A stretch of DNA of 64,000 bases, taken from positions 5,270,001-5,334,000 of the forward strand of contig NZ_CP107931.1 in assembly GCF_036023875.1 (NCBI RefSeq). Direction: 5' to 3'. The notes beneath the pieces were generated by a model that saw only the letters and a program-made list of their open reading frames with translations, searched no databases and had not been told where the DNA came from. Origin of the DNA: Mycobacterium sp. NBC_00419. GTDB taxonomy: Bacteria; Actinomycetota; Actinomycetes; Mycobacteriales; Mycobacteriaceae. How positions within the stretch are numbered: the first letter of the stretch is position 1; each line of letters begins with the position of its first letter. The translations under genes were made by a program, and so were the position numbers. Below are positions 1 through 64,000 of this stretch, piece by piece.

Positions 1-2
1 TC

Positions 3-1190
3 GACGACTTCTTCCGGCCGATCCGCAACTACCTGTACTGGGAACCGCACTGCTTCGACATCCCGATGTGCTGGTCGATCCGGTCGGTGTTCGACACCCT
101 CGACGGCATCGACACGATGACCGACGACTTCCAGAGCCTGGTGCCCAACCTCCACCAACTCGACATCCTGACCGCTCAGATGCGCACCCTGATGCCGCCG
201 ATGATCGAGACGATGAAGTCCATGCGGACCATGCAGCTCACGATGCAGAGCACGCAGGCCGGCATGTACGACCAGCTCGCGGCCCAGCAGGACAACCAGA
301 GCGCGATGGGTAAGGCCTTCGACGAGGCCAAGAACGACGACTCGTTCTATCTCCCGCCGGAAGCCTTCGACAATCCCGACTTCCAGCGCGGCATGAAGAT
401 GTTCCTGTCGCCGGACGGAAAAGCGGTGCGGTTCATCATCTCTCACGAGGGTGATCCGATGTCTCCGGAAGGCCTCAGCCACGTCGACCCGATCAAGAAC
501 GCGGCATTCGAAGCCATCAAGGGCACCCCGCTGGAAGGGTCCAAGATCTACCTCGCCGGAACCGCGGCCAGCTACAAGGACATGCAGGACAGCGCCAACT
601 ACGACCTGCTGATCGCCGGAATCGCCGCGCTCTGCCTGATCTTCATCATCATGCTGATCATCACCCGGGCCGTGGTCGCCGCCGCGGCGATCGTCGGCAC
701 CGTGCTGCTCTCCCTGGGGACCTCGTTCGGCCTGTCGGTGCTGGTGTGGCAGGACCTCATCGGTCGCCCGCTGCACTGGATGGTGCTGGTGATGTCGGTC
801 ATCATCCTGCTCGCCGTCGGATCGGACTACAACCTGCTGCTGGTGGCCCGACTCAAGGAGGAAGTCGGTGCCGGCATCAACACCGGCATCATCCGGGCCA
901 TGGGCGGTAGCGGTTCGGTGGTGACCTCAGCGGGTCTGGTGTTCGCGGTGACGATGGCGTCGATGGCCTTCAGTGAGCTGACCATCCTCGCCCAGGTCGG
1001 CACCACCATCGGCATGGGTCTGCTGGTGGACACCCTGGTGATCCGCTCGTTCATGACGCCGTCGATCGCCGCGCTACTGGGCCGCTGGTTCTGGTGGCCG
1101 CAGCGGGTTCGCCCGCGTCCGGCGCCCTCGCCGTGGCCGCAGCCGAAAACCGATTCGGCGCAACCTGTTTCGGCCGACTCTTCGCCCTAG
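3..1190 (+). CDS. MmpL family transporter, C-terminal part (truncated by window edge)
   Basis: This is the last 395 residues of an RND-superfamily MmpL transporter; the reading frame is open to the left edge, so the start lies outside. MmpL proteins move lipids, glycolipids or siderophores across the mycobacterial inner membrane using the proton gradient. The first ~190 visible residues are the second soluble periplasmic domain. The rest is the second transmembrane bundle, with hydrophobic runs from about base 600 onward. The GSDYN motif followed by [10 protein letters not shown] near base 820 is the conserved Asp-Tyr pair that forms the proton relay in this family. The protein ends in a short proline-rich tail. 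The lipid substrate cannot be told from this part, and the neighbours in view do not help. Confidence 0.93.
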
Positions 1191-1219
1191 CGACTCCTCG
1201 TCCTATCGGCCGCGCGTAA

Positions 1220-1510
1220 CTACTTCATGGCGTTGCGGGCGCCGTCGAGGCAGCCGCGCTCGAACTGTCCGCTCTGCTGGGCGCTGCGGTCATGGCAGTA
1301 GGCGGTGATCGACTCGTCGTGGGCCTGGTAGCCGCCCTCGTGCACCCAACGCTGGGCGTCGGTGTACCCGGCCCAGTATGACGAGTCCTTGCGCTCGGAG
1401 ACGGCCATGAACACCGCTGCCAGAACGGCGAACACGACGATCGCCAGCAGTGTGACGAACCACTGTCTGGCCAGCCACGGCCGTAACCATTGCGGTATCC
1501 AGCGATGCAC
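1220..1510 (-). CDS. small single-pass membrane protein, unknown function
   Basis: A predicted 96-residue protein starting at a GTG (reads VHRWIPQWL) at 1510. The frame stays open further upstream, but that would run into the divergent gene that starts at 1552. Residues about 17-37 form one transmembrane helix. The remaining ~55 residues are hydrophilic, with a WAGY motif and two cysteines near the end, so they may lie outside the membrane and be disulfide-bonded. It sits 41 bases from the divergent DUF389 gene. I do not recognise a family. Start choice is uncertain. Confidence 0.6.
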   Translation of the reverse strand: MHRWIPQWLRPWLARQWFVTLLAIVVFAVLAAVFMAVSERKDSSYWAGYTDAQRWVHEGGYQAHDESITAYCHDRSAQQSGQFERGCLDGARNAMK

Positions 1511-1551
1511 GGCTCCGATTCTCGCACCCGTGGCGAAGTAGTCTCGCGGTT

Positions 1552-2484
1552 GTGCTGCATCTGCGGGTGATTGCTCCGGTCGATCTGCGCGACGAGGTGG
1601 TCGGCGTGCTGCGGCGCCACCCCGGGGTGACGCATCTGGTCGTGCACCGCGACGCGGCACTGGAGCCCGCCGGTGACGAGATCAGCGCCGACATCGCCAG
1701 GGAAAGCGCCAACGACGTCGTCGACGACCTCAAGGCCCTCGGCTTGCACAGCCGCGGCGCGATCACCCTCGACGTCGTCGACACCGTCGTCTCAACCGCG
1801 GCCTACCGGGCCGAGAAAGAGGCCGACGGCGACCCGGGCGACGCCATCGTGTGGGAGGAACTCGCCGCCCGCACCCGCGAGGAGTCCACGCTCAACATCA
1901 CATTCCTGTTGTTCCTGTGCCTGGCATGCATGATCGCCGCCGTCGGTGTCGTCACCGACTCCCCGGTGACCGTCGTCGGCGCGATGGTCGTCGGCCCCGA
2001 GTTCGGGCCGCTGGCCGCGCTGGCGGTCGCGCTGGTGCGCCGCAGGCTCGACCTGGCCCGCCGGGCCTCGATCGCCCTTCTGGTGGGCTTCCCGGTCGCC
2101 ATGGCGGCCACCGCGGCGTTCGTGCTCGGTGGTGAGGCGCTGGGCTGGATCCAGTTGCAGAGCACCCGTCAGCTCGATGAGGTGGACTTCATCTTCCAGA
2201 TCGGCCCGCTGTCGTTCGTGGTGGCACTGCTGGCCGGTGCGGCGGGCATGCTGTCGCTGGTGTCCGCCAAATCCGCCGCACTGGTGGGAGTGTTCATCTC
2301 GGTGACCACGGTGCCCGCCGCCGGCTTCGCCGTCGTCGCGGCGTCGGTGGGGGACTGGGACATCGCCGTCGAGTCGGCCGCTCAGCTGCTGCTCAACCTG
2401 GTCGGGATCACGGTGGCCGGCGTGCTGGTGCTCGCGGTTCGGCGCCGCCACGCCAGCCGGCACCGGCAGGTTAGGGCACACTGA
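1552..2484 (+). CDS. DUF389 family membrane protein
   Basis: A 310-residue protein of the DUF389 (TIGR00341-like) family. Residues 1-100 form a soluble domain. From about residue 118 there are roughly six hydrophobic segments, the first pair containing the conserved TDSPVTVVGAMVVGPEFGPL stretch that is typical of this family's hairpin. The biochemical role is not established; transport has been suggested for the family because of its multi-pass membrane core. The start is the GTG at 1552. It is divergent from a small membrane protein gene, and the two may share the 41-base gap as a promoter region. Confidence 0.85.
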   Translation: MLHLRVIAPVDLRDEVVGVLRRHPGVTHLVVHRDAALEPAGDEISADIARESANDVVDDLKALGLHSRGAITLDVVDTVVSTAAYRAEKEADGDPGDAIVWEELAARTREESTLNITFLLFLCLACMIAAVGVVTDSPVTVVGAMVVGPEFGPLAALAVALVRRRLDLARRASIALLVGFPVAMAATAAFVLGGEALGWIQLQSTRQLDEVDFIFQIGPLSFVVALLAGAAGMLSLVSAKSAALVGVFISVTTVPAAGFAVVAASVGDWDIAVESAAQLLLNLVGITVAGVLVLAVRRRHASRHRQVRAH

Positions 2485-2545
2485 GCAGCGGCCCGCCGCG
2501 CGTGCATCCTGCGCGGCCCTACCTCTTGTGATGGGATTGGGGCCT

Positions 2546-5500
2546 ATGGGTATCAAAGTGGCGCTGGAGCACCGGACCAGCTACACCTTCGATCGGTTGG
2601 TCGAGGTGCATCCGCACGTGGTCAGGCTTCGACCGGCACCGCACAGCCGCACGCCCATCGAGGCGTACTCGCTGGAGGTCGAACCCGCCGACCACTTCAT
2701 CAACTGGCAGCAGGACGCATTCGGCAACTTCCTGGGCCGGCTGGTGTTTCCCAGTCGCACCCGGCAGCTGACCATCAAGGTCGGTCTGATCGCCGACCTC
2801 AAGGTCATCAACCCGTTCGACTTCTTCATCGAGGACTACGCCGAGACCTATCCGTTCGCCTATCCCAAGGCCCTCAAGGACGACCTCGAGCCCTACCTGC
2901 GTCCGGTCGACGAGGGTGACGAAGGTTCCGGGCCCGGCGACCTCGTCGGGTCCTGGGTGCGGGACTTCTCCGTACCGCCGGGCACCCGCACCATCGACTT
3001 CCTCGTCGCGCTGAACCGGGCGGTCAACGCCGACGTCGGCTACAGCGTGCGCATGGAGGCGGGGGTGCAGACCCCCGACCACACGTTGCGCAGCGCCATC
3101 GGATCCTGCCGCGACTCGGCCTGGCTGCTGGTGTCGATCCTGCGCCAACTCGGCCTGGCCGCCCGATTCGTGTCGGGCTATCTGGTGCAGCTGTCCTCCG
3201 ACGTCGAAGCTCTCGACGGGCCGTCGGGCCCGGAGGCCGACTTCACCGACCTGCATGCCTGGACCGAGGTCTACATTCCCGGCGCCGGCTGGATCGGACT
3301 GGACCCCACCTCGGGATTGTTCGCCGGCGAGGGGCACATCCCGCTGGCCGCCACCCCGCACCCGTCCTCGGCGGCGCCCATCACCGGCGCCACCGGCGTG
3401 GCCGAGACCACGCTGGACTTCTCCAACACCGTCACCCGCGTGCACGAGGACCCGCGCGTCACGCTGCCCTACACCGATGCCGCCTGGGCGGCCATCAACG
3501 AGCTGGGGCTGCGCATCGACCGGCGCCTCACCGACGCCGACGTGCGGCTGACCATGGGCGGCGAGCCGACGTTCGTCTCGGTGGACAACCAGGTCGACGA
3601 CGAGTGGAACACCGCCGCCGACGGCCCGCACAAGCGCGAGCGCGCCTCCGCGCTGGCGGCGCGGCTCAAGGCGGTGTGGGCGCCCTACGGTCTGGTGCAG
3701 CGCAACCAGGGCAAGTGGTATCCGGGAGAACCGTTGCCGCGCTGGCAGATCGGACTGCATTGGCGCCGTGACGGCCAACCGCTGTGGAGTGACGCCTCGC
3801 TGCTGGCCGACCCGTGGGGCCCCGAGCGTTACGACACCGAACCGCTGGCCGCCCAGCAGGTGCTCTCGGTGGTCGCCGCGAGCCTGGGCCTGCCCGCCAC
3901 CCAGGTGCGCCCGGCCTACGAGGACCCGCTGAGCCGACTGGCCAGCGCGGTGCGGCTGCCTGCGGGCGAGGCGGTCGAGGCTAGCGACGACCTGGCGGCC
4001 GATGCACCCGAGGCCCGGGCCGGACTGCTGGCCCGGCTCGAGGAGCCCGTCGCCGAGCCGGCCGCTTACGTGCTTCCGGTGCATCGCAGCGACGACGACT
4101 CCTCGTGGGCCAGTGCCGACTGGCGCCTGCGCCGGGGCCGCGTCGTGCTGTTGGACGGGGACTCGCCCGCCGGGCTGCGACTGCCGCTGAACTCGATCAG
4201 CTGGCGCCCGCCGCGCAGCACCTTCCCTGACGATCCGATCGCCACCGCCGCGGCCGACCTGCTCGTCGGCCCGGACGGCGCGGACGCCGTCCTGGAGGAC
4301 CCGGAGACCGCGCCGACCACCGCGATGGTCGCCGAGGTGCGCGACGGGGTGCTCTACATCTTCATGCCGCCGACCGACAAGCTCGACCACTTCGTCGACC
4401 TGATCGCACGGGTTGAGGCCGCCGCGGCCAAAGTCGGCTGCCCGCTGGTGGTCGAGGGCTACGGCCCGCCGTCGGATGCCCGCCTGGAGTCGATGTCGAT
4501 CACCCCCGACCCGGGTGTCATCGAGGTCAACGTGGCGCCCAGCGCCGGTTTCGCCGAGCAGCGCCAGCAACTGGAGACGCTCTACGAGGAAGCCCGCAAG
4601 GCCCGGCTGTCCACCGAGTCGTTCGATTTCGACGGCACCCACGGCGGCACCGGCGGCGGCAACCACATCACGCTCGGCGGCATCACCCCGGCGGACTCTC
4701 CGCTGCTGCGCCGCCCCGACCTGCTGGTGTCGCTGCTGACCTATTGGCAGCGCCATCCGGCCCTGTCCTATCTGTTCGCGGGCCGCTTCATCGGGACCAC
4801 CTCGCAGGCGCCCCGCGTCGACGAGGGCCGCTCCGAGGCGCTCTACGAACTGGAGATCGCGTTCGCCGAGATCGCCCGGCTGACCGCCTCAGGTGCGCCC
4901 GCTGCGTGGATCACCGACCGGGCCCTGCGCCACCTGCTCACCGACATCACCGGCAACACCCACCGCGCCGAGTTCTGCATCGACAAGCTCTACAGCCCGG
5001 ACAGCCCGCGCGGACGCCTGGGCATCCTGGAGCTGCGCGGCTTCGAGATGCCGCCGCACTTCCAGATGGCCATGGTGCAGTCGCTGCTGGTGCGCTCGCT
5101 CGTGGCATGGTTCTGGAACCAGCCGCTGCAGGCGCCACTGATCCGCCACGACCTCAACCTGCATGGTCGATACCTGTTGCCGCACTTCATTATTCACGAC
5201 ATCGCCGATGTCTGCGCCGAACTGCGGAGCCACGGCATCGACTTCGACACCAGCTGGCTGGACCCGTTCACCGAGTTCCGCTTCCCCCGCATCGGCACCG
5301 CCGTCTTCGACCACGTCGAGATCGAACTTCGGGGTGCCATCGAGCCGTGGAACACCCTCGGCGAGGAATCCGCAGGCGGCGGTACCGCCCGCTACGTCGA
5401 CTCCTCCGTCGAGCGCATCCAGGTGCGCACCGTCGGCGCCGACCGGCAGCGCCACGTCCTCACCTGCAACGGCTATCCCATCCCGATGCTGGCCACCGAC

Positions 5501-5860
5501 AATCCCGACGTCCAGGTCGGCGGGGTGCGCTACCGGGCCTGGCAGCCGCCGAGCGCCCTGCACCCGACGATCACCGTGGACGGACCGCTGCGCTTCGAAT
5601 TGGTCGACGTCGCCAGCGGGACATCGCGCGGCGGATGCACGTATCACGTGTCCCATCCCGGCGGACGCGCCTACGACAGCCCACCGGTCAACGCCGTGGA
5701 AGCCGAATCCCGGCGCGGGCGGCGCTTCGAGGCCACCGGCTTCACGCCCGGCAAGGTCGACGTGGCCGACCTCCGGGAGAAGCAGGCTCGCCAGTCCACC
5801 GATGTCGGCGCGCCGGGAATCCTCGACATGCGCCGGGTGCGTACCGTGCTGCAGAACTGA
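2546..5860 (+). CDS. transglutaminase-like protease domain fused to DUF2126
   Basis: A 1104-residue two-part protein. Residues 1-110 are the bacterial transglutaminase N-terminal region. The transglutaminase core follows, with a plausible catalytic triad Cys188 (in GSCRDSAWLL), His237 (DLHAWTEV) and Asp253 (GLDPTSGL). From about residue 320 to the end is DUF2126, marked by MGGEPTF at 337 and a glycine-rich GGTGGGNHITLGG motif near 700. In-frame starts also exist at 2528 (GTG) and 2531, but the ATG at 2546 (MGIKVALEH) gives the N-terminus usual for the family. The stop TGA overlaps the next gene's ATG, so translation is coupled with the ATP-grasp/alpha-E partner. Comparative genomics has proposed peptide synthesis or amide modification for such clusters. 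No substrate is known to me. Confidence 0.9.
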   Translation: MGIKVALEHRTSYTFDRLVEVHPHVVRLRPAPHSRTPIEAYSLEVEPADHFINWQQDAFGNFLGRLVFPSRTRQLTIKVGLIADLKVINPFDFFIEDYAETYPFAYPKALKDDLEPYLRPVDEGDEGSGPGDLVGSWVRDFSVPPGTRTIDFLVALNRAVNADVGYSVRMEAGVQTPDHTLRSAIGSCRDSAWLLVSILRQLGLAARFVSGYLVQLSSDVEALDGPSGPEADFTDLHAWTEVYIPGAGWIGLDPTSGLFAGEGHIPLAATPHPSSAAPITGATGVAETTLDFSNTVTRVHEDPRVTLPYTDAAWAAINELGLRIDRRLTDADVRLTMGGEPTFVSVDNQVDDEWNTAADGPHKRERASALAARLKAVWAPYGLVQRNQGKWYPGEPLPRWQIGLHWRRDGQPLWSDASLLADPWGPERYDTEPLAAQQVLSVVAASLGLPATQVRPAYEDPLSRLASAVRLPAGEAVEASDDLAADAPEARAGLLARLEEPVAEPAAYVLPVHRSDDDSSWASADWRLRRGRVVLLDGDSPAGLRLPLNSISWRPPRSTFPDDPIATAAADLLVGPDGADAVLEDPETAPTTAMVAEVRDGVLYIFMPPTDKLDHFVDLIARVEAAAAKVGCPLVVEGYGPPSDARLESMSITPDPGVIEVNVAPSAGFAEQRQQLETLYEEARKARLSTESFDFDGTHGGTGGGNHITLGGITPADSPLLRRPDLLVSLLTYWQRHPALSYLFAGRFIGTTSQAPRVDEGRSEALYELEIAFAEIARLTASGAPAAWITDRALRHLLTDITGNTHRAEFCIDKLYSPDSPRGRLGILELRGFEMPPHFQMAMVQSLLVRSLVAWFWNQPLQAPLIRHDLNLHGRYLLPHFIIHDIADVCAELRSHGIDFDTSWLDPFTEFRFPRIGTAVFDHVEIELRGAIEPWNTLGEESAGGGTARYVDSSVERIQVRTVGADRQRHVLTCNGYPIPMLATDNPDVQVGGVRYRAWQPPSALHPTITVDGPLRFELVDVASGTSRGGCTYHVSHPGGRAYDSPPVNAVEAESRRGRRFEATGFTPGKVDVADLREKQARQSTDVGAPGILDMRRVRTVLQN

Positions 5861-8631
5861 TGGGGTCGCCGACCCGGGCGCTGTCCGGGTCGGAGCCAAC
5901 CGTAGGTTTGCAGGAGTCACAGAGGTGGTTGAAACAGGAGGTGGGGCCGTTGTCGCTGTCGGCTGCCGGCTCTGACCTCAGCCGGCCCAGCCACGACCCG
6001 GACCGCCTGCTCGCGGGCTATCGAGCCGCCCGTGCGCAGGAGCCGCTGTTCGACCTGCGCGGTGGCGGCCCGGGGGCTTTCGGGCATTTCGGCAGCACCG
6101 GCTACGACGAGTTCGTCGACGCCACCGGCACCGTCCGGCCGTCGTGGCAGGAACTCGGCGATCTGATCGGTGAACGCGGCCGGGCCGGGCTGGACCGGCT
6201 GCGCGGCGTGGTGCGTGGTCTGGTCGACAACGACGGCATCACCTACATCGAGATCGACCGGCACGGTGAGGCCGTCACCAACAACCAGGGCATCTCCCTG
6301 CCGGGGCCCTGGCATCTCGACGGCATCCCACTGCTGCTGTCGGCCGCCGACTGGGACATTCTGGAAGCCGGGGTGGTGCAACGCTCCAGGCTGCTCGACG
6401 CCGTGCTGTCCGATCTCTACGGCCCGCGCCGGGCACTCACCAGCGGCATCCTGCCGCCGCAGCTGCTGTTCGCCCATCCCGGCTACATCCGGGCCGCCCG
6501 CGGTATCGAGAACCCGGGTCGCCATCAGCTGTTCATGCATGGCTGCGACCTGAGCCGGGCCGCAGACGGCCGGTTCCTGATCAATGCGGACTGGACCCAG
6601 GCGCCCTCGGGGGCGGGCTATGCGGTCGCCGACCGCCGGGTGGTTGCCCATGCCATCCCCGATGTCTACGAGCGGATCGGCCCGCGACCGGTGTCGCCGT
6701 TCGCCCAGGCGCTGCGGCTGGCCCTCATCGATGCCGCACCGGATGCCGCCGAGGATCCCGTGGTGGTGGTGCTCTCGCCCGGTATCCACTCCGAGACGGC
6801 GTTCGACCAGGCCTATCTGGCGTCGGTGCTGGGTTTCCCCCTGGTCGAAAGTGCGGACCTGGTGGTCCGCGACGGCAAGCTGTGGATGCGCTCGCTGGGC
6901 ACCCTCAAGCGGGTGGACGTGGTGCTGCGCCGGGTCGACGCCGAGTACGCCGATCCGCTGGACCTGCGCCCGGATTCCCGCCTCGGTGTGGTGGGCCTGG
7001 TCGAGGTGCAGCGCCGTGGGGCGGTCACCGTTGTCAACACCCTCGGTGCGGGGATCTTGGAAAGCCCAGGGCTGCAACGGTTCCTGCCGCAACTCGCGGA
7101 GCGGCTGCTGGGGGAGAAGCCGCTGCTGGACACCCCGCAGTTGTACTGGGGCGGATTCGACAGGGAACGTCAGCACCTGCTGTCGCGATTGTCGTCGTTG
7201 TTGATCAAGTCGACGGTCGGACCCGAGACGCTCGTCGGTCCGGCCCTGTCGGCCGCCGAGCGCGAGCAGGTCGCGGCCCGCATCGAGGCGCAGCCCTGGC
7301 AGTGGGTGGGCCAGGAACTGCCGCAGTTCTCCTCGGCGCCCACCGACCACTACCCGGGAGCGCTGTCGGCCGTCAGCGTCGGGATGCGCCTGTTCACCGT
7401 GTCCCAGCGCGGCGGATACGCCCCGATGGTGGGCGGTCTCGGCTACGTTCTCGCCCCCGGTAACGCGGCCTACAAGCTCAACAGTGTTGCCGCCAAAGAT
7501 CTTTGGGTGCGTCCGCCGACGCGGGCCAAGGCCGAGACGATCACCGTCCCGTCGGTGGAGTTGCCCAGCGGCACCCGCTTCATCAGTTCGCCGCGTGTGC
7601 TGTCGGACCTGTTCTGGATGGGTCGGTACGCCGAGCGCACCGAGCACCTAGCGCGGCTGCTGATCGTCACCCGCGAGCGCTATCACGAGTACCGCTACCG
7701 CCAGGACATGGAAGGCAGCGAGTGCGTGCCGGTGCTTCTGGGTGCGCTCGAACAAGTCACCGGAACCGATTCGGCGACAACGACTTCCTACGCCGAGACG
7801 GTGGCAGGCGCCCAGCGCACGCTGTGGTCGCTGACCGCCGACCGGCAGCGGCCGGGCTCGTTGGCGCAGTCCATCGAAGGTCTGGGCCTGGCGGCGCGTT
7901 CGGTACGTGACCAGATGTCCAACGACACCTGGATGGTTCTCGGCGGCGTCGAGCGGGCGCTGGCTCAGCAGGCGGGCTCACCGCCCTCACCGCAACGTGG
8001 GTCACGGGTCGCCGACGACACCCAGTTGGCCGCCGCGCAGCAGCAGACACTGGCCGGCATGCTCGCGCTGTCCGGTGTCGCCGCCGAGTCGATGGTCCAC
8101 GACGCCGGCTGGATGATGATGGATATCGGCAAGCGCATCGAACGCGGGCTGGGGCTGACTGCCCTGCTGCGGGTGACCCTGACCGTCGAGCGCAGCCCGG
8201 GCGCCGAGCAGACCATCACCGAATCCGCTCTCGTGGCGTGTGAGTCCTCGGTGCTCTACCGGCGCCGCAACCTGGGCAAGGTTAGTGTGGCTGCCGTGGC
8301 CGACCTCGTGCTGTTCGACGGGGAGAACCCGCGATCACTGGTCTTCCAGCTGGAACGACTGCGTACCGACCTGCGGGCGCTGCCCGGTGCCTCGGGATCG
8401 TCGCGGCCGGAGCGCATCGTCGACGAGATCAGCACCCGGCTCCGTCGACTCGATCCCGCCGAGCTGGAAGAGGTCGACGACGAGGGGCACCGGGCCGAAT
8501 TGGACGGCCTGCTCAAGGGTGTGGAGATCGGGCTGCGTGAGCTGTCCGACATCATCACCCGTACTCAGCTGTCGCTGCCGGGCGGCATGCAGCCGCTGTG
8601 GGGACCCGACCAGCGCCGGGTGGTGCCGTGA
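5860..8631 (+). CDS. circularly permuted ATP-grasp (DUF404/DUF407) fused to alpha-E domain (DUF403)
   Basis: A 923-residue fusion. Residues ~70-540 are a circularly permuted ATP-grasp ligase, recognisable from WHLDGIPLLLSAADW, SPGIHSETAFDQAYLA, FPLVESADLVVRDG and the VTVVNTLGAGILESPGLQ segment. ATP-grasp enzymes usually join a carboxylate to an amine with ATP. From about residue 575 (SDLFWMGRYAERTEHLARLL) to the end is the helical alpha-E domain, which normally accompanies such ligases and has no assigned chemistry. In many bacteria the two are separate genes; here they are one. The ATG at 5860 overlaps the preceding stop. The ~70-residue N-terminal lead is less conserved-looking, so a later start is possible. 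Confidence 0.9.
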   Translation: MGSPTRALSGSEPTVGLQESQRWLKQEVGPLSLSAAGSDLSRPSHDPDRLLAGYRAARAQEPLFDLRGGGPGAFGHFGSTGYDEFVDATGTVRPSWQELGDLIGERGRAGLDRLRGVVRGLVDNDGITYIEIDRHGEAVTNNQGISLPGPWHLDGIPLLLSAADWDILEAGVVQRSRLLDAVLSDLYGPRRALTSGILPPQLLFAHPGYIRAARGIENPGRHQLFMHGCDLSRAADGRFLINADWTQAPSGAGYAVADRRVVAHAIPDVYERIGPRPVSPFAQALRLALIDAAPDAAEDPVVVVLSPGIHSETAFDQAYLASVLGFPLVESADLVVRDGKLWMRSLGTLKRVDVVLRRVDAEYADPLDLRPDSRLGVVGLVEVQRRGAVTVVNTLGAGILESPGLQRFLPQLAERLLGEKPLLDTPQLYWGGFDRERQHLLSRLSSLLIKSTVGPETLVGPALSAAEREQVAARIEAQPWQWVGQELPQFSSAPTDHYPGALSAVSVGMRLFTVSQRGGYAPMVGGLGYVLAPGNAAYKLNSVAAKDLWVRPPTRAKAETITVPSVELPSGTRFISSPRVLSDLFWMGRYAERTEHLARLLIVTRERYHEYRYRQDMEGSECVPVLLGALEQVTGTDSATTTSYAETVAGAQRTLWSLTADRQRPGSLAQSIEGLGLAARSVRDQMSNDTWMVLGGVERALAQQAGSPPSPQRGSRVADDTQLAAAQQQTLAGMLALSGVAAESMVHDAGWMMMDIGKRIERGLGLTALLRVTLTVERSPGAEQTITESALVACESSVLYRRRNLGKVSVAAVADLVLFDGENPRSLVFQLERLRTDLRALPGASGSSRPERIVDEISTRLRRLDPAELEEVDDEGHRAELDGLLKGVEIGLRELSDIITRTQLSLPGGMQPLWGPDQRRVVP

Positions 8632-8634
8632 GCG

Positions 8635-8716
8635 GGGGACCGGCGGGCTGGAGCGAAGCGACTGGGGGATGGGGACCGGCGGGCTGGAGCGAAGCGACTG
8701 GGGGGTGGGGACCAGC
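8635..8716 (+). repeat. 36-bp tandem repeat, 2.3 copies, abutting a start codon
   Basis: Copies at 8635-8670 and 8671-8706 are identical at 35 of 36 positions. A third copy is cut after 10 bases (8707-8716), exactly where the ATG of the next gene begins. Each full copy contains the core gggctggagcgaagcgac (8645-8662 and 8681-8698), which recurs almost unchanged at 42301-42318 and 50532-50549. The array fills the whole gap between two genes that would otherwise nearly touch, and its G-rich end supplies the only ribosome-binding-like sequence for the downstream start. Confidence 0.9.
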
Positions 8717-9646
8717 ATGAGCTTCCCCGACGGTCCCACCCCGGCGCTCAACAGCCGGGTGTACCGCATCACCCACCGCACCGAGTACAGCTATTCCGAT
8801 GTGGTGACCAGTTCCTACGGCCGCGGGCACCTCACCCCCCGCGACACCGCGCGCCAGCGCTGCGTGACCAATGCCCTCGAGATCGATCCCGAGCCGGCCG
8901 ACCGGTCCACCAGCCGCGACGTCTACGGGAACATCAGCTCCTACTTCCACGTCACCGAGCGCCACCACGCGCTGACGGTGACCAGCAACTCCGTCGTCGA
9001 GGTCGACCCGCCGCCCGCCGAACTCTACGACGGCGGTTCGGCTCTGGCGCCGTGGGAATCGGCCCGCCCGGTCGGTCGCGACGGCGTGCTGGCGTGCGAG
9101 TTCACCCTTGATCTACGCCCGCCGGAGATCAGCGACGCGGTGCGTGACTACGCCGCGCCCAGTTTCGAGCCGGGCCGCCCGCTCGTCGAGGTGCTGCGCG
9201 ATCTCAACGCCCGAATTTTTTCCGATTTCACCTATAAATCCGGTTCCACGACGGTGTCCACGCAGGTAGGCCAGGTTTTGAAAGCCCGAGAAGGGGTATG
9301 TCAGGACTTCGCCCGGCTGGCGATCGCCTGCCTGCGCGCCAACGGTTTGGCGGCGAGTTATGTGTCGGGATACCTCGCGACCGACCCGCCGCCGGGGAAG
9401 GAACGGATGTTCGGGGTCGACGCCACGCACGCCTGGGCCGCGGTGTGGACGCCGCAGAACCACTGGGTCGGACTCGATCCGACCAACGACCAGCTGATCG
9501 ACGAGCGCTACATCATCGTCGGCTGGGGTAGGGACTATGCCGACGTGCCACCGCTGCGCGGCATCATCTACACCGATTCCGAACACAGCGTCATCGACGT
9601 CTCGGTCGACGTCGCCCCGTTCGAGGGGGGTGTGCTGCATGCGTGA
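8717..9646 (+). CDS. transglutaminase-like cysteine protease family protein
   Basis: A 309-residue stand-alone member of the bacterial transglutaminase-like family. The N-terminal ~100 residues (YRITHRTEYSYSDVV) are the usual beta-rich N-terminal domain. The core carries the expected triad: Cys195 (GVCQDFARL), His238 (ATHAWAAV) and Asp254 (GLDPTNDQ). It is a smaller relative of the DUF2126 fusion encoded upstream, so the cluster holds two transglutaminase cores. The ATG at 8717 follows the 36-bp repeat array directly. Its last eight bases overlap the start of the metallopeptidase gene, suggesting translational coupling. Such enzymes can act as amidases, peptidases or acyltransferases; which applies here is not visible. 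Confidence 0.92.
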   Translation: MSFPDGPTPALNSRVYRITHRTEYSYSDVVTSSYGRGHLTPRDTARQRCVTNALEIDPEPADRSTSRDVYGNISSYFHVTERHHALTVTSNSVVEVDPPPAELYDGGSALAPWESARPVGRDGVLACEFTLDLRPPEISDAVRDYAAPSFEPGRPLVEVLRDLNARIFSDFTYKSGSTTVSTQVGQVLKAREGVCQDFARLAIACLRANGLAASYVSGYLATDPPPGKERMFGVDATHAWAAVWTPQNHWVGLDPTNDQLIDERYIIVGWGRDYADVPPLRGIIYTDSEHSVIDVSVDVAPFEGGVLHA

Positions 9647-10679
9647 CTTCATCTGTCCCAACTGCGGCCAGCACCTGGCCTTCGAGAATTCGGTGTGCCT
9701 GTCGTGCGGCCGGTCGGTGGGGTTCTCCCTGGAGGATGAGACCTTCCTGGTGATCGCCTCCGGTACCGAGAGTGAACACGGCGGTGCCGTCGACGCCGCC
9801 GAATATCAGCTGTGTGCGAATCTTCATCTGGCCGAATGCAATTGGCTGGTCAAGGTGCAGCCGGTGCGGGCCTTGTGTGCCTCATGCAGGTTGACGCGCA
9901 CCAGGCCCAAAGACGACGACACCGCCGCGTTGGCGGCCTTCGCGGTGGCCGAGCGGGCCAAGCGCCGGCTGATCGCCGAGTTGCACGAGATCGGTCTGCC
10001 GATCGTGGGCCGCGACGAGGATCCGGACTACGGGCTGGCGTTCGACCTGCTCTCCAGTGCAACCGAGAAGGTCTTCACCGGCCACGACAACGGGGTGATC
10101 ACCCTCGATCTGGCCGAGGGCGACGATGTGCACCGCGAGCAGTTGCGCATCGAGATGGACGAGCCGTACCGAACCCTGCTCGGTCACTTCCGCCACGAGG
10201 TCGGGCACTACTACTTCTACCGGCTGGTCGACCGGTCACCGGAATACCGGAAGCAGTTCAACGACTTGTTCGGCGATCCCGACGCCGACTATCAGCAGGC
10301 GCTGGACCGGCATTACAGCCAGGGGCCGCCCGCGGGCTGGGCGAAGACCTATGTGTCGTCCTACGCCACGATGCATCCTGCCGAGGACTGGGCCGAGACA
10401 TTCGCCCACTATCTGCACATCCGCGACACGCTGGACACCGCCGCGTCATTCGGGCTCGCCCCGGCGAACGCGACCCTCCAGCGCAAAGTGTTGGGGCCCA
10501 GCGGCTTCGACACGATCATCCAGATGTGGTTGCCGCTGGCGTGGTCGTTGAACATGGTGAACCGCTCGATGGGCAAAGACGACCTCTATCCGTTCGTACT
10601 GCCCGTTCCGGTGCTGGAGAAGATGCGCTTCATCCACACCGTGATCGACGAGGTGGTCAGCGAGGCGCAAGTCCGTTGA
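9639..10679 (+). CDS. zinc-ribbon putative zinc-binding metallopeptidase
   Basis: A 346-residue cytosolic-looking protein. The N-terminus is a zinc ribbon with Cys6, Cys9, Cys20 and Cys23. The remainder resembles the putative zinc-binding metallopeptidase family (Peptidase_Mx type). It has the active-site motif HEVGH (His186-Glu187-His190) and a later DWAETFAHY segment that probably supplies a further metal ligand. It starts within the end of the transglutaminase gene and is the last member of the ATP-grasp/alpha-E cluster. A peptidase could mature or release the product, which is inference. The 3' end overlaps by 23 bases the convergent LGFP gene. Confidence 0.88.
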   Translation: MRDFICPNCGQHLAFENSVCLSCGRSVGFSLEDETFLVIASGTESEHGGAVDAAEYQLCANLHLAECNWLVKVQPVRALCASCRLTRTRPKDDDTAALAAFAVAERAKRRLIAELHEIGLPIVGRDEDPDYGLAFDLLSSATEKVFTGHDNGVITLDLAEGDDVHREQLRIEMDEPYRTLLGHFRHEVGHYYFYRLVDRSPEYRKQFNDLFGDPDADYQQALDRHYSQGPPAGWAKTYVSSYATMHPAEDWAETFAHYLHIRDTLDTAASFGLAPANATLQRKVLGPSGFDTIIQMWLPLAWSLNMVNRSMGKDDLYPFVLPVPVLEKMRFIHTVIDEVVSEAQVR

Positions 10680-11511
10680 GGGTGTCCTCGTGCGTGAACA
10701 GCGCACGAGGATCGGCGGGACAGCTGGGTGGGTTCTGCGCCTCGCGCGCGGCATCCCGTGCCGCGGGTGCGCGCCGCACCCGCCGCAGTGTGAGCCGAGC
10801 GGTCGCGACGACGGCCAGGCCGCCGGCCAGCGCGGTAGGTATCCACCACCATTGGCTGCGTCGAACCGCCTGAGCGGCTTGTGCTTTCGCTGCCGGCAGG
10901 GTGGCGGCCAGCGTCGCCGGGACTGTCGAGACACCGGAGGCGGCCGACCACGCGATCCTGGTTCCCCGCGGGCCGATGAACGTCCCGGTCTCGACGCCGT
11001 TCACTGTGGTGGTGTCGGCGCTGGGATAGCTGAACGGGCCGATGGCGCCATCGGCGTTGCGGTAGGTCTGCAGCACCTGTCCGGTGACCACCACCGCGCC
11101 CCACTGCGGACTCCAGTAGATGGCGGCCCCGCCCGGCTGGCTGAAGTCGGCGACGTGCGCGACGCCGTTACCGGCATCGACCTCGTCGGTCACCGGGAAG
11201 CCGAGTTCGCCGCCGGGGCCGCCGAGCGCCTGATAGCGGTCGAGCACCGGCCCGTAGAGCGCCTTGGCGCCGGTTGCGGTCGAGAAGTAGATCGAGCCGC
11301 CCTCGTAGTCGCGTTCCGCGCCGCCGGGCACCTCGTAGATGTCACTGACCGGCGGGCCGAGGGTGGACCGGTCACGTCCGAGCGCCTCGTAGTGCGCGTC
11401 GATCGCGTCGACGGCATCGGCTGACGGCGCCGCGCCGGCCGGTGGGGCGGTGAGCAGAAATCCGGCGAACAGTAGTGCGCCGACCGCTGATGACTTCAGC
11501 GTGTGAGCCAT
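10657..11511 (-). CDS. secreted LGFP-repeat protein with C-terminal membrane anchor
   Basis: A 284-residue exported protein. Residues 1-28 form a signal peptide (MAHTLKSSAVG then a hydrophobic core and AGA-AP cleavage). The body holds several LGFP-type repeats, a cell-wall-associated module in mycobacteria and corynebacteria, for example STLGPPVSDIYEV, GELGFPVTDEV and AIGPFSYPSAD. A transmembrane helix near residues 215-237 (WWWIPTALAGGLAVV) and a basic cytoplasmic tail would anchor it. The ATG at 11511 is preceded by an AGAAGG ribosome binding site, and the frame upstream lacks a signal sequence. The unusually structured leader ahead of it is described separately. No enzymatic domain is seen. 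Confidence 0.85.
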   Translation of the reverse strand: MAHTLKSSAVGALLFAGFLLTAPPAGAAPSADAVDAIDAHYEALGRDRSTLGPPVSDIYEVPGGAERDYEGGSIYFSTATGAKALYGPVLDRYQALGGPGGELGFPVTDEVDAGNGVAHVADFSQPGGAAIYWSPQWGAVVVTGQVLQTYRNADGAIGPFSYPSADTTTVNGVETGTFIGPRGTRIAWSAASGVSTVPATLAATLPAAKAQAAQAVRRSQWWWIPTALAGGLAVVATARLTLRRVRRAPAARDAAREAQNPPSCPADPRALFTHEDTLNGLAPR

Positions 11512-11835
11512 GGGGCCTTCTTTCGCCCGCGAGACGTCACTGTGTCGCGGGAGTTCCCACGGTGCATGGCTGCGACCGCGTGTATGTCCAATAGGGCATG
11601 GCTGCCGCACCCTTGCATACACGCGGTTTCGAATCGACATCCCCCGGGCGGCAGTCTGACTCGGTGAGTGCGCCCTCCCAAGCGCATTCTGTGAGCCGGC
11701 TGCACCGTACCGCCCCGCGTGTTCGCCGCGCAAGGCTTCGGCAAAGAACGGTGCGCCGTGGCCTTGGCCACTGGTGTCGCGACGCGCCGCGTCCCCTGCG
11801 CCGCGAACCGGCCCCGTGGTCCCTACGATCGCCGG
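11512..11835. promoter_or_regulatory. intergenic region with two hairpins upstream of the LGFP gene
   Basis: This 324-base gap between the divergent LGFP and DUF3097 genes holds no convincing gene. Read on the minus strand it looks like a structured leader for the LGFP gene. A perfect 12-bp inverted repeat lies at 11575-11586 and 11616-11627 with a 29-base loop. A perfect 7-bp hairpin lies at 11526-11532 and 11545-11551, just before the ribosome binding site. The decamer gcatggctgc occurs at 11564-11573 and again at 11596-11605. This is consistent with an RNA regulator or a pair of operators. I cannot match it to a known riboswitch by eye. The right half (11640-11835) shows nothing clear. Confidence 0.5.
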
Positions 11836-12675
11836 GTGGCTGATCGCTATGGCGCCGATGTGCTCGCCGACGACCCGCACCAGTCGCGCCGGGTCCGCTC
11901 GACCGAGCGTGCCGCCGAACTGGGCATGGTCGTCGAGGACCCGCAGTCCGGCTATGTCGGAGCGGTGGTCGGGATCGAAGGCGGACGGGTCGAACTCGAG
12001 GACCGCCGCGGCCGGCGACGGGTGTTCCCGCTAGGCCCCGGGTTCTGGTTCGAGGGCAAGCCGGTGATCCTGACCGCCCCGGCACGCAGCGCGCCGGCCG
12101 CCGGCCAACGCACGAAGTCCGGTTCGGTCAAGGTGGCCGACGCTCGGGCCAAAGTCGCCCTGGCCAGCCGGATCTACGTCGAAGGCCGCCACGACGCCGA
12201 ACTCGTCGAACAGGTGTGGGGAGACGACCTGCGCGTCGAAGGCGTCGTGGTCGAGCATCTCGGCGGCGTCGACGACCTCGTCGACATCGTCGCGACCTTC
12301 GCGCCCGGCCCCGGCCGCCGGCTCGGGGTACTGGTCGACCACCTCGTCACCGGGTCCAAGGAGGCCCGGATCGCCGAGGCGGTGCGGCGCGGGCCGGGTG
12401 GCGAGCACACCCTGGTCGTCGGTCACCCCTACGTCGACATCTGGCAGGCGGTCAAGCCGGCCCGGATCGGGCTGGCGCAGTGGCCGGTGGTGCCGCGCAC
12501 CGTCGAATGGAAGCACGGTGTGTGCGACGCCCTGGGCTGGCCGCACCGCAACCAGGCCGACATCGCCCGGGCGTGGCAGCGAATCCGCTCCTCGGTGCGC
12601 GACTGGACGGATCTCGAGCCCGCCCTCATCGGACGGGTCGAGGAGCTCATCGACTTCGTGACGCAGCCGGCGTGA
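11836..12675 (+). CDS. DUF3097 family protein
   Basis: A 279-residue actinobacterial protein that I place in DUF3097. The GTG at 11836 (VADRYGADVLADDP) is chosen because the longer frame upstream is arginine-rich, intergenic-looking sequence. Residues ~1-75 include a small beta-rich segment (GMVVEDPQSGYVGAVVGIEG). From about residue 105 the segment SRIYVEGRHDAELVEQVWG followed by LGVLVDHLVTGSKEARIAEAV resembles the spacing of a TOPRIM fold (first acidic strand, then an Asp-containing loop), which is my inference. No function is established that I know of. It is followed 36 bases later by a PaiB-like gene. Confidence 0.8.
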   Translation: MADRYGADVLADDPHQSRRVRSTERAAELGMVVEDPQSGYVGAVVGIEGGRVELEDRRGRRRVFPLGPGFWFEGKPVILTAPARSAPAAGQRTKSGSVKVADARAKVALASRIYVEGRHDAELVEQVWGDDLRVEGVVVEHLGGVDDLVDIVATFAPGPGRRLGVLVDHLVTGSKEARIAEAVRRGPGGEHTLVVGHPYVDIWQAVKPARIGLAQWPVVPRTVEWKHGVCDALGWPHRNQADIARAWQRIRSSVRDWTDLEPALIGRVEELIDFVTQPA

Positions 12676-12676
12676 C

Positions 12677-12703
12677 CGCATAGGGACACATCGCATAGGG
12701 ACA
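12677..12703 (+). repeat. short direct repeat before the PaiB-like gene
   Basis: The 12-mer cgcatagggaca occurs at 12677-12688 and again at 12692-12703, a 15-base period. The pair fills most of the 36-base gap between the DUF3097 stop and the next ATG. It may be a small slippage duplication or part of a binding site. Confidence 0.6.
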
Positions 12704-12711
12704 ATAGGTCC

Positions 12712-13332
12712 ATGTACGTACCGGCCGCATTCGCCCTGTCCGACGCCGAGACGGCGTCCGCGCTCGGTGCCGGCGGCTTCTCGCAGTTGATCACCCGTAG
12801 CGACGATGAGTACCTCGTCACCCCGCTGCCGTTGCTGTACCGGGCGCAGACGCATTCGCTGGTCGGGCATGTCTCGCGGGCCAACCCGCACTGGAAGCAT
12901 TCACAGCGGGCATCCGTGGCGGTCATCGCCGGCCCGCAGGCCTACATCTCGCCGAGCCTGTATGCCACCAAAGCCGAGACCGGCAAGGTCGTTCCGACCT
13001 GGAACTACGACGTGCTTGTCGTGCACGGCCGGCTGGTGGTGCACGACGATGCGCAGTGGGTGCGAGAGTTGGTCGGGCAGTTGACCGAACACCACGAGGC
13101 GGCCCGGACGACACCCTGGGCCGTCGACGACGCTCCGGCGGACTTCGTCACCGCCCAGCTGCGGGCGATCGTGGGTGTCGAGCTGATCATCGAGCGCGTC
13201 GAAGGCAAGGCCAAGATGTCGCAGAATCAGCCGCAGCGCAATCAGGCCGGGGTGGTCGACGGGCTGCGGCGCTCCGATGGGCCGCAGGATCGTCAGGTCG
13301 CTGATCAGGTGGAAGCGCGAAACCGATTGTGA
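12712..13332 (+). CDS. PaiB-like FMN-binding negative transcriptional regulator family protein
   Basis: A 206-residue member of the PaiB family, which has the FMN-binding split-barrel fold. The family signatures are HVSRANPHW at 53-61 and VPTWNY at 94-99. In Bacillus, PaiB works with the acetyltransferase PaiA and influences sporulation and degradative-enzyme genes. No paiA is adjacent here, and in actinobacteria these proteins may simply be flavin or cofactor binders. The last ~40 residues are polar, with no clear structure. It ends three bases before the convergent SDR gene, and no terminator hairpin is visible between them. Confidence 0.85.
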   Translation: MYVPAAFALSDAETASALGAGGFSQLITRSDDEYLVTPLPLLYRAQTHSLVGHVSRANPHWKHSQRASVAVIAGPQAYISPSLYATKAETGKVVPTWNYDVLVVHGRLVVHDDAQWVRELVGQLTEHHEAARTTPWAVDDAPADFVTAQLRAIVGVELIIERVEGKAKMSQNQPQRNQAGVVDGLRRSDGPQDRQVADQVEARNRL

Positions 13333-13335
13333 GAG

Positions 13336-14112
13336 TTAGGGACCCAGATCCGGCACCCACGCCACGCCGTTGATGTGGCTGCCGCCGTCGACGAACAGTG
13401 TGTTGCCCGTCAGGTACCGGCTGCCCTCGCCGGCCAGGAACACCGCGACGGGAGCGATGTCGTCGTAGGGGTCGCCCATCCGGCCCATCGGGTTGGCGGC
13501 GTCGGCCAGCGATCCGATCTCGGGGTGTTCTTCGACGACGGCCAGGAATGCCGCGCTCTTCGCCGCCGGGCAGATGGCGTTGACGGTGACTCCGGTCGTG
13601 GCCCACTCCCTGGCGGCGGTGCGGGTCAGGGCACGCAGGGCTTCCTTGGCCGCGTTGTACTCCAGCGAGCCGACGTGGGCATTGACCCCGTTGAGGCTGC
13701 ACATGTTGATCACCCGCCCCCAGCCGCGCTGCTTCATCTGGCCGAAGGCAGCGCGCATCGCCCAGAACGGGCCGTAATAGCCCATCGCGACACCGTGTGC
13801 CAGCTCGTCGTCGGTTTTGTTCTCGACCCGTCCGATGGCCCCGCCGCCCCAGGCGTTGTTCACCAGGATGTCGAGCGATCCGAACTCGGATTGGGTTGCG
13901 GCTACGGCATTCTCGACCTGCTCGCGCTTGGTGACATCGGTGGGAACGAAGAGCCCGCCGATTTCCTTGGCGATTGCGGCGCCGGTGCCCGCGTCGAACT
14001 CGGCCACCACCACCGTCGCGCCTTCGTCGGCGAAGCGCCTGGCGATCCCCGCGCCGATACCGGCGCCGCCACCGGTGACCAGCGCCACCTTGCCGTCCAG
14101 CGCGCGGCTCAT
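13336..14112 (-). CDS. short-chain dehydrogenase/reductase (classical SDR)
   Basis: A 258-residue classical SDR, an NAD(P)-dependent alcohol/ketone oxidoreductase. It carries the nucleotide-binding motif TGGGAGIG at 13-20, NNAW at 85-88 and the catalytic Ser139, Tyr152 and Lys156. Asp40 at the end of the second strand suggests a preference for NAD over NADP. It is the last gene of a three-gene unit (LLM oxidoreductase, SnoaL-like protein, SDR); its ATG overlaps the SnoaL-like stop by four bases. The unit is divergent from an IclR regulator and looks catabolic. The substrate is unknown; steroid or xenobiotic alcohols would be typical in mycobacteria. Confidence 0.93.
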   Translation of the reverse strand: MSRALDGKVALVTGGGAGIGAGIARRFADEGATVVVAEFDAGTGAAIAKEIGGLFVPTDVTKREQVENAVAATQSEFGSLDILVNNAWGGGAIGRVENKTDDELAHGVAMGYYGPFWAMRAAFGQMKQRGWGRVINMCSLNGVNAHVGSLEYNAAKEALRALTRTAAREWATTGVTVNAICPAAKSAAFLAVVEEHPEIGSLADAANPMGRMGDPYDDIAPVAVFLAGEGSRYLTGNTLFVDGGSHINGVAWVPDLGP

Positions 14113-14588
14113 GTCGGCAGGCCTTCGGTGATCAGGCCGAACGCCTCGCCGCCGCCGTCCAGCTGGCGGGCCGCACGGGTCACGATCTGCCAGCCGTGGT
14201 CGGCGCGGCGCAGGGTGAGCAGGTGTACCCCCGCGCGCATGGCGTGGTAGCCGCCCGCCTGCCGGCGGACCAGGATGATCGACTGGCACACCGCCGTCGC
14301 CTCGTCACCGTCGACGCTGACCACCGGTGGACCGAAGAAGTGGCAGGCGCCCCTGGCCATCAGGCCCTGGTGGGCATCGGAGTGCACCATCTCGACGATC
14401 TCGGCGCGCCCGGACATATTCCAGTCACCGACGTCGTAGCTGCCGTCGGCCGTCCACAGCGCGGCCACTGCCTGTGCCTCCCCGGCGTCGACGAGGGGAC
14501 CGTAGGACGCGATCAGGCGGGCAATGGCACGTTCGTCCTCCACCGCCGCCAGGCGCCGTTCGAGGGCGGCCAGCCTGTCTTCGCTCAT
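14109..14588 (-). CDS. SnoaL-like / NTF2-fold protein
   Basis: A 159-residue protein of the SnoaL-like (NTF2 fold) superfamily. It has an N-terminal helix (RLAALERRLAAVEDERAI), the ARLIASYGPLVDAGEAQAVAALWTADGSYDV pattern common to this group, and a beta-sheet part ending in a HGWQIVTRAAR strand. Members act as small isomerases, hydratases or dehydratases, or only as binding proteins. It lies between an LLM oxidoreductase gene (10-base gap) and an SDR gene (4-base overlap), so it probably works on the same pathway intermediate. The catalytic residues cannot be assigned from sequence alone. Confidence 0.82.
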   Translation of the reverse strand: MSEDRLAALERRLAAVEDERAIARLIASYGPLVDAGEAQAVAALWTADGSYDVGDWNMSGRAEIVEMVHSDAHQGLMARGACHFFGPPVVSVDGDEATAVCQSIILVRRQAGGYHAMRAGVHLLTLRRADHGWQIVTRAARQLDGGGEAFGLITEGLPT

Positions 14589-14598
14589 CGGGTGCCTT

Positions 14599-15453
14599 TC
14601 ACAGTGCGTCGGCCAGCTCGCGCAGCGCGGCGAGCTGATCGCAATAGTGGGCCGCGGACGCCGCGCTCACCGAACAGGTGGCCGATGTCGCTCCTGCATC
14701 GCGTAATGCGTTGAGCCGCAGGGTGACCCGCTCGGGATCGCCGGCCGGGTCCAGGGCGTGGCCGCTGGGCAGAACCACGTCGAACCCGGGCGGGATATCG
14801 ACACCGGCCAGCATGTTCTGAAGTTCGGTGGTGGTCAGCCCGAAGGGCATCCACCCGTCGGCCAGTGCCACGGCCCGGCGCAGCGACCGCTTCGTGCGGC
14901 CGCCCACCCAGATCGGCACCTGCTGCTGCACTGCGCACGGCTCGACGGCGAACCCGTCGAATCGGTAATGGCTGCCGTGGTAGGAGGGGCGGGTGTTGGA
15001 CAGCGAGGCGCGCAAGGCGGCGATGGCGTCGTCGGCAAGGTCGCCGCGACCGTCGAACACCGCACCCAGAAGCTCGAACTCCTGGGCCAGTGAACCCACG
15101 CCGACACCGAGAACGAGCCGGCCCTCACTGATCCGGTCCAGGGTGCCGAACCTCTTGGCGATCTCGAGCGGATGGTGATAGCCCAGCACGACCACGGATG
15201 TCGCCAACTTGATCGCAGTGGTGTGCGCGGCGAGAAAACCGAAGGTGGACAACGGATCCCAGTAGACGAGTCCGCGCTGGCCGGCGGCGTCGACCGGGAC
15301 GGCGACGTGCTCGGCGCAGGTGAGGTGGTCGAAACCCAGCTCGTCGGCGGTGTGTGCGATACGCGCCAGGTCTGCGATGGTGGCGTCCTGCTCCCAGGAG
15401 GACGAGACCCCGGGCAGCTGCATCACCATCGGCGTTGACAGACCAATCCGCAC
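14599..15453 (-). CDS. LLM-class flavin/F420-dependent oxidoreductase
   Basis: A 284-residue luciferase-like monooxygenase-fold protein (TIM barrel), probably using F420 as in many mycobacterial members. Supporting features are the RIGLSTPMVMQLPG N-terminus, ELGFDHLTCAEHVAVPVD, the glycine-rich LVLGVGVGSLAQEFELLG segment and VPIWVGGRTKRSLRRA. I chose the GTG at 15453 because the family N-terminus begins right after it. A longer frame starts at an ATG at 15498. It heads the operon with the SnoaL-like and SDR genes and is divergent from an IclR-type regulator 107 bases away. The oxidised or reduced substrate is not identifiable. Confidence 0.9.
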   Translation of the reverse strand: MRIGLSTPMVMQLPGVSSSWEQDATIADLARIAHTADELGFDHLTCAEHVAVPVDAAGQRGLVYWDPLSTFGFLAAHTTAIKLATSVVVLGYHHPLEIAKRFGTLDRISEGRLVLGVGVGSLAQEFELLGAVFDGRGDLADDAIAALRASLSNTRPSYHGSHYRFDGFAVEPCAVQQQVPIWVGGRTKRSLRRAVALADGWMPFGLTTTELQNMLAGVDIPPGFDVVLPSGHALDPAGDPERVTLRLNALRDAGATSATCSVSAASAAHYCDQLAALRELADAL

Positions 15454-15529
15454 AAGATGCTGTTCTATCGGCCGCCACACCCGGGGGAATGCTTGCATCC
15501 CGGTGATCGGGACCGCTACGGTGAGGTAG

Positions 15530-15543
15530 AACGAATTCTCGTT
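15530..15543. promoter_or_regulatory. candidate IclR operator
   Basis: An inverted repeat aacga-attc-tcgtt lies in the 107-base gap between the divergent LLM and iclR-type genes, 18 bases before the regulator's ATG. IclR-family repressors usually bind short palindromes near their own promoter. Only the symmetry and position support this; no known consensus was matched. Confidence 0.35.
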
Positions 15544-15560
15544 AGCGGACAGGAGTGTGG

Positions 15561-16286
15561 ATGACGGCGGCACTGACCGATACCGCTCCAGCATCGATGC
15601 TGGATCGGTTCACGGCCATCATCGATGCCTTCGACGACGGGTCGGTCGCGCTCACGCTCGACCAGATCGCCGCCCGGGCCAATCTGCCGCGGTCCACCAC
15701 GCACCGGATCCTCGACCAGCTGGTCCGGCTGCGCTGGCTGAGCCATTGCGGCCGCGGCTACCGGCTGGGTGCGCGCACATCAGGGCGCAGCGCCGGGGAC
15801 GGTATCGACGTGCGGCTGCGTTCGGCGGCCGCCCCCGTGCTGCATGACCTGCAGGTTCGCACCGGTGCCGTGGTGCATCTGGGTCTGCTGGACCGGGGCT
15901 GCATCGTGCACCTGGACAAGCTCGGTGGGCCCTCGGCGCGGCAGGTGCCGACATCGGTCGGCAGCCGAATCCCGGCGCATCGCGTCGCACTCGGCATCGC
16001 TGCGCTGGCCGGACTCTCACCGGAGGACGTCATCGCCGAACTCAGCTACGTCGGCAACTGGCAACCCGATCCGGGGTGGTGGGGCGAGCTGCACAACGTG
16101 CGCCGCCGGGTCACCACCCGACGCGGTGACTACGTCGACGGCATGGTCTCGGTGGCGGCGACGATCGGTTGCCGCGCCGCGATCGGGGTGGTGACACCCG
16201 ACCGGGTGATGGCACAGCGATGTCAACCGCTGGTCGGGGCGGCCGCGGCCAGCATCTCGCGAGCGCTCGGTAGCGCCAGCAACTAG
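15561..16286 (+). CDS. IclR family transcriptional regulator
   Basis: A 241-residue regulator. The N-terminal winged helix-turn-helix spans about residues 15-75, with LTLDQIAARANLPRSTTHRI as the core. The C-terminal IclR effector-binding domain contains DLQVRTGAVVHLGLLDRGCIVHLDKL and the VSVAATIGCRAAIGV segment. The ATG at 15561 follows an AGGAG at 15551-15555; a GTG at 15555 overlaps that site and is unlikely. Its position suggests that it controls the divergent LLM/SnoaL/SDR operon and itself in response to a small aromatic or organic acid. This is inference from family behaviour. Confidence 0.93.
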   Translation: MTAALTDTAPASMLDRFTAIIDAFDDGSVALTLDQIAARANLPRSTTHRILDQLVRLRWLSHCGRGYRLGARTSGRSAGDGIDVRLRSAAAPVLHDLQVRTGAVVHLGLLDRGCIVHLDKLGGPSARQVPTSVGSRIPAHRVALGIAALAGLSPEDVIAELSYVGNWQPDPGWWGELHNVRRRVTTRRGDYVDGMVSVAATIGCRAAIGVVTPDRVMAQRCQPLVGAAAASISRALGSASN

Positions 16287-16306
16287 CACCATCGCGCCCG
16301 TCGGGG

Positions 16307-17098
16307 CTAGGTGGACAGCCCCATGAGTTTCGCCATCATCCGGTGCGCACCGGCCACCACTCTGGCCCGGTCGGGATCGCTGCGCCGGGCGACGTCCTCG
16401 GCGTTGCCGCCCGCCACGTAGACCGGCCCGTGCGCAAGCTGTTCGAGACCCTCGCGGGCGACGTCGGCGGGCTCGGCGACCCGCATCCCCGGCACGTCGA
16501 AATTCAGGCCGACCCGCTCCATGGCCGGAGTGCGGGTGACACCGAGGACCAGTTCGAGGACATCGACCCCGTAGTCCCGAAGCTCCAGCCACAGGCCCTC
16601 GGCGAAGATCCGGCCATAGGCCTTCACGCCGCCGTACACGGTGTGCCGCACCGAGCCCAGGTAGCCCGACATCGATCCGACGAGCAAAATCCCGCCGCGC
16701 CGCCGCTCCCGCATCAACCGGCCGTAGTGCTGGGTCAGGGCCATCATCGTCGTGATGTTCAGGTCGATCACCCGCTGGAAGTCTGACAGCTCGGCGTCCA
16801 GGAACTCCGCGCTGCAGGTATTGGCGCCCGCGTTGTAGATCAGCAGCCCGACCTCCAGGCCATCGGTCAGGGCGGTCAGCGTATCGACGGCGGCACTCGT
16901 CGTGAGATCGGTTGCCAGCGTGAGTACTTCGACACCGAGCGTGCGACACTCGGCTGCCGTACTCTCCAGCGGCCCCGGCTTTCTGGCCACCAGAACCAGG
17001 TTGATGCCCGAACCGGCAAGCAGCCGGGCGAATTCGGCCCCCACACCCTCCGAACCGCCTGCCACCACTGCCCACGGGCCGTACTTCGGGTATGACAC
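16307..17098 (-). CDS. short-chain dehydrogenase/reductase
   Basis: A 263-residue SDR. The N-terminal AVVAGGSEGVGAEFARLLA is a variant of the cofactor glycine motif (usual TGxxxGxG). LIYNAGAN replaces the common NNAG, and the catalytic region reads GSMSGYLGS then VYGGVKAYG, giving the Ser, Tyr and Lys. The GTG at 17098 (VSYPKYGPW) is chosen as start, since upstream residues look like intergenic sequence. The gene is divergent from a TetR regulator, with a candidate operator between them, so that regulator may control it. The substrate is not known. Confidence 0.88.
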   Translation of the reverse strand: MSYPKYGPWAVVAGGSEGVGAEFARLLAGSGINLVLVARKPGPLESTAAECRTLGVEVLTLATDLTTSAAVDTLTALTDGLEVGLLIYNAGANTCSAEFLDAELSDFQRVIDLNITTMMALTQHYGRLMRERRRGGILLVGSMSGYLGSVRHTVYGGVKAYGRIFAEGLWLELRDYGVDVLELVLGVTRTPAMERVGLNFDVPGMRVAEPADVAREGLEQLAHGPVYVAGGNAEDVARRSDPDRARVVAGAHRMMAKLMGLST

Positions 17099-17119
17099 GC
17101 ATCGATCCTGACCCGTCTG

Positions 17120-17138
17120 CACCGCCGGTGTGGCGGTG
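17120..17138. promoter_or_regulatory. candidate TetR operator
   Basis: A perfect 7-bp inverted repeat, caccgcc-ggtgt-ggcggtg, lies in the 91-base gap between the divergent SDR and TetR-type genes. Its size (19 bp) and position fit an operator for the TetR dimer. Only symmetry and context support it. Confidence 0.4.
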
Positions 17139-17189
17139 GTCCCGGTGATCGGTACCACCGCGCTGAGCCGAAGGCGATACCCGATACTG

Positions 17190-17777
17190 ATGGGCGTGCC
17201 ACGGATCGGAGAGCCCAGGGCGCCGGCCCTGCCTGCGACCGACGACCAGGAGAATCGCCGCGGCGCGATCCTGCGGGCGGCCGCCAGATTGGGTGCCGCC
17301 AAGGGGCTCGACCGGATCCAGGCCCAGGAGATCGCCGCCGACGCCGGGGTGGCGTTGCGCACGCTCTACCGCTATTACCCGTCCAAGCACCACGTGTTCG
17401 CGGCGGTGCTGACCGATCAGGTGGCGCGATTCCGTCCGCCGGCGCCCACCGGCAACAGCGTCGACGACATCGTCGCCGTCATGGTGGAGGCCTGCCGAAA
17501 CGTGTTGCGGTCCAAGCACCTTGCCCACGCCATGATCACCTCCACCCAGGTGGTCAGGGCGCAGGTCGGCGAGCCGGAGGATCCGACGCTGGCTCAGCTG
17601 ATCCTGAAGGTCGCCGGTGTCGACGATCCCACCGACGAACAGCGTCGGCGGGTGCGGCTGGTGCAACAGGCCACCACCGGCATCCTGACGTGGACCGTCG
17701 GCGGCGCGATGACGTCCGAGGGCGCCCTTGCCGACGTCGAGGTGGCGTGCCGGCTACTGGTGGCCGGCCAGTTCTGA
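17190..17777 (+). CDS. TetR family transcriptional regulator
   Basis: A 195-residue regulator with an N-terminal TetR helix-turn-helix at about residues 44-66 (IQAQEIAADAGVALRTLYRYYPSK in two parts). The C-terminal helical ligand-binding domain is divergent, as usual, so the ligand cannot be guessed. The ATG at 17190 gives a normal short N-terminal arm; an upstream start at 17130 is less likely. It is divergent from an SDR gene and overlaps by 24 bases the convergent EamA-type gene, so the SDR is the more natural target. Confidence 0.92.
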   Translation: MGVPRIGEPRAPALPATDDQENRRGAILRAAARLGAAKGLDRIQAQEIAADAGVALRTLYRYYPSKHHVFAAVLTDQVARFRPPAPTGNSVDDIVAVMVEACRNVLRSKHLAHAMITSTQVVRAQVGEPEDPTLAQLILKVAGVDDPTDEQRRRVRLVQQATTGILTWTVGGAMTSEGALADVEVACRLLVAGQF

Positions 17778-18635
17778 GGTTCGCGCCGTACCCGGCCGGG
17801 TGGCCAGTGCCGATCCCGCCAGGATCAGCGCCAGCCCCGCGATGTTGAACCATGTCAGCGGCTCGCGCAGCACGATCACCCCGGCCAGCAGCGCCACCGC
17901 CGGGTTGACGTAGGTCACGATCAACGACCGGGCGGCGCCCACCTCGCGGATCAGCGCGAAGAACACCACGAACGCCAGCGCCGTGCACACTCCGGCCAGC
18001 CCGGCGATCGCCCAGTAGGTCTGGGTCCGCAGGGCGTGGGTGGGCCAGGTCATCCCCGCCGGCACCAGGTACACCAGCGCCGTCAGCCCCAGGCACGCCG
18101 ACGTCAGTGCCGGGCCGGGGACATCGGCGAGATACCGGGCGGCGATCAGCGGCGCGATCGCGTAACAGGTCGCCGTCAGCAGCACCTCGATGACCGGCCA
18201 CGCTCCGCCGCCGGTCAGGCCGGGGCCGGCCAGCACCGCGACACCGGCCAGTCCGACACTCAGCCCGATCACCCGGGTGGGGCCGAGCCGCTCACCGCCG
18301 GTGAGCCGGTCGGCGACCGCGGCGATGATCGGTGCGGCGGCGATCAGCAGCCCGGTCAGGGAACTGGTCAGGTGGCGTTCGGCGTCGGACAACATCAGCC
18401 ACGCGGCGATCATCTCGAAGAACGCGAAGCCGGCGACCGCCTTCCAATGTCGGCGTAGCAGCGCGCGGTTCGTCGCTGAGAGTGCCAGCGGCGCCAGCAG
18501 CGCCGCTCCGACGGCGGACCGCACGAACACCAGGAACGGGACGGAGACGTCGCCGACGGCCACCTTGATCATCAGATAGGGCACGCCCCAGATCAGACTC
18601 ATGGCGGCGAACAGGACCCAGCCGCGTGCGCTCAC
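17754..18635 (-). CDS. EamA/DMT family transporter
   Basis: A 293-residue drug/metabolite-type transporter with about ten hydrophobic helices, arranged as two EamA repeats. The first begins [28 protein letters not shown] in two parts. The second repeat ends with [21 protein letters not shown], the characteristic EamA signature. Such proteins export amino acids, nucleosides or metabolites. The frame is open far upstream, but the protein-like sequence starts at [12 protein letters not shown], so the GTG at 18635 is used (GTG at 18638 is an alternative). It is divergent from rarA with only about 35 bases between starts, and its 3' end overlaps the TetR gene. Confidence 0.88.
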
Positions 18636-18640
18636 CACGA

Positions 18641-18657
18641 CCACATTACGAACGTGG
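18641..18657. promoter_or_regulatory. imperfect palindrome between divergent EamA and rarA genes
   Basis: The 17-base sequence ccacattacgaacgtgg pairs at six of eight positions around its centre. It fills the tiny gap between two divergent start codons. It may be an operator or a chance symmetry. Confidence 0.3.
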
Positions 18658-18670
18658 TAAGCCTGTGGTC

Positions 18671-19999
18671 GTGGCCGACAGCCTGTTCGACGTACCCGGG
18701 GACGACGACCGGCCCGGTCGTGACGTGCCCGCGTCGGCCCCGCTGGCCGTTCGGATGCGCCCGTCCTCGCTCGACGAGGTGGTCGGCCAGGAGAACCTGC
18801 TGCGGCCCGGCTCACCGTTGCGCCGGCTGGTGGAAGGCTCCGGCGCGGCATCGGTGATCCTTTACGGACCGCCGGGTACCGGCAAGACGACGCTGGCCTC
18901 GCTGGTGAGTCAGGCCACCGGCCGTCGCTTCGAGGCCTTGTCGGCGCTGACCGCGGGGGTCAAGGAAGTTCGGGCGGTCATCGACAATGCCCGTCGCGCC
19001 GCGGCTTACGGCGAGCAGACGGTGCTGTTCATCGACGAGGTGCACCGGTTCTCCAAGACCCAGCAGGATGCCCTGCTGGCGGCGGTGGAGAACCGGATCG
19101 TGCTTCTGGTCGCCGCCACCACGGAGAACCCGTCCTTCTCGGTGGTCGCGCCGCTGCTGTCTCGGTCGCTGATCCTGCAACTGCAGCCGCTGACCGCCGA
19201 CAACATCAGTGCCGTCGTACGCCGGGCCATCGAGGACCCGCGCGGGCTGGGCGGCACGGTCACCGTCGACGACGACGCCGTAGAGCTAGTGGTGCAGCTG
19301 TCGGCAGGCGACGCCCGCCGCGCGCTGACCGCGCTGGAGGTGGCGGCCGAGACTGGCGAGCACGTCACTGTCGAGGTCATCGAGCAGTCGCTGGACAAAG
19401 CCGCCGTGCGCTACGACCGCGACGGCGACCAGCACTACGACGTCATCAGCGCCTTCATCAAGTCCATCCGCGGCTCCGACGTCGACGCCGCACTGCACTA
19501 TCTGGCGCGGATGCTGGTCGCGGGGGAGGACCCGCGGTTCCTGGCCCGCCGGCTGATGATCCTGGCCAGCGAGGACATCGGGATGGCCGACCCGTCAGCG
19601 CTGCAGACCGCCGTGGCAGCTGCGCAGACGGTGCAGTTGATCGGGATGCCCGAAGCGCAGCTGACGCTGGCGCACGCCACCGTGCACCTGGCGACCGCCC
19701 CGAAGTCCAACGCGGTCACCACTGCGCTGGGTGCGGCGATGAACGACATCCGCGCCGGTAAGGCCGGGCTGGTGCCGGCACATCTGCGCGACGGGCACTA
19801 CGCGGGAGCGGCCAAGCTGGGCAACGCCGTGGGCTACCGATACCCGCACGATGACCCGGATGGCATTGTGCCGCAACAGTATCCACCCGACGATCTGGTC
19901 GGTGTCGACTACTACAAGCCCACCAACCACGGTGTCGAGCGGGAGATCGCGGGGCGGCTGGACAAACTGCGCGCGATCCTACGCCGCCGTCGGGGATAG
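18671..19999 (+). CDS. rarA: replication-associated recombination protein A (RarA/MgsA AAA+ ATPase)
   Basis: A 442-residue AAA+ ATPase related to clamp loaders and to RuvB. It acts at stalled replication forks together with single-strand binding protein. Walker A GPPGTGKT is at residues 66-73 and Walker B FIDEVH at 120-125. The [11 protein letters not shown] sensor region and the C-terminal tetramerisation domain ([20 protein letters not shown]) are intact. Length fits the family. The GTG at 18671 ([10 protein letters not shown]) matches the usual mycobacterial N-terminus; GTG codons at 18665 and further upstream are possible. It precedes alaS by about 1 kb, as I recall for other mycobacteria. 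Confidence 0.95.
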
Positions 20000-20076
20000 C
20001 CGCGCGGATTCGGCGCGTGGCCGTGGCTCGGTGGCACGACTTGGGCGATCGGCTCGCAGATGATTACCTCACACCC

Positions 20077-20496
20077 ATGGCGCAGTACTTCTGCCCGGCA
20101 TGCTTTGCCGAGGTTCCGTTCGGCACAAGGGATTGCCCGACTTGTGGCGTGGACGCCGACCGGTGGCGGGCCGACCACTCGTTCACCGAACGGCTTGTGC
20201 ATGCGCTCGAGCATCCGCTGCCGTCGGCCAGGATGATGTCGATCCTCGCCCTGAAGGGCCGCGCCGACCCTGATACCGCGGCCGCCCTTGCGTTGTGCGC
20301 CCACGCTTTTCCCACCGACGTCGTGCAGGGCCTGGAGATCACTCGTGCGATTGCGGCGATGCCCTCGTCTGCGTGGCAGCGCGAGGCCGCTCTACGCAGC
20401 CTCTGCCTCCACAATTCGCGGATGGTTGCCGAGGAGGCGCAACGCCTTCTGCGGGAGGACGGACGGGAACCACCGACCCGACATTGGGGTCCGTAG
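20077..20496 (+). CDS. small zinc-ribbon protein with HEAT-like helical tail
   Basis: A 139-residue protein. An N-terminal zinc ribbon has Cys6, Cys9, Cys20 and Cys23. It is followed by alpha-helical sequence (residues ~40-125: ERLVHALEHPLPSARMMSIL, AALALCAHAFPTDVVQGLEI) that looks like one or two HEAT-type repeats, a protein-binding fold. The ATG at 20077 is used; a longer frame from 20017 adds non-conserved-looking residues. No enzymatic motif is visible. It lies between rarA and a YjbQ gene on the same strand. The function is unknown; an adaptor role would be inference. Confidence 0.72.
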   Translation: MAQYFCPACFAEVPFGTRDCPTCGVDADRWRADHSFTERLVHALEHPLPSARMMSILALKGRADPDTAAALALCAHAFPTDVVQGLEITRAIAAMPSSAWQREAALRSLCLHNSRMVAEEAQRLLREDGREPPTRHWGP

Positions 20497-20506
20497 GCTG
20501 GACGCC

Positions 20507-20908
20507 GTGGATAGCGATGTGCTCGACGTCGACACAGCCCGGCGGCGGATCGTCGATCTCACCGACGCGGTGCGGTCGTTCTGCCGGGGCCGCGGTGACG
20601 GCTTGTGCAACGTCTTCGTCCCGCACGCCACCGCCGGCATCGCGATCATCGAGACCGGAGCCGGCTCCGACGACGACCTCGTCGACACCCTGGAACGGCT
20701 GCTGCCGCGCGATGACCGCTACCGCCACTCGCACGGCTCACCCGGGCACGGCGCCGACCATGTGCTGCCGGGGATCGTGGCTCCGTCGGTGACCGTCCCG
20801 GTCGGCGACGGCAGCCCGCTGCTGGGTACCTGGCAAAGCATCGTGTTGGTCGACCTGAACCGGGACAACCCGCGCCGGTCGGTGCGGCTGAGCTTCCTGG
20901 GCGGGTGA
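20507..20908 (+). CDS. YjbQ/UPF0047 family protein
   Basis: A 133-residue protein of the YjbQ (UPF0047) family. Members form trimers and have been called secondary thiamine-phosphate synthases because some complement thiE mutants; the true role is unsettled. The conserved segments are NVFVPHATAGIAIIETG, HGADHVLPGIVAPSVTVPVG (in two parts) and LGTWQSIVLVDL. The histidines probably form a metal-binding active site. The GTG at 20507 (VDSDVLDVDT) fits the family length. It is 77 bases upstream of alaS. Confidence 0.88.
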   Translation: MDSDVLDVDTARRRIVDLTDAVRSFCRGRGDGLCNVFVPHATAGIAIIETGAGSDDDLVDTLERLLPRDDRYRHSHGSPGHGADHVLPGIVAPSVTVPVGDGSPLLGTWQSIVLVDLNRDNPRRSVRLSFLGG

Positions 20909-20985
20909 GCCGGACGGGACCGGTAATGTAGTGCGGTCGAAGCGACAGTCGAGCCGCACCCCAAAAACGCAAGGACAGCAACCCA

Positions 20986-23688
<2,703 letters not shown>

Positions 23689-23693
23689 CCTCA

Positions 23694-24200
23694 GTGCTGC
23701 CCACGCACGACCGTGTGCCCGACCGTCCCGGTGCCGACGACCCGGGCCGGGGCAGGCGCCTCGGAGTGGACGTGGGTACCGTCCGCATCGGTGTGGCCAT
23801 CTGCGACCCGGACGGGATCCTGGCCACGCCGGTGGAGACGGTTCGGCGGGAACGATCCGGCAAACATCTTCGCCGACTTGCCGCACTGGTCGACGAGTTC
23901 GAGGTCGTCGAGGTGATCGTCGGGCTGCCACGCACTTTGGCCGACCGTGCCGGCACCTCGGCGCAGGACGCCGTCGGCCTCGCCGACGCGCTCGCCGACC
24001 GGATCGGGCCGGTGCCCGTGCGCCTTGCCGACGAACGACTCACTACGGTGGCCGCCCAGCGGTCGCTGCGGGAGGCCGGCGTGCGGGCCAAGGCGCAACG
24101 CGGAGTCATTGACCAGGCCGCTGCTGTGGGAATCCTGCAGGGCTGGCTCGACCAACGCCGCAGCGCGGCGCCCACCCAGCCGGAGAGCGACGATGCCTGA
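23694..24200 (+). CDS. ruvX: putative pre-16S rRNA nuclease / Holliday junction resolvase-like protein (RuvX/YqgF)
   Basis: A 168-residue RNase H-fold protein of the YqgF/RuvX family, needed in E. coli for maturation of the 16S rRNA 5' end. [14 protein letters not shown] provides the first catalytic aspartate, [13 protein letters not shown] the middle acidic strand, and [14 protein letters not shown] plus [16 protein letters not shown] the C-terminal motifs. The GTG at 23694 lies five bases after alaS; the first ~20 residues are a non-conserved lead. Its stop overlaps the mltG start by eight bases, so the two are translated together. Confidence 0.92.
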
Positions 24201-25443
24201 CGAATACGACACCGGCCGGTATGACGCCCAGCGGGCCGATCCGGTCGCGGTGGGCGCACCGCGCCGCCGGATGAGCCGACTCGAACGAGTCCGCGCACGC
24301 CGAAACAACAACCGGCGCAGGGCGATCGGGCTCGGTGCGTTGGGCCTGCTCATCGCCGTGGTGGTGGCCCTGGTACTGCTGGGCACCAAACTCTTCGGCG
24401 GCGGCTCCGACGAGTACACCGGCGACGGGAAGGACGACGTCGTCGTCGCGGTGCGCGCCGGCGACTCCACTACCCAGGTGGCCCAGTCGTTGCGTGACCG
24501 CAACGTCGTGGCCAGCGTCAAGTCGTTCGTCGACGCCTCCAAGGACAACGCGGCCATCGCCGCGATCCAGCCGGGCTACTACAAGATGCGCACCGAGATG
24601 TCGGCGTCATCGGCGGTGCAGCGCCTCGCCGACCCGGCCAACCGGGTGGGCAAGCTCGTCATCCCCGAGGGCAGACAACTCGACGACGTCAAGGCCGTCG
24701 GCTCCGACAAGGTCACCGATGGGATCTTCACGCTGATCGCCGACGCCAGCTGTGTGGAACTCAACGGCGAGCGCAAGTGTGTGTCCGCCGAGAGCCTGCG
24801 CAAGGCGGCCGAGCAGTCCGCGCCGTCGGCGCTCAACGTCCCGGACTGGGCGATGCAACCGGTGACGGCGCTGGCCGCCAACCACCGCCGGCTCGAGGGG
24901 CTGATCGCACCTGGAGCGTGGAACGTCGACCCGTCCGGGTCACCCGAGGCGATCCTGGCGACGCTGGTCGCCGAAAGCGCCACCCACTACGTCGACGGCG
25001 GACTGCTCGACACCGCCAAGGCGATGAACCTGTCGCCCTACGAGATCCTCGTCGTCGGCTCGCTGGTGCAGCGCGAAGCCAAGCCGCAGGACTTCGCCAA
25101 GGTCGCCCGGGTCATCTACAACCGGCTGGCCGAACCGCAGCGCCTCGAGTTCGATTCGACGGTCAACTACCCGCTGGACCGCCAAGAGGTCGCCACCACC
25201 GATGCCGACCGCGCCCAGGTCACGCCGTGGAACACCTACGCATCCGACGGTCTGCCCGCCACCCCGATCTGCTCGCCCGGCGACGAGGCACTGGCCGCCG
25301 CCGAACGGCCGGAGCCGGGGGACTGGCTGTACTTCGTGACGGTGGACCTCGAGGGCACCACCCTGTTCACCAAGGACTATCAGCAGCATCTGGCGAATAT
25401 CGAGTTGGCGCGACGCAATGGTGTCCTCGATTCGGCTCGCTGA
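24193..25443 (+). CDS. mltG: endolytic murein transglycosylase MltG (YceG-like)
   Basis: A 416-residue inner-membrane enzyme that cuts nascent peptidoglycan glycan strands and so ends their elongation. A basic cytoplasmic N-terminus ([20 protein letters not shown]) is followed by one transmembrane helix at about 50-70. A LysM-like segment ([18 protein letters not shown]) and the YceG catalytic domain come next. The presumed catalytic glutamate is Glu295 in LVQREAKP, and the conserved [20 protein letters not shown] region follows. It overlaps ruvX and is followed by aroE three bases later, the usual mycobacterial order. Confidence 0.94.
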
Positions 25444-25446
25444 GCG

Positions 25447-26250
25447 ATGACCGCGCCCCACAAGGCGGCGGTGCTGGGATCACCTGTCGCGCACTCGAAG
25501 TCGCCGCTTCTGCACCTGGCCGCGTATCGGGCGCTGGGCCTGCTCGACTGGACCTACGACCGGATCGAATGCACTGCCGAGCAATTGCCCTCTCTGGTAA
25601 GGGGATTGGGCCCGGAATGGGTGGGCCTGTCGGTGACCATGCCGGGTAAGTTCGCCGCGCTGGAGTGCGCCGACGAATGCACCGACCGTGCCACGCTGGT
25701 CGGCTCGGCTAACACCCTGGTCCGCACCGGGCACGGTTGGCGGGCCGACAACACCGACATCGACGGGGTGGCAGGCGCGCTGGCCTCTCACCGGGACCTT
25801 CGCCATGCGATCGTGCTCGGCTCGGGCGGGACGGCACCCGCCGCTGTCGTCGGGCTGGCCGAGATCGGGGTCACCCGCATCACCGTGGTCGCCCGCAACA
25901 TCGAGAAGGCGGCCCGGCTCGTCGACCTCGGCAGGGCAGTCGCGGTCAGCACCGAGTTCTGCCCGCTCGACGGGCCGGAGCTGGCCGCTGTGGTGACCGC
26001 CGCCGATGTTCTGGTGAGCACCATCCCCGCCGACGCGGCCGCCGGTCACGCGGCCACGTTGGCCGCGGTGCCGGTGCTGCTCGACGCGATCTACGACCCC
26101 TGGCCCACCCCGCTGGCCGCCGCCGTCGAGGCCGCTGGCGGTGAGGTGATCAGCGGGCTGCAGATGCTGCTGAACCAGGCCTTCAGCCAGGTCGAACAAT
26201 TCACAGGCCGACCCGCTCCGCGACACGAGATGACCGCCGCCCTGGATTAG
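25447..26250 (+). CDS. aroE: shikimate dehydrogenase
   Basis: A 267-residue enzyme that reduces 3-dehydroshikimate to shikimate with NADPH. The substrate-binding N-terminal half has GSPVAHSKSPLLH and the VTMPGKFAAL motif with the catalytic lysine. The Rossmann half has the LGSGGTAPAAV nucleotide loop, and the C-terminal GLQMLLNQAFSQVEQF segment is typical. The ATG at 25447 is three bases past the mltG stop. It is the first of five shikimate-pathway genes in this block. Confidence 0.95.
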   Translation: MTAPHKAAVLGSPVAHSKSPLLHLAAYRALGLLDWTYDRIECTAEQLPSLVRGLGPEWVGLSVTMPGKFAALECADECTDRATLVGSANTLVRTGHGWRADNTDIDGVAGALASHRDLRHAIVLGSGGTAPAAVVGLAEIGVTRITVVARNIEKAARLVDLGRAVAVSTEFCPLDGPELAAVVTAADVLVSTIPADAAAGHAATLAAVPVLLDAIYDPWPTPLAAAVEAAGGEVISGLQMLLNQAFSQVEQFTGRPAPRHEMTAALD

Positions 26251-26251
26251 C

Positions 26252-26677
26252 GTGGCGCTCATGCGCTGGCTGGCCTTCGGTGTGGTGCTGTTCTGGGCCG
26301 TCGCGCTGACGGCGTTCGACATCCGGCAGCGCCGCCTGCCCAACACGCTGACAGTGCCCGGCGCCGCGGTGGTTCTGGTGGCCGCCGCCGTGGCCGGGCG
26401 CGGGCTGCCCGCACTGGCGGGCGCCGCCGGCCTGGCCGCGCTCTACCTGGTGGTCCATCTCCTGGCCCCGGCTGCCCTGGGCGCCGGCGACGTCAAACTG
26501 GCGTTGGGCCTAGGCGGGCTGACCGGTGCCTTCGGCCCGGAGGTGTGGCTGCTGGCCGCGCTGGGTGCTCCGCTGCTCACGGCGCTGTGCGGCGTCGCGG
26601 CCCGGGCCAGGACGCTGCCGCACGGCCCGTCGATGTGCCTGGCCAGCCTGGCCGCGGTGGCGTTGGCGGCGTTCTGA
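26252..26677 (+). CDS. type IV prepilin peptidase-like membrane protease (A24 family)
   Basis: A 141-residue (132 if started at the ATG at 26261) membrane protein of the A24 aspartic protease family. The two catalytic aspartates lie in FDIRQRRLPN and in the GAGDVKL motif that matches the family GxGD. Four hydrophobic stretches follow the expected pattern. It lacks the methyltransferase domain and zinc cysteines of full-length prepilin peptidases, as usual for short actinobacterial forms. It starts one base after aroE. Its natural substrate, perhaps a Flp/Tad-type pilin encoded elsewhere, is not in the window. Confidence 0.85.
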   Translation: MALMRWLAFGVVLFWAVALTAFDIRQRRLPNTLTVPGAAVVLVAAAVAGRGLPALAGAAGLAALYLVVHLLAPAALGAGDVKLALGLGGLTGAFGPEVWLLAALGAPLLTALCGVAARARTLPHGPSMCLASLAAVALAAF

Positions 26678-26767
26678 GGTACCGGGGCCCCAGCCAGACC
26701 GCCCCGCACCTGCGCCGCGCGCTGAGCGGATTGGGTCCCGGCTGACCGGCGTGGGAAGATGGGACGC

Positions 26768-27976
26768 GTGTTGCGATGGACAACTGCTGGTGAATCTCAC
26801 GGCCGCGCGCTGGTAGCGGTGGTCGAAGGCATGGTCGCCGGTGTCCGGGTGACCTCCGAGGACATCGGCGGACAGCTGGCCCGACGCCGGCTGGGCTACG
26901 GCCGCGGCGCCCGGATGAAGTTCGAGCAGGACCAGGTCACCATCCTGGCCGGAGTTCGGCACGGCAACACCCTCGGCGGCCCGATCGCGATCGAGATCGG
27001 CAACACCGAGTGGCCCAAGTGGGAGACCGTGATGGCCTCCGACCCCGTGGATCCCGCCGAACTCGACGTCGCGCGCAACGCCCCGCTGACTCGGCCCCGG
27101 CCCGGTCACGCCGACTTCGCCGGCATGCTCAAGTACGGGTTCGACGACGCACGGCCGGTGCTCGAACGCGCCAGCGCCCGCGAGACCGCCGCCCGGGTGG
27201 CGGCCGGAACAGTGGCCCGAGAGTTCCTCCGCCAGGCAGTCGGCGTCGAGGTGGTCTCCCACGTCATCTCCATCGGCGATTCGCAGCCCTACGACGGGCC
27301 GCCCCCGGCGGCCGCCGATCTGGCCGCCATCGACGAGAGCCCGGTGCGTGCCTTCGGCAAGGCCGCCGAGGAGAGCATGATCGCCGAGATCGAGGCCGCC
27401 AAGAAAGACGGCGACACCCTCGGTGGGGTGGTCGAGGTGGTGGCGCACGGGCTGCCCATCGGCCTGGGCTCGTTCACCAGTGGCGACAGCCGACTCGACA
27501 GCCAACTCGCCGCCGCGGTGATGGGCATCCAGGCCATCAAGGGTGTCGAGATCGGCGACGGTTTCCAGACCGCGCGCCGCCGCGGCAGCCAGGCCCACGA
27601 CGAGATGTACCCGGGTCCTGACGGCGTGGTGCGCTCCACCAACCGGGCCGGCGGCCTGGAAGGCGGAATGACCAACGGCCTTCCCGTGCGGGTCCGCGCG
27701 GCGATGAAGCCGATCTCCACCGTGCCGCGCGCGCTGGCCACCGTCGACATGGCCACCGGTGACGAAGCCGTGGCCATCCACCAGCGCTCCGACGTGTGTG
27801 CGGTACCGGCCGCTGCGGTCGTCGTCGAGACAATGGTGGCCCTGGTACTGGCCCGCGCTGTTCTGGAGAAGTTCGGCGGCGACTCGCTCGAGGAGACCCG
27901 CCGCAACATCGACGGCTATCTGGCGGCGATCGCGGCTCGGACACCGTCCGGAACAGCCGTCCGGGCATCGGGGTAG
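26768..27976 (+). CDS. aroC: chorismate synthase
   Basis: A 402-residue enzyme that converts EPSP to chorismate using reduced FMN. The family signatures are present: [36 protein letters not shown]-like [27 protein letters not shown] and [11 protein letters not shown] start at the GTG at 26768 ([12 protein letters not shown]), the usual mycobacterial N-terminus; an ATG three codons upstream (26759) is also possible. The gap before it (26678-26767) has no gene. In mycobacteria this gene is often called aroF. aroK follows five bases after its stop. Confidence 0.96.
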
Positions 27977-27981
27977 CCGAG

Positions 27982-30202
<2,221 letters not shown>

Positions 30203-30831
30203 TCGATCGCCTCGGTGGGGGCGTCCTCGCGTTCGGCGGTGGCGATGGCCGAGGTCTGCTCCTCGGCAGCAGCCGCGCCGCCTCCGACAGTCCCTGGAAT
30301 CGGGCCGGTGCGGTCGTCCTCGTGAACGGCGTCGAACACGTCGGCAGCCTCGCCGAAGCGACGGCGCGGCTGCGCGGGCCGCTTGCGGTCGACGCCCCAA
30401 CGGCCGATGGCCGCCGCGGCGATCGCCGGGATGAACACCACCAGAGCGGTGAACGCCGCGAACGTCGTCACCTCGCCGATGAGGCCTTCGACGTAGACGG
30501 CTTTGTAGACCAGTGAGATCAGCCAGGCGATGAAGCCGCTGAGCACCCCGGCGAACAACCCGGCGAGCAGCCAGGTCATCGCCAGATCGCGGCGGCGGTC
30601 CGGATCGGGGTTGGCGTTGGCGTCGGCACGACCGTCGAGCAGGCCCCACACGAAGGCCGCGATGCCGAACAGCACCACGAGCGCGACGCTGACCAATCCG
30701 GCATTGGTGGGGAACTGGTTGATCAGCGTTCCCTGCACCAGGCGGAGCACAACCATGCCGGCCGCGAAGGCCAGTCCGCGCAACAACCAACTGTTCATGG
30801 GGCATCAGCGTAGCGAGTACCGTCGGCGACC

Positions 30832-31971
30832 GTGACACATTCCCAACGCCGAGACCGGCTGGCCGATCGGCTGGCCGCCGACGGGCTGGATGCGATGGTG
30901 GTCAGTGACCTGGTCAACGTCCGCTATTTGTCCGGTTTCACCGGTTCAAACGCGGCGTTGCTGGTGTTCGCCGGCGACACGCCGACGGTGCTGGCCACCG
31001 ACTCGCGCTACCGCACCCAGGCAGCCAATCAGGCGCCGGACGTGGAGACGGTGATCGAGCGTGCCTGCGCACGGCATCTGGTCGGACGCGCGGTCGCCGA
31101 CGGGGCCCGCCGGGTCGGATTCGAGAGTCACGTCGTGACCGTCGACGGGTTCGATCTGCTGGCCAAGGAACTCGACGAGCATTCCGGCGCCGCCGAACTG
31201 GTGCGGGCATCCGGAGTCGTCGAGGCGCTGCGCGAGGTCAAAGACGCCGGCGAGCTCGCCCTGCTGCGGCTGGCATGCGAGGCCGCCGACGCGGCGTTGG
31301 CCGAGTTGGTACGGCGTGGTGGGCTGCGTCCGGGGCGCACCGAGAAAGAGGTCGGCCGCGAACTGGAGGCCCTGATGCTCGAGCACGGCGCCGACGGGCC
31401 GTCCTTCGAGACCATCGTGGCCGCCGGGGCCAACTCGGCGATCCCGCATCACCGGCCCACCGATGCGGTGCTCGCCGCCGGCGACTTCGTCAAGATCGAC
31501 TTCGGAGCCCTGGTCGGCGGCTACCACTCCGATATGACCCGGACCTTCGTGCTCGGCAAGGCCGGCAAGATCGACGACTGGCAGCGCGAGATCTACACGC
31601 TGGTGTCGACCGCCCAGCAGGCCGGGCGTGAGGCACTCGAGGTGGGCGCCACCCTGAGCGAGGTAGACCGCGCCGCCCGGCAGGTGATCGCCGACGCCGG
31701 CTACGCCGAGAACTTCGGCCACGGCCTGGGGCACGGCGTCGGCCTGCAGATCCACGAAGCGCCGGGAATCAACTCGGCGGCCGCCGGTACACTGCTTGCT
31801 GGCTCTGTGGTGACCGTCGAACCAGGCGTGTACCTGCCCGACCGTGGCGGTGTACGTATCGAGGACACGCTGGTCGTGCTCGGTGAACGGGCGCCAGAGC
31901 CGCTTGGGCGGCGACATGAGACAACCGAGCTGATCACCCGGTTCCCCAAGGAACTGACCATCTTGACCTAG
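30832..31971 (+). CDS. pepQ: M24-family Xaa-Pro aminopeptidase/dipeptidase (PepQ)
   Basis: A 379-residue cytosolic metallopeptidase with the pita-bread fold that cleaves Xaa-Pro bonds. The N-terminal creatinase-like domain covers residues 1-125. The metal ligands of the catalytic domain can be seen in [19 protein letters not shown] (two Asp), [14 protein letters not shown] (His), TVEPGVYLP (Glu) and GGVRIEDTL (Glu). The start is the GTG at 30832. It sits 14 bases upstream of efp, the conserved actinobacterial arrangement. Confidence 0.94.
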
Positions 31972-31985
31972 GAGAACGACCGACC

Positions 31986-32549
31986 GTGGCATCTACTGCC
32001 GATTTCAAGAACGGCCTCGTGCTGAACATCGACGGCCAGCTGTGGACCATCACCGAGTTCCAGCATGTCAAGCCCGGCAAGGGCCCCGCCTTCGTGCGCA
32101 CCAAGCTGAAGAACGTGCTCTCGGGCAAGGTCGTCGACAAGACCTACAACGCCGGCGTGAAGGTGGAGATCGCGACCGTCGACCGGCGCGACGCCACCTA
32201 CCTCTACCGCGACGGTTCCGACTTCGTGTTCATGGATTCCGAAGACTACGAGCAGCATCCGCTACCCGAGGCGCTGGTCGGCCGGGCCGCGGGCTTCCTG
32301 CTCGAGGGCATGCCGGTGCAGATCGCCTTCAACGAGGGTGCGCCGCTGTACCTGGAACTGCCGGTGACCGTCGAGCTGCTGGTCAGCCACACCGAACCCG
32401 GTCTGCAGGGCGATCGCTCCAGCGCGGGTACCAAGCCCGCGACGCTGGAGACCGGCGCCGAGATCCAGGTGCCCCTTTTCATCAATACCGGCGACAAGCT
32501 CAAGGTTGACTCCCGCGACGGAAACTATCTGGGCCGCGTGAACTCCTAG
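31986..32549 (+). CDS. efp: translation elongation factor P
   Basis: A 187-residue tRNA-mimic factor that relieves ribosome stalling at polyproline stretches. The start is the GTG at 31986, preceded by AGGAGAACGACC. The KPGKGPAF loop carries the lysine that reaches the peptidyl-transferase centre. [31 protein letters not shown] marks the central domain (given here as one known block, split by family at GMPV). The C-terminal domain ends in [18 protein letters not shown]. nusB begins two bases after its stop. Confidence 0.97.
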
Positions 32550-32550
32550 C

Positions 32551-33045
32551 ATGGCTGACCGCAAGGGTGACAAGGGTCGCCATCAGGCGCGCAAGCGCGC
32601 CGTCGACCTGCTCTTCGAAGCCGAGGCCCGTGGCCTGACCGCCACCGAGGTGGCCGACTCGCGCATCGCGCTGGCCGAGTCGAATACCGAGGACGTCTCG
32701 GTGCTCAACCCGTACACGGTGACGGTGGCCCGCGGTGTCAGTGAGCACACCGCGCACATCGACGACTTGATCACCTCCCATCTGCAGGGCTGGACCCTCG
32801 AGCGGCTGCCCGCTGTCGACCGCGCGATCCTGCGGGTCGCGGTGTGGGAGTTGCTGCACGCCGACGATGTTCCGGAGCCGGTGGCCGTCGACGAGGCGGT
32901 GGAACTGGCCAAGGAGCTGTCCACCGACGAGTCGCCCGGCTTCGTCAACGGGGTACTCGGCCAGGTGATGCTGGTGACCCCGCAGATCCGCGCCGCCGCC
33001 GACGCGGTGCGGGGTGCGGTCCAGGGGAGTGCCCAGGAGGCGTAG
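32551..33045 (+). CDS. nusB: transcription antitermination factor NusB
   Basis: A 164-residue all-helical protein that binds boxA RNA with NusE (ribosomal protein S10) during rRNA operon transcription. [18 protein letters not shown] at the N-terminus, [20 protein letters not shown] and [27 protein letters not shown] (in parts) are family hallmarks. The C-terminal ~20 residues extend beyond the core, as common in actinobacteria. It closes the alaS-nusB block and is convergent with a serine hydrolase gene 21 bases away. No clear terminator hairpin lies between them. Confidence 0.95.
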
Positions 33046-33066
33046 CGGCCCGCCGGACGGTCTGAC

Positions 33067-34269
33067 CTACAGCCCCAGCGCGGCGTAGGTACGGCGCACG
33101 AACTTCGGCTGCGCCGACTGCAGCTTGACCTGCGAGGTGTTACCCGCCACCGCGGCCGCGGGCGCGCTGAGGTTCGGATAGTTCTGGATCAGGTAGATCA
33201 GGATCAGATCGTTGGCCGGGTCGGCCTGCCACCACGTGCCGTAGGCGCCCGGCCAACTGAACGTGCCTTCGCCGCCTGGTCCGTACAACTGTGTCGACTT
33301 CGCCGGATCGGTCACCACCGACAAGTTCAGGCCGAACCCGCGGCCGACCCAGAACGGCATCCCCAGGAACGGGTAGTTCTTCTGCTCGGCGGTCAACCGG
33401 TCGGTGCGCATCAGGCGCACTGAGTCCCCGGAGAGCACCCGCACCCCGTCGACCTCGCCGCCGCCTAACAACATTCGGGCGAACCGCAGGTAGTCGTCAA
33501 CGGTGGTCACCAGGCTGGCCCCACCCTGGCAGAACCGGGGCTCGATCACCGGGATCGGGCCCATGGCGTCGTGGTGCAGCCCGGTCTCCTCATCGAGGCG
33601 GTACATAGTGGCCGCCCGGGCACGTTTGGCCGGGGCGATGAAGAACCCGGTGTCAGGCATGCCCAGGGGCTCGAAGATCCGCTCCGTGAGCACGGCGTGC
33701 AGCGACTTGCCTTCGATCCGCGAGACGACGATGCCGAGCACGTCGGTGGCGTGACTGTAGGTCAGCCGCTCGCCGGGCTGGTGCACCAGGGGCAGCTGCG
33801 CGATCTCGGCCAGCCAGTGGTCCTGGTCCTGGCGGAAAGAGACCTGCGCGTACGCCCGGCTGAGCGGCCCGAGGACCGAGAACGTGTAGGCCAGGCCGCT
33901 GCGATGGGTCATCAGGTCGTCGATGGTGATCGGCCGGCGCGCGGGTACCGTGCGGTCCAGGGGACCCGTCGGGTCGACGAGCACCTGCAGATCGGCCAGC
34001 TCGGGTAGCCAGCGGCTGACCGGGTCGGTCAGTGCGAGCTTGCCTTCTTCGATTAGGGACATCGCCGCGGCCACCGTTACCGGCTTGGTCATCGAGGCGA
34101 TGCGGAAGATGGTGTCGCGTTGCATCGGGAGGTTGGCCTCGACGTCCCGGGAGCCGATCTCGTTGACCTGCAACACTTTTCCGTGCCGCCAGACCAACGT
34201 CACGGCGCCGGCCAGCAGCCCGCCGTCGACGGCTTCTGCGATCGAGGTGCGGTTGTCCGCGAGATTCAT
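33067..34269 (-). CDS. serine hydrolase, beta-lactamase / class C-like family
   Basis: A 400-residue penicillin-recognising serine hydrolase. Ser59-x-x-Lys62 (ASMTKPV) is the active-site motif. YSHATDVLG provides the Tyr of the second motif, and [10 protein letters not shown] is typical of the esterase/class C group. No signal peptide is visible, which suggests a cytosolic esterase or D-amino peptidase rather than a secreted beta-lactamase. The ATG at 34269 is used; an upstream start at 34287 is also open. It is divergent from pyrR and convergent with nusB, so it separates the translation block from the pyrimidine operon. Confidence 0.9.
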
Positions 34270-34351
34270 CGGAGGAAGTCTACCCACGCCCGCCGAGCGG
34301 CCATCGCGCCGAATGGATGCTAAGCTGCCGGACAGTTCGACATCCTTTAAC

Positions 34352-34380
34352 GATCCGTCCAGAGAGGCGGAGAAGGAGGT
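34352..34380 (+). promoter_or_regulatory. PyrR-binding RNA element next to the pyrR ribosome binding site
   Basis: The sequence tccgtccagagaggcgga (34354-34371) has short pairing arms (tccg with cgga) around tccagagagg. This closely resembles the PyrR recognition loop known from Bacillus pyr leaders. It runs directly into aaggaggt (34373-34380), the ribosome binding site of pyrR. Binding of UMP-loaded PyrR would cover the site and block translation of the operon, the mode reported for Mycobacterium smegmatis. No attenuator terminator is visible, which fits translational control. Confidence 0.72.
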
Positions 34381-34391
34381 CTGGTCAGCTC

Positions 34392-34958
34392 GTGGGCTCC
34401 ACCGACCGGGAATTGATGTCCGCCGCGGACGTCGGCCGTACCGTTTCTCGCATCGCCCATCAAATCATCGAAAAGACCGCACTCGACGGTCCTGACGCGC
34501 CACGCATCGTGCTGCTGGGCATCCCGACCCGGGGCGTCACGCTGGCCAACCGGCTGGCCGCGAAGATCCACGAATTCTCCGGCGTCACCGTCGCCTGCGG
34601 CGGCCTCGACATCACGCTCTACCGCGACGACCTCGACTTCAAGCCGCCCCGCGCGCTGGAGGAGACGTCCATCCCCGCCGGCGGCATCGACAACGCGCTG
34701 GTGATCCTCGTCGACGATGTGCTCTACACCGGACGCTCGGTGCGCTCAGCACTCGACGCACTGCGCGATATCGGCAGGCCCACGTCCGTGCAGCTGGCGG
34801 TTCTGGTCGACCGCGGTCACCGCGAGTTGCCGCTGCGGGCGGACTACGTCGGCAAGAACGTGCCCACCTCGCGCAGCGAGAACGTCATGGTCCGGCTGCT
34901 GGAGGACGACGAGGTCGAAGGTATCTGGATCGCACCGCACGGAGGTCCTGCCAGATGA
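34392..34958 (+). CDS. pyrR: bifunctional pyr operon regulator / uracil phosphoribosyltransferase PyrR
   Basis: A 188-residue PRTase-fold protein that senses UMP and PRPP and represses the pyr operon through its leader RNA. It may also have weak uracil phosphoribosyltransferase activity. The PRPP motif [10 protein letters not shown] is at residues 107-116; [20 protein letters not shown] and [14 protein letters not shown] are also typical. The GTG at 34392 is the only good start after the strong AAGGAGGT, although the 11-base spacing is long. Its stop overlaps the pyrB ATG by four bases. Confidence 0.95.
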
Positions 34959-35908
34959 CGATCAGACACCTGCTGTCGGCGGCCGACTTGAGCCGCGACG
35001 AAGCCACCGCGATCCTCGACAACGCCGACCGGTTCCGGCAGGCGCTGCTGGGCCGCGAGGTCAAGAAGCTGCCCACCCTGCGCGGGCGCACCATCATCAC
35101 GATGTTCTACGAGAACTCCACCCGCACCCGGGTGTCGTTCGAGGTCGCAGGCAAGTGGATGAGCGCCGACGTGATCAACGTCAGCGCCTCGGGATCCTCG
35201 GTGTCCAAAGGGGAGTCGCTGCGCGACACCGCGCTGACTCTGCGGGCGGCGGGGGCCGACGCGCTGATCATCCGCCACCCCGCCTCCGGCGCGGCCCAGC
35301 AGCTCGCCGAGTGGACGCTGGAGGACGACGGCAGCGGGCCGTCGGTGATCAATGCCGGTGACGGCACCCACGAGCACCCGACCCAGGCGCTGCTGGACGC
35401 GCTGACGCTGCGCCAGCGCCTCGGCGACATCGAAGGCCGCCGTGTGGTCATCGTCGGCGACATCCTGCACAGCCGGGTGGCCCGCTCCAATGTGAGCCTG
35501 CTGCACACGCTGGGCGCCGAGGTGGTGCTGGTCTCGCCGCCGACGCTGCTGCCGGTGGGCGTCTCGGAGTGGCCGGTGACGGTGTCGCACGACCTGGACG
35601 CCGAACTGCCCGCGGCCGACGCGGTGATGATGTTGCGGGTGCAGGCCGAGCGGATGAACGGCGGCTTCTTCCCCTCCGAGCGCGAGTACTCGATCCGCTA
35701 CGGGCTGTCCGACCGCCGTCAGACGATGCTGTCCGATCATGCGGTGGTGCTGCACCCGGGGCCGATGCTGCGCGGAATGGAGATCTCGTTCTCGGTTGCC
35801 GATTCATCGCAATCGGCGGTGCTGCAACAGGTTTCCAACGGTGTGCACGTACGGATGGCGGTGCTGTTCCATCTGCTGGTCGGCACGGACGAGGCGGTGA
35901 CGGTATGA
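34955..35908 (+). CDS. pyrB: aspartate carbamoyltransferase catalytic subunit
   Basis: A 317-residue enzyme that condenses carbamoyl phosphate and aspartate. The carbamoyl phosphate site [13 protein letters not shown], the HPTQALLD aspartate loop and [16 protein letters not shown] are conserved. [13 protein letters not shown] near the end is the catalytic-chain signature. No pyrI regulatory-subunit gene accompanies it, as usual for class with catalytic trimers associated with dihydroorotase. ATGA overlaps tie it to pyrR and pyrC. Confidence 0.97.
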
Positions 35909-37212
35909 CGCAGACCCAGCCAGTGCTGATCAGGGGCGTGCTGCTCTACGGCGACGGCGAGCCGGTCGACGTGCTGGTGGCCGACGGCCAGATCGCGCAG
36001 ATCGGCCCGAAACTCGACGTCCCCGACGACGCCGACGTGATCGACGCCACCGGCCAGGTCCTACTGCCGGGCTTCGTCGACCTGCACACCCACCTGCGCG
36101 AGCCGGGCCGCGAATACGCCGAGGACATCGAAACCGGTTCGGCGGCAGCAGCTCTGGGCGGGTACACCGCGGTGTTCGCGATGGCCAACACCGATCCGGT
36201 GGCCGACAGCCCGGTGGTGACCGACCACGTCTGGCGCCGCGGTCAGCAGGTCGGCCTGGTCGACGTCCATCCCGTGGGTGCGGTCACGGTCGGCCTGAAG
36301 GGCAAACAGCTCACCGAGATGGGCCTGATGGCCGCCGGGGTGGCGCAGGTGAAGCTGTTCTCCGACGACGGTGTCTGCGTGGACGATCCGCTGGTGATGC
36401 GCCGGGCGCTGGAATACGCCACCGGACTGGGTGTGCTGATCGCCCAGCACGCCGAGGAGCCGCGGCTGACCGTCGGCGCCGTCGCGCACGAGGGCCCCAA
36501 CGCCGCCCGGCTGGGCCTGGCGGGCTGGCCGCGGGCCGCCGAGGAGTCGATCGTGGCCCGGGACGCGATTCTGGCCCGCGACGCGGGAGCGCGGGTACAC
36601 ATGTGCCACGCCTCGACCGCAGGCACGGTCGAGATCGTCAAATGGGCAAAGCAGCAGGGTATTTCGATCACCGCGGAGGTGACGCCGCACCACCTGATGC
36701 TCGACGACAGCCGACTGGCGTCCTATGACGGCGTCAACCGGGTCAACCCGCCGCTGCGGGAGGCCTCCGATGCGGTGGCGTTGCGGCAGGCGCTGGCCGA
36801 CGGCGTCATCGACTGCGTGGCCACCGACCACGCCCCGCACGCCGAGCACGAGAAGTGCTGCGAGTTCTCCGTCGCACGCCCCGGCATGCTGGGCCTGCAG
36901 ACGGCGCTGTCGGTCGTGGTGGACACGATGGTGCGTACCGGCCTGCTGGACTGGCGCGGTGTCGCGCGGGTGATGAGCGAGAACCCGGCCCGCATCGTGG
37001 GCCTCGACGACCAGGGCCGGCCGCTGGAAGTCGGCGAGCCCGCCAACCTCGTGGTCATCGACCCGGCGGCCGAATGGGTGGTCGACGGCGCCGACCTGGC
37101 CAGCCGGTCGGCCAATACGCCCTATGCGGCAATGACATTGCCCGCGAAAGTCACCGCGACGCTGCTGCGGGGCACGGTGACCGCGAGGGACGGGAAGAGC
37201 CCGGCGCAATGA
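35905..37212 (+). CDS. pyrC: dihydroorotase
   Basis: A 435-residue amidohydrolase that closes carbamoyl aspartate to dihydroorotate. It is of the longer type I form related to Aquifex and mammalian CAD dihydroorotases. Metal ligands are in [32 protein letters not shown] and ATDHAPH. It probably forms a complex with PyrB, as in Aquifex. It starts inside the pyrB stop and ends overlapping the membrane-protein gene by four bases. Confidence 0.96.
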
Positions 37213-37736
37213 ATACCGGCACGGCGGTGGCGACGTTCGTCTTCGCGTTCTTCATCGTCGTGATCATCGGTGCGGTGATCCGCCGGATGCTGAGCGGCTG
37301 GAAGCGGCGCTCGCAGCTGCAGGCCGAGTTGGTCGGCGAGTTCCCGCCGATGCCCGACCTGCTCGGCTCGGCCACCGTGGCACCCACCCGTGGCCTCTAC
37401 GTCGGCAGTACGCTGGCGCCGAACTGGCTGGAGCGCATCACCGTCGGTGACGTCGGCTTCCGGTCCAAGGCGGTGCTGACCCGCTACCCGGAGGGCATCC
37501 TGCTCGAGCGGTCCGGGGCCACCCCGATCTGGATGCCGCAGGACGCGATCACCTCGATCCGCACCGAGCGGGCGATGGCCGGGAAGGTCATCCCGGGCGG
37601 CGGCCGGGGCAAACCCGATGCGCCGGCCGGGATCCTGACGATCCGCTGGCGGCTGCCGTCGGGCACCGAAATCGACACCGGATTCCGCGGCGACGACCGC
37701 AGTGAGTACGCGAGATGGACAGGAGAAGCAGCGTGA
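37209..37736 (+). CDS. single-pass membrane protein with PH-like domain, within the pyr operon
   Basis: A 175-residue protein. Residues 5-27 form one transmembrane helix ([18 protein letters not shown]). A cytoplasmic beta-rich domain follows ([61 protein letters not shown]) with the look of a bacterial PH-like fold. It overlaps pyrC by four bases and carA by four bases, so it is certainly cotranslated. I recall the same gene at this place in other mycobacteria. No pyrimidine role is known to me; it may anchor or scaffold enzymes, which is speculation. Confidence 0.85.
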
Positions 37737-38854
37737 CGGGTAAAGCCCATCTTGTGCTGGAGGACGGGCGGGTCTACACCGGAACCGAGTTCGGTGCGGC
37801 CGGTGAGACCCTTGGCGAGGCGGTGTTCTCCACCGGCATGTCCGGCTACCAGGAGACCCTGACCGACCCGAGTTACCACCGCCAGATCGTGGTGGCGACC
37901 GCCCCGCAGATCGGTAACACCGGCTGGAACCACGAGGACGCCGAGAGCCGCGGCGACAAGATCTGGGTGGCCGGCTACGCCGTGCGCGATCCCTCACCGC
38001 GCGCGTCGAACTGGCGGGCCACCGGCAGCCTCGACGACGAACTCAAGCGTCAGCGCATCGTCGGGATCGCCGGCATCGACACCCGAGCGGTGGTGCGCCA
38101 CCTGCGCACCGGTGGGTCGATGAAGGCCGGTGTCTTCTCCGGGGCCGCACTTGCCGACGCCGAGGAGATGTTGCGCCGCGTCCGCAACCAGCCCGCCATG
38201 CTGGGCGCCGACCTGGCCGGTGAAGTCAGCACCACCGAGACCTACATCGTGGAACCCGAAGGCGCGCAGCGGTTCACCGTCGTCGCGCTGGATCTCGGCA
38301 TCAAGACCAACACCCCGCGAAACTTCGCGCTGCGCGGTATCCGGACGCACGTGCTGCCCTCTAGTGCCACCTTCGACGAGATCGCCGGCCTCAAGCCCGA
38401 CGGGGTGTTCCTGTCCAACGGTCCCGGCGACCCGGCCACCGCCGACCACGTCGTGGGCGTCACCCGCGAGGTACTCGGGTCCGGAACACCGCTGTTCGGA
38501 ATCTGTTTCGGAAATCAGATCCTGGGCCGCGCCCTGGGCCGGTCGACGTACAAGATGACCTTCGGCCATCGCGGCATCAACGTGCCGGTCATCGACCACA
38601 CCACCGGTGCGGTCGCGATCACCGCCCAGAACCACGGGTTCGCCCTCGAAGGCGAGGCAGGCGAACAGTTCGGCACCGACTTCGGGCCCGCGATCGTCAG
38701 CCACACCTGCGCCAACGACGGTGTGGTGGAAGGCATCAAACTGCTCGACGGGCGGGCCTTCTCGGTGCAGTACCACCCGGAGGCCGCCGCCGGGCCGCAT
38801 GACGCCAACTACCTGTTCGACCAGTTCGTAGATCTCATGGAAGGCCGCAAGTGA
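37733..38854 (+). CDS. carA: carbamoyl-phosphate synthase small chain
   Basis: A 373-residue glutaminase subunit that supplies ammonia to CarB for carbamoyl phosphate, used for both pyrimidines and arginine. The class I amidotransferase triad is Cys258 (GICFGNQ), His348 and Glu350 (QYHPEA). [17 protein letters not shown] is the N-terminal signature. The GTG at 37733 has AGGAG seven bases upstream and overlaps the previous stop, which favours it over an upstream in-frame ATG at 37715. An 86-base gap with a large palindrome separates it from carB. Confidence 0.96.
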
Positions 38855-38867
38855 GCATGCCCGCCAC

Positions 38868-38929
38868 CGCGAGCGTGCGTGTCGTCGCGCGACACGCCGC
38901 CACTTCCGTACCGTCTGCGCACGCTCGCG
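38868..38929. repeat. palindromic intergenic element between carA and carB
   Basis: A perfect 12-bp inverted repeat, cgcgagcgtgcg at 38868-38879 and cgcacgctcgcg at 38918-38929, encloses 38 bases that contain a further small inverted repeat (tgtcg with cgaca). It fills the only sizeable gap in the pyrimidine operon and ends two bases before the GGAGAA ribosome binding site of carB. It looks like a dispersed mycobacterial intergenic palindrome rather than a terminator, because the operon continues. Confidence 0.7.
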
Positions 38930-38940
38930 AGGAGAACTAG

Positions 38941-42274
<3,334 letters not shown>

Positions 42275-42282
<8 letters not shown>

Positions 42283-43138
42283 GGCTGTGCCGACCCCCGA
42301 GTCGCTTCGCTCCTGCCCGCCGAGCTTTGGCGCCCGGCTCGCGGCGGCGATCACCGCACGCGGGCCGCTGTGTGTCGGCATCGACCCGCACCCCGAGCTT
42401 CTGCAGGCCTGGGATCTGCCGGTTTCCGCCGACGGCCTGGCCCGGTTCTGTGACATCTGTGTGCAGGCCTACGCCGGTTTCGCCGTCGTCAAACCGCAGG
42501 TGGCGTTCTTCGAGGCCTACGGCTCAGCGGGTTTCGCGGTCCTGGAGCGCACGACGGCGGCGCTGCAGGAGTCCGGGGTGCTGGTGCTCGCCGACGCCAA
42601 GCGTGGTGACATCGGATCGACGATGGCCGCCTACGCCCAAGCCTGGGCAGGGGACGGACCGCTGGCCGCCGACGCCGTCACCGCCTCGCCGTATCTCGGA
42701 TTCGGTTCGCTGCAGCCACTTCTGGACACCGCGGCCGCCCACGGCCGCGGCGTCTTCGTCCTGGCCGCCACCTCGAACCCCGAGGGCGCCAGCGTGCAAC
42801 GCGCACAAGTGGGGGAGCGCACCGTCGCGCAGTCGATCGTCGACGCCGCCGCGACTGTCAACCGGGCAGCGCTGCCGCAGCCCGGTTCGGTGGGCGTCGT
42901 GATCGGCGCCACCCTGGACCAGGTGCCTGACGTCAGCGATCTCGGCGGGCCGGTCCTGGTCCCCGGTGTGGGCGCACAGGGCGGCAGGCCGGAGTCCCTC
43001 GGCGGCCTCGGCGGTGCCCGGCCAGGACAGCTGCTTCCCGCGGTATCGCGCGAAATACTGCGCGCCGGACCGGATTTCGCGGCGATCCGGAGTGCGGGGG
43101 AGCGGATGCGTGACGCGCTCGCCTACCTCGCCGGGTAG
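42275..43138 (+). CDS. pyrF: orotidine 5'-phosphate decarboxylase with repeat-derived N-terminus
   Basis: A 287-residue enzyme that makes UMP from OMP, of the actinobacterial long type. The catalytic Asp-Lys block [10 protein letters not shown] is at residues 107-116 (Lys109). [29 protein letters not shown] and VPGVGAQGG are conserved. The first ~16 residues before SFGARLAAA are unusual: SLRSCPP (10-16) is encoded by an 18-base repeat (42301-42318) that recurs exactly in the esterase gene near 50.5 kb. No start codon exists after the repeat, so it is translated from the ATG at 42275 or the GTG at 42287. Confidence 0.95.
42301..42318 (-). repeat. dispersed repeat core inside pyrF
   Basis: On the minus strand this reads gggcaggagcgaagcgac, identical to 50532-50549 and one base different from the tandem copies at 8645-8662 and 8681-8698. 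Flanking bases (cggc before, c-gggg after) also match the 8.6-kb copies. It lies in-frame in the 5' end of pyrF. Confidence 0.85.
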
Positions 43139-43156
43139 GCGAACGACGCCACCGGG

Positions 43157-44899
43157 CTAGGCCTTCTCGACGACCTTCTCGGCGTCGTGGTGGTGTTCGC
43201 GTCCGACGTGGGCCTCACGCCGCATCCGCTCCACCATGTGCGGGTAGTGCAATTCGAATGCCGGGCGCTCCGAGCGGATGGTCGGCAGCTCGGTGAAGTT
43301 GTGCCGCGGCGGCGGGCAGGACGTCGCCCACTCCAGCGAATTGCCATGGCCCCACGGATCGTCGACGGTGACGACCTCGCCGTAACGCCAACTCTTGAAG
43401 ACGTTCCACAGGAACGGCAGCATCGAGATGCCGAGGATGAACGCGCCGACGGTCGACACGATGTTCAGTGTCGTGAACCCGTCACTGGGCAGGTAGTCGG
43501 CGTAGCGGCGCGGCATACCCATGTTGCCCAGCCAGTGCTGCACCAGGAACGTGAGGTTGAATCCGATGACGGTGAGCCAGAAGTGCAGCTTGCCCAGTCG
43601 CTCGTCGAGCAGGCGACCGGTCATCTTCGGGAACCAGAAGTAGATGCCGGCGTAGGTGGCGAACACGATCACGCCGAACAGCACGTAATGGAAGTGGGCC
43701 ACCACGAAATAGGTGTCGCTGACGTGGAAGTCCAGCGGCGGGCTGGCCAGCAGCACACCCGAGAGTCCACCGAGCAGGAAGATCACCAGGAAGCCCACCG
43801 AAAACAGCATCGGTGTCTCGAAGGTCAGTCGGCCTCTCCACATCGTGCCGATCCAGTTGAAGAACTTGATGCCCGTCGGGACGGCGATCAGGAACGTCAT
43901 GAACGAGAAGAACGGCAGCAGAACGGCTCCCGTGACATACATGTGGTGCGCCCACACCGCCACCGACAGGGCCGCGATGCTGATGGTTGCGTAGATCAGG
44001 GTGGTGTAGCCGAAGATCGGCTTGCGGGAGAACACCGGGAAGATCTCCGAGACGATCCCGAAGAACGGCAGTGCCAGCACGTAGACCTCGGGGTGGCCGA
44101 AGTACCAGAACAGGTGCTGGAACAGCGTGACACCGCCGTTGGCCGGGTCGTAGATGTGCGCGCCGAGACGCCGGTCGGCGGCCAGGCCGAAGGCCGCCGC
44201 GGTCAGCAGCGGGAAGATCAGCAGCACCAGGATCGAGGTGACGAAGATGTTCCAGGTGAAGATCGGCATCCGGAACATGGTCATGCCGGGGCAGCGCATG
44301 CAGACGATCGTGGTGATCATGTTGACCGCACCCAGGATGGTGCCCAGGCCGCCCACCGCGACACCCAGGATCCACAGATCCGCACCTGCACCCGGGCTGT
44401 GCACCGCGTCGGACAGCGGCACGTAGACCGTCCAGCCGAAGTCCGCTGCGCCGCCCGGGGTGATGAAACCAGCCAGCGCGATCATCGCACCGAACAGGAA
44501 CAGCCAGAACGACAATGCGTTCAGTCGTGGGAAGGCGACGTCAGGGGCGCCGATCTGCAGCGGCAGCACCAGGTTGGCGAACCCGAACACGATCGGGGTG
44601 GCGTAGAACAGCAGCATCGCCGTGCCGTGCATGGTGAACAGCTGGTTGTACTGCTCGTTGGACAGGAACTGCAGTCCCGGCAGCGCCAACTCGGCCCGGA
44701 TGAACAACGCCATCACACCGGCGACCGCGAAGAAGACGAAACACGTGATCACGTACATGATCCCGATCAGCTTGTGATCGGTGGTCGTGATGACCTTGTA
44801 GATCAGATTCCCTTTGGGACCACCCCCGTGGGGGAAGGGTCGTTTTGCCGGCAAAAGGGCAGCCTGGGGCGCCTCAGAAACCACGATGTCTCCCAACAT
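43157..44899 (-). CDS. ctaD: cytochrome c oxidase subunit I
   Basis: A 580-residue, twelve-helix catalytic subunit of the aa3 oxidase that reduces oxygen and pumps protons. All ligand motifs are visible: TMHGTAMLL (heme a His), [11 protein letters not shown] (CuB His with the cross-linked Tyr), WAHHMYVTG (two CuB His) and [10 protein letters not shown] (heme a3 and heme a His). The ATG at 44899 has an AGGAAAAC ribosome binding site. No other oxidase-subunit gene is near, so it must work with subunits encoded elsewhere. It is convergent with pyrF and divergent from mihF. Confidence 0.97.
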
Positions 44900-45366
44900 C
44901 TAGTTTTCCTACAGCACCTTGAGGAGCACTCTAGACCGTCGGCGGCCGATCCACCTCCGATACCCCCGTCTTCAAAGAGTGTCGGCCGACACACCCGCCG
45001 GCGAAGCGACAAGCGTTCGGCGACACGCCCGACACGCCGTCTGCGTGCGCAAAGGCTGAAAATTGGCCACCAACCGGGATCGGCGTTGCGCTGCGTGTGC
45101 AACCGCATTCCTACTGGCCAGTAAAAGCCCAGTTGAAGCCGGTTTTTCCGGCGCCGCGTTCGGTCCTGGAGGTGTTCGGGAACACGTCTGAACCTTTGCC
45201 CTGGGCAGGTTCGAGCCCGACCTTGTTGGGTCATATCCTGCGGGTTTGCATCCCGAAGTAGGGGGTGGGGTTAGATTTCGTCAGACAGCGTGGGTACGGT
45301 CGTCGTCGCTGGCTGAAGAACCCGGCCCAGGCATAACAAATGATGGTGATGAGACGGAGGAACCCC
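44900..45366. promoter_or_regulatory. 467-base divergent regulatory region between ctaD and mihF
   Basis: No gene was found here; the only long frame is the antisense shadow of ctaD. The stretch holds three clean symmetrical elements: gtgtcggccgacac (44979-44992), tactggccagta (45112-45123) and a gccgg-ttttt-ccggc hairpin (45138-45152). Promoters for ctaD (leftward) and mihF (rightward) must lie here. A weak rightward candidate is TTGCAT at 45245-45250 with TAGATT at 45271-45276, though the 20-base spacing is long. The palindromes may be operators for control of respiration or of the nucleoid protein. Confidence 0.45.
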
Positions 45367-45690
45367 GTGGCCCTTCCCCAGTTGACCGACGAGCAGCGCG
45401 CAGCGGCGTTGGAAAAGGCTGCAGCCGCGCGTCGAGCACGAGCTGAGCTCAAGGATCGGCTCAAGCGTGGCGGCACCAACCTCAAGCAGGTGCTGAAGGA
45501 CGCTGAGAGCGATGAGGTCCTCGGCAAGATGAAGGTTTCCGCTCTGCTGGAAGCCCTGCCCAAGGTGGGCAAGGTCAAGGCGCAGGAAATCATGACCGAA
45601 CTCGAGATCGCCCCGACGCGTCGTCTGCGCGGACTCGGCGATCGGCAGCGCAAGGCGCTGCTGGAAAAGTTCGACTTCACTGCCGACTAA
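45367..45690 (+). CDS. mihF: mycobacterial integration host factor
   Basis: A 107-residue DNA-binding nucleoid protein of the actinobacterial IHF type, unrelated in sequence to E. coli IHF. It bends DNA and supports L5 phage integration in M. smegmatis. The N-terminal part ([21 protein letters not shown] in two pieces) is a helix. The C-terminal part holds a helix-turn-helix/helix-hairpin-helix region ([21 protein letters not shown], residues ~61-81). The GTG at 45367 has GGAGG six bases upstream and gives the known functional length; upstream in-frame ATGs at 45340 and 45343 are less likely. gmk follows two bases later. Confidence 0.95.
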
Positions 45691-45692
45691 GA

Positions 45693-46283
45693 GTGGACAC
45701 CGGCAGAGGGCCGGACAGCGGCCGCGGCCGAGTTGTGGTGCTGTCCGGGCCTTCTGCGGTAGGTAAGTCGACCGTCGTCCGCCGCCTGCGCGAGCAGGTG
45801 CCCGACCTGCATTTCAGCGTGTCGGCCACGACCAGGGCTCCGCGCCCCGGTGAGGTGGACGGCGTCGACTACCACTTCGTCACCCCCGGGGAGTTCCAGC
45901 AGCTGATCGATCGCGGTGAGCTGCTGGAGTGGGCCGACATCCATGGCGGACTACACCGCTCCGGCACGTTGGCGGCGCCGGTTAGCCGCGCTGCTGAGGC
46001 CGGCCACCCGGTACTGATCGAGGTCGATCTCGCTGGTGCAGCCGCCGTCAAGCAGGCGATGCCCGACGCGGTGACGGTGTTTTTAGCCCCGCCGAGCTGG
46101 GAAGCTCTCGAGCAGCGGCTCGTCGGGCGTGGCACCGAGACTCCTGAAGTCAGAGCACGCCGGTTGGAGACCGCCCGTGCTGAACTGGCCGCTCAGGGCA
46201 CGTTCGACGTGGTCGTGGTGAACAGCCAATTGGAGTCGGCGTGCGCCGAATTGGTATCCTTGCTGGTGGGCAACGCGCCGTAA
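45693..46283 (+). CDS. gmk: guanylate kinase
   Basis: A 196-residue kinase that converts GMP to GDP with ATP. The P-loop GPSAVGKS is at residues 19-26. [21 protein letters not shown] holds the GMP-binding residues, and the segment around [10 protein letters not shown] and [14 protein letters not shown] completes the family pattern. The GTG at 45693 follows the mihF stop by two bases, so they are probably one transcript, as in other mycobacteria. Confidence 0.96.
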
Positions 46284-46332
46284 GGGCGCGCGAGGCCGCT
46301 ACGGACCGAACAACAGCCCACCAGACCCAGCT

Positions 46333-46360
46333 TTGACACTCGATCTGGACCCGATCTACA
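46333..46360 (+). promoter_or_regulatory. candidate rpoZ promoter
   Basis: A perfect -35 hexamer TTGACA at 46333-46338 is followed after 16 bases by TCTACA (46355-46360), a weak -10. It lies in the 96-base gap between gmk and rpoZ and would give rpoZ its own promoter besides read-through from mihF-gmk. The poor -10 lowers confidence. Confidence 0.35.
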
Positions 46361-46379
46361 CCCCAGGAAGAAGCTTTAC

Positions 46380-46682
46380 GTGACACAAGCCAGCACGGAT
46401 CACTACGACCCGGCCCCGGGTGCCGCCACGGCCTATGACACGCCGCTGGGCATCACCAATCCGCCCATTGACGAGCTGCTGGACCGTGTGTCGAGCAAGT
46501 ACGCGCTGGTGATCTACGCGGCCAAGCGGGCTCGCCAGATCAACGATTACTACAACCAGCTCGGCGACGGCATCCTCGAGTACGTCGGGCCGCTGGTCGA
46601 GCCGGGCCTGCAGGAGAAGCCGCTGTCGATCGCGCTCCGCGAGATCCACGCCGACCTGCTCGAACACACCGAAGGCGAGTAG
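46380..46682 (+). CDS. rpoZ: RNA polymerase omega subunit
   Basis: A 100-residue omega subunit that helps fold and hold the beta-prime subunit of RNA polymerase. [20 protein letters not shown] and [18 protein letters not shown] are the conserved segments that contact beta-prime. The C-terminus ([14 protein letters not shown]) is typical of mycobacteria. The start is the GTG at 46380 with AGGAAG upstream. It lies between gmk and coaBC in the conserved order. Confidence 0.96.
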
Positions 46683-46704
46683 TCGCACCGGGCCGGGCTT
46701 CTAG

Positions 46705-47952
46705 ATGAACCCGAAGCGGATCATCGTCGGCGTCGCCGGTGGCATCGCCGCCTACAAGGCGTGCTCGGTCGTTCGACAGCTCAGTGAAGCCGGCCACGAC
46801 GTACGCGTCGTCCCCACCGAGTCGGCGCTGCGATTCGTTGGTGCCGCGACGTTCGAGGCCCTGTCGGGCCACCCGGTCCGTACGGGCGTCTTCGAGGACG
46901 TCGACGAAGTTCCCCACGTCCGGCTCGGCCAAGAGGCTGATCTTGTCGTGGTCGCTCCCGCCACCGCGGACCTGCTCGCCCGCGCCGTCGCGGGTCGCGC
47001 CGACGACCTGCTGACCGCGACGCTGCTCACCGCACGCTGCCCGGTGTTGTTCGCCCCGGCCATGCACACCGAGATGTGGCAGCACCCCGCTACCCGCCAG
47101 AACGTGGCGACATTGCGCGAGCGCGGTGCGGTGGTCCTGGAACCGGCATCCGGGCGGCTCACCGGCTCCGACAGCGGTGCGGGGCGGCTGCCCGAGCCCG
47201 AAGAGATCACCACCTTCGCCGAGCTGCTGCTGGCACGTCATGACGCGCTGCCGCACGACCTGGCCGGCGTCAAGGTCCTGGTCACCGCGGGCGGTACCCG
47301 CGAGGCGATCGACCCGGTCCGTTTCATCGGCAATCGCAGTTCCGGCAAGCAGGGCTACGCGGTGGCCAGGGTGGCCGCTCAGCGCGGCGCCGACGTCACC
47401 CTCATCGCGGGTAACACCACCGGCCTGGCCGACCCGGCCGGCGTCCACGTCCTGCACATCACGTCGGCCGCCCAGTTGCACGAGGCGGTGACCAAACACG
47501 CACCGGATGCCAACGTCCTCGTGATGGCCGCGGCGGTGGCCGACTTCCGGCCGCTCACGGTGGCCGCCAACAAGATCAAGAAGCAGGTCGGCGTCCAGGA
47601 GGGCCCGACGATCGAGTTGGTCCGCACCGAGGACGTGTTGGCCGGATCGGTTCGGCTGCGCGCCGACGGGGAACTGCCGAACATGCGGGCCATCGTCGGG
47701 TTCGCCGCCGAAACCGGCGACGCGAACGGTGACGTCCTCTTCCATGCCCGGGCCAAACTGACCCGCAAGGCCTGCGATCTGCTCGTCGTGAACGCGGTCG
47801 GGGACGGCCGGGCGTTCGAGGTGGACAGTAACGACGGCTGGCTGCTGGGAGCCGACGGCACCGAGGTCGCACTGGAGCACGGTTCGAAGACGCTCATGGC
47901 GAGTCGTATCGTGGACGCGATCGTCTCGTTCCTGAGTGTCAGTGAAGCGTAG
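46705..47952 (+). CDS. coaBC: bifunctional phosphopantothenoylcysteine decarboxylase / phosphopantothenate-cysteine ligase
   Basis: A 415-residue flavoprotein carrying out two steps of coenzyme A synthesis. The N-terminal CoaC half (residues ~1-180) binds FMN (GVAGGIAAYKA, VVAPATADLLAR). It has PAMHTEMW, where many homologues have Asn in place of His. The C-terminal CoaB half has VTAGGTREAIDPVRFIGNRS (split by the fold), MAAAVADFRP and the KIKKQ motif that binds the acyl-cytidylate intermediate. Length and order are normal. It is also known as Dfp. Confidence 0.95.
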   Translation: MNPKRIIVGVAGGIAAYKACSVVRQLSEAGHDVRVVPTESALRFVGAATFEALSGHPVRTGVFEDVDEVPHVRLGQEADLVVVAPATADLLARAVAGRADDLLTATLLTARCPVLFAPAMHTEMWQHPATRQNVATLRERGAVVLEPASGRLTGSDSGAGRLPEPEEITTFAELLLARHDALPHDLAGVKVLVTAGGTREAIDPVRFIGNRSSGKQGYAVARVAAQRGADVTLIAGNTTGLADPAGVHVLHITSAAQLHEAVTKHAPDANVLVMAAAVADFRPLTVAANKIKKQVGVQEGPTIELVRTEDVLAGSVRLRADGELPNMRAIVGFAAETGDANGDVLFHARAKLTRKACDLLVVNAVGDGRAFEVDSNDGWLLGADGTEVALEHGSKTLMASRIVDAIVSFLSVSEA

Positions 47953-47993
47953 GCGGTCGGGGGATCACGCTCGAATTGCGCAGAAACCTTGCG

Positions 47994-48010
47994 CGGGACG
48001 CGACGTCCCG
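47994..48010. terminator. short GC-rich hairpin between coaBC and metK
   Basis: A perfect 7-bp stem cgggacg-cga-cgtcccg lies 41 bases past the coaBC stop. No U-tract follows, but mycobacterial terminators often lack one. It ends two bases before the candidate metK -35 box, so it could end the gmk-coaBC transcript or serve as an operator for metK. Confidence 0.4.
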
Positions 48011-48011
48011 G

Positions 48012-48039
48012 TTGGGTCTTCAGGGGCCAACGATATGAT
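48012..48039 (+). promoter_or_regulatory. candidate metK promoter
   Basis: TTGGGT at 48012-48017 and TATGAT at 48034-48039, 16 bases apart, match a SigA-type promoter (TTGnnn, TAnnnT). Transcription would start about 25 bases before the metK GTG. It lies in the only real gap upstream of metK. Confidence 0.5.
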
Positions 48040-48071
48040 TTGCCCACCTAAGTATTGGAAGGGATGTGACC

Positions 48072-49274
<1,203 letters not shown>

Positions 49275-49283
49275 CCTCCACAA

Positions 49284-49326
49284 CGTTCAAGCCCCGCGAA
49301 CCCTTTGGGGTCGCGGGGCTTGAACG
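49284..49326. terminator. bidirectional terminator between metK and the hemophore-like gene
   Basis: A perfect 16-bp stem (cgttcaagccccgcga at 49284-49299 with its complement at 49311-49326) encloses an 11-base loop. It lies between two convergent genes, ten bases past the metK stop and 22 bases past the stop of the leftward gene. Its symmetry lets it end transcripts from both sides. No long U-tract is present, as often in mycobacteria. Confidence 0.85.
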
Positions 49327-49348
49327 TCTGCGGGTGAAGTTCGGCGGG

Positions 49349-49744
49349 CTAGCCGACGAACGCGTCGAATGCCCACTGGAACTGCGGCGGAACGACCTGC
49401 ACGCCGCACTGGTCCTGCAACGTTCCGAGCGGGGCCAGGATCGCCTTGAAGTCGGCGTACTCCTGCGGGTTGGCGGAGGCGTAGTTGCGCAGCGTCTGCT
49501 CGGCCTGCGGGCGCGGCTGCAGGGCAGCGCTCATCAGGACCTTCTGGCCGTCGGGATGGGTGTTCATGTAGCTCTGGGCCTGGCCCTGCACGTTGGCGAC
49601 GGTGTTGTCGACGCTCGCCTTGCTGCAATCGGGAGCGGCGAACGCCGACGGTGCGGCGATCACCGCAAGGGCCATACCCCCGACAAGCGAGCTGAGACAG
49701 ATGCCGACCGCGCGCCGGGTCGCGGCTCCTTCAGCAAATTTCAT
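49349..49744 (-). CDS. secreted heme-binding (hemophore-like) protein
   Basis: A 131-residue exported protein with a signal peptide (residues 1-37, ending AFA-AP) and a small helical mature domain. It resembles the mycobacterial hemophore family (Rv0203-like), which picks up heme outside the cell and passes it to MmpL-type transporters. The two mature cysteines (Cys40 and Cys113) probably form the family's disulfide. NTVANVQGQAQSYMNTHPD and ANPQEYADFKAILAPL are family-like helices. The assignment is by resemblance, and heme-ligating residues were not checked. Confidence 0.78.
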   Translation of the reverse strand: MKFAEGAATRRAVGICLSSLVGGMALAVIAAPSAFAAPDCSKASVDNTVANVQGQAQSYMNTHPDGQKVLMSAALQPRPQAEQTLRNYASANPQEYADFKAILAPLGTLQDQCGVQVVPPQFQWAFDAFVG

Positions 49745-49819
49745 GGGGATGAGTCCTCCGTGTTGTGGCGTGTATTGCCATTCTGGCCTGCCGCGGACTG
49801 CCGCGACAAGATTCGCTGG

Positions 49820-50794
49820 TCAGCCGTGTAGAGCTGCCCGCAAAGCGCTCAGGCCACGCTGTGTCGCCTCGGTCGCTGCCGGGACCACTCCAGCGTAGCC
49901 AAGATAGCCATGCACCAGTGTGTCGGCATGATGCAGTTCAACCGTTACACCGGCGGCCGCCAGCAGCTCGGCGTAGCGGGCTCCGTCGTCGCGAAGCGGA
50001 TCGTGGCCGGCGACCGCGACATAGGCCGGAGCCAGCCCCGAGAGGTCCTCGGCGCGCCCGGGAGCCAGCGTTGCGGGCGGGTCGCTGAGGTCGACGTGAC
50101 CGGCGTACCAGCGGGTGAACGCGGTGATCGCGGCATTGTCGAGCACCGGGGCGTCGGCGTTCTCGGCGAACGACGGCAGCGAGGTGTCCCACATCGTCGA
50201 GGGATACCAGAGCAGCTGGAACGCCAGCGCCGGCCCGCCGCCGTCACGAGCGAGCTGGGCGACGACCGCCGAGAGTGTGCCGCCGGCTGAATCGCCAGCC
50301 ACCGCGAGCCGCGATGCGTCGGCGCCGAACCGGCCTGCGTTGTCGGCCACCCAGCGGGTCGCCGCCCACGCGTCCTCGACGGCCGCGGGGTAGGGATGCT
50401 CGGGGGCGAGCCGGTAGTCCACCGACACCACCAGGGTCTGGGCGGCCACCGCATGCTCGCGCGCCGTCCCGTCGTGGGTGTCGAGGTCACCGACGGCGAA
50501 CCCGCCGCCGTGGAAGTACATGGTCACCGGAGGGCAGGAGCGAAGCGACCCGGGAATGGATCCCGGGGGCGTCGGCCCGTCGTCTGGCCAGTAGACGCGG
50601 ACCGGGATCGGGCCGCCCGGGCCGTCGATCTGGTGCTCCTCGACGCGCAGATCCGGGTGTACCGGGCGCCGCGGCAGCTCCCGCAGGCGCCGGCGGGCCT
50701 CGTCGATTCCACCGTCGACCGACAACTGGAACGGCACCGCGTCCAGTACCTTCTGCAGGATGGCGTCCACCGGCGGTCTGTCCAAGCTGGGCAT
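49820..50794 (-). CDS. alpha/beta hydrolase of the hormone-sensitive lipase family, with a repeat-derived insert
   Basis: A 324-residue esterase or lipase. The oxyanion motif HGGGF is at residues 95-99. The nucleophile motif GDSAG has Ser169. [10 protein letters not shown] supplies the acidic residue and LVHGYLGY the histidine. In mycobacteria the gene at this position is of the LipI/LipH type. An insert of about ten residues between WPDDGPTPP and VTMYFHGG reads [12 protein letters not shown] and is encoded by a dispersed repeat with a neighbouring hairpin. It lies in a surface strand connection, so activity may be kept. The 5' end overlaps by 35 bases the divergent YhhN gene if both starts are right. 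Confidence 0.92.
50532..50567 (+). repeat. dispersed repeat core plus hairpin inside the esterase gene
   Basis: gggcaggagcgaagcgac (50532-50549) is identical to the minus-strand reading of 42301-42318 in pyrF. It is joined to a perfect 7-bp inverted repeat cccggga-atgga-tcccggg (50549-50567). The whole 36-base element is a multiple of three and keeps the esterase frame open. Confidence 0.85.
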
Positions 50795-51494
50795 CAGCCC
50801 ACCGTACTTACGCACCCTGACGGCGTGGTGGCTGGCCGCAGTCGTCGCGGCCATCGGCTACGGCGTCTTCCTCGCGGTCACCGCGTTGTGGCTTCCCGAC
50901 GGTGCGGAACTGACCGGTCGGTTCCCCGGCCAGCCCGCCGTGAAGGCCCTGATGGCCGTGCTGCTCGCGGTGGCCGCACTATGGCATCCGATCGTGCGGG
51001 AGCGGCGTTGGCTGATCGCCGCGCTGCTGTTCTCGGCGGGTGGTGACTTCTTCCTGGCCATGCCGGGGTGGAAGCCGTCGTTCGTCCTCGGCCTCGGCTC
51101 GTTCCTGGTGGCCCATCTCTGCTATCTGGGTGCCCTGCTGCCGCTGCGTGGCCGCAGCCGGCCCCGACTGGCCGCCGCCGCGGTGATGGTGGCCCTGTGC
51201 GTGAGCCTGTTGATCTGGTTCTGGCCCACGCTGACCACCGAGGGGCTGACGATCCCGGTGACGGTCTACATCGGCGTGCTCGGCGCGATGGTGTGCGCGG
51301 CGCTGGTGGCGCAACTGCCCACGCTGTGGACGGCCGCGGGTGCGGTGTGCTTCGCCGTCTCCGACGGAATGATCGGCATCGGCAAGTTCGTCCTGGCATC
51401 CAGCGCGCTGGAGGTGCCGATCTGGTGGGTGTACGCGACCTCTCAGGTGTTGATCACGGCGGGCTTCTTCTTCGGCCGAGTGCCGCGCGACTGA
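50760..51494 (+). CDS. YhhN family membrane protein (lysoplasmalogenase-like)
   Basis: A 244-residue protein with about eight hydrophobic helices, of the YhhN/TMEM86 family. Animal members hydrolyse lysoplasmalogen; the bacterial role is unsettled. [15 protein letters not shown] carries the conserved Asp, and [15 protein letters not shown] the second conserved Asp. The ATG at 50760 overlaps the divergent esterase start, so translation may begin further inside, although no better ATG or GTG lies before the first helix. It precedes priA by about 35 bases. Confidence 0.8.
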
Positions 51495-51529
51495 GGTGCG
51501 TTGTCGGCGCGCATCGGTAGTCTTCGACG

Positions 51530-53527
51530 GTGCCGAACACCCGGCAGGCCGCTGAACACGAACCCATCGCGCGCGTGCTGCCGATGCTGTCCGTGCCGCA
51601 TCTGGACCGCGAGTTCGACTACCTGGTCTCGACCGAACAATCCGACGACGCCCAGCCCGGGGTGCGGGTGCGGGTGCGATTCCACGGCCGGCTGGTCGAC
51701 GCCTTCGTTCTCGAACGGCGCTCCGACACCGACCATGTGGGGCAACTGGGCTGGCTGGATCGGGTGATCTCGGCCGAGCCGGTGCTCACGCCGGAGGTAC
51801 GCCGGCTCGTCGACGCGGTCGCCGCCCGCTACGCCGGCACCCGTCCGGACGTCCTTCGGCTGGCGATCCCGCCCCGGCACGCCCGGGCCGAGAAGAGCGA
51901 CGCCGACACACCGCTGCTGCCGGTGATCGACCCGGTCGACCCCGCGGGATGGGCGCGCTACGGCCGCGGCGAGCAGTTCTTGACGGCGCTGCGCGAGGGC
52001 CGGGCGGCGCGGGCGGTCTGGCAGGCGCTGCCGGGGGAGCAGTGGTGCGATCGGATCGCCGAAGCCGCCGCGGCGGCGGTCAGCGGCGGGTACGGCGTGC
52101 TGGCCATCGTGCCCGACCAGCGCGACATCGACGCGGTGTGGCGGGCGGCGACCGCCCGGATCGACGAGACCGCGGTGGTGGCGCTGTCGGCCGGGCTCGG
52201 CCCCTCGGCGCGCTACCGGCGGTGGCTGTCGGTGTTGCGCGGCCACGCCCGGCTGGTGATCGGAACCCGCAGCGCGGTGTTCGCCCCCGTGGAACGGCTC
52301 GGCCTGGTCATCGTGTGGGACGACGGCGACGACACCCTGGCCGAGCCGCGAGCCCCTTACCCGCACGCCCGTGAGGTCGCCATGTTGCGCGCCCACCAAC
52401 TGCGCTGCGCCGCGGTGATCGGCGGCTACGCCCGCACCGCCGAGGCGCACGCCCTGGTGCGCAGCGGCTGGGCCCACGATCTGGTGGCGGCCCGGCCGGT
52501 GGTACGGGCATGTTCGCCCCGGGTGGTGGCACTCGAGGACGGCGGCTACGCCGAGGAACGCGACGCCGCCGCCCGCACCGCACGGCTGCCGTCGGTGGCG
52601 TTGCGTGCCGCCAGGGCAGCCCTGGAGCGCGACGCCCCGGTCCTCATCCAGGTGCCCCGACGTGGCTACATCCCCTCGGTCGCCTGCGCGCGCTGTCGGA
52701 CGATCGCCCGTTGCCGGCACTGCACCGGCCCGCTGTCGCTGTCCGGTGCAGGGTCGGGTGCTGTCTGCCGCTGGTGTGGCCGCATCGACCCGGCGCTGCG
52801 CTGCCGGCGGTGCGGCTCGGATGCGATCCGCGCGGTGGTGGTCGGCGCGCGGCGCACCGCCGAGGAGATCGGCCGGGCGTTTCCGGGCACGACGGTGGTG
52901 ACGTCGGCGGGCGACACCGTGCACAGCGAGATCGGGCCCGGGCCTGCGCTCGTCGTCGCCACCCCCGGTGCGGAACCGCACGCCCCCGACGGCTACGGCG
53001 CAGCCCTGCTGCTGGACAGCTGGGCGATGCTAGGCCGCCAGGACCTGCGCGCCGCCGAGGACACCCTGCGACGCTGGATGGCGGCCGCCACCCTGGTGCA
53101 GTCCCGCGCCGACGGGGGTGTGGTCGCCGTCGTCGCGGAGTCGACCATCCCGACCGTTCAGGCCCTGGTCAAGTGGGATCCGGTCGGGCATGCCGAAGCC
53201 GAACTGGAGGCCCGAGCCGAGGTCGGTCTGCCGCCGAGCGTGCACATGGCCGTGGTCGACGGCGGCACCGAGGCGGTCAACGCGTTGCTCGAGCACGCCG
53301 AACTGCCGGAGGATGCCGACCTGCTCGGGCCCGTCGATCTGCCGCCGGGGGTGCGCCGCCCGCCCGCCACGCCCGCCGGGGAACCGGTGATCCGGATGCT
53401 GGTGCGTGTGCGCCGCGAGGAGGGTCTGGCGCTGGCGGCGTCCCTGCGCGACGCCACCGCGATCCACAGTGCCCGCCACGATCACGAGGCGGTTCGGGTA
53501 CAGATCGACCCGTTGCACATAGGGTAA
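51530..53527 (+). CDS. priA: PriA-like primosomal protein N', helicase motifs degenerate
   Basis: A 665-residue protein related to the replication restart helicase PriA. The N-terminal DNA-binding domain (ARVLPMLSVPHLDREFDYLV) and the eight-cysteine zinc module (CARCRTIARCRHC, CRWC, CRRC at residues ~385-432) are conserved. The helicase core is not. Where a Walker A lysine loop should be, the sequence reads LPGEQWCDRIAEAA, and the DEEH box is replaced by VIWDDGDDTL. This is the known actinobacterial form, expected to lack ATP-driven unwinding and to act as a fork-binding loader. The start is the GTG at 51530. fmt lies downstream, as in many bacteria. Confidence 0.93.
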   Translation: MPNTRQAAEHEPIARVLPMLSVPHLDREFDYLVSTEQSDDAQPGVRVRVRFHGRLVDAFVLERRSDTDHVGQLGWLDRVISAEPVLTPEVRRLVDAVAARYAGTRPDVLRLAIPPRHARAEKSDADTPLLPVIDPVDPAGWARYGRGEQFLTALREGRAARAVWQALPGEQWCDRIAEAAAAAVSGGYGVLAIVPDQRDIDAVWRAATARIDETAVVALSAGLGPSARYRRWLSVLRGHARLVIGTRSAVFAPVERLGLVIVWDDGDDTLAEPRAPYPHAREVAMLRAHQLRCAAVIGGYARTAEAHALVRSGWAHDLVAARPVVRACSPRVVALEDGGYAEERDAAARTARLPSVALRAARAALERDAPVLIQVPRRGYIPSVACARCRTIARCRHCTGPLSLSGAGSGAVCRWCGRIDPALRCRRCGSDAIRAVVVGARRTAEEIGRAFPGTTVVTSAGDTVHSEIGPGPALVVATPGAEPHAPDGYGAALLLDSWAMLGRQDLRAAEDTLRRWMAAATLVQSRADGGVVAVVAESTIPTVQALVKWDPVGHAEAELEARAEVGLPPSVHMAVVDGGTEAVNALLEHAELPEDADLLGPVDLPPGVRRPPATPAGEPVIRMLVRVRREEGLALAASLRDATAIHSARHDHEAVRVQIDPLHIG

Positions 53528-53556
53528 TCCGGGGCGTAACGCACAACGGAGGTGTC

Positions 53557-55374
53557 ATGAAGGGGTTCGGCCGTGCCATCGCGTGGTCGATCTCGTTGCT
53601 GCTCATCCTGATTGGGCTGTTGTGGCCGGTGGTCTTCAGCTTCACGCCGAGCGGCGGCGCGGTGTACGACCCTGTCGTGTTCACCAACTATCGCGCCGAC
53701 TTCGTCGTCGACCGCGACGGCCGGATGGACGCGACCGAGATCATCACCGGCAAGTTCCCGGGCGACCGGCACGGCATCTTCCGCTACTGGGACGTCGCCA
53801 ATCAGAACGATCCGCATGTCCGCCAGGTGCCGCAGGTCACCGAGATCCTGATGGATGACCAGCCGATCCCGTACCAGATGTTGTGGGAGAGCGGCGAACG
53901 GTTCCGGGTCGCCAAGATCGGCGACCCGCACCGCCTGCTCGACTACGGCACCCACGTATTCCGGATCCGCTACTCCATCGACGGTGTGCTCGATCCGGGC
54001 ACGACGGGGGTCAACAGGACGTTCGCGTCGTCGCTCGGAAGCCAGTCCGCGCCGTCGGCCTTCTTCTGGAACGTCATCGCCCCCGCGTGGAATAACCAGA
54101 TCGACCGTGCCGATATCTCCGTCACGCTGCCCGGCGGCGTGCCCGGCGCCCAGTGCTCGGTGGGTACCGGTGTCGGACGCGCCTGCGACGGATTGACCGT
54201 CGCCGGCGACACGATCCGGGTCTCGGCCACGGCGCTGGCGCCGCGTACACCGGTGACGGTGCGCGCCGCCGTCGACGTGCCGACTCCGTCGCGCACCGAA
54301 CTGCCGTGGTCGTACCAATGGGATCGGGTGCTGGGGCGCTCGCTGCCGACCACGCTGTGGCTGCTGGGCCTGACCCTGACCGCCGGACTCGGCGGGTTCC
54401 TGTGGTGGCGGACCACCGTCGAACCGTCGCCGGGATTCCCGCTGCAGTTCGCCCCGCCCAAGGGCCTCGGTCCGGTGCAGTGTGAGTACATCCGCACCGA
54501 GAAGGTGCCCGAGAGTGGTTTGACCGCGACGCTGTTCTACCTCGGCGAGCGCAAGCTGGTGTCGCTGAACCAGGTCGGTGCGAGCAAGTGGACGGTGCGC
54601 GGGACCGCGGACGAAGCGGCCTGGGCCGACGTCGACCCGGTCAGCGTCGACATCGCCTCCGCGCTGGGCGTCATGGGACCGGGGCGCGAGTTCGACGCCA
54701 ACGGCACGGTGTCGGCGGGCAAGAAGCTCACCAGCGCCAAGGCGGATATGGGGACGTCGGTCAAGAAGTGGGCGTTCGGCGAAGGGCTGATGGTCAAGCG
54801 CAGCGCAGAGCTCTGGCTGCGACTGGCCAATTTCGTCGCGCTTGCCCTGGCGGTCTGCGGTTTTGTCGGCTGGTTCTTCCCGATCACGCTGTGGGGCTTG
54901 CCGTTCGCGGTGTTCTTCGTGCTGACCGCCTCGGCGTGGCGAAGTGGTGTGGGCAGCCGGCGTACCGCGTCCGGACGTCAACTGTGGTCGGAGATCGGCG
55001 GCTTCCACCGCATGCTGGCCACCGACAGCGCGGAGTCGCGGTTCGACTTCGCTGCCCGCAAGGACCTCTACACCGCCTACATCCCGTTCGCCGTGGCCGG
55101 TGGCGTGGCCGCGCTGTGGGCGCGCAAGTACCAGGCCGCCACCAGCCAGGTGCCGCCGGATCCGCAGTGGTACCACTCCTCGTCGGGCAGCACGTGGCAT
55201 TCCTCGACCGGCGGTGGTGCTAGTTTCGACAGCTTCGAGTCGGCATTGTCGTCGTCGATCAGTGCCTACACCGCCTCACAGTCATCGTCGTCGTCGAGCA
55301 GCAGCGGCGGCGGTGGCGGGTTCAGCGGCGGTGGCGGTGGTGGCGGCGGTGGAGGAGGAGGCGGTTCATGGTGA
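53557..55374 (+). CDS. DUF2207 membrane protein with Ser/Gly-rich tail
   Basis: A 605-residue protein. An N-terminal transmembrane/signal segment (residues 7-27) precedes an extracytoplasmic DUF2207 domain of about 230 residues (YRADFVVDRDGRMDATEII). A second helix near 268-288 and a helix pair near 425-460 follow, then a final hydrophobic stretch. The last ~60 residues are low complexity: a run of serines followed by a run of glycines ending in GSW. Such tails are known in DUF2207 proteins. GGAGGT lies just before the ATG at 53557. The stop overlaps the LemA gene by seven bases, a pairing seen widely; the joint function is unknown. Confidence 0.88.
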   Translation: MKGFGRAIAWSISLLLILIGLLWPVVFSFTPSGGAVYDPVVFTNYRADFVVDRDGRMDATEIITGKFPGDRHGIFRYWDVANQNDPHVRQVPQVTEILMDDQPIPYQMLWESGERFRVAKIGDPHRLLDYGTHVFRIRYSIDGVLDPGTTGVNRTFASSLGSQSAPSAFFWNVIAPAWNNQIDRADISVTLPGGVPGAQCSVGTGVGRACDGLTVAGDTIRVSATALAPRTPVTVRAAVDVPTPSRTELPWSYQWDRVLGRSLPTTLWLLGLTLTAGLGGFLWWRTTVEPSPGFPLQFAPPKGLGPVQCEYIRTEKVPESGLTATLFYLGERKLVSLNQVGASKWTVRGTADEAAWADVDPVSVDIASALGVMGPGREFDANGTVSAGKKLTSAKADMGTSVKKWAFGEGLMVKRSAELWLRLANFVALALAVCGFVGWFFPITLWGLPFAVFFVLTASAWRSGVGSRRTASGRQLWSEIGGFHRMLATDSAESRFDFAARKDLYTAYIPFAVAGGVAALWARKYQAATSQVPPDPQWYHSSSGSTWHSSTGGGASFDSFESALSSSISAYTASQSSSSSSSSGGGGGFSGGGGGGGGGGGGGSW

Positions 55375-55904
55375 CCTTCGTGCTCGCACTGGTTCTGCTG
55401 ATCGCAGTACTGGTACTCGGTGGATTCGTGGTGGGCTACAACAAGGTTCGCGCCGCCGACGTCCGCGTCGACGAGGCGCTCGGCGGCATCGACGTGCAGC
55501 TGACCCGCCGCGCCTCGCTGATCCCCAGCCTGGTCAGCACGGTGCAGACCTTCGCAGGCCACGAGAAGGCGATCCTCGATCACGTCGCCGATGCGCAGGC
55601 CGCCCTGTCGGCGGCGACGAGCGGTAAGTCGGTGGCGCAGCGCGGTTCGGCGGAGAAAGAGTTCGACACCGCCGTCGGGCAGGTGCTGGCACTGGGCCAG
55701 AATTACCCGCAGCTCAACTCGTCGAACAACTTCTTGAACCTGCAGCAGAACTTGGCCGACACCGAGGACAAACTGGCCTTCGCCCGGCAGTACTACAACG
55801 ACGCGGTCGCCGGAGTGAACCGGCTCACCACCACGATCCCGTGGATGTTCGTGGCCGGCATGGCCGGGGTGAAGCAGCGCGAGTTCTACCAGGTGCCGCG
55901 ATGA
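55368..55904 (+). CDS. LemA family protein
   Basis: A 178-residue LemA-family protein: one N-terminal transmembrane helix (VLALVLLIAVLVLGGFVVGY) and a long helical bundle. NKVRAADVRVDEALGGIDVQLTRR (in two parts) and RASLIPSLVSTVQTFAGHEK are the conserved region, and FARQYYNDAVAGVNRLTTTIP the C-terminal signature. It overlaps the DUF2207 gene and is probably its partner in the envelope. Its last codons form the beginning of a 48-bp tandem duplication. The biochemical role of LemA is not known. Confidence 0.92.
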   Translation: MVTFVLALVLLIAVLVLGGFVVGYNKVRAADVRVDEALGGIDVQLTRRASLIPSLVSTVQTFAGHEKAILDHVADAQAALSAATSGKSVAQRGSAEKEFDTAVGQVLALGQNYPQLNSSNNFLNLQQNLADTEDKLAFARQYYNDAVAGVNRLTTTIPWMFVAGMAGVKQREFYQVPR

Positions 55905-55986
55905 GCGCCTGCGCGAAGAGTCGGCACCTCATCGGCGGAGGTGCCGCGATGAGCGCCTGCGCGAAGAGTCGGCACCTCATCGGCGA
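55891..55986. repeat. 48-bp tandem duplication with internal palindrome
   Basis: Copies at 55891-55938 and 55939-55986 are identical except at the last base. Each contains aggtgcc and its complement ggcacct around a ~25-base loop, plus gatgag and ctcatc as further arms, so each copy can fold into a hairpin. The first copy supplies the last three codons and stop of the LemA gene. The second ends 17 bases before the fmt start. It could act as a double terminator or be a small mobile palindrome. Confidence 0.85.
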
Positions 55987-56003
55987 AAGCCCGAAGTAGC
56001 CTC

Positions 56004-56933
56004 ATGCGAATCGTTTTCGCCGGTACCCCCGAACCGGCACTGCCGTCGTTGCAGCGGTTCATCGACTCGCCGCGACACGAGGTGGTCGCCGTGCTGACCC
56101 GCCCGGACGCCGCCGCGGGCCGGCGGGGCAAGCCCGCACCCTCGCCGGTGGCGCAACTGGCCCTCGACGCCGGGATTCCGGTACTGCGCCCGCCACGGCC
56201 TAATGTCCCGGAGTTCGTCGCCGAACTGGCCGACCTGGCGCCGGACTGCTGTGCCGTGGTGGCCTACGGGGCATTGCTCGGCGAGGCCCTGCTGGCGGTG
56301 CCGGCGCGCGGCTGGGTCAATCTGCACTTCTCGTTGCTGCCCGCGTGGCGCGGCGCCGCACCCGTGCAGGCGGCCATCGCCGCGGGCGACACCGTGACGG
56401 GCGCAACGACTTTCCTCATCGAGCCGAGTCTGGATTCCGGTCCGGTCTACGGCGTGGTGACCGAGACCATCCGGCCGTCTGACACCGCCGGTGAGCTCCT
56501 GGACAGGTTGGCGATCTCGGGTGCGGGCCTGCTGGAGACGACGCTGGACGGCATCGAGGACGGCGCGCTGGCCCCGGTGCCACAGCCGGCCGAGGGGATC
56601 AGCCTGGCGCCGAAGATCACCGTGGAGCAGGCGCGCATCCGTTGGGAGCTGCCCGCCCACGTCCTCGAGCGCCAGATCCGTGCCGTGACGCCGGGGCCCG
56701 GCGCCTGGACGATGGTCGGTGACATCCGCGTCAAGGTGGGTCCGGTGACGGTCGAGGAGACCGCAGAGTCGTTGGCGCCCGGCCAGATTCGGGCCGAGCG
56801 CTCGACGGTCATGGTGGGAACCGGCTCGCACCCGGTGGCACTCGGGCAGGTGCAGCCGCCCGGCAAGAAGCCGATGAACGCCGCCGACTGGGCCCGCGGA
56901 GCCCGACTAGACGAAACGGTGCGTGCCTCGTGA
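56004..56933 (+). CDS. fmt: methionyl-tRNA formyltransferase
   Basis: A 309-residue enzyme that formylates initiator Met-tRNA with 10-formyl-tetrahydrofolate. [16 protein letters not shown] opens the formyltransferase domain. [18 protein letters not shown] holds the catalytic His and the SLLP loop, and DSGPVYG follows. The C-terminal domain (residues ~205-300) binds the tRNA. The stop overlaps the rsmB GTG by four bases. No peptide deformylase gene lies next to it here. Confidence 0.96.
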
Positions 56934-58429
56934 CCGAACGATCGCCGCGTGGCGGCAACGACCGCGACCGTGGAAAAGGGCAGAGCGGCAGACCTTTTCA
57001 GGGGCGTGGGCGCGACGGGAAGACCGGCGGTCCGCCGCGGCGCGATGGCGGAGCGCAGCGGCCACCCCGCCGCCCGCAGCGCGCCCCGCTCGATCCCGCC
57101 CGGCAGGTCGCCTTCGACGTCCTGCGCGCGGTCTCCGAGCGGGACGCCTATGCCAACCTGGCTCTGCCCGCCATGCTGGCCGAACGCGGCATGAGCGGCC
57201 GTGACGCTGCCTTCGCCACCGAACTCGCCTACGGTACGTCCCGCATGCGGGGCCTGCTCGATGCGGTGATCGCCGCGGCGGCCGGTCGCCCGATTGATCA
57301 GATCGACCCGGTGCTGTTGGACCTGCTGCGTCTGGGCAGCTATCAACTCCTGCGCACCAACGTGGCCCCGCACGCCGCGGTCTCGACCACGGTCGAACAG
57401 GCCGGGATCGAATTCGACAGTGTGCGAGCCGGTTTCGTCAACGGCGTGTTGCGCGCCATCACCGCTCGCGACGAAGCAGCCTGGGTGGCCGAGCTCGCGC
57501 CGACGCGGGACAGCGATCCCGTCGGGCATCTGGCGTTCGTGCACGCCCACCCGCGCTGGATCGCCCAGGCGTTCACCGACGCACTGGGGGCCGACGCGGC
57601 CGAACTCGAGGCTGCGCTGGCCGCCGACGACGCCCGGCCCGCCGTTCACCTGGCCGCCCGGCCCGGCGTGCTGACCGCCGAGGAACTCGCGCAGGAAGCC
57701 GACGCGACAGTCGGCCGCTATTCGCCGTATGCGGTCTACCTGACCGGCGGTGACCCCGGCCGGTTGGCGGCGATCCGGGACTCGAAGGCCCTGGTTCAGG
57801 ACGAGGGCAGCCAGCTGGTGGCCCGCGCGCTGACCCTGGCGCCGCTGCTCGGCGAGGACGGCGGCCTGTGGTTGGACCTGTGCTCGGGGCCGGGCGGCAA
57901 GACCGCCCTGATCGCCGCGATCGCCGCCCAACAGGGCGCCACGGTGACGGCGATCGAACCCGCGCCGCGCAGGGCCGATCTCGTCGAGCAGAACACCCGC
58001 GGCCTGGCGGTCGAGGTGCTGCGGGTCGACGCCCGTGAGTCCGGGCTGCGGCCGGACAGCTTCGACCGCGTCCTGGTCGACGCGCCGTGCACCGGGCTGG
58101 GCGCACTGCGCAGGCGCCCGGAGGCCCGCTGGCGGCGCACCCCCGCCGATGTACCGGCGTTGGCCAAACTGCAGCGCGAACTGCTGGCCGCCGCGATCGC
58201 GCTGACCAGGCCCGGCGGGGTGGTGCTCTACGCCACCTGCTCACCGCACCTGGCCGAGACCGTCGGGGTGGTGTCCGATGCGCTGCGCCGCCAGCCGGTC
58301 ACCGCCTTGGACACCCGGCCGCTGTTCGCCCCGATGGACGGTCTGGGGCCCGGGCCGTACGTGCAGTTGTGGCCGCACCGGCACGGCACCGACGCCATGT
58401 TCGCCGCAGCCCTGCAAAAACGCCTCTGA
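56930..58429 (+). CDS. rsmB: 16S rRNA (cytosine-967-C5)-methyltransferase RsmB (Fmu) with Arg/Gly-rich N-terminus
   Basis: A 499-residue SAM-dependent rRNA methyltransferase. After a ~55-residue tail rich in Arg, Gly, Asp and Pro, which looks disordered and RNA-binding, comes the NusB-like RNA-binding domain (residues ~60-190). The catalytic domain follows: [16 protein letters not shown] (SAM), [11 protein letters not shown] and LYATCSPH, with the two cysteines of the catalytic cycle. The usual length is about 430-450, so the basic tail accounts for the excess. The GTG at 56930 overlaps fmt. Confidence 0.95.
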
Positions 58430-58450
58430 ACCACCTTTAGGCTGACTGCC

Positions 58451-59137
58451 ATGGCGACACCGTCCCGACCACTGATCGCACCGTCGATCCTGTCCGCTGA
58501 TTTCGCCCGCCTCGCCGAGGAGGCCGCGGCCGTCGAGGGTGCGGACTGGCTGCACGTGGACGTCATGGACGCGCATTTCGTGCCGAACCTCACCCTCGGG
58601 CTGCCGGTGGTGGAGAGCCTCCTGGCGGCCACCGACATTCCGATGGACTGCCACCTGATGATCGAGAACCCGGAGCGCTGGGCGCCCGGCTACGCCGAGG
58701 CCGGCGCCTACAACGTGACCTTCCACGCCGAGGCGACCGACAACCCGGTGTCGGTGGCCCGCGACATCCGTGCCGCAGGCGCCAAGGCCGGCCTGTCGGT
58801 GAAACCCGGTACCCCGCTGGAGCCCTATCTGGAGATCCTGCGCGACTTCGACACCCTGCTGGTGATGTCGGTCGAACCGGGCTTCGGCGGGCAGAGTTTC
58901 ATGCCCGAGGTGCTCGCCAAGGTGGCGACGGCACGTCGGCTCGTCGACGCGGGGGAGCTGACGATCCTGGTGGAGATCGACGGCGGCATCAACGCCGACA
59001 CCATCGAGATGGCCGCCGAGGCCGGGGTGGACTGCTTCGTGGCGGGCTCAGCTGTCTACGGGGCACAGGACCCGGCCGCGGCGGTCGAAGCCCTGCGCCG
59101 CAGGGCCGGTGCCGCCTCACCGCACCTGACCGTATGA
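58451..59137 (+). CDS. rpe: ribulose-phosphate 3-epimerase
   Basis: A 228-residue TIM-barrel enzyme that interconverts ribulose 5-phosphate and xylulose 5-phosphate in the pentose phosphate pathway. [31 protein letters not shown] (metal His and Asp), CHLMIENPE and [11 protein letters not shown] are conserved. The stop overlaps the ribD ATG by four bases. The pairing may help supply ribulose 5-phosphate to riboflavin synthesis. Confidence 0.97.
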
Positions 59138-60153
59138 CCGCCGCGACACCAGCGGTGATCGAGGCGGCGATGCGGCTGGCCATCGAGCGGGCACAGCGGG
59201 TCAAAGGCACCACGTATCCCAACCCTCCTGTGGGAGCGGTCATCCTGAGTCCCGACGGCAATGTCGTTGCGGTCGGCGGTACGGAGCCCACCGGCGGACC
59301 GCACGCGGAGGTGATCGCATTGCGGGCGGCGGGGCAACTGGCTCGCGGTGGCACTGCTGTGGTGACGCTCGAGCCCTGCAACCACCACGGCCGCACGCCG
59401 CCCTGCGTCGACGCGTTGATCGCGTCCGGAGTGGCTGCGGTGGTCTACGCGGTCGCCGATCCCAATCCGGTGGCATCCGGCGGAGCCCAGCGGTTGCGCG
59501 CAGCCGGTGTGACGGTGACCGGCGGGGTGTGTGCCGACGAGGTGAGGATCGGCCCACTGCGTGAGTGGCTGCACAAGCAGCGCACCGGGCGGCCGCATGT
59601 CACCTGGAAGTACGCCACCAGCGTCGACGGCCGCAGCGCCGCCGCCGACGGGTCCTCGCAGTGGATCACCAGTGACGCCGCCCGTGCCGATGTGCACCGG
59701 CGGCGGGCGGCGGCCGACGCCATCGTGGTCGGCACCGGCACGGTGCTCGTCGACAACCCGACGTTGACCGCCCGGTTGCCCGGCGGCGGCCTCGCCGAAC
59801 GCCAGCCGCTGCGGGTGGTGGTGGGCAAGCGCGAGATATCCACGGAATCCAATGTCCTCAACGATGATTCGCGCACCATGGTGATCCGCACCCATGACCC
59901 GAACGAGGTGATCCGCGCGCTCACCGACCGCACCGACGTGCTCCTCGAGGGCGGTCCGACGTTGGCGGGCGCCTTCCTGCGGGCCGGCGTCATCGACCGG
60001 ATCCTGGCCTATGTCGCGCCGATTCTGCTGGGCGGGCCGGTCACCGCCGTCGACGACGTGGGCGTGCCCAGCATCGCGCGGGCGCTGCGATGGCGCTACG
60101 ACGGCGTCGACCGGATCGGGCCGGACCTGTTGCTCAGCCTGGTCCCCGGTTAG
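59134..60153 (+). CDS. ribD: bifunctional riboflavin biosynthesis deaminase/reductase RibD
   Basis: A 339-residue two-domain enzyme for the second and third steps of riboflavin synthesis. The N-terminal deaminase domain has the zinc site PHAEVIAL and [17 protein letters not shown]. The C-terminal reductase domain (from ~residue 145, [18 protein letters not shown]) has [27 protein letters not shown] in parts and [13 protein letters not shown]. In mycobacteria it is also called ribG. The rest of the rib genes probably lie elsewhere, since the next gene is unrelated and convergent. Confidence 0.95.
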
Positions 60154-60701
60154 ACGAAGGCTTCCACCAGTTTCGCGCAGAATGCCGGCAGGTCATCGGG
60201 CTTACGGCTGGACACCAGCGTGTTGGGGCCCTCGGTGCACACCACGACCTGCTCGTCGACCCACTGCGCACCGGCGTTGCGCAGATCGGTCTGCAGGCTG
60301 GGCCACGACGTGATCTGGCGGCCCTCGACGACATCGGCTTCCACCAGCGTCCACGGGCCGTGGCAGATCACGGCGACCGGTTTTCCGGCGTCGAAGAAAC
60401 TCTTGACGAAGCCCACCGCGTGCGCGTTGGTGCGCAGGTAGTCCGGATTGGCGACCCCGCCGGGCAGGACGAGGGCGTCATAGTCGCTGGCCGACACACT
60501 CTCGGCGGCTTTGTCCGCGTCGAAGGTGTCCGCCGGCGTGAGGTGGTTGAACGCCTGGATCTTGCCGACCTCGGTGGAGATCAATTCTGCTGCGCCACCG
60601 GCCTGCTCGACGGCCTCCCACGGTGCGGTGAGTTCGACCTGCTCGGTGCCCTCGGGAGCCACCAGGAACGCGATCTTCTTCTCAGATAGTTCGTTGCTCA
60701 T
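60150..60701 (-). CDS. DJ-1/PfpI family protein
   Basis: A 183-residue type 1 glutamine amidotransferase-like protein of the PfpI (YhbO) group. DYDALVLPGGVANPDYLR contains the acidic residue near the nucleophile, and VAVICHGPWTLVEADVV holds the nucleophilic Cys followed by His. Such proteins are stress-response proteases, glyoxalases or deglycases; the true activity is debated. The ATG at 60701 (MSNELSEKKI) is chosen over an upstream start at 60713. Its stop overlaps the ribD stop by four bases. Confidence 0.92.
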   Translation of the reverse strand: MSNELSEKKIAFLVAPEGTEQVELTAPWEAVEQAGGAAELISTEVGKIQAFNHLTPADTFDADKAAESVSASDYDALVLPGGVANPDYLRTNAHAVGFVKSFFDAGKPVAVICHGPWTLVEADVVEGRQITSWPSLQTDLRNAGAQWVDEQVVVCTEGPNTLVSSRKPDDLPAFCAKLVEAFV

Positions 60702-60731
60702 GGCTGGTGGCATACCCAGCAGCGGGGTCGA

Positions 60732-61568
60732 TCAACACTGTGGTGAAGACAGGGGAGCCACCGACCAATTGGACAGTTCCGACGGGCCCAGGATGCGGTG
60801 CCGGGTCTGACCGGCGGTATAGAACGTGAACTTCGTGGCGCGGTAACACTGCTCGAAGCAGTCGAACGCCGTCCCGTCGGCATCGAAGCTGACACCGCGG
60901 ACCCGCACGATCGGATCGGCGGTGCCGACACCGAGATGGCCCGCCTCCCACCCGCTGGGAGTGTCGACTTCGATTGCCTGCTCGGTGTATTCGTCGGTGA
61001 GCTGGTAGCGCTCCTTGATGAACCGATATAGCGATCCGCCTGCGGACAGTTCCTCGTGGTCGATCGCCGGTACCCGGCTCAGCGGCAGCACGGCGCGCTC
61101 GAGGATGGCGTCGGCGCTGCCGAGGCTGCGTTTGCGCCAGATCTCCCAGACCGGTTGGCCGGCGTCGACACCCAGGGCGGTGGCGATGGCCGTGCTGGGC
61201 AATCCGACACCGATGGAGATCAACGAGGTGATGACCTTCGGCGGGTCGCCCTCCCCGTCGAGCAGGGTATGGAGCAACTCGCCGGGCCGGGTCGGGTCAC
61301 TGGCGATGCGTGGTTGGGCCACGAATGTGCCCAGCCCCTGCCGACGGGTGATCTTGCCTGCCCGCTCGAGTTCGTCGAGCGCCCGGCGCACGCTGATATT
61401 GCTCACCGAGGCGATCTCGGCCAGGTCGGCAACCGACGGCAGGCGGTCACCGGGCTTGAGTCCACGTTCGGCCATGATGCGCAACACCAGGTCGTAGACG
61501 TGCTGATAGCGCAGCTTGCGGTCGGCTGGAGCCGCCGAGCCTGCCGAGCGATTCGGCTTGGTGGCCAT
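60732..61568 (-). CDS. GntR family transcriptional regulator with UTRA domain (HutC type)
   Basis: A 278-residue regulator. The N-terminal winged helix covers about residues 18-90 (LKPGDRLPSVADLAEIASVSNISVRRALDEL in two parts). The UTRA effector domain follows from about residue 110 to 260, with the GGSLYRFIKERYQL and IVRVRGVSFDADGTAFD regions. The ATG at 61568 has AAAGG at eight bases and is preferred over ATG 61574. It is divergent from a dipeptide-type ABC transporter and probably controls it, with a candidate operator at 61757-61764. The ligand is unknown. Confidence 0.92.
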   Translation of the reverse strand: MATKPNRSAGSAAPADRKLRYQHVYDLVLRIMAERGLKPGDRLPSVADLAEIASVSNISVRRALDELERAGKITRRQGLGTFVAQPRIASDPTRPGELLHTLLDGEGDPPKVITSLISIGVGLPSTAIATALGVDAGQPVWEIWRKRSLGSADAILERAVLPLSRVPAIDHEELSAGGSLYRFIKERYQLTDEYTEQAIEVDTPSGWEAGHLGVGTADPIVRVRGVSFDADGTAFDCFEQCYRATKFTFYTAGQTRHRILGPSELSNWSVAPLSSPQC

Positions 61569-61756
61569 CGTCATCGCCTTTCGCAACCGTCCGGGGTCAC
61601 CTGCCCACTAGCGGGGGAGTCATGTGAATGCTAACTATGCAGTTCATCGGCCGTAGGCCTTAACGTCGCTGGGATCTGCTTCTCGCTAGCCGTAAAGCGA
61701 AAAGTATCGGAAACAAACCGGCAATAGCGCGGCAATCACCGCCACTCATACTACTG

Positions 61757-61764
61757 TGTATACA
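61757..61764. promoter_or_regulatory. candidate GntR/HutC-type operator
   Basis: The perfect palindrome tgtataca lies 27 bases before the transporter ATG within the sequence tgtgtatacaaac. HutC-type GntR regulators favour GT-n-TA-n-AC palindromes, which this resembles in most positions. The rest of the 222-base divergent gap shows no other clear element. Confidence 0.45.
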
Positions 61765-61790
61765 AACTGGTGTCGGGAAGGGTTTCACAC

Positions 61791-63431
61791 ATGGCCGAAA
61801 TGGATCGTCGCAGCTTCTTCCGGACTTCGGCGGTTGTCGCCGCCGCCCTCGGCGGAGCGGCAGCGCTCGCGTCGTGCGCCCCGAAGACCGCGACCAGTAC
61901 CGTGCTGCGCGTCGGCTCGACCACCGACATCGACTCGCTGAACCCGTTCACGGCAGCCTCCACCCAGTCTTACGACGTCTTCCAGCTCGTCTACGACAAA
62001 TTGATGGACTACGACGCCCAGCTCAACATCGCGCCGTCGCTGGCCACCGCCGTGGACCGTAGCCCCGACGGCAAGACCTTCACCTACACGCTGCGCTCTG
62101 GCGTGAAATGGCAGGACGGCAAGGATTTCAGTGCCGACGACGTCGTCTTCACCTTTCTGCTGGTGCGGGACAACAGCTACGGCACCTACGGCGCGTACTT
62201 CAAGGACCTGACCGACGTGGCCAAGGCCGGCGATGGCCAGGTGCGGTTGACGTACTCGCAGCCGCAGACGCTGGAACCTGGCGTCATCATGCCGATGGTG
62301 CCCAAACACCTGTGGGAAGGCGTCGCCAAGGACGACCTGCCCAAATACAGCAACGACAAGCCGGTCGGCACCGGACCGTTCAACTTCGTGTCGTGGGAGA
62401 AGGGCAGCGTTGCCACGGTCACCAGGAACGACTCGTGGTGGGGGCCCAAGCCCGCAGCCCAGAAAGTCACCTGGACGAAGTTCGGCTCCGATGACGTTGT
62501 CACCCAGGCGTTGCGCACCGGCGACATCGACATCGTCTCCGAAGTGCCGCCCACGATCTTCACAGGTCTGCAGAATGCCGCCGATGTCAAGACGACCGCG
62601 ATGGAATCGTTCTCGTTCCACATGATCGGCTTCAACTGTTCGACCGCTCCCGGCTCGAAGGGCAACCCCCTCCTCAAAGACCAGGTGATACGGCAGGCGC
62701 TGTCCTGTGCCGTCAACCGTCAGCAGCTCGTCGAACTCGCCCTGGCCGGTTACGGGGAACCCGGAGCCGATCTGCTGCCTCCCACCTTCGGTGACTTCCA
62801 CTACGTCCCGGCGCCCGACGCCGTACTCGACAACAACCCGGCCAAAGCCAAGGAGCTCCTTGACGGGGCCGGCTACACCGACCGCAACGGAGACGGCATC
62901 CGAGAGGCCAAAGATGGTGCGCCACTGGAATTTCGCATTCTCGCGATCGCCGACACCACGGTCGATATGAAGGCTGCCGACCTGTTCGTCACGGCAGCCA
63001 AAGCCGTCGGGATCAACCTGAAGTTGTCCAGCACCGACGCCGACAGCATGAGCGCCACGGTCTACAACGCCGACACGCCCGACTGGGACATCATGGTCTG
63101 GGGCTGGGACTCGGAGTTCTACGACCCGTCCTATCTGCTGGGCATCCCGACCACCGATCAGATCGGCGGCAACAACGACACGTTCTGGACCGACCCGCGC
63201 TACGACGAGCTCTACGCCCAGCAGAAGACCACCGTCGATCGCGCCGCCCGAGTCAAGCTCGTCCAGGAGATGCAGGCGATCCACTACGCGGCCTGCCCCT
63301 ACATCGTGATGTGGTATCAGAAGAAGCTGACCGGCACGCGTACCAACACCTGGACGGGTTGGCAGCCGATCAACGGCGGCATGATCCTGAACTTCCCACG
63401 AGTGAACTACCTCGACGTCACTCCGGCCTGA
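61791..63431 (+). CDS. peptide-type ABC transporter substrate-binding lipoprotein
   Basis: A 546-residue solute-binding protein of family 5 (DppA/OppA type). The N-terminus carries a Tat-like motif (RRSFF, residues 6-10), a hydrophobic stretch, and the lipobox ALASC with Cys29, so it is an exported lipoprotein. TVLRVGSTTDIDSLNPFTAAS, YTLRSGVKWQDGKDFSADDV (in parts) and GTGPFNFVSWEKGS are family-like. The ATG at 61791 has GGGAAGGG nine bases upstream; a GTG at 61770 is also open. It starts a transporter operon, with the permease seven bases downstream. The natural substrate may be peptides or another compound. Confidence 0.93.
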   Translation: MAEMDRRSFFRTSAVVAAALGGAAALASCAPKTATSTVLRVGSTTDIDSLNPFTAASTQSYDVFQLVYDKLMDYDAQLNIAPSLATAVDRSPDGKTFTYTLRSGVKWQDGKDFSADDVVFTFLLVRDNSYGTYGAYFKDLTDVAKAGDGQVRLTYSQPQTLEPGVIMPMVPKHLWEGVAKDDLPKYSNDKPVGTGPFNFVSWEKGSVATVTRNDSWWGPKPAAQKVTWTKFGSDDVVTQALRTGDIDIVSEVPPTIFTGLQNAADVKTTAMESFSFHMIGFNCSTAPGSKGNPLLKDQVIRQALSCAVNRQQLVELALAGYGEPGADLLPPTFGDFHYVPAPDAVLDNNPAKAKELLDGAGYTDRNGDGIREAKDGAPLEFRILAIADTTVDMKAADLFVTAAKAVGINLKLSSTDADSMSATVYNADTPDWDIMVWGWDSEFYDPSYLLGIPTTDQIGGNNDTFWTDPRYDELYAQQKTTVDRAARVKLVQEMQAIHYAACPYIVMWYQKKLTGTRTNTWTGWQPINGGMILNFPRVNYLDVTPA

Positions 63432-63438
63432 CAAGTCG

Positions 63439-64000
63439 ATGCTTCGGTACCTCACTCAAAAATTCTCTTACCTGGTGTTCACGCTCATCGCGGTGGTTGC
63501 GACGAATTTCGTTCTCTTCCATCTGATGCCGGGAGATCCGGTGACCCACATTGCCCGCGGCCAGCACCTGGATGCCGAGGCAATCGCACGACTGCGCAGC
63601 TACTACGGCCTGGATCAGTCGATGGCGTCGCAGTTCGTCACCTACCTGCAGAACCTGCTCAAGGGCGATCTCGGGTTCTCCTACACCTATCAGGCGTCCG
63701 TCGGCCCGATCGTGGTGAAAGCCCTTGGGAACACGTTGATTCTGGTGACGATCTCGACGTTGCTGGTGATCATCCTGGGGGTGCTGATCGGCGTGTACGC
63801 CGCCTCGCGGCGCGGGTCGCGCACCGACGGCGGGCTGGTCATCGGGTCGCTGGTGTTCTGGAGCCTGCCGACGTTCTGGGTGGGCATGCTGCTGATCTTC
63901 GTCTTCGCGGTGACGCTGGGCTGGTTCCCGATCGCCGGGATGTACACCGCGGATGCGCTGTATCCCACGGTGTTAACCCGGATCGCCGACCTTGCAAGAC
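63439..64000 (+). CDS. ABC transporter permease, DppB/OppB type (truncated by window edge)
   Basis: The first 187 codons of an inner-membrane permease, open to the right edge. It begins MLRYLTQKFSYLVFTLIAV, the usual N-terminal helix. NFVLFHLMPGDPV follows, then the periplasmic region with a YYGLDQSMASQFVTYLQNLL segment. Further helices are at ILVTISTLLVIILGVLIGVY and LVFWSLPTFWVGMLLIFVFAV. The conserved EAA loop that contacts the ATPase would lie beyond the window. It begins seven bases after the binding-protein stop and is clearly in the same operon. A second permease and ATPase genes are expected to follow. Confidence 0.93.
   Translation, partial: MLRYLTQKFSYLVFTLIAVVATNFVLFHLMPGDPVTHIARGQHLDAEAIARLRSYYGLDQSMASQFVTYLQNLLKGDLGFSYTYQASVGPIVVKALGNTLILVTISTLLVIILGVLIGVYAASRRGSRTDGGLVIGSLVFWSLPTFWVGMLLIFVFAVTLGWFPIAGMYTADALYPTVLTRIADLAR

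What the first reader, a model, noticed from the sequence alone, without database searches (positions are those of the whole stretch)
2546..10679. Compact ATP-grasp / alpha-E / double-transglutaminase / metallopeptidase cluster of unknown product
Four coupled genes encode a transglutaminase-DUF2126 fusion, a circularly permuted ATP-grasp fused to alpha-E, a second transglutaminase with an intact Cys195-His238-Asp254 triad, and a zinc-ribbon HEVGH peptidase. All catalytic motifs are intact. ATP-grasp enzymes form amide bonds, while transglutaminase and peptidase cores cut or transfer them. Genomic surveys of amidoligases have predicted peptide modification for such sets, but no product, substrate or phenotype is known to me. 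In M. tuberculosis I recall the related genes (Rv2566-Rv2569c) split over both strands; here all four run in one direction with overlapping ends, which supports a single pathway. This is the best candidate in the window for an undescribed system.
Basis: partly seen in the sequence, partly recalled or inferred. Interest (0 to 1): 0.75.

Follow-up and report, generated by a model that had tools for sequence, protein, structure and literature searches.

The report
Amide-linking gene cluster with dead ligase
A mycobacterium carries a widespread but unexplained set of genes that appears to build and cut amide bonds; the ATP-grasp enzyme in it has lost its catalytic motif and probably serves as a helper of an intact sister enzyme encoded elsewhere in the genome.

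Summary
The four genes are real and correctly placed: A 2546-5860 (transglutaminase + DUF2126), B 5860-8631 (circularly permuted ATP-grasp + alpha-E), C 8717-9646 (transglutaminase), D 9639-10679 (zinc-ribbon HExxH peptidase). Both Cys-His-Asp triads and the zinc site are intact and invariant in the aligned relatives. The claim that all catalytic motifs are intact fails for B: its ATP-grasp domain lacks ExNxR, as do all 55 fused relatives in the fetched loci, while 31 of 31 stand-alone paralogues keep it. An intact stand-alone copy is present in this genome and in 29 of 30 others that carry the fused form. A-B-C recurs in five phyla. Among 148 Mycobacterium genomes, those with A nearly always have D and two alpha-E copies, but 31 keep unbroken D and two alpha-E matches without A, so A is separable: co-occurrence is confirmed, 'one four-gene pathway' is weakened. 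The kind was predicted in print (PMC2588565; Anbu-operon papers). Best reading: a cytosolic amide make-and-break module whose B protein is a non-catalytic partner of the stand-alone ligase, with A as an optional GS-like ligase. Substrate unknown; published regulation points to nitrogen limitation.

The parts
2546..5860 (+). Gene A, 1104 aa: transglutaminase-like domain fused to DUF2126
   Evidence: model mean pLDDT 79.6
2990..3307 (+). Gene A transglutaminase core; triad C188/H237/D253
   Evidence: invariant in 51 of 51 aligned
3401..5833 (+). Gene A DUF2126 domain; glutamine-synthetase-like fold in the model
5860..8631 (+). Gene B, 923 aa: circularly permuted ATP-grasp fused to alpha-E
   Evidence: model mean pLDDT 84.6
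6586..6600 (+). Codons 243-247 of gene B (A-D-W-T-Q), the place of the ExNxR motif of stand-alone relatives: motif lost
   Evidence: absent from window B and 55 of 55 fused relatives; present in 31 of 31 stand-alone
7591..8565 (+). Gene B alpha-E helical domain
   Evidence: only generic helical matches in PDB
8635..8713 (+). 36-bp tandem repeat, 2.2 copies, between B and C; its 21-base core occurs 42 times in the genome (up to 2 mismatches)
8717..9646 (+). Gene C, 309 aa: transglutaminase-like; triad C195/H238/D254
9639..10679 (+). Gene D, 346 aa: zinc ribbons + Peptidase_Mx, HEVGH 186-190
1552..2484 (+). DUF389 membrane protein just upstream; a match lies upstream of A in 8 of 80 related loci (7 mycobacteria, 1 Williamsia); probably a neighbour, not a part

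Best explanation
The locus is the accessory half of a two-locus amidoligase system. The other half is the stand-alone circularly permuted ATP-grasp, alpha-E and transglutaminase operon at about 837.7-841.2 kb of the same genome. Gene B is a non-catalytic (pseudo) ATP-grasp fused to alpha-E that probably pairs with the intact stand-alone ligase or the transglutaminases and places or regulates them. Gene A carries the only candidate ligase inside the cluster, the GS-like DUF2126 domain, joined to its own papain-like transglutaminase domain: a make-and-break arrangement comparable to glutathionylspermidine synthetase/amidase. Gene C hydrolyses or transfers the amide and gene D is a cytosolic zinc peptidase that trims the peptide. 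The likely products are gamma-glutamyl or peptide-amine amides, used when nitrogen is short. Shown here: architecture, intact triads and zinc site, loss of the ATP-grasp motif, the intact partner in trans, co-occurrence, no membrane-spanning stretch. Inferred: pairing, substrate, direction of reaction, physiology.
Against: No physical or genetic link between B and the stand-alone ligase was tested. Several nucleotide-site residues persist in B (K450 mostly K/R, Q485, R510, K546, D547), so ATP binding is not excluded. DUF2126 is not linked to GS or GCS2 by our profile comparisons, and one GS glutamate position reads T342 by eye. A is absent from 31 Mycobacterium genomes that keep unbroken D and two alpha-E matches, so its product is not always needed. 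In 10 of 50 well-flanked loci A stands without a recognisable B nearby (11 listed, less L112). No GlnR-like box upstream of A with one simple pattern; the nitrogen evidence comes from other phyla. One genome (G129, a MAG) has the fused copy and no stand-alone match.
Confidence: 0.42

Rival explanations
1. One reading: B is an active ATP-grasp ligase and the four genes form one complete peptide-modifying pathway.
Against: ExNxR absent from 56 of 56 fused proteins, kept in 31 of 31 stand-alone; A missing in genomes that keep D and two alpha-E matches.
Confidence: 0.13
2. B is an enzyme with changed chemistry: the conserved D-R/W-x-Q signature replaces the metal motif and the domain still uses a nucleotide, for example for transfer or for sensing nucleotide level.
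For: The replacing residues are conserved within the fused family across phyla and in mycobacteria that lost A; K546, D547, Q485 persist.
Against: The Gly-rich loop is gone in mycobacterial and mostly degraded in other fused proteins; no nucleotide activity is known.
Confidence: 0.22
3. Protein-tagging and degradation system, like the proposals for the Anbu operon, with D in the place of Anbu.
For: Anbu (one member typed as PF00227) sits in 15 of 36 pseudomonadotal loci and in 0 of 31 actinobacterial loci, where D is common: 17 of 19 mycobacterial and 5 of 12 other actinobacterial loci.
Against: One locus (L132) has both. No tag-like small gene was searched for here; PMC2588565 reports none beside the Rv2566 family (passage). 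D looks like a small zinc peptidase, not a compartment protease.
Confidence: 0.15
4. Extracellular protease acting on host proteins, as published for M. tuberculosis Rv2569c, taken here as the orthologue of C (recalled, not tested).
For: PMC11081392 reports cell-wall location and cleavage of casein and E-cadherin (passages).
Against: C has a Cys-His-Asp transglutaminase triad invariant in 33 of 33, no hydrophobic leader stretch, and relatives beside gene A in environmental bacteria of several phyla. The reported activity is blocked by AEBSF/PMSF and not by E-64 or N-ethylmaleimide, which does not fit a catalytic Cys.
Confidence: 0.06

Closest known systems
Anbu-type operon (transglutaminase, ATP-grasp, alpha-E, Anbu); PMC5666114 and PMC6376114, passages seen
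   Same: Same three domain families; proposed peptide synthesis or tagging; both papers cite higher Anbu expression under nitrogen limitation
   Different: Here ATP-grasp and alpha-E are fused and the ATP-grasp motif is lost; DUF2126 fusion added; Mx peptidase and no Anbu in the cluster
Transglutaminase-ligase fusion family with M. tuberculosis Rv2566 as example (PMC2588565, one passage seen)
   Same: Gene A has this architecture
   Different: The passage treats the fusion protein, not the B pseudo-ligase or D; it gives no product
Glutathionylspermidine synthetase/amidase and E. coli YgiC/YjfC (PDB 2io7, 7uk8, 7uk6)
   Different: B lacks the ExNxR motif; sequence identity 9-13%
3n6x, putative glutathionylspermidine synthase of Methylobacillus flagellatus
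   Different: 3n6x keeps EDNLR (alignment): it is of the stand-alone type
Glutamine synthetase / GmaS / Dop fold family
   Same: DUF2126 model resembles them
   Different: No significant profile match to GS or GCS2

Membership tests
Circularly permuted ATP-grasp ligase | Pfam CP_ATPgrasp domain and fold | tested here: met
Circularly permuted ATP-grasp ligase | Catalytic ExNxR motif (metal/acyl-phosphate site; the role is recalled from other ATP-grasp enzymes) | tested here: not met
   gene B: A243-D-W-T-Q; absent from 56 of 56 fused, present in 31 of 31 stand-alone
Circularly permuted ATP-grasp ligase | ATP-dependent amide formation | not testable with these tools
   needs an enzyme assay
Anbu-type operon | ATP-grasp, alpha-E and transglutaminase genes together | tested here: met
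Anbu-type operon | Anbu proteasome-like gene in the cluster | tested here: not met
   none of genes A-D is PF00227; no Anbu relative in the fetched flanks of 19 mycobacterial loci; the rest of this genome was not searched for it
Transglutaminase-like superfamily | Domain and Cys-His-Asp triad (A and C) | tested here: met
GS/GCS carboxylate-amine ligase superfamily (DUF2126) | GS fold in the model | tested here: met
GS/GCS carboxylate-amine ligase superfamily (DUF2126) | Sequence-profile relation to GS or GCS2 | tested here: inconclusive
   hhalign probability 0.3% (GCS2) and 0.1% (GS)
Peptidase_Mx zinc peptidase | Family match, HExxH and conserved further His/Glu, zinc-ribbon Cys | tested here: met
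Pupylation-like tagging | Small Pup-like protein encoded nearby | not tested
   a passage of PMC2588565 states none near the Rv2566 family

The most novel reading that the evidence does not exclude
A conserved ATP-grasp pseudoenzyme: across five phyla the ATP-grasp/alpha-E fusion has lost its catalytic motif, gained its own conserved signature, and serves as regulatory or scaffold subunit of an intact paralogue encoded elsewhere in the genome, together with transglutaminases and a peptidase.
Probability: 0.5. Interest if true: 0.7.

Novelty: new variant of a known kind. Interest (0 to 1): 0.5.

Why it matters
The ATP-grasp/alpha-E/transglutaminase families have been predicted to form or modify peptides since 2008-2009, and none of the papers seen here gives a product. 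Recognising that one of the two ATP-grasp forms is probably non-catalytic, while an intact one sits elsewhere in the same genome, tells which protein to assay and which pairs to purify together. The mycobacterial genomes that lost gene A but kept the rest are natural knock-outs for comparing metabolites.

Tried and rejected

Rows dropped and limits: one 'stand-alone' sequence, L087_7766, was a truncated fusion at a contig end (32 became 31). The alignment of fused proteins used the window and 40 of 55 from the loci (length filter); the rest were checked for the motif afterwards. Three short or decayed DUF2126 genomes (G150, G239, G265) were removed from the 90; 87 were left. Some of the 87 have A in more than one piece or frame (for instance G156, G226, G247, G284), so 'has A' does not mean 'has a working A'. 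One search gave 33 genomes with D and two alpha-E matches without A; G225 and G265 have broken D matches, leaving 31. Two alpha-E matches are not proof of the fused gene; I opened six such loci, and in L232 the ATP-grasp match is split in two pieces. I handed only 30 of 80 loci. Alignments A2-A5 hold 51, 38, 33 and 17 sequences, against 79, 41, 50 and 21 locus sequences listed. Seven stand-alone-type matches carry one stop codon in the aligned stretch; I did not look into these. Phyla of loci were assigned by me from record titles. Related genomes are not independent, so the P values are descriptive.

Full report
What is there. Four same-strand genes fill 2546-10679. Gene A (1104 aa) joins a transglutaminase-like domain to DUF2126; gene B (923 aa) joins a circularly permuted ATP-grasp to alpha-E; gene C (309 aa) is a second transglutaminase; gene D (346 aa) is a zinc-ribbon Peptidase_Mx. 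A and B overlap by 1 nt, C and D by 8 nt, and B and C lie 85 nt apart. The window lies at 5,270,001-5,334,000 of a 5.6-Mb single-contig genome whose nearest named protein relatives are Mycobacterium.

Catalytic residues. The triads C188/H237/D253 of A (51 of 51) and C195/H238/D254 of C (33 of 33) are invariant, as are D's eight Cys and its His/Glu set (17 of 17). The ATP-grasp domain of B is different. I compared it with the stand-alone circularly permuted ATP-grasp proteins found in the same loci and in this genome (L003). The stand-alone proteins keep E-x-N-x-R before PSG in 31 of 31. Fused B proteins never do: 0 of 41 in the alignment (33 non-mycobacterial, 8 mycobacterial including the window) and none of the other 15 found in the loci. 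Their Gly-rich loop is deleted in the 8 mycobacterial proteins and degraded in most others (12 of 33 keep G403, 1 keeps G405). That ExNxR is the metal and acyl-phosphate site of ATP-grasp enzymes is recalled knowledge. The replacing residues are themselves conserved (D-R-x-Q, or A-D-W-x-Q in mycobacteria), so the fused family has probably kept a function of its own. Of 30 genomes examined out of the 80 loci, all carry a fused-type match and 29 also hold a separate stand-alone-type copy with the motif; the exception is a MAG. In this genome the partner lies at about 837.7-841.2 kb with its own alpha-E and transglutaminase.

Distribution. Among loci with at least 8 kb on both sides of A, B lies in the flank in 10 of 10 mycobacterial, 8 of 8 other actinobacterial, 15 of 23 pseudomonadotal, 5 of 8 bacteroidotal and 1 of 1 other loci. 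D is in 10, 5, 2, 1 and 0 of these. Anbu is in 12 of the 23 pseudomonadotal loci and none of the others. One further bacteroidotal locus (L112) has B but was labelled by its ATP-grasp part only. Stand-alone ATP-grasp or alpha-E genes are in the flanks of 24 of 36 pseudomonadotal loci. In 119 Actinomycetota genomes DUF2126 is in 6, Peptidase_Mx over its cut-off in 7 (those six included), alpha-E in 20.

Within Mycobacterium (148 genomes). DUF2126 matches in 90, three of them short or decayed; Peptidase_Mx in 121; alpha-E in 130. All of the other 87 genomes with A have at least two alpha-E matches and 86 have D; some of the 87 have A in several pieces. But 31 genomes have unbroken D and two alpha-E matches without A (33 with G225 and G265). 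In the six such loci that I opened, B, C and D remain adjacent; L234 keeps a 100-residue remnant of A, and in L231 A is missing from between a gene that by eye is the DUF389 gene and B. So B-C-D hold together and A is separable. Where A and D are both placed, 79 of 85 pairs are within 12 kb, 51 on the same strand and 28 on opposite strands; 5 are on different contigs and 1 is far.

Function. No product is known to me. Burkholderia cenocepacia genes for DUF404/407, DUF403, a transglutaminase and a large transglutaminase-like protein (probably an A relative) are down 6.0- to 9.4-fold in an ntrC mutant (PMC5491218, passages). The Anbu papers cite expression under nitrogen limitation, and one reports phosphate release from ATP by the operon's ATP-grasp protein (PMC5666114, PMC6376114, passages). 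A PLoS Pathogens paper calls M. tuberculosis Rv2569c a cell-wall serine protease (PMC11081392, passages and section 7); inhibition by AEBSF/PMSF but not E-64 or N-ethylmaleimide does not fit an invariant catalytic Cys. I therefore favour a cytosolic amide make-and-break system in which B is a pseudo-ligase partner of the stand-alone ATP-grasp.

What is in print. Ten paper searches were made. None of the listings showed a statement that the fused ATP-grasp is inactive, and phrases such as 'inactive ATP-grasp' gave no paper. But the key 2009 survey is not held, so that novelty is unproven.

Recounting changed numbers, not odds: 25 to 24 pseudomonadotal loci, 33 to 31 A-less genomes with unbroken D, and the motif count widened from 41 to 56 fused proteins.

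Noticed in passing
8635-8713: A 36-bp repeat separates B and C; its 21-base core occurs 42 times in the genome with up to 2 mismatches (0 for the reversed control). It looks like a mycobacterial interspersed repeat (MIRU, recalled) set into a B/C junction that overlaps by 4 nt in 16 of 42 relatives.
   Followed up: partly
L003 (G000:C1:832000-848000): The stand-alone transglutaminase/alpha-E/ATP-grasp operon lies near a glutamine-synthetase-like gene (PF00120 match at 833579-834604).
   Followed up: partly
L103:19419-20675 and 11 other loci: A conserved protein of about 410 aa without a Pfam match recurs in the flanks of gene A in 12 pseudomonadotal loci.
   Followed up: no
G000:C1:2477207-2477935 (L056): A second Peptidase_Mx paralogue, away from the four-gene locus; no ligase gene was recognised beside it by eye.
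   Followed up: partly
55891-55985: Two perfect head-to-tail copies of a 48-bp unit.
   Followed up: no
L091, L094, L098, L099: A citrate synthase gene follows gene A in four Methylococcales loci.
   Followed up: no
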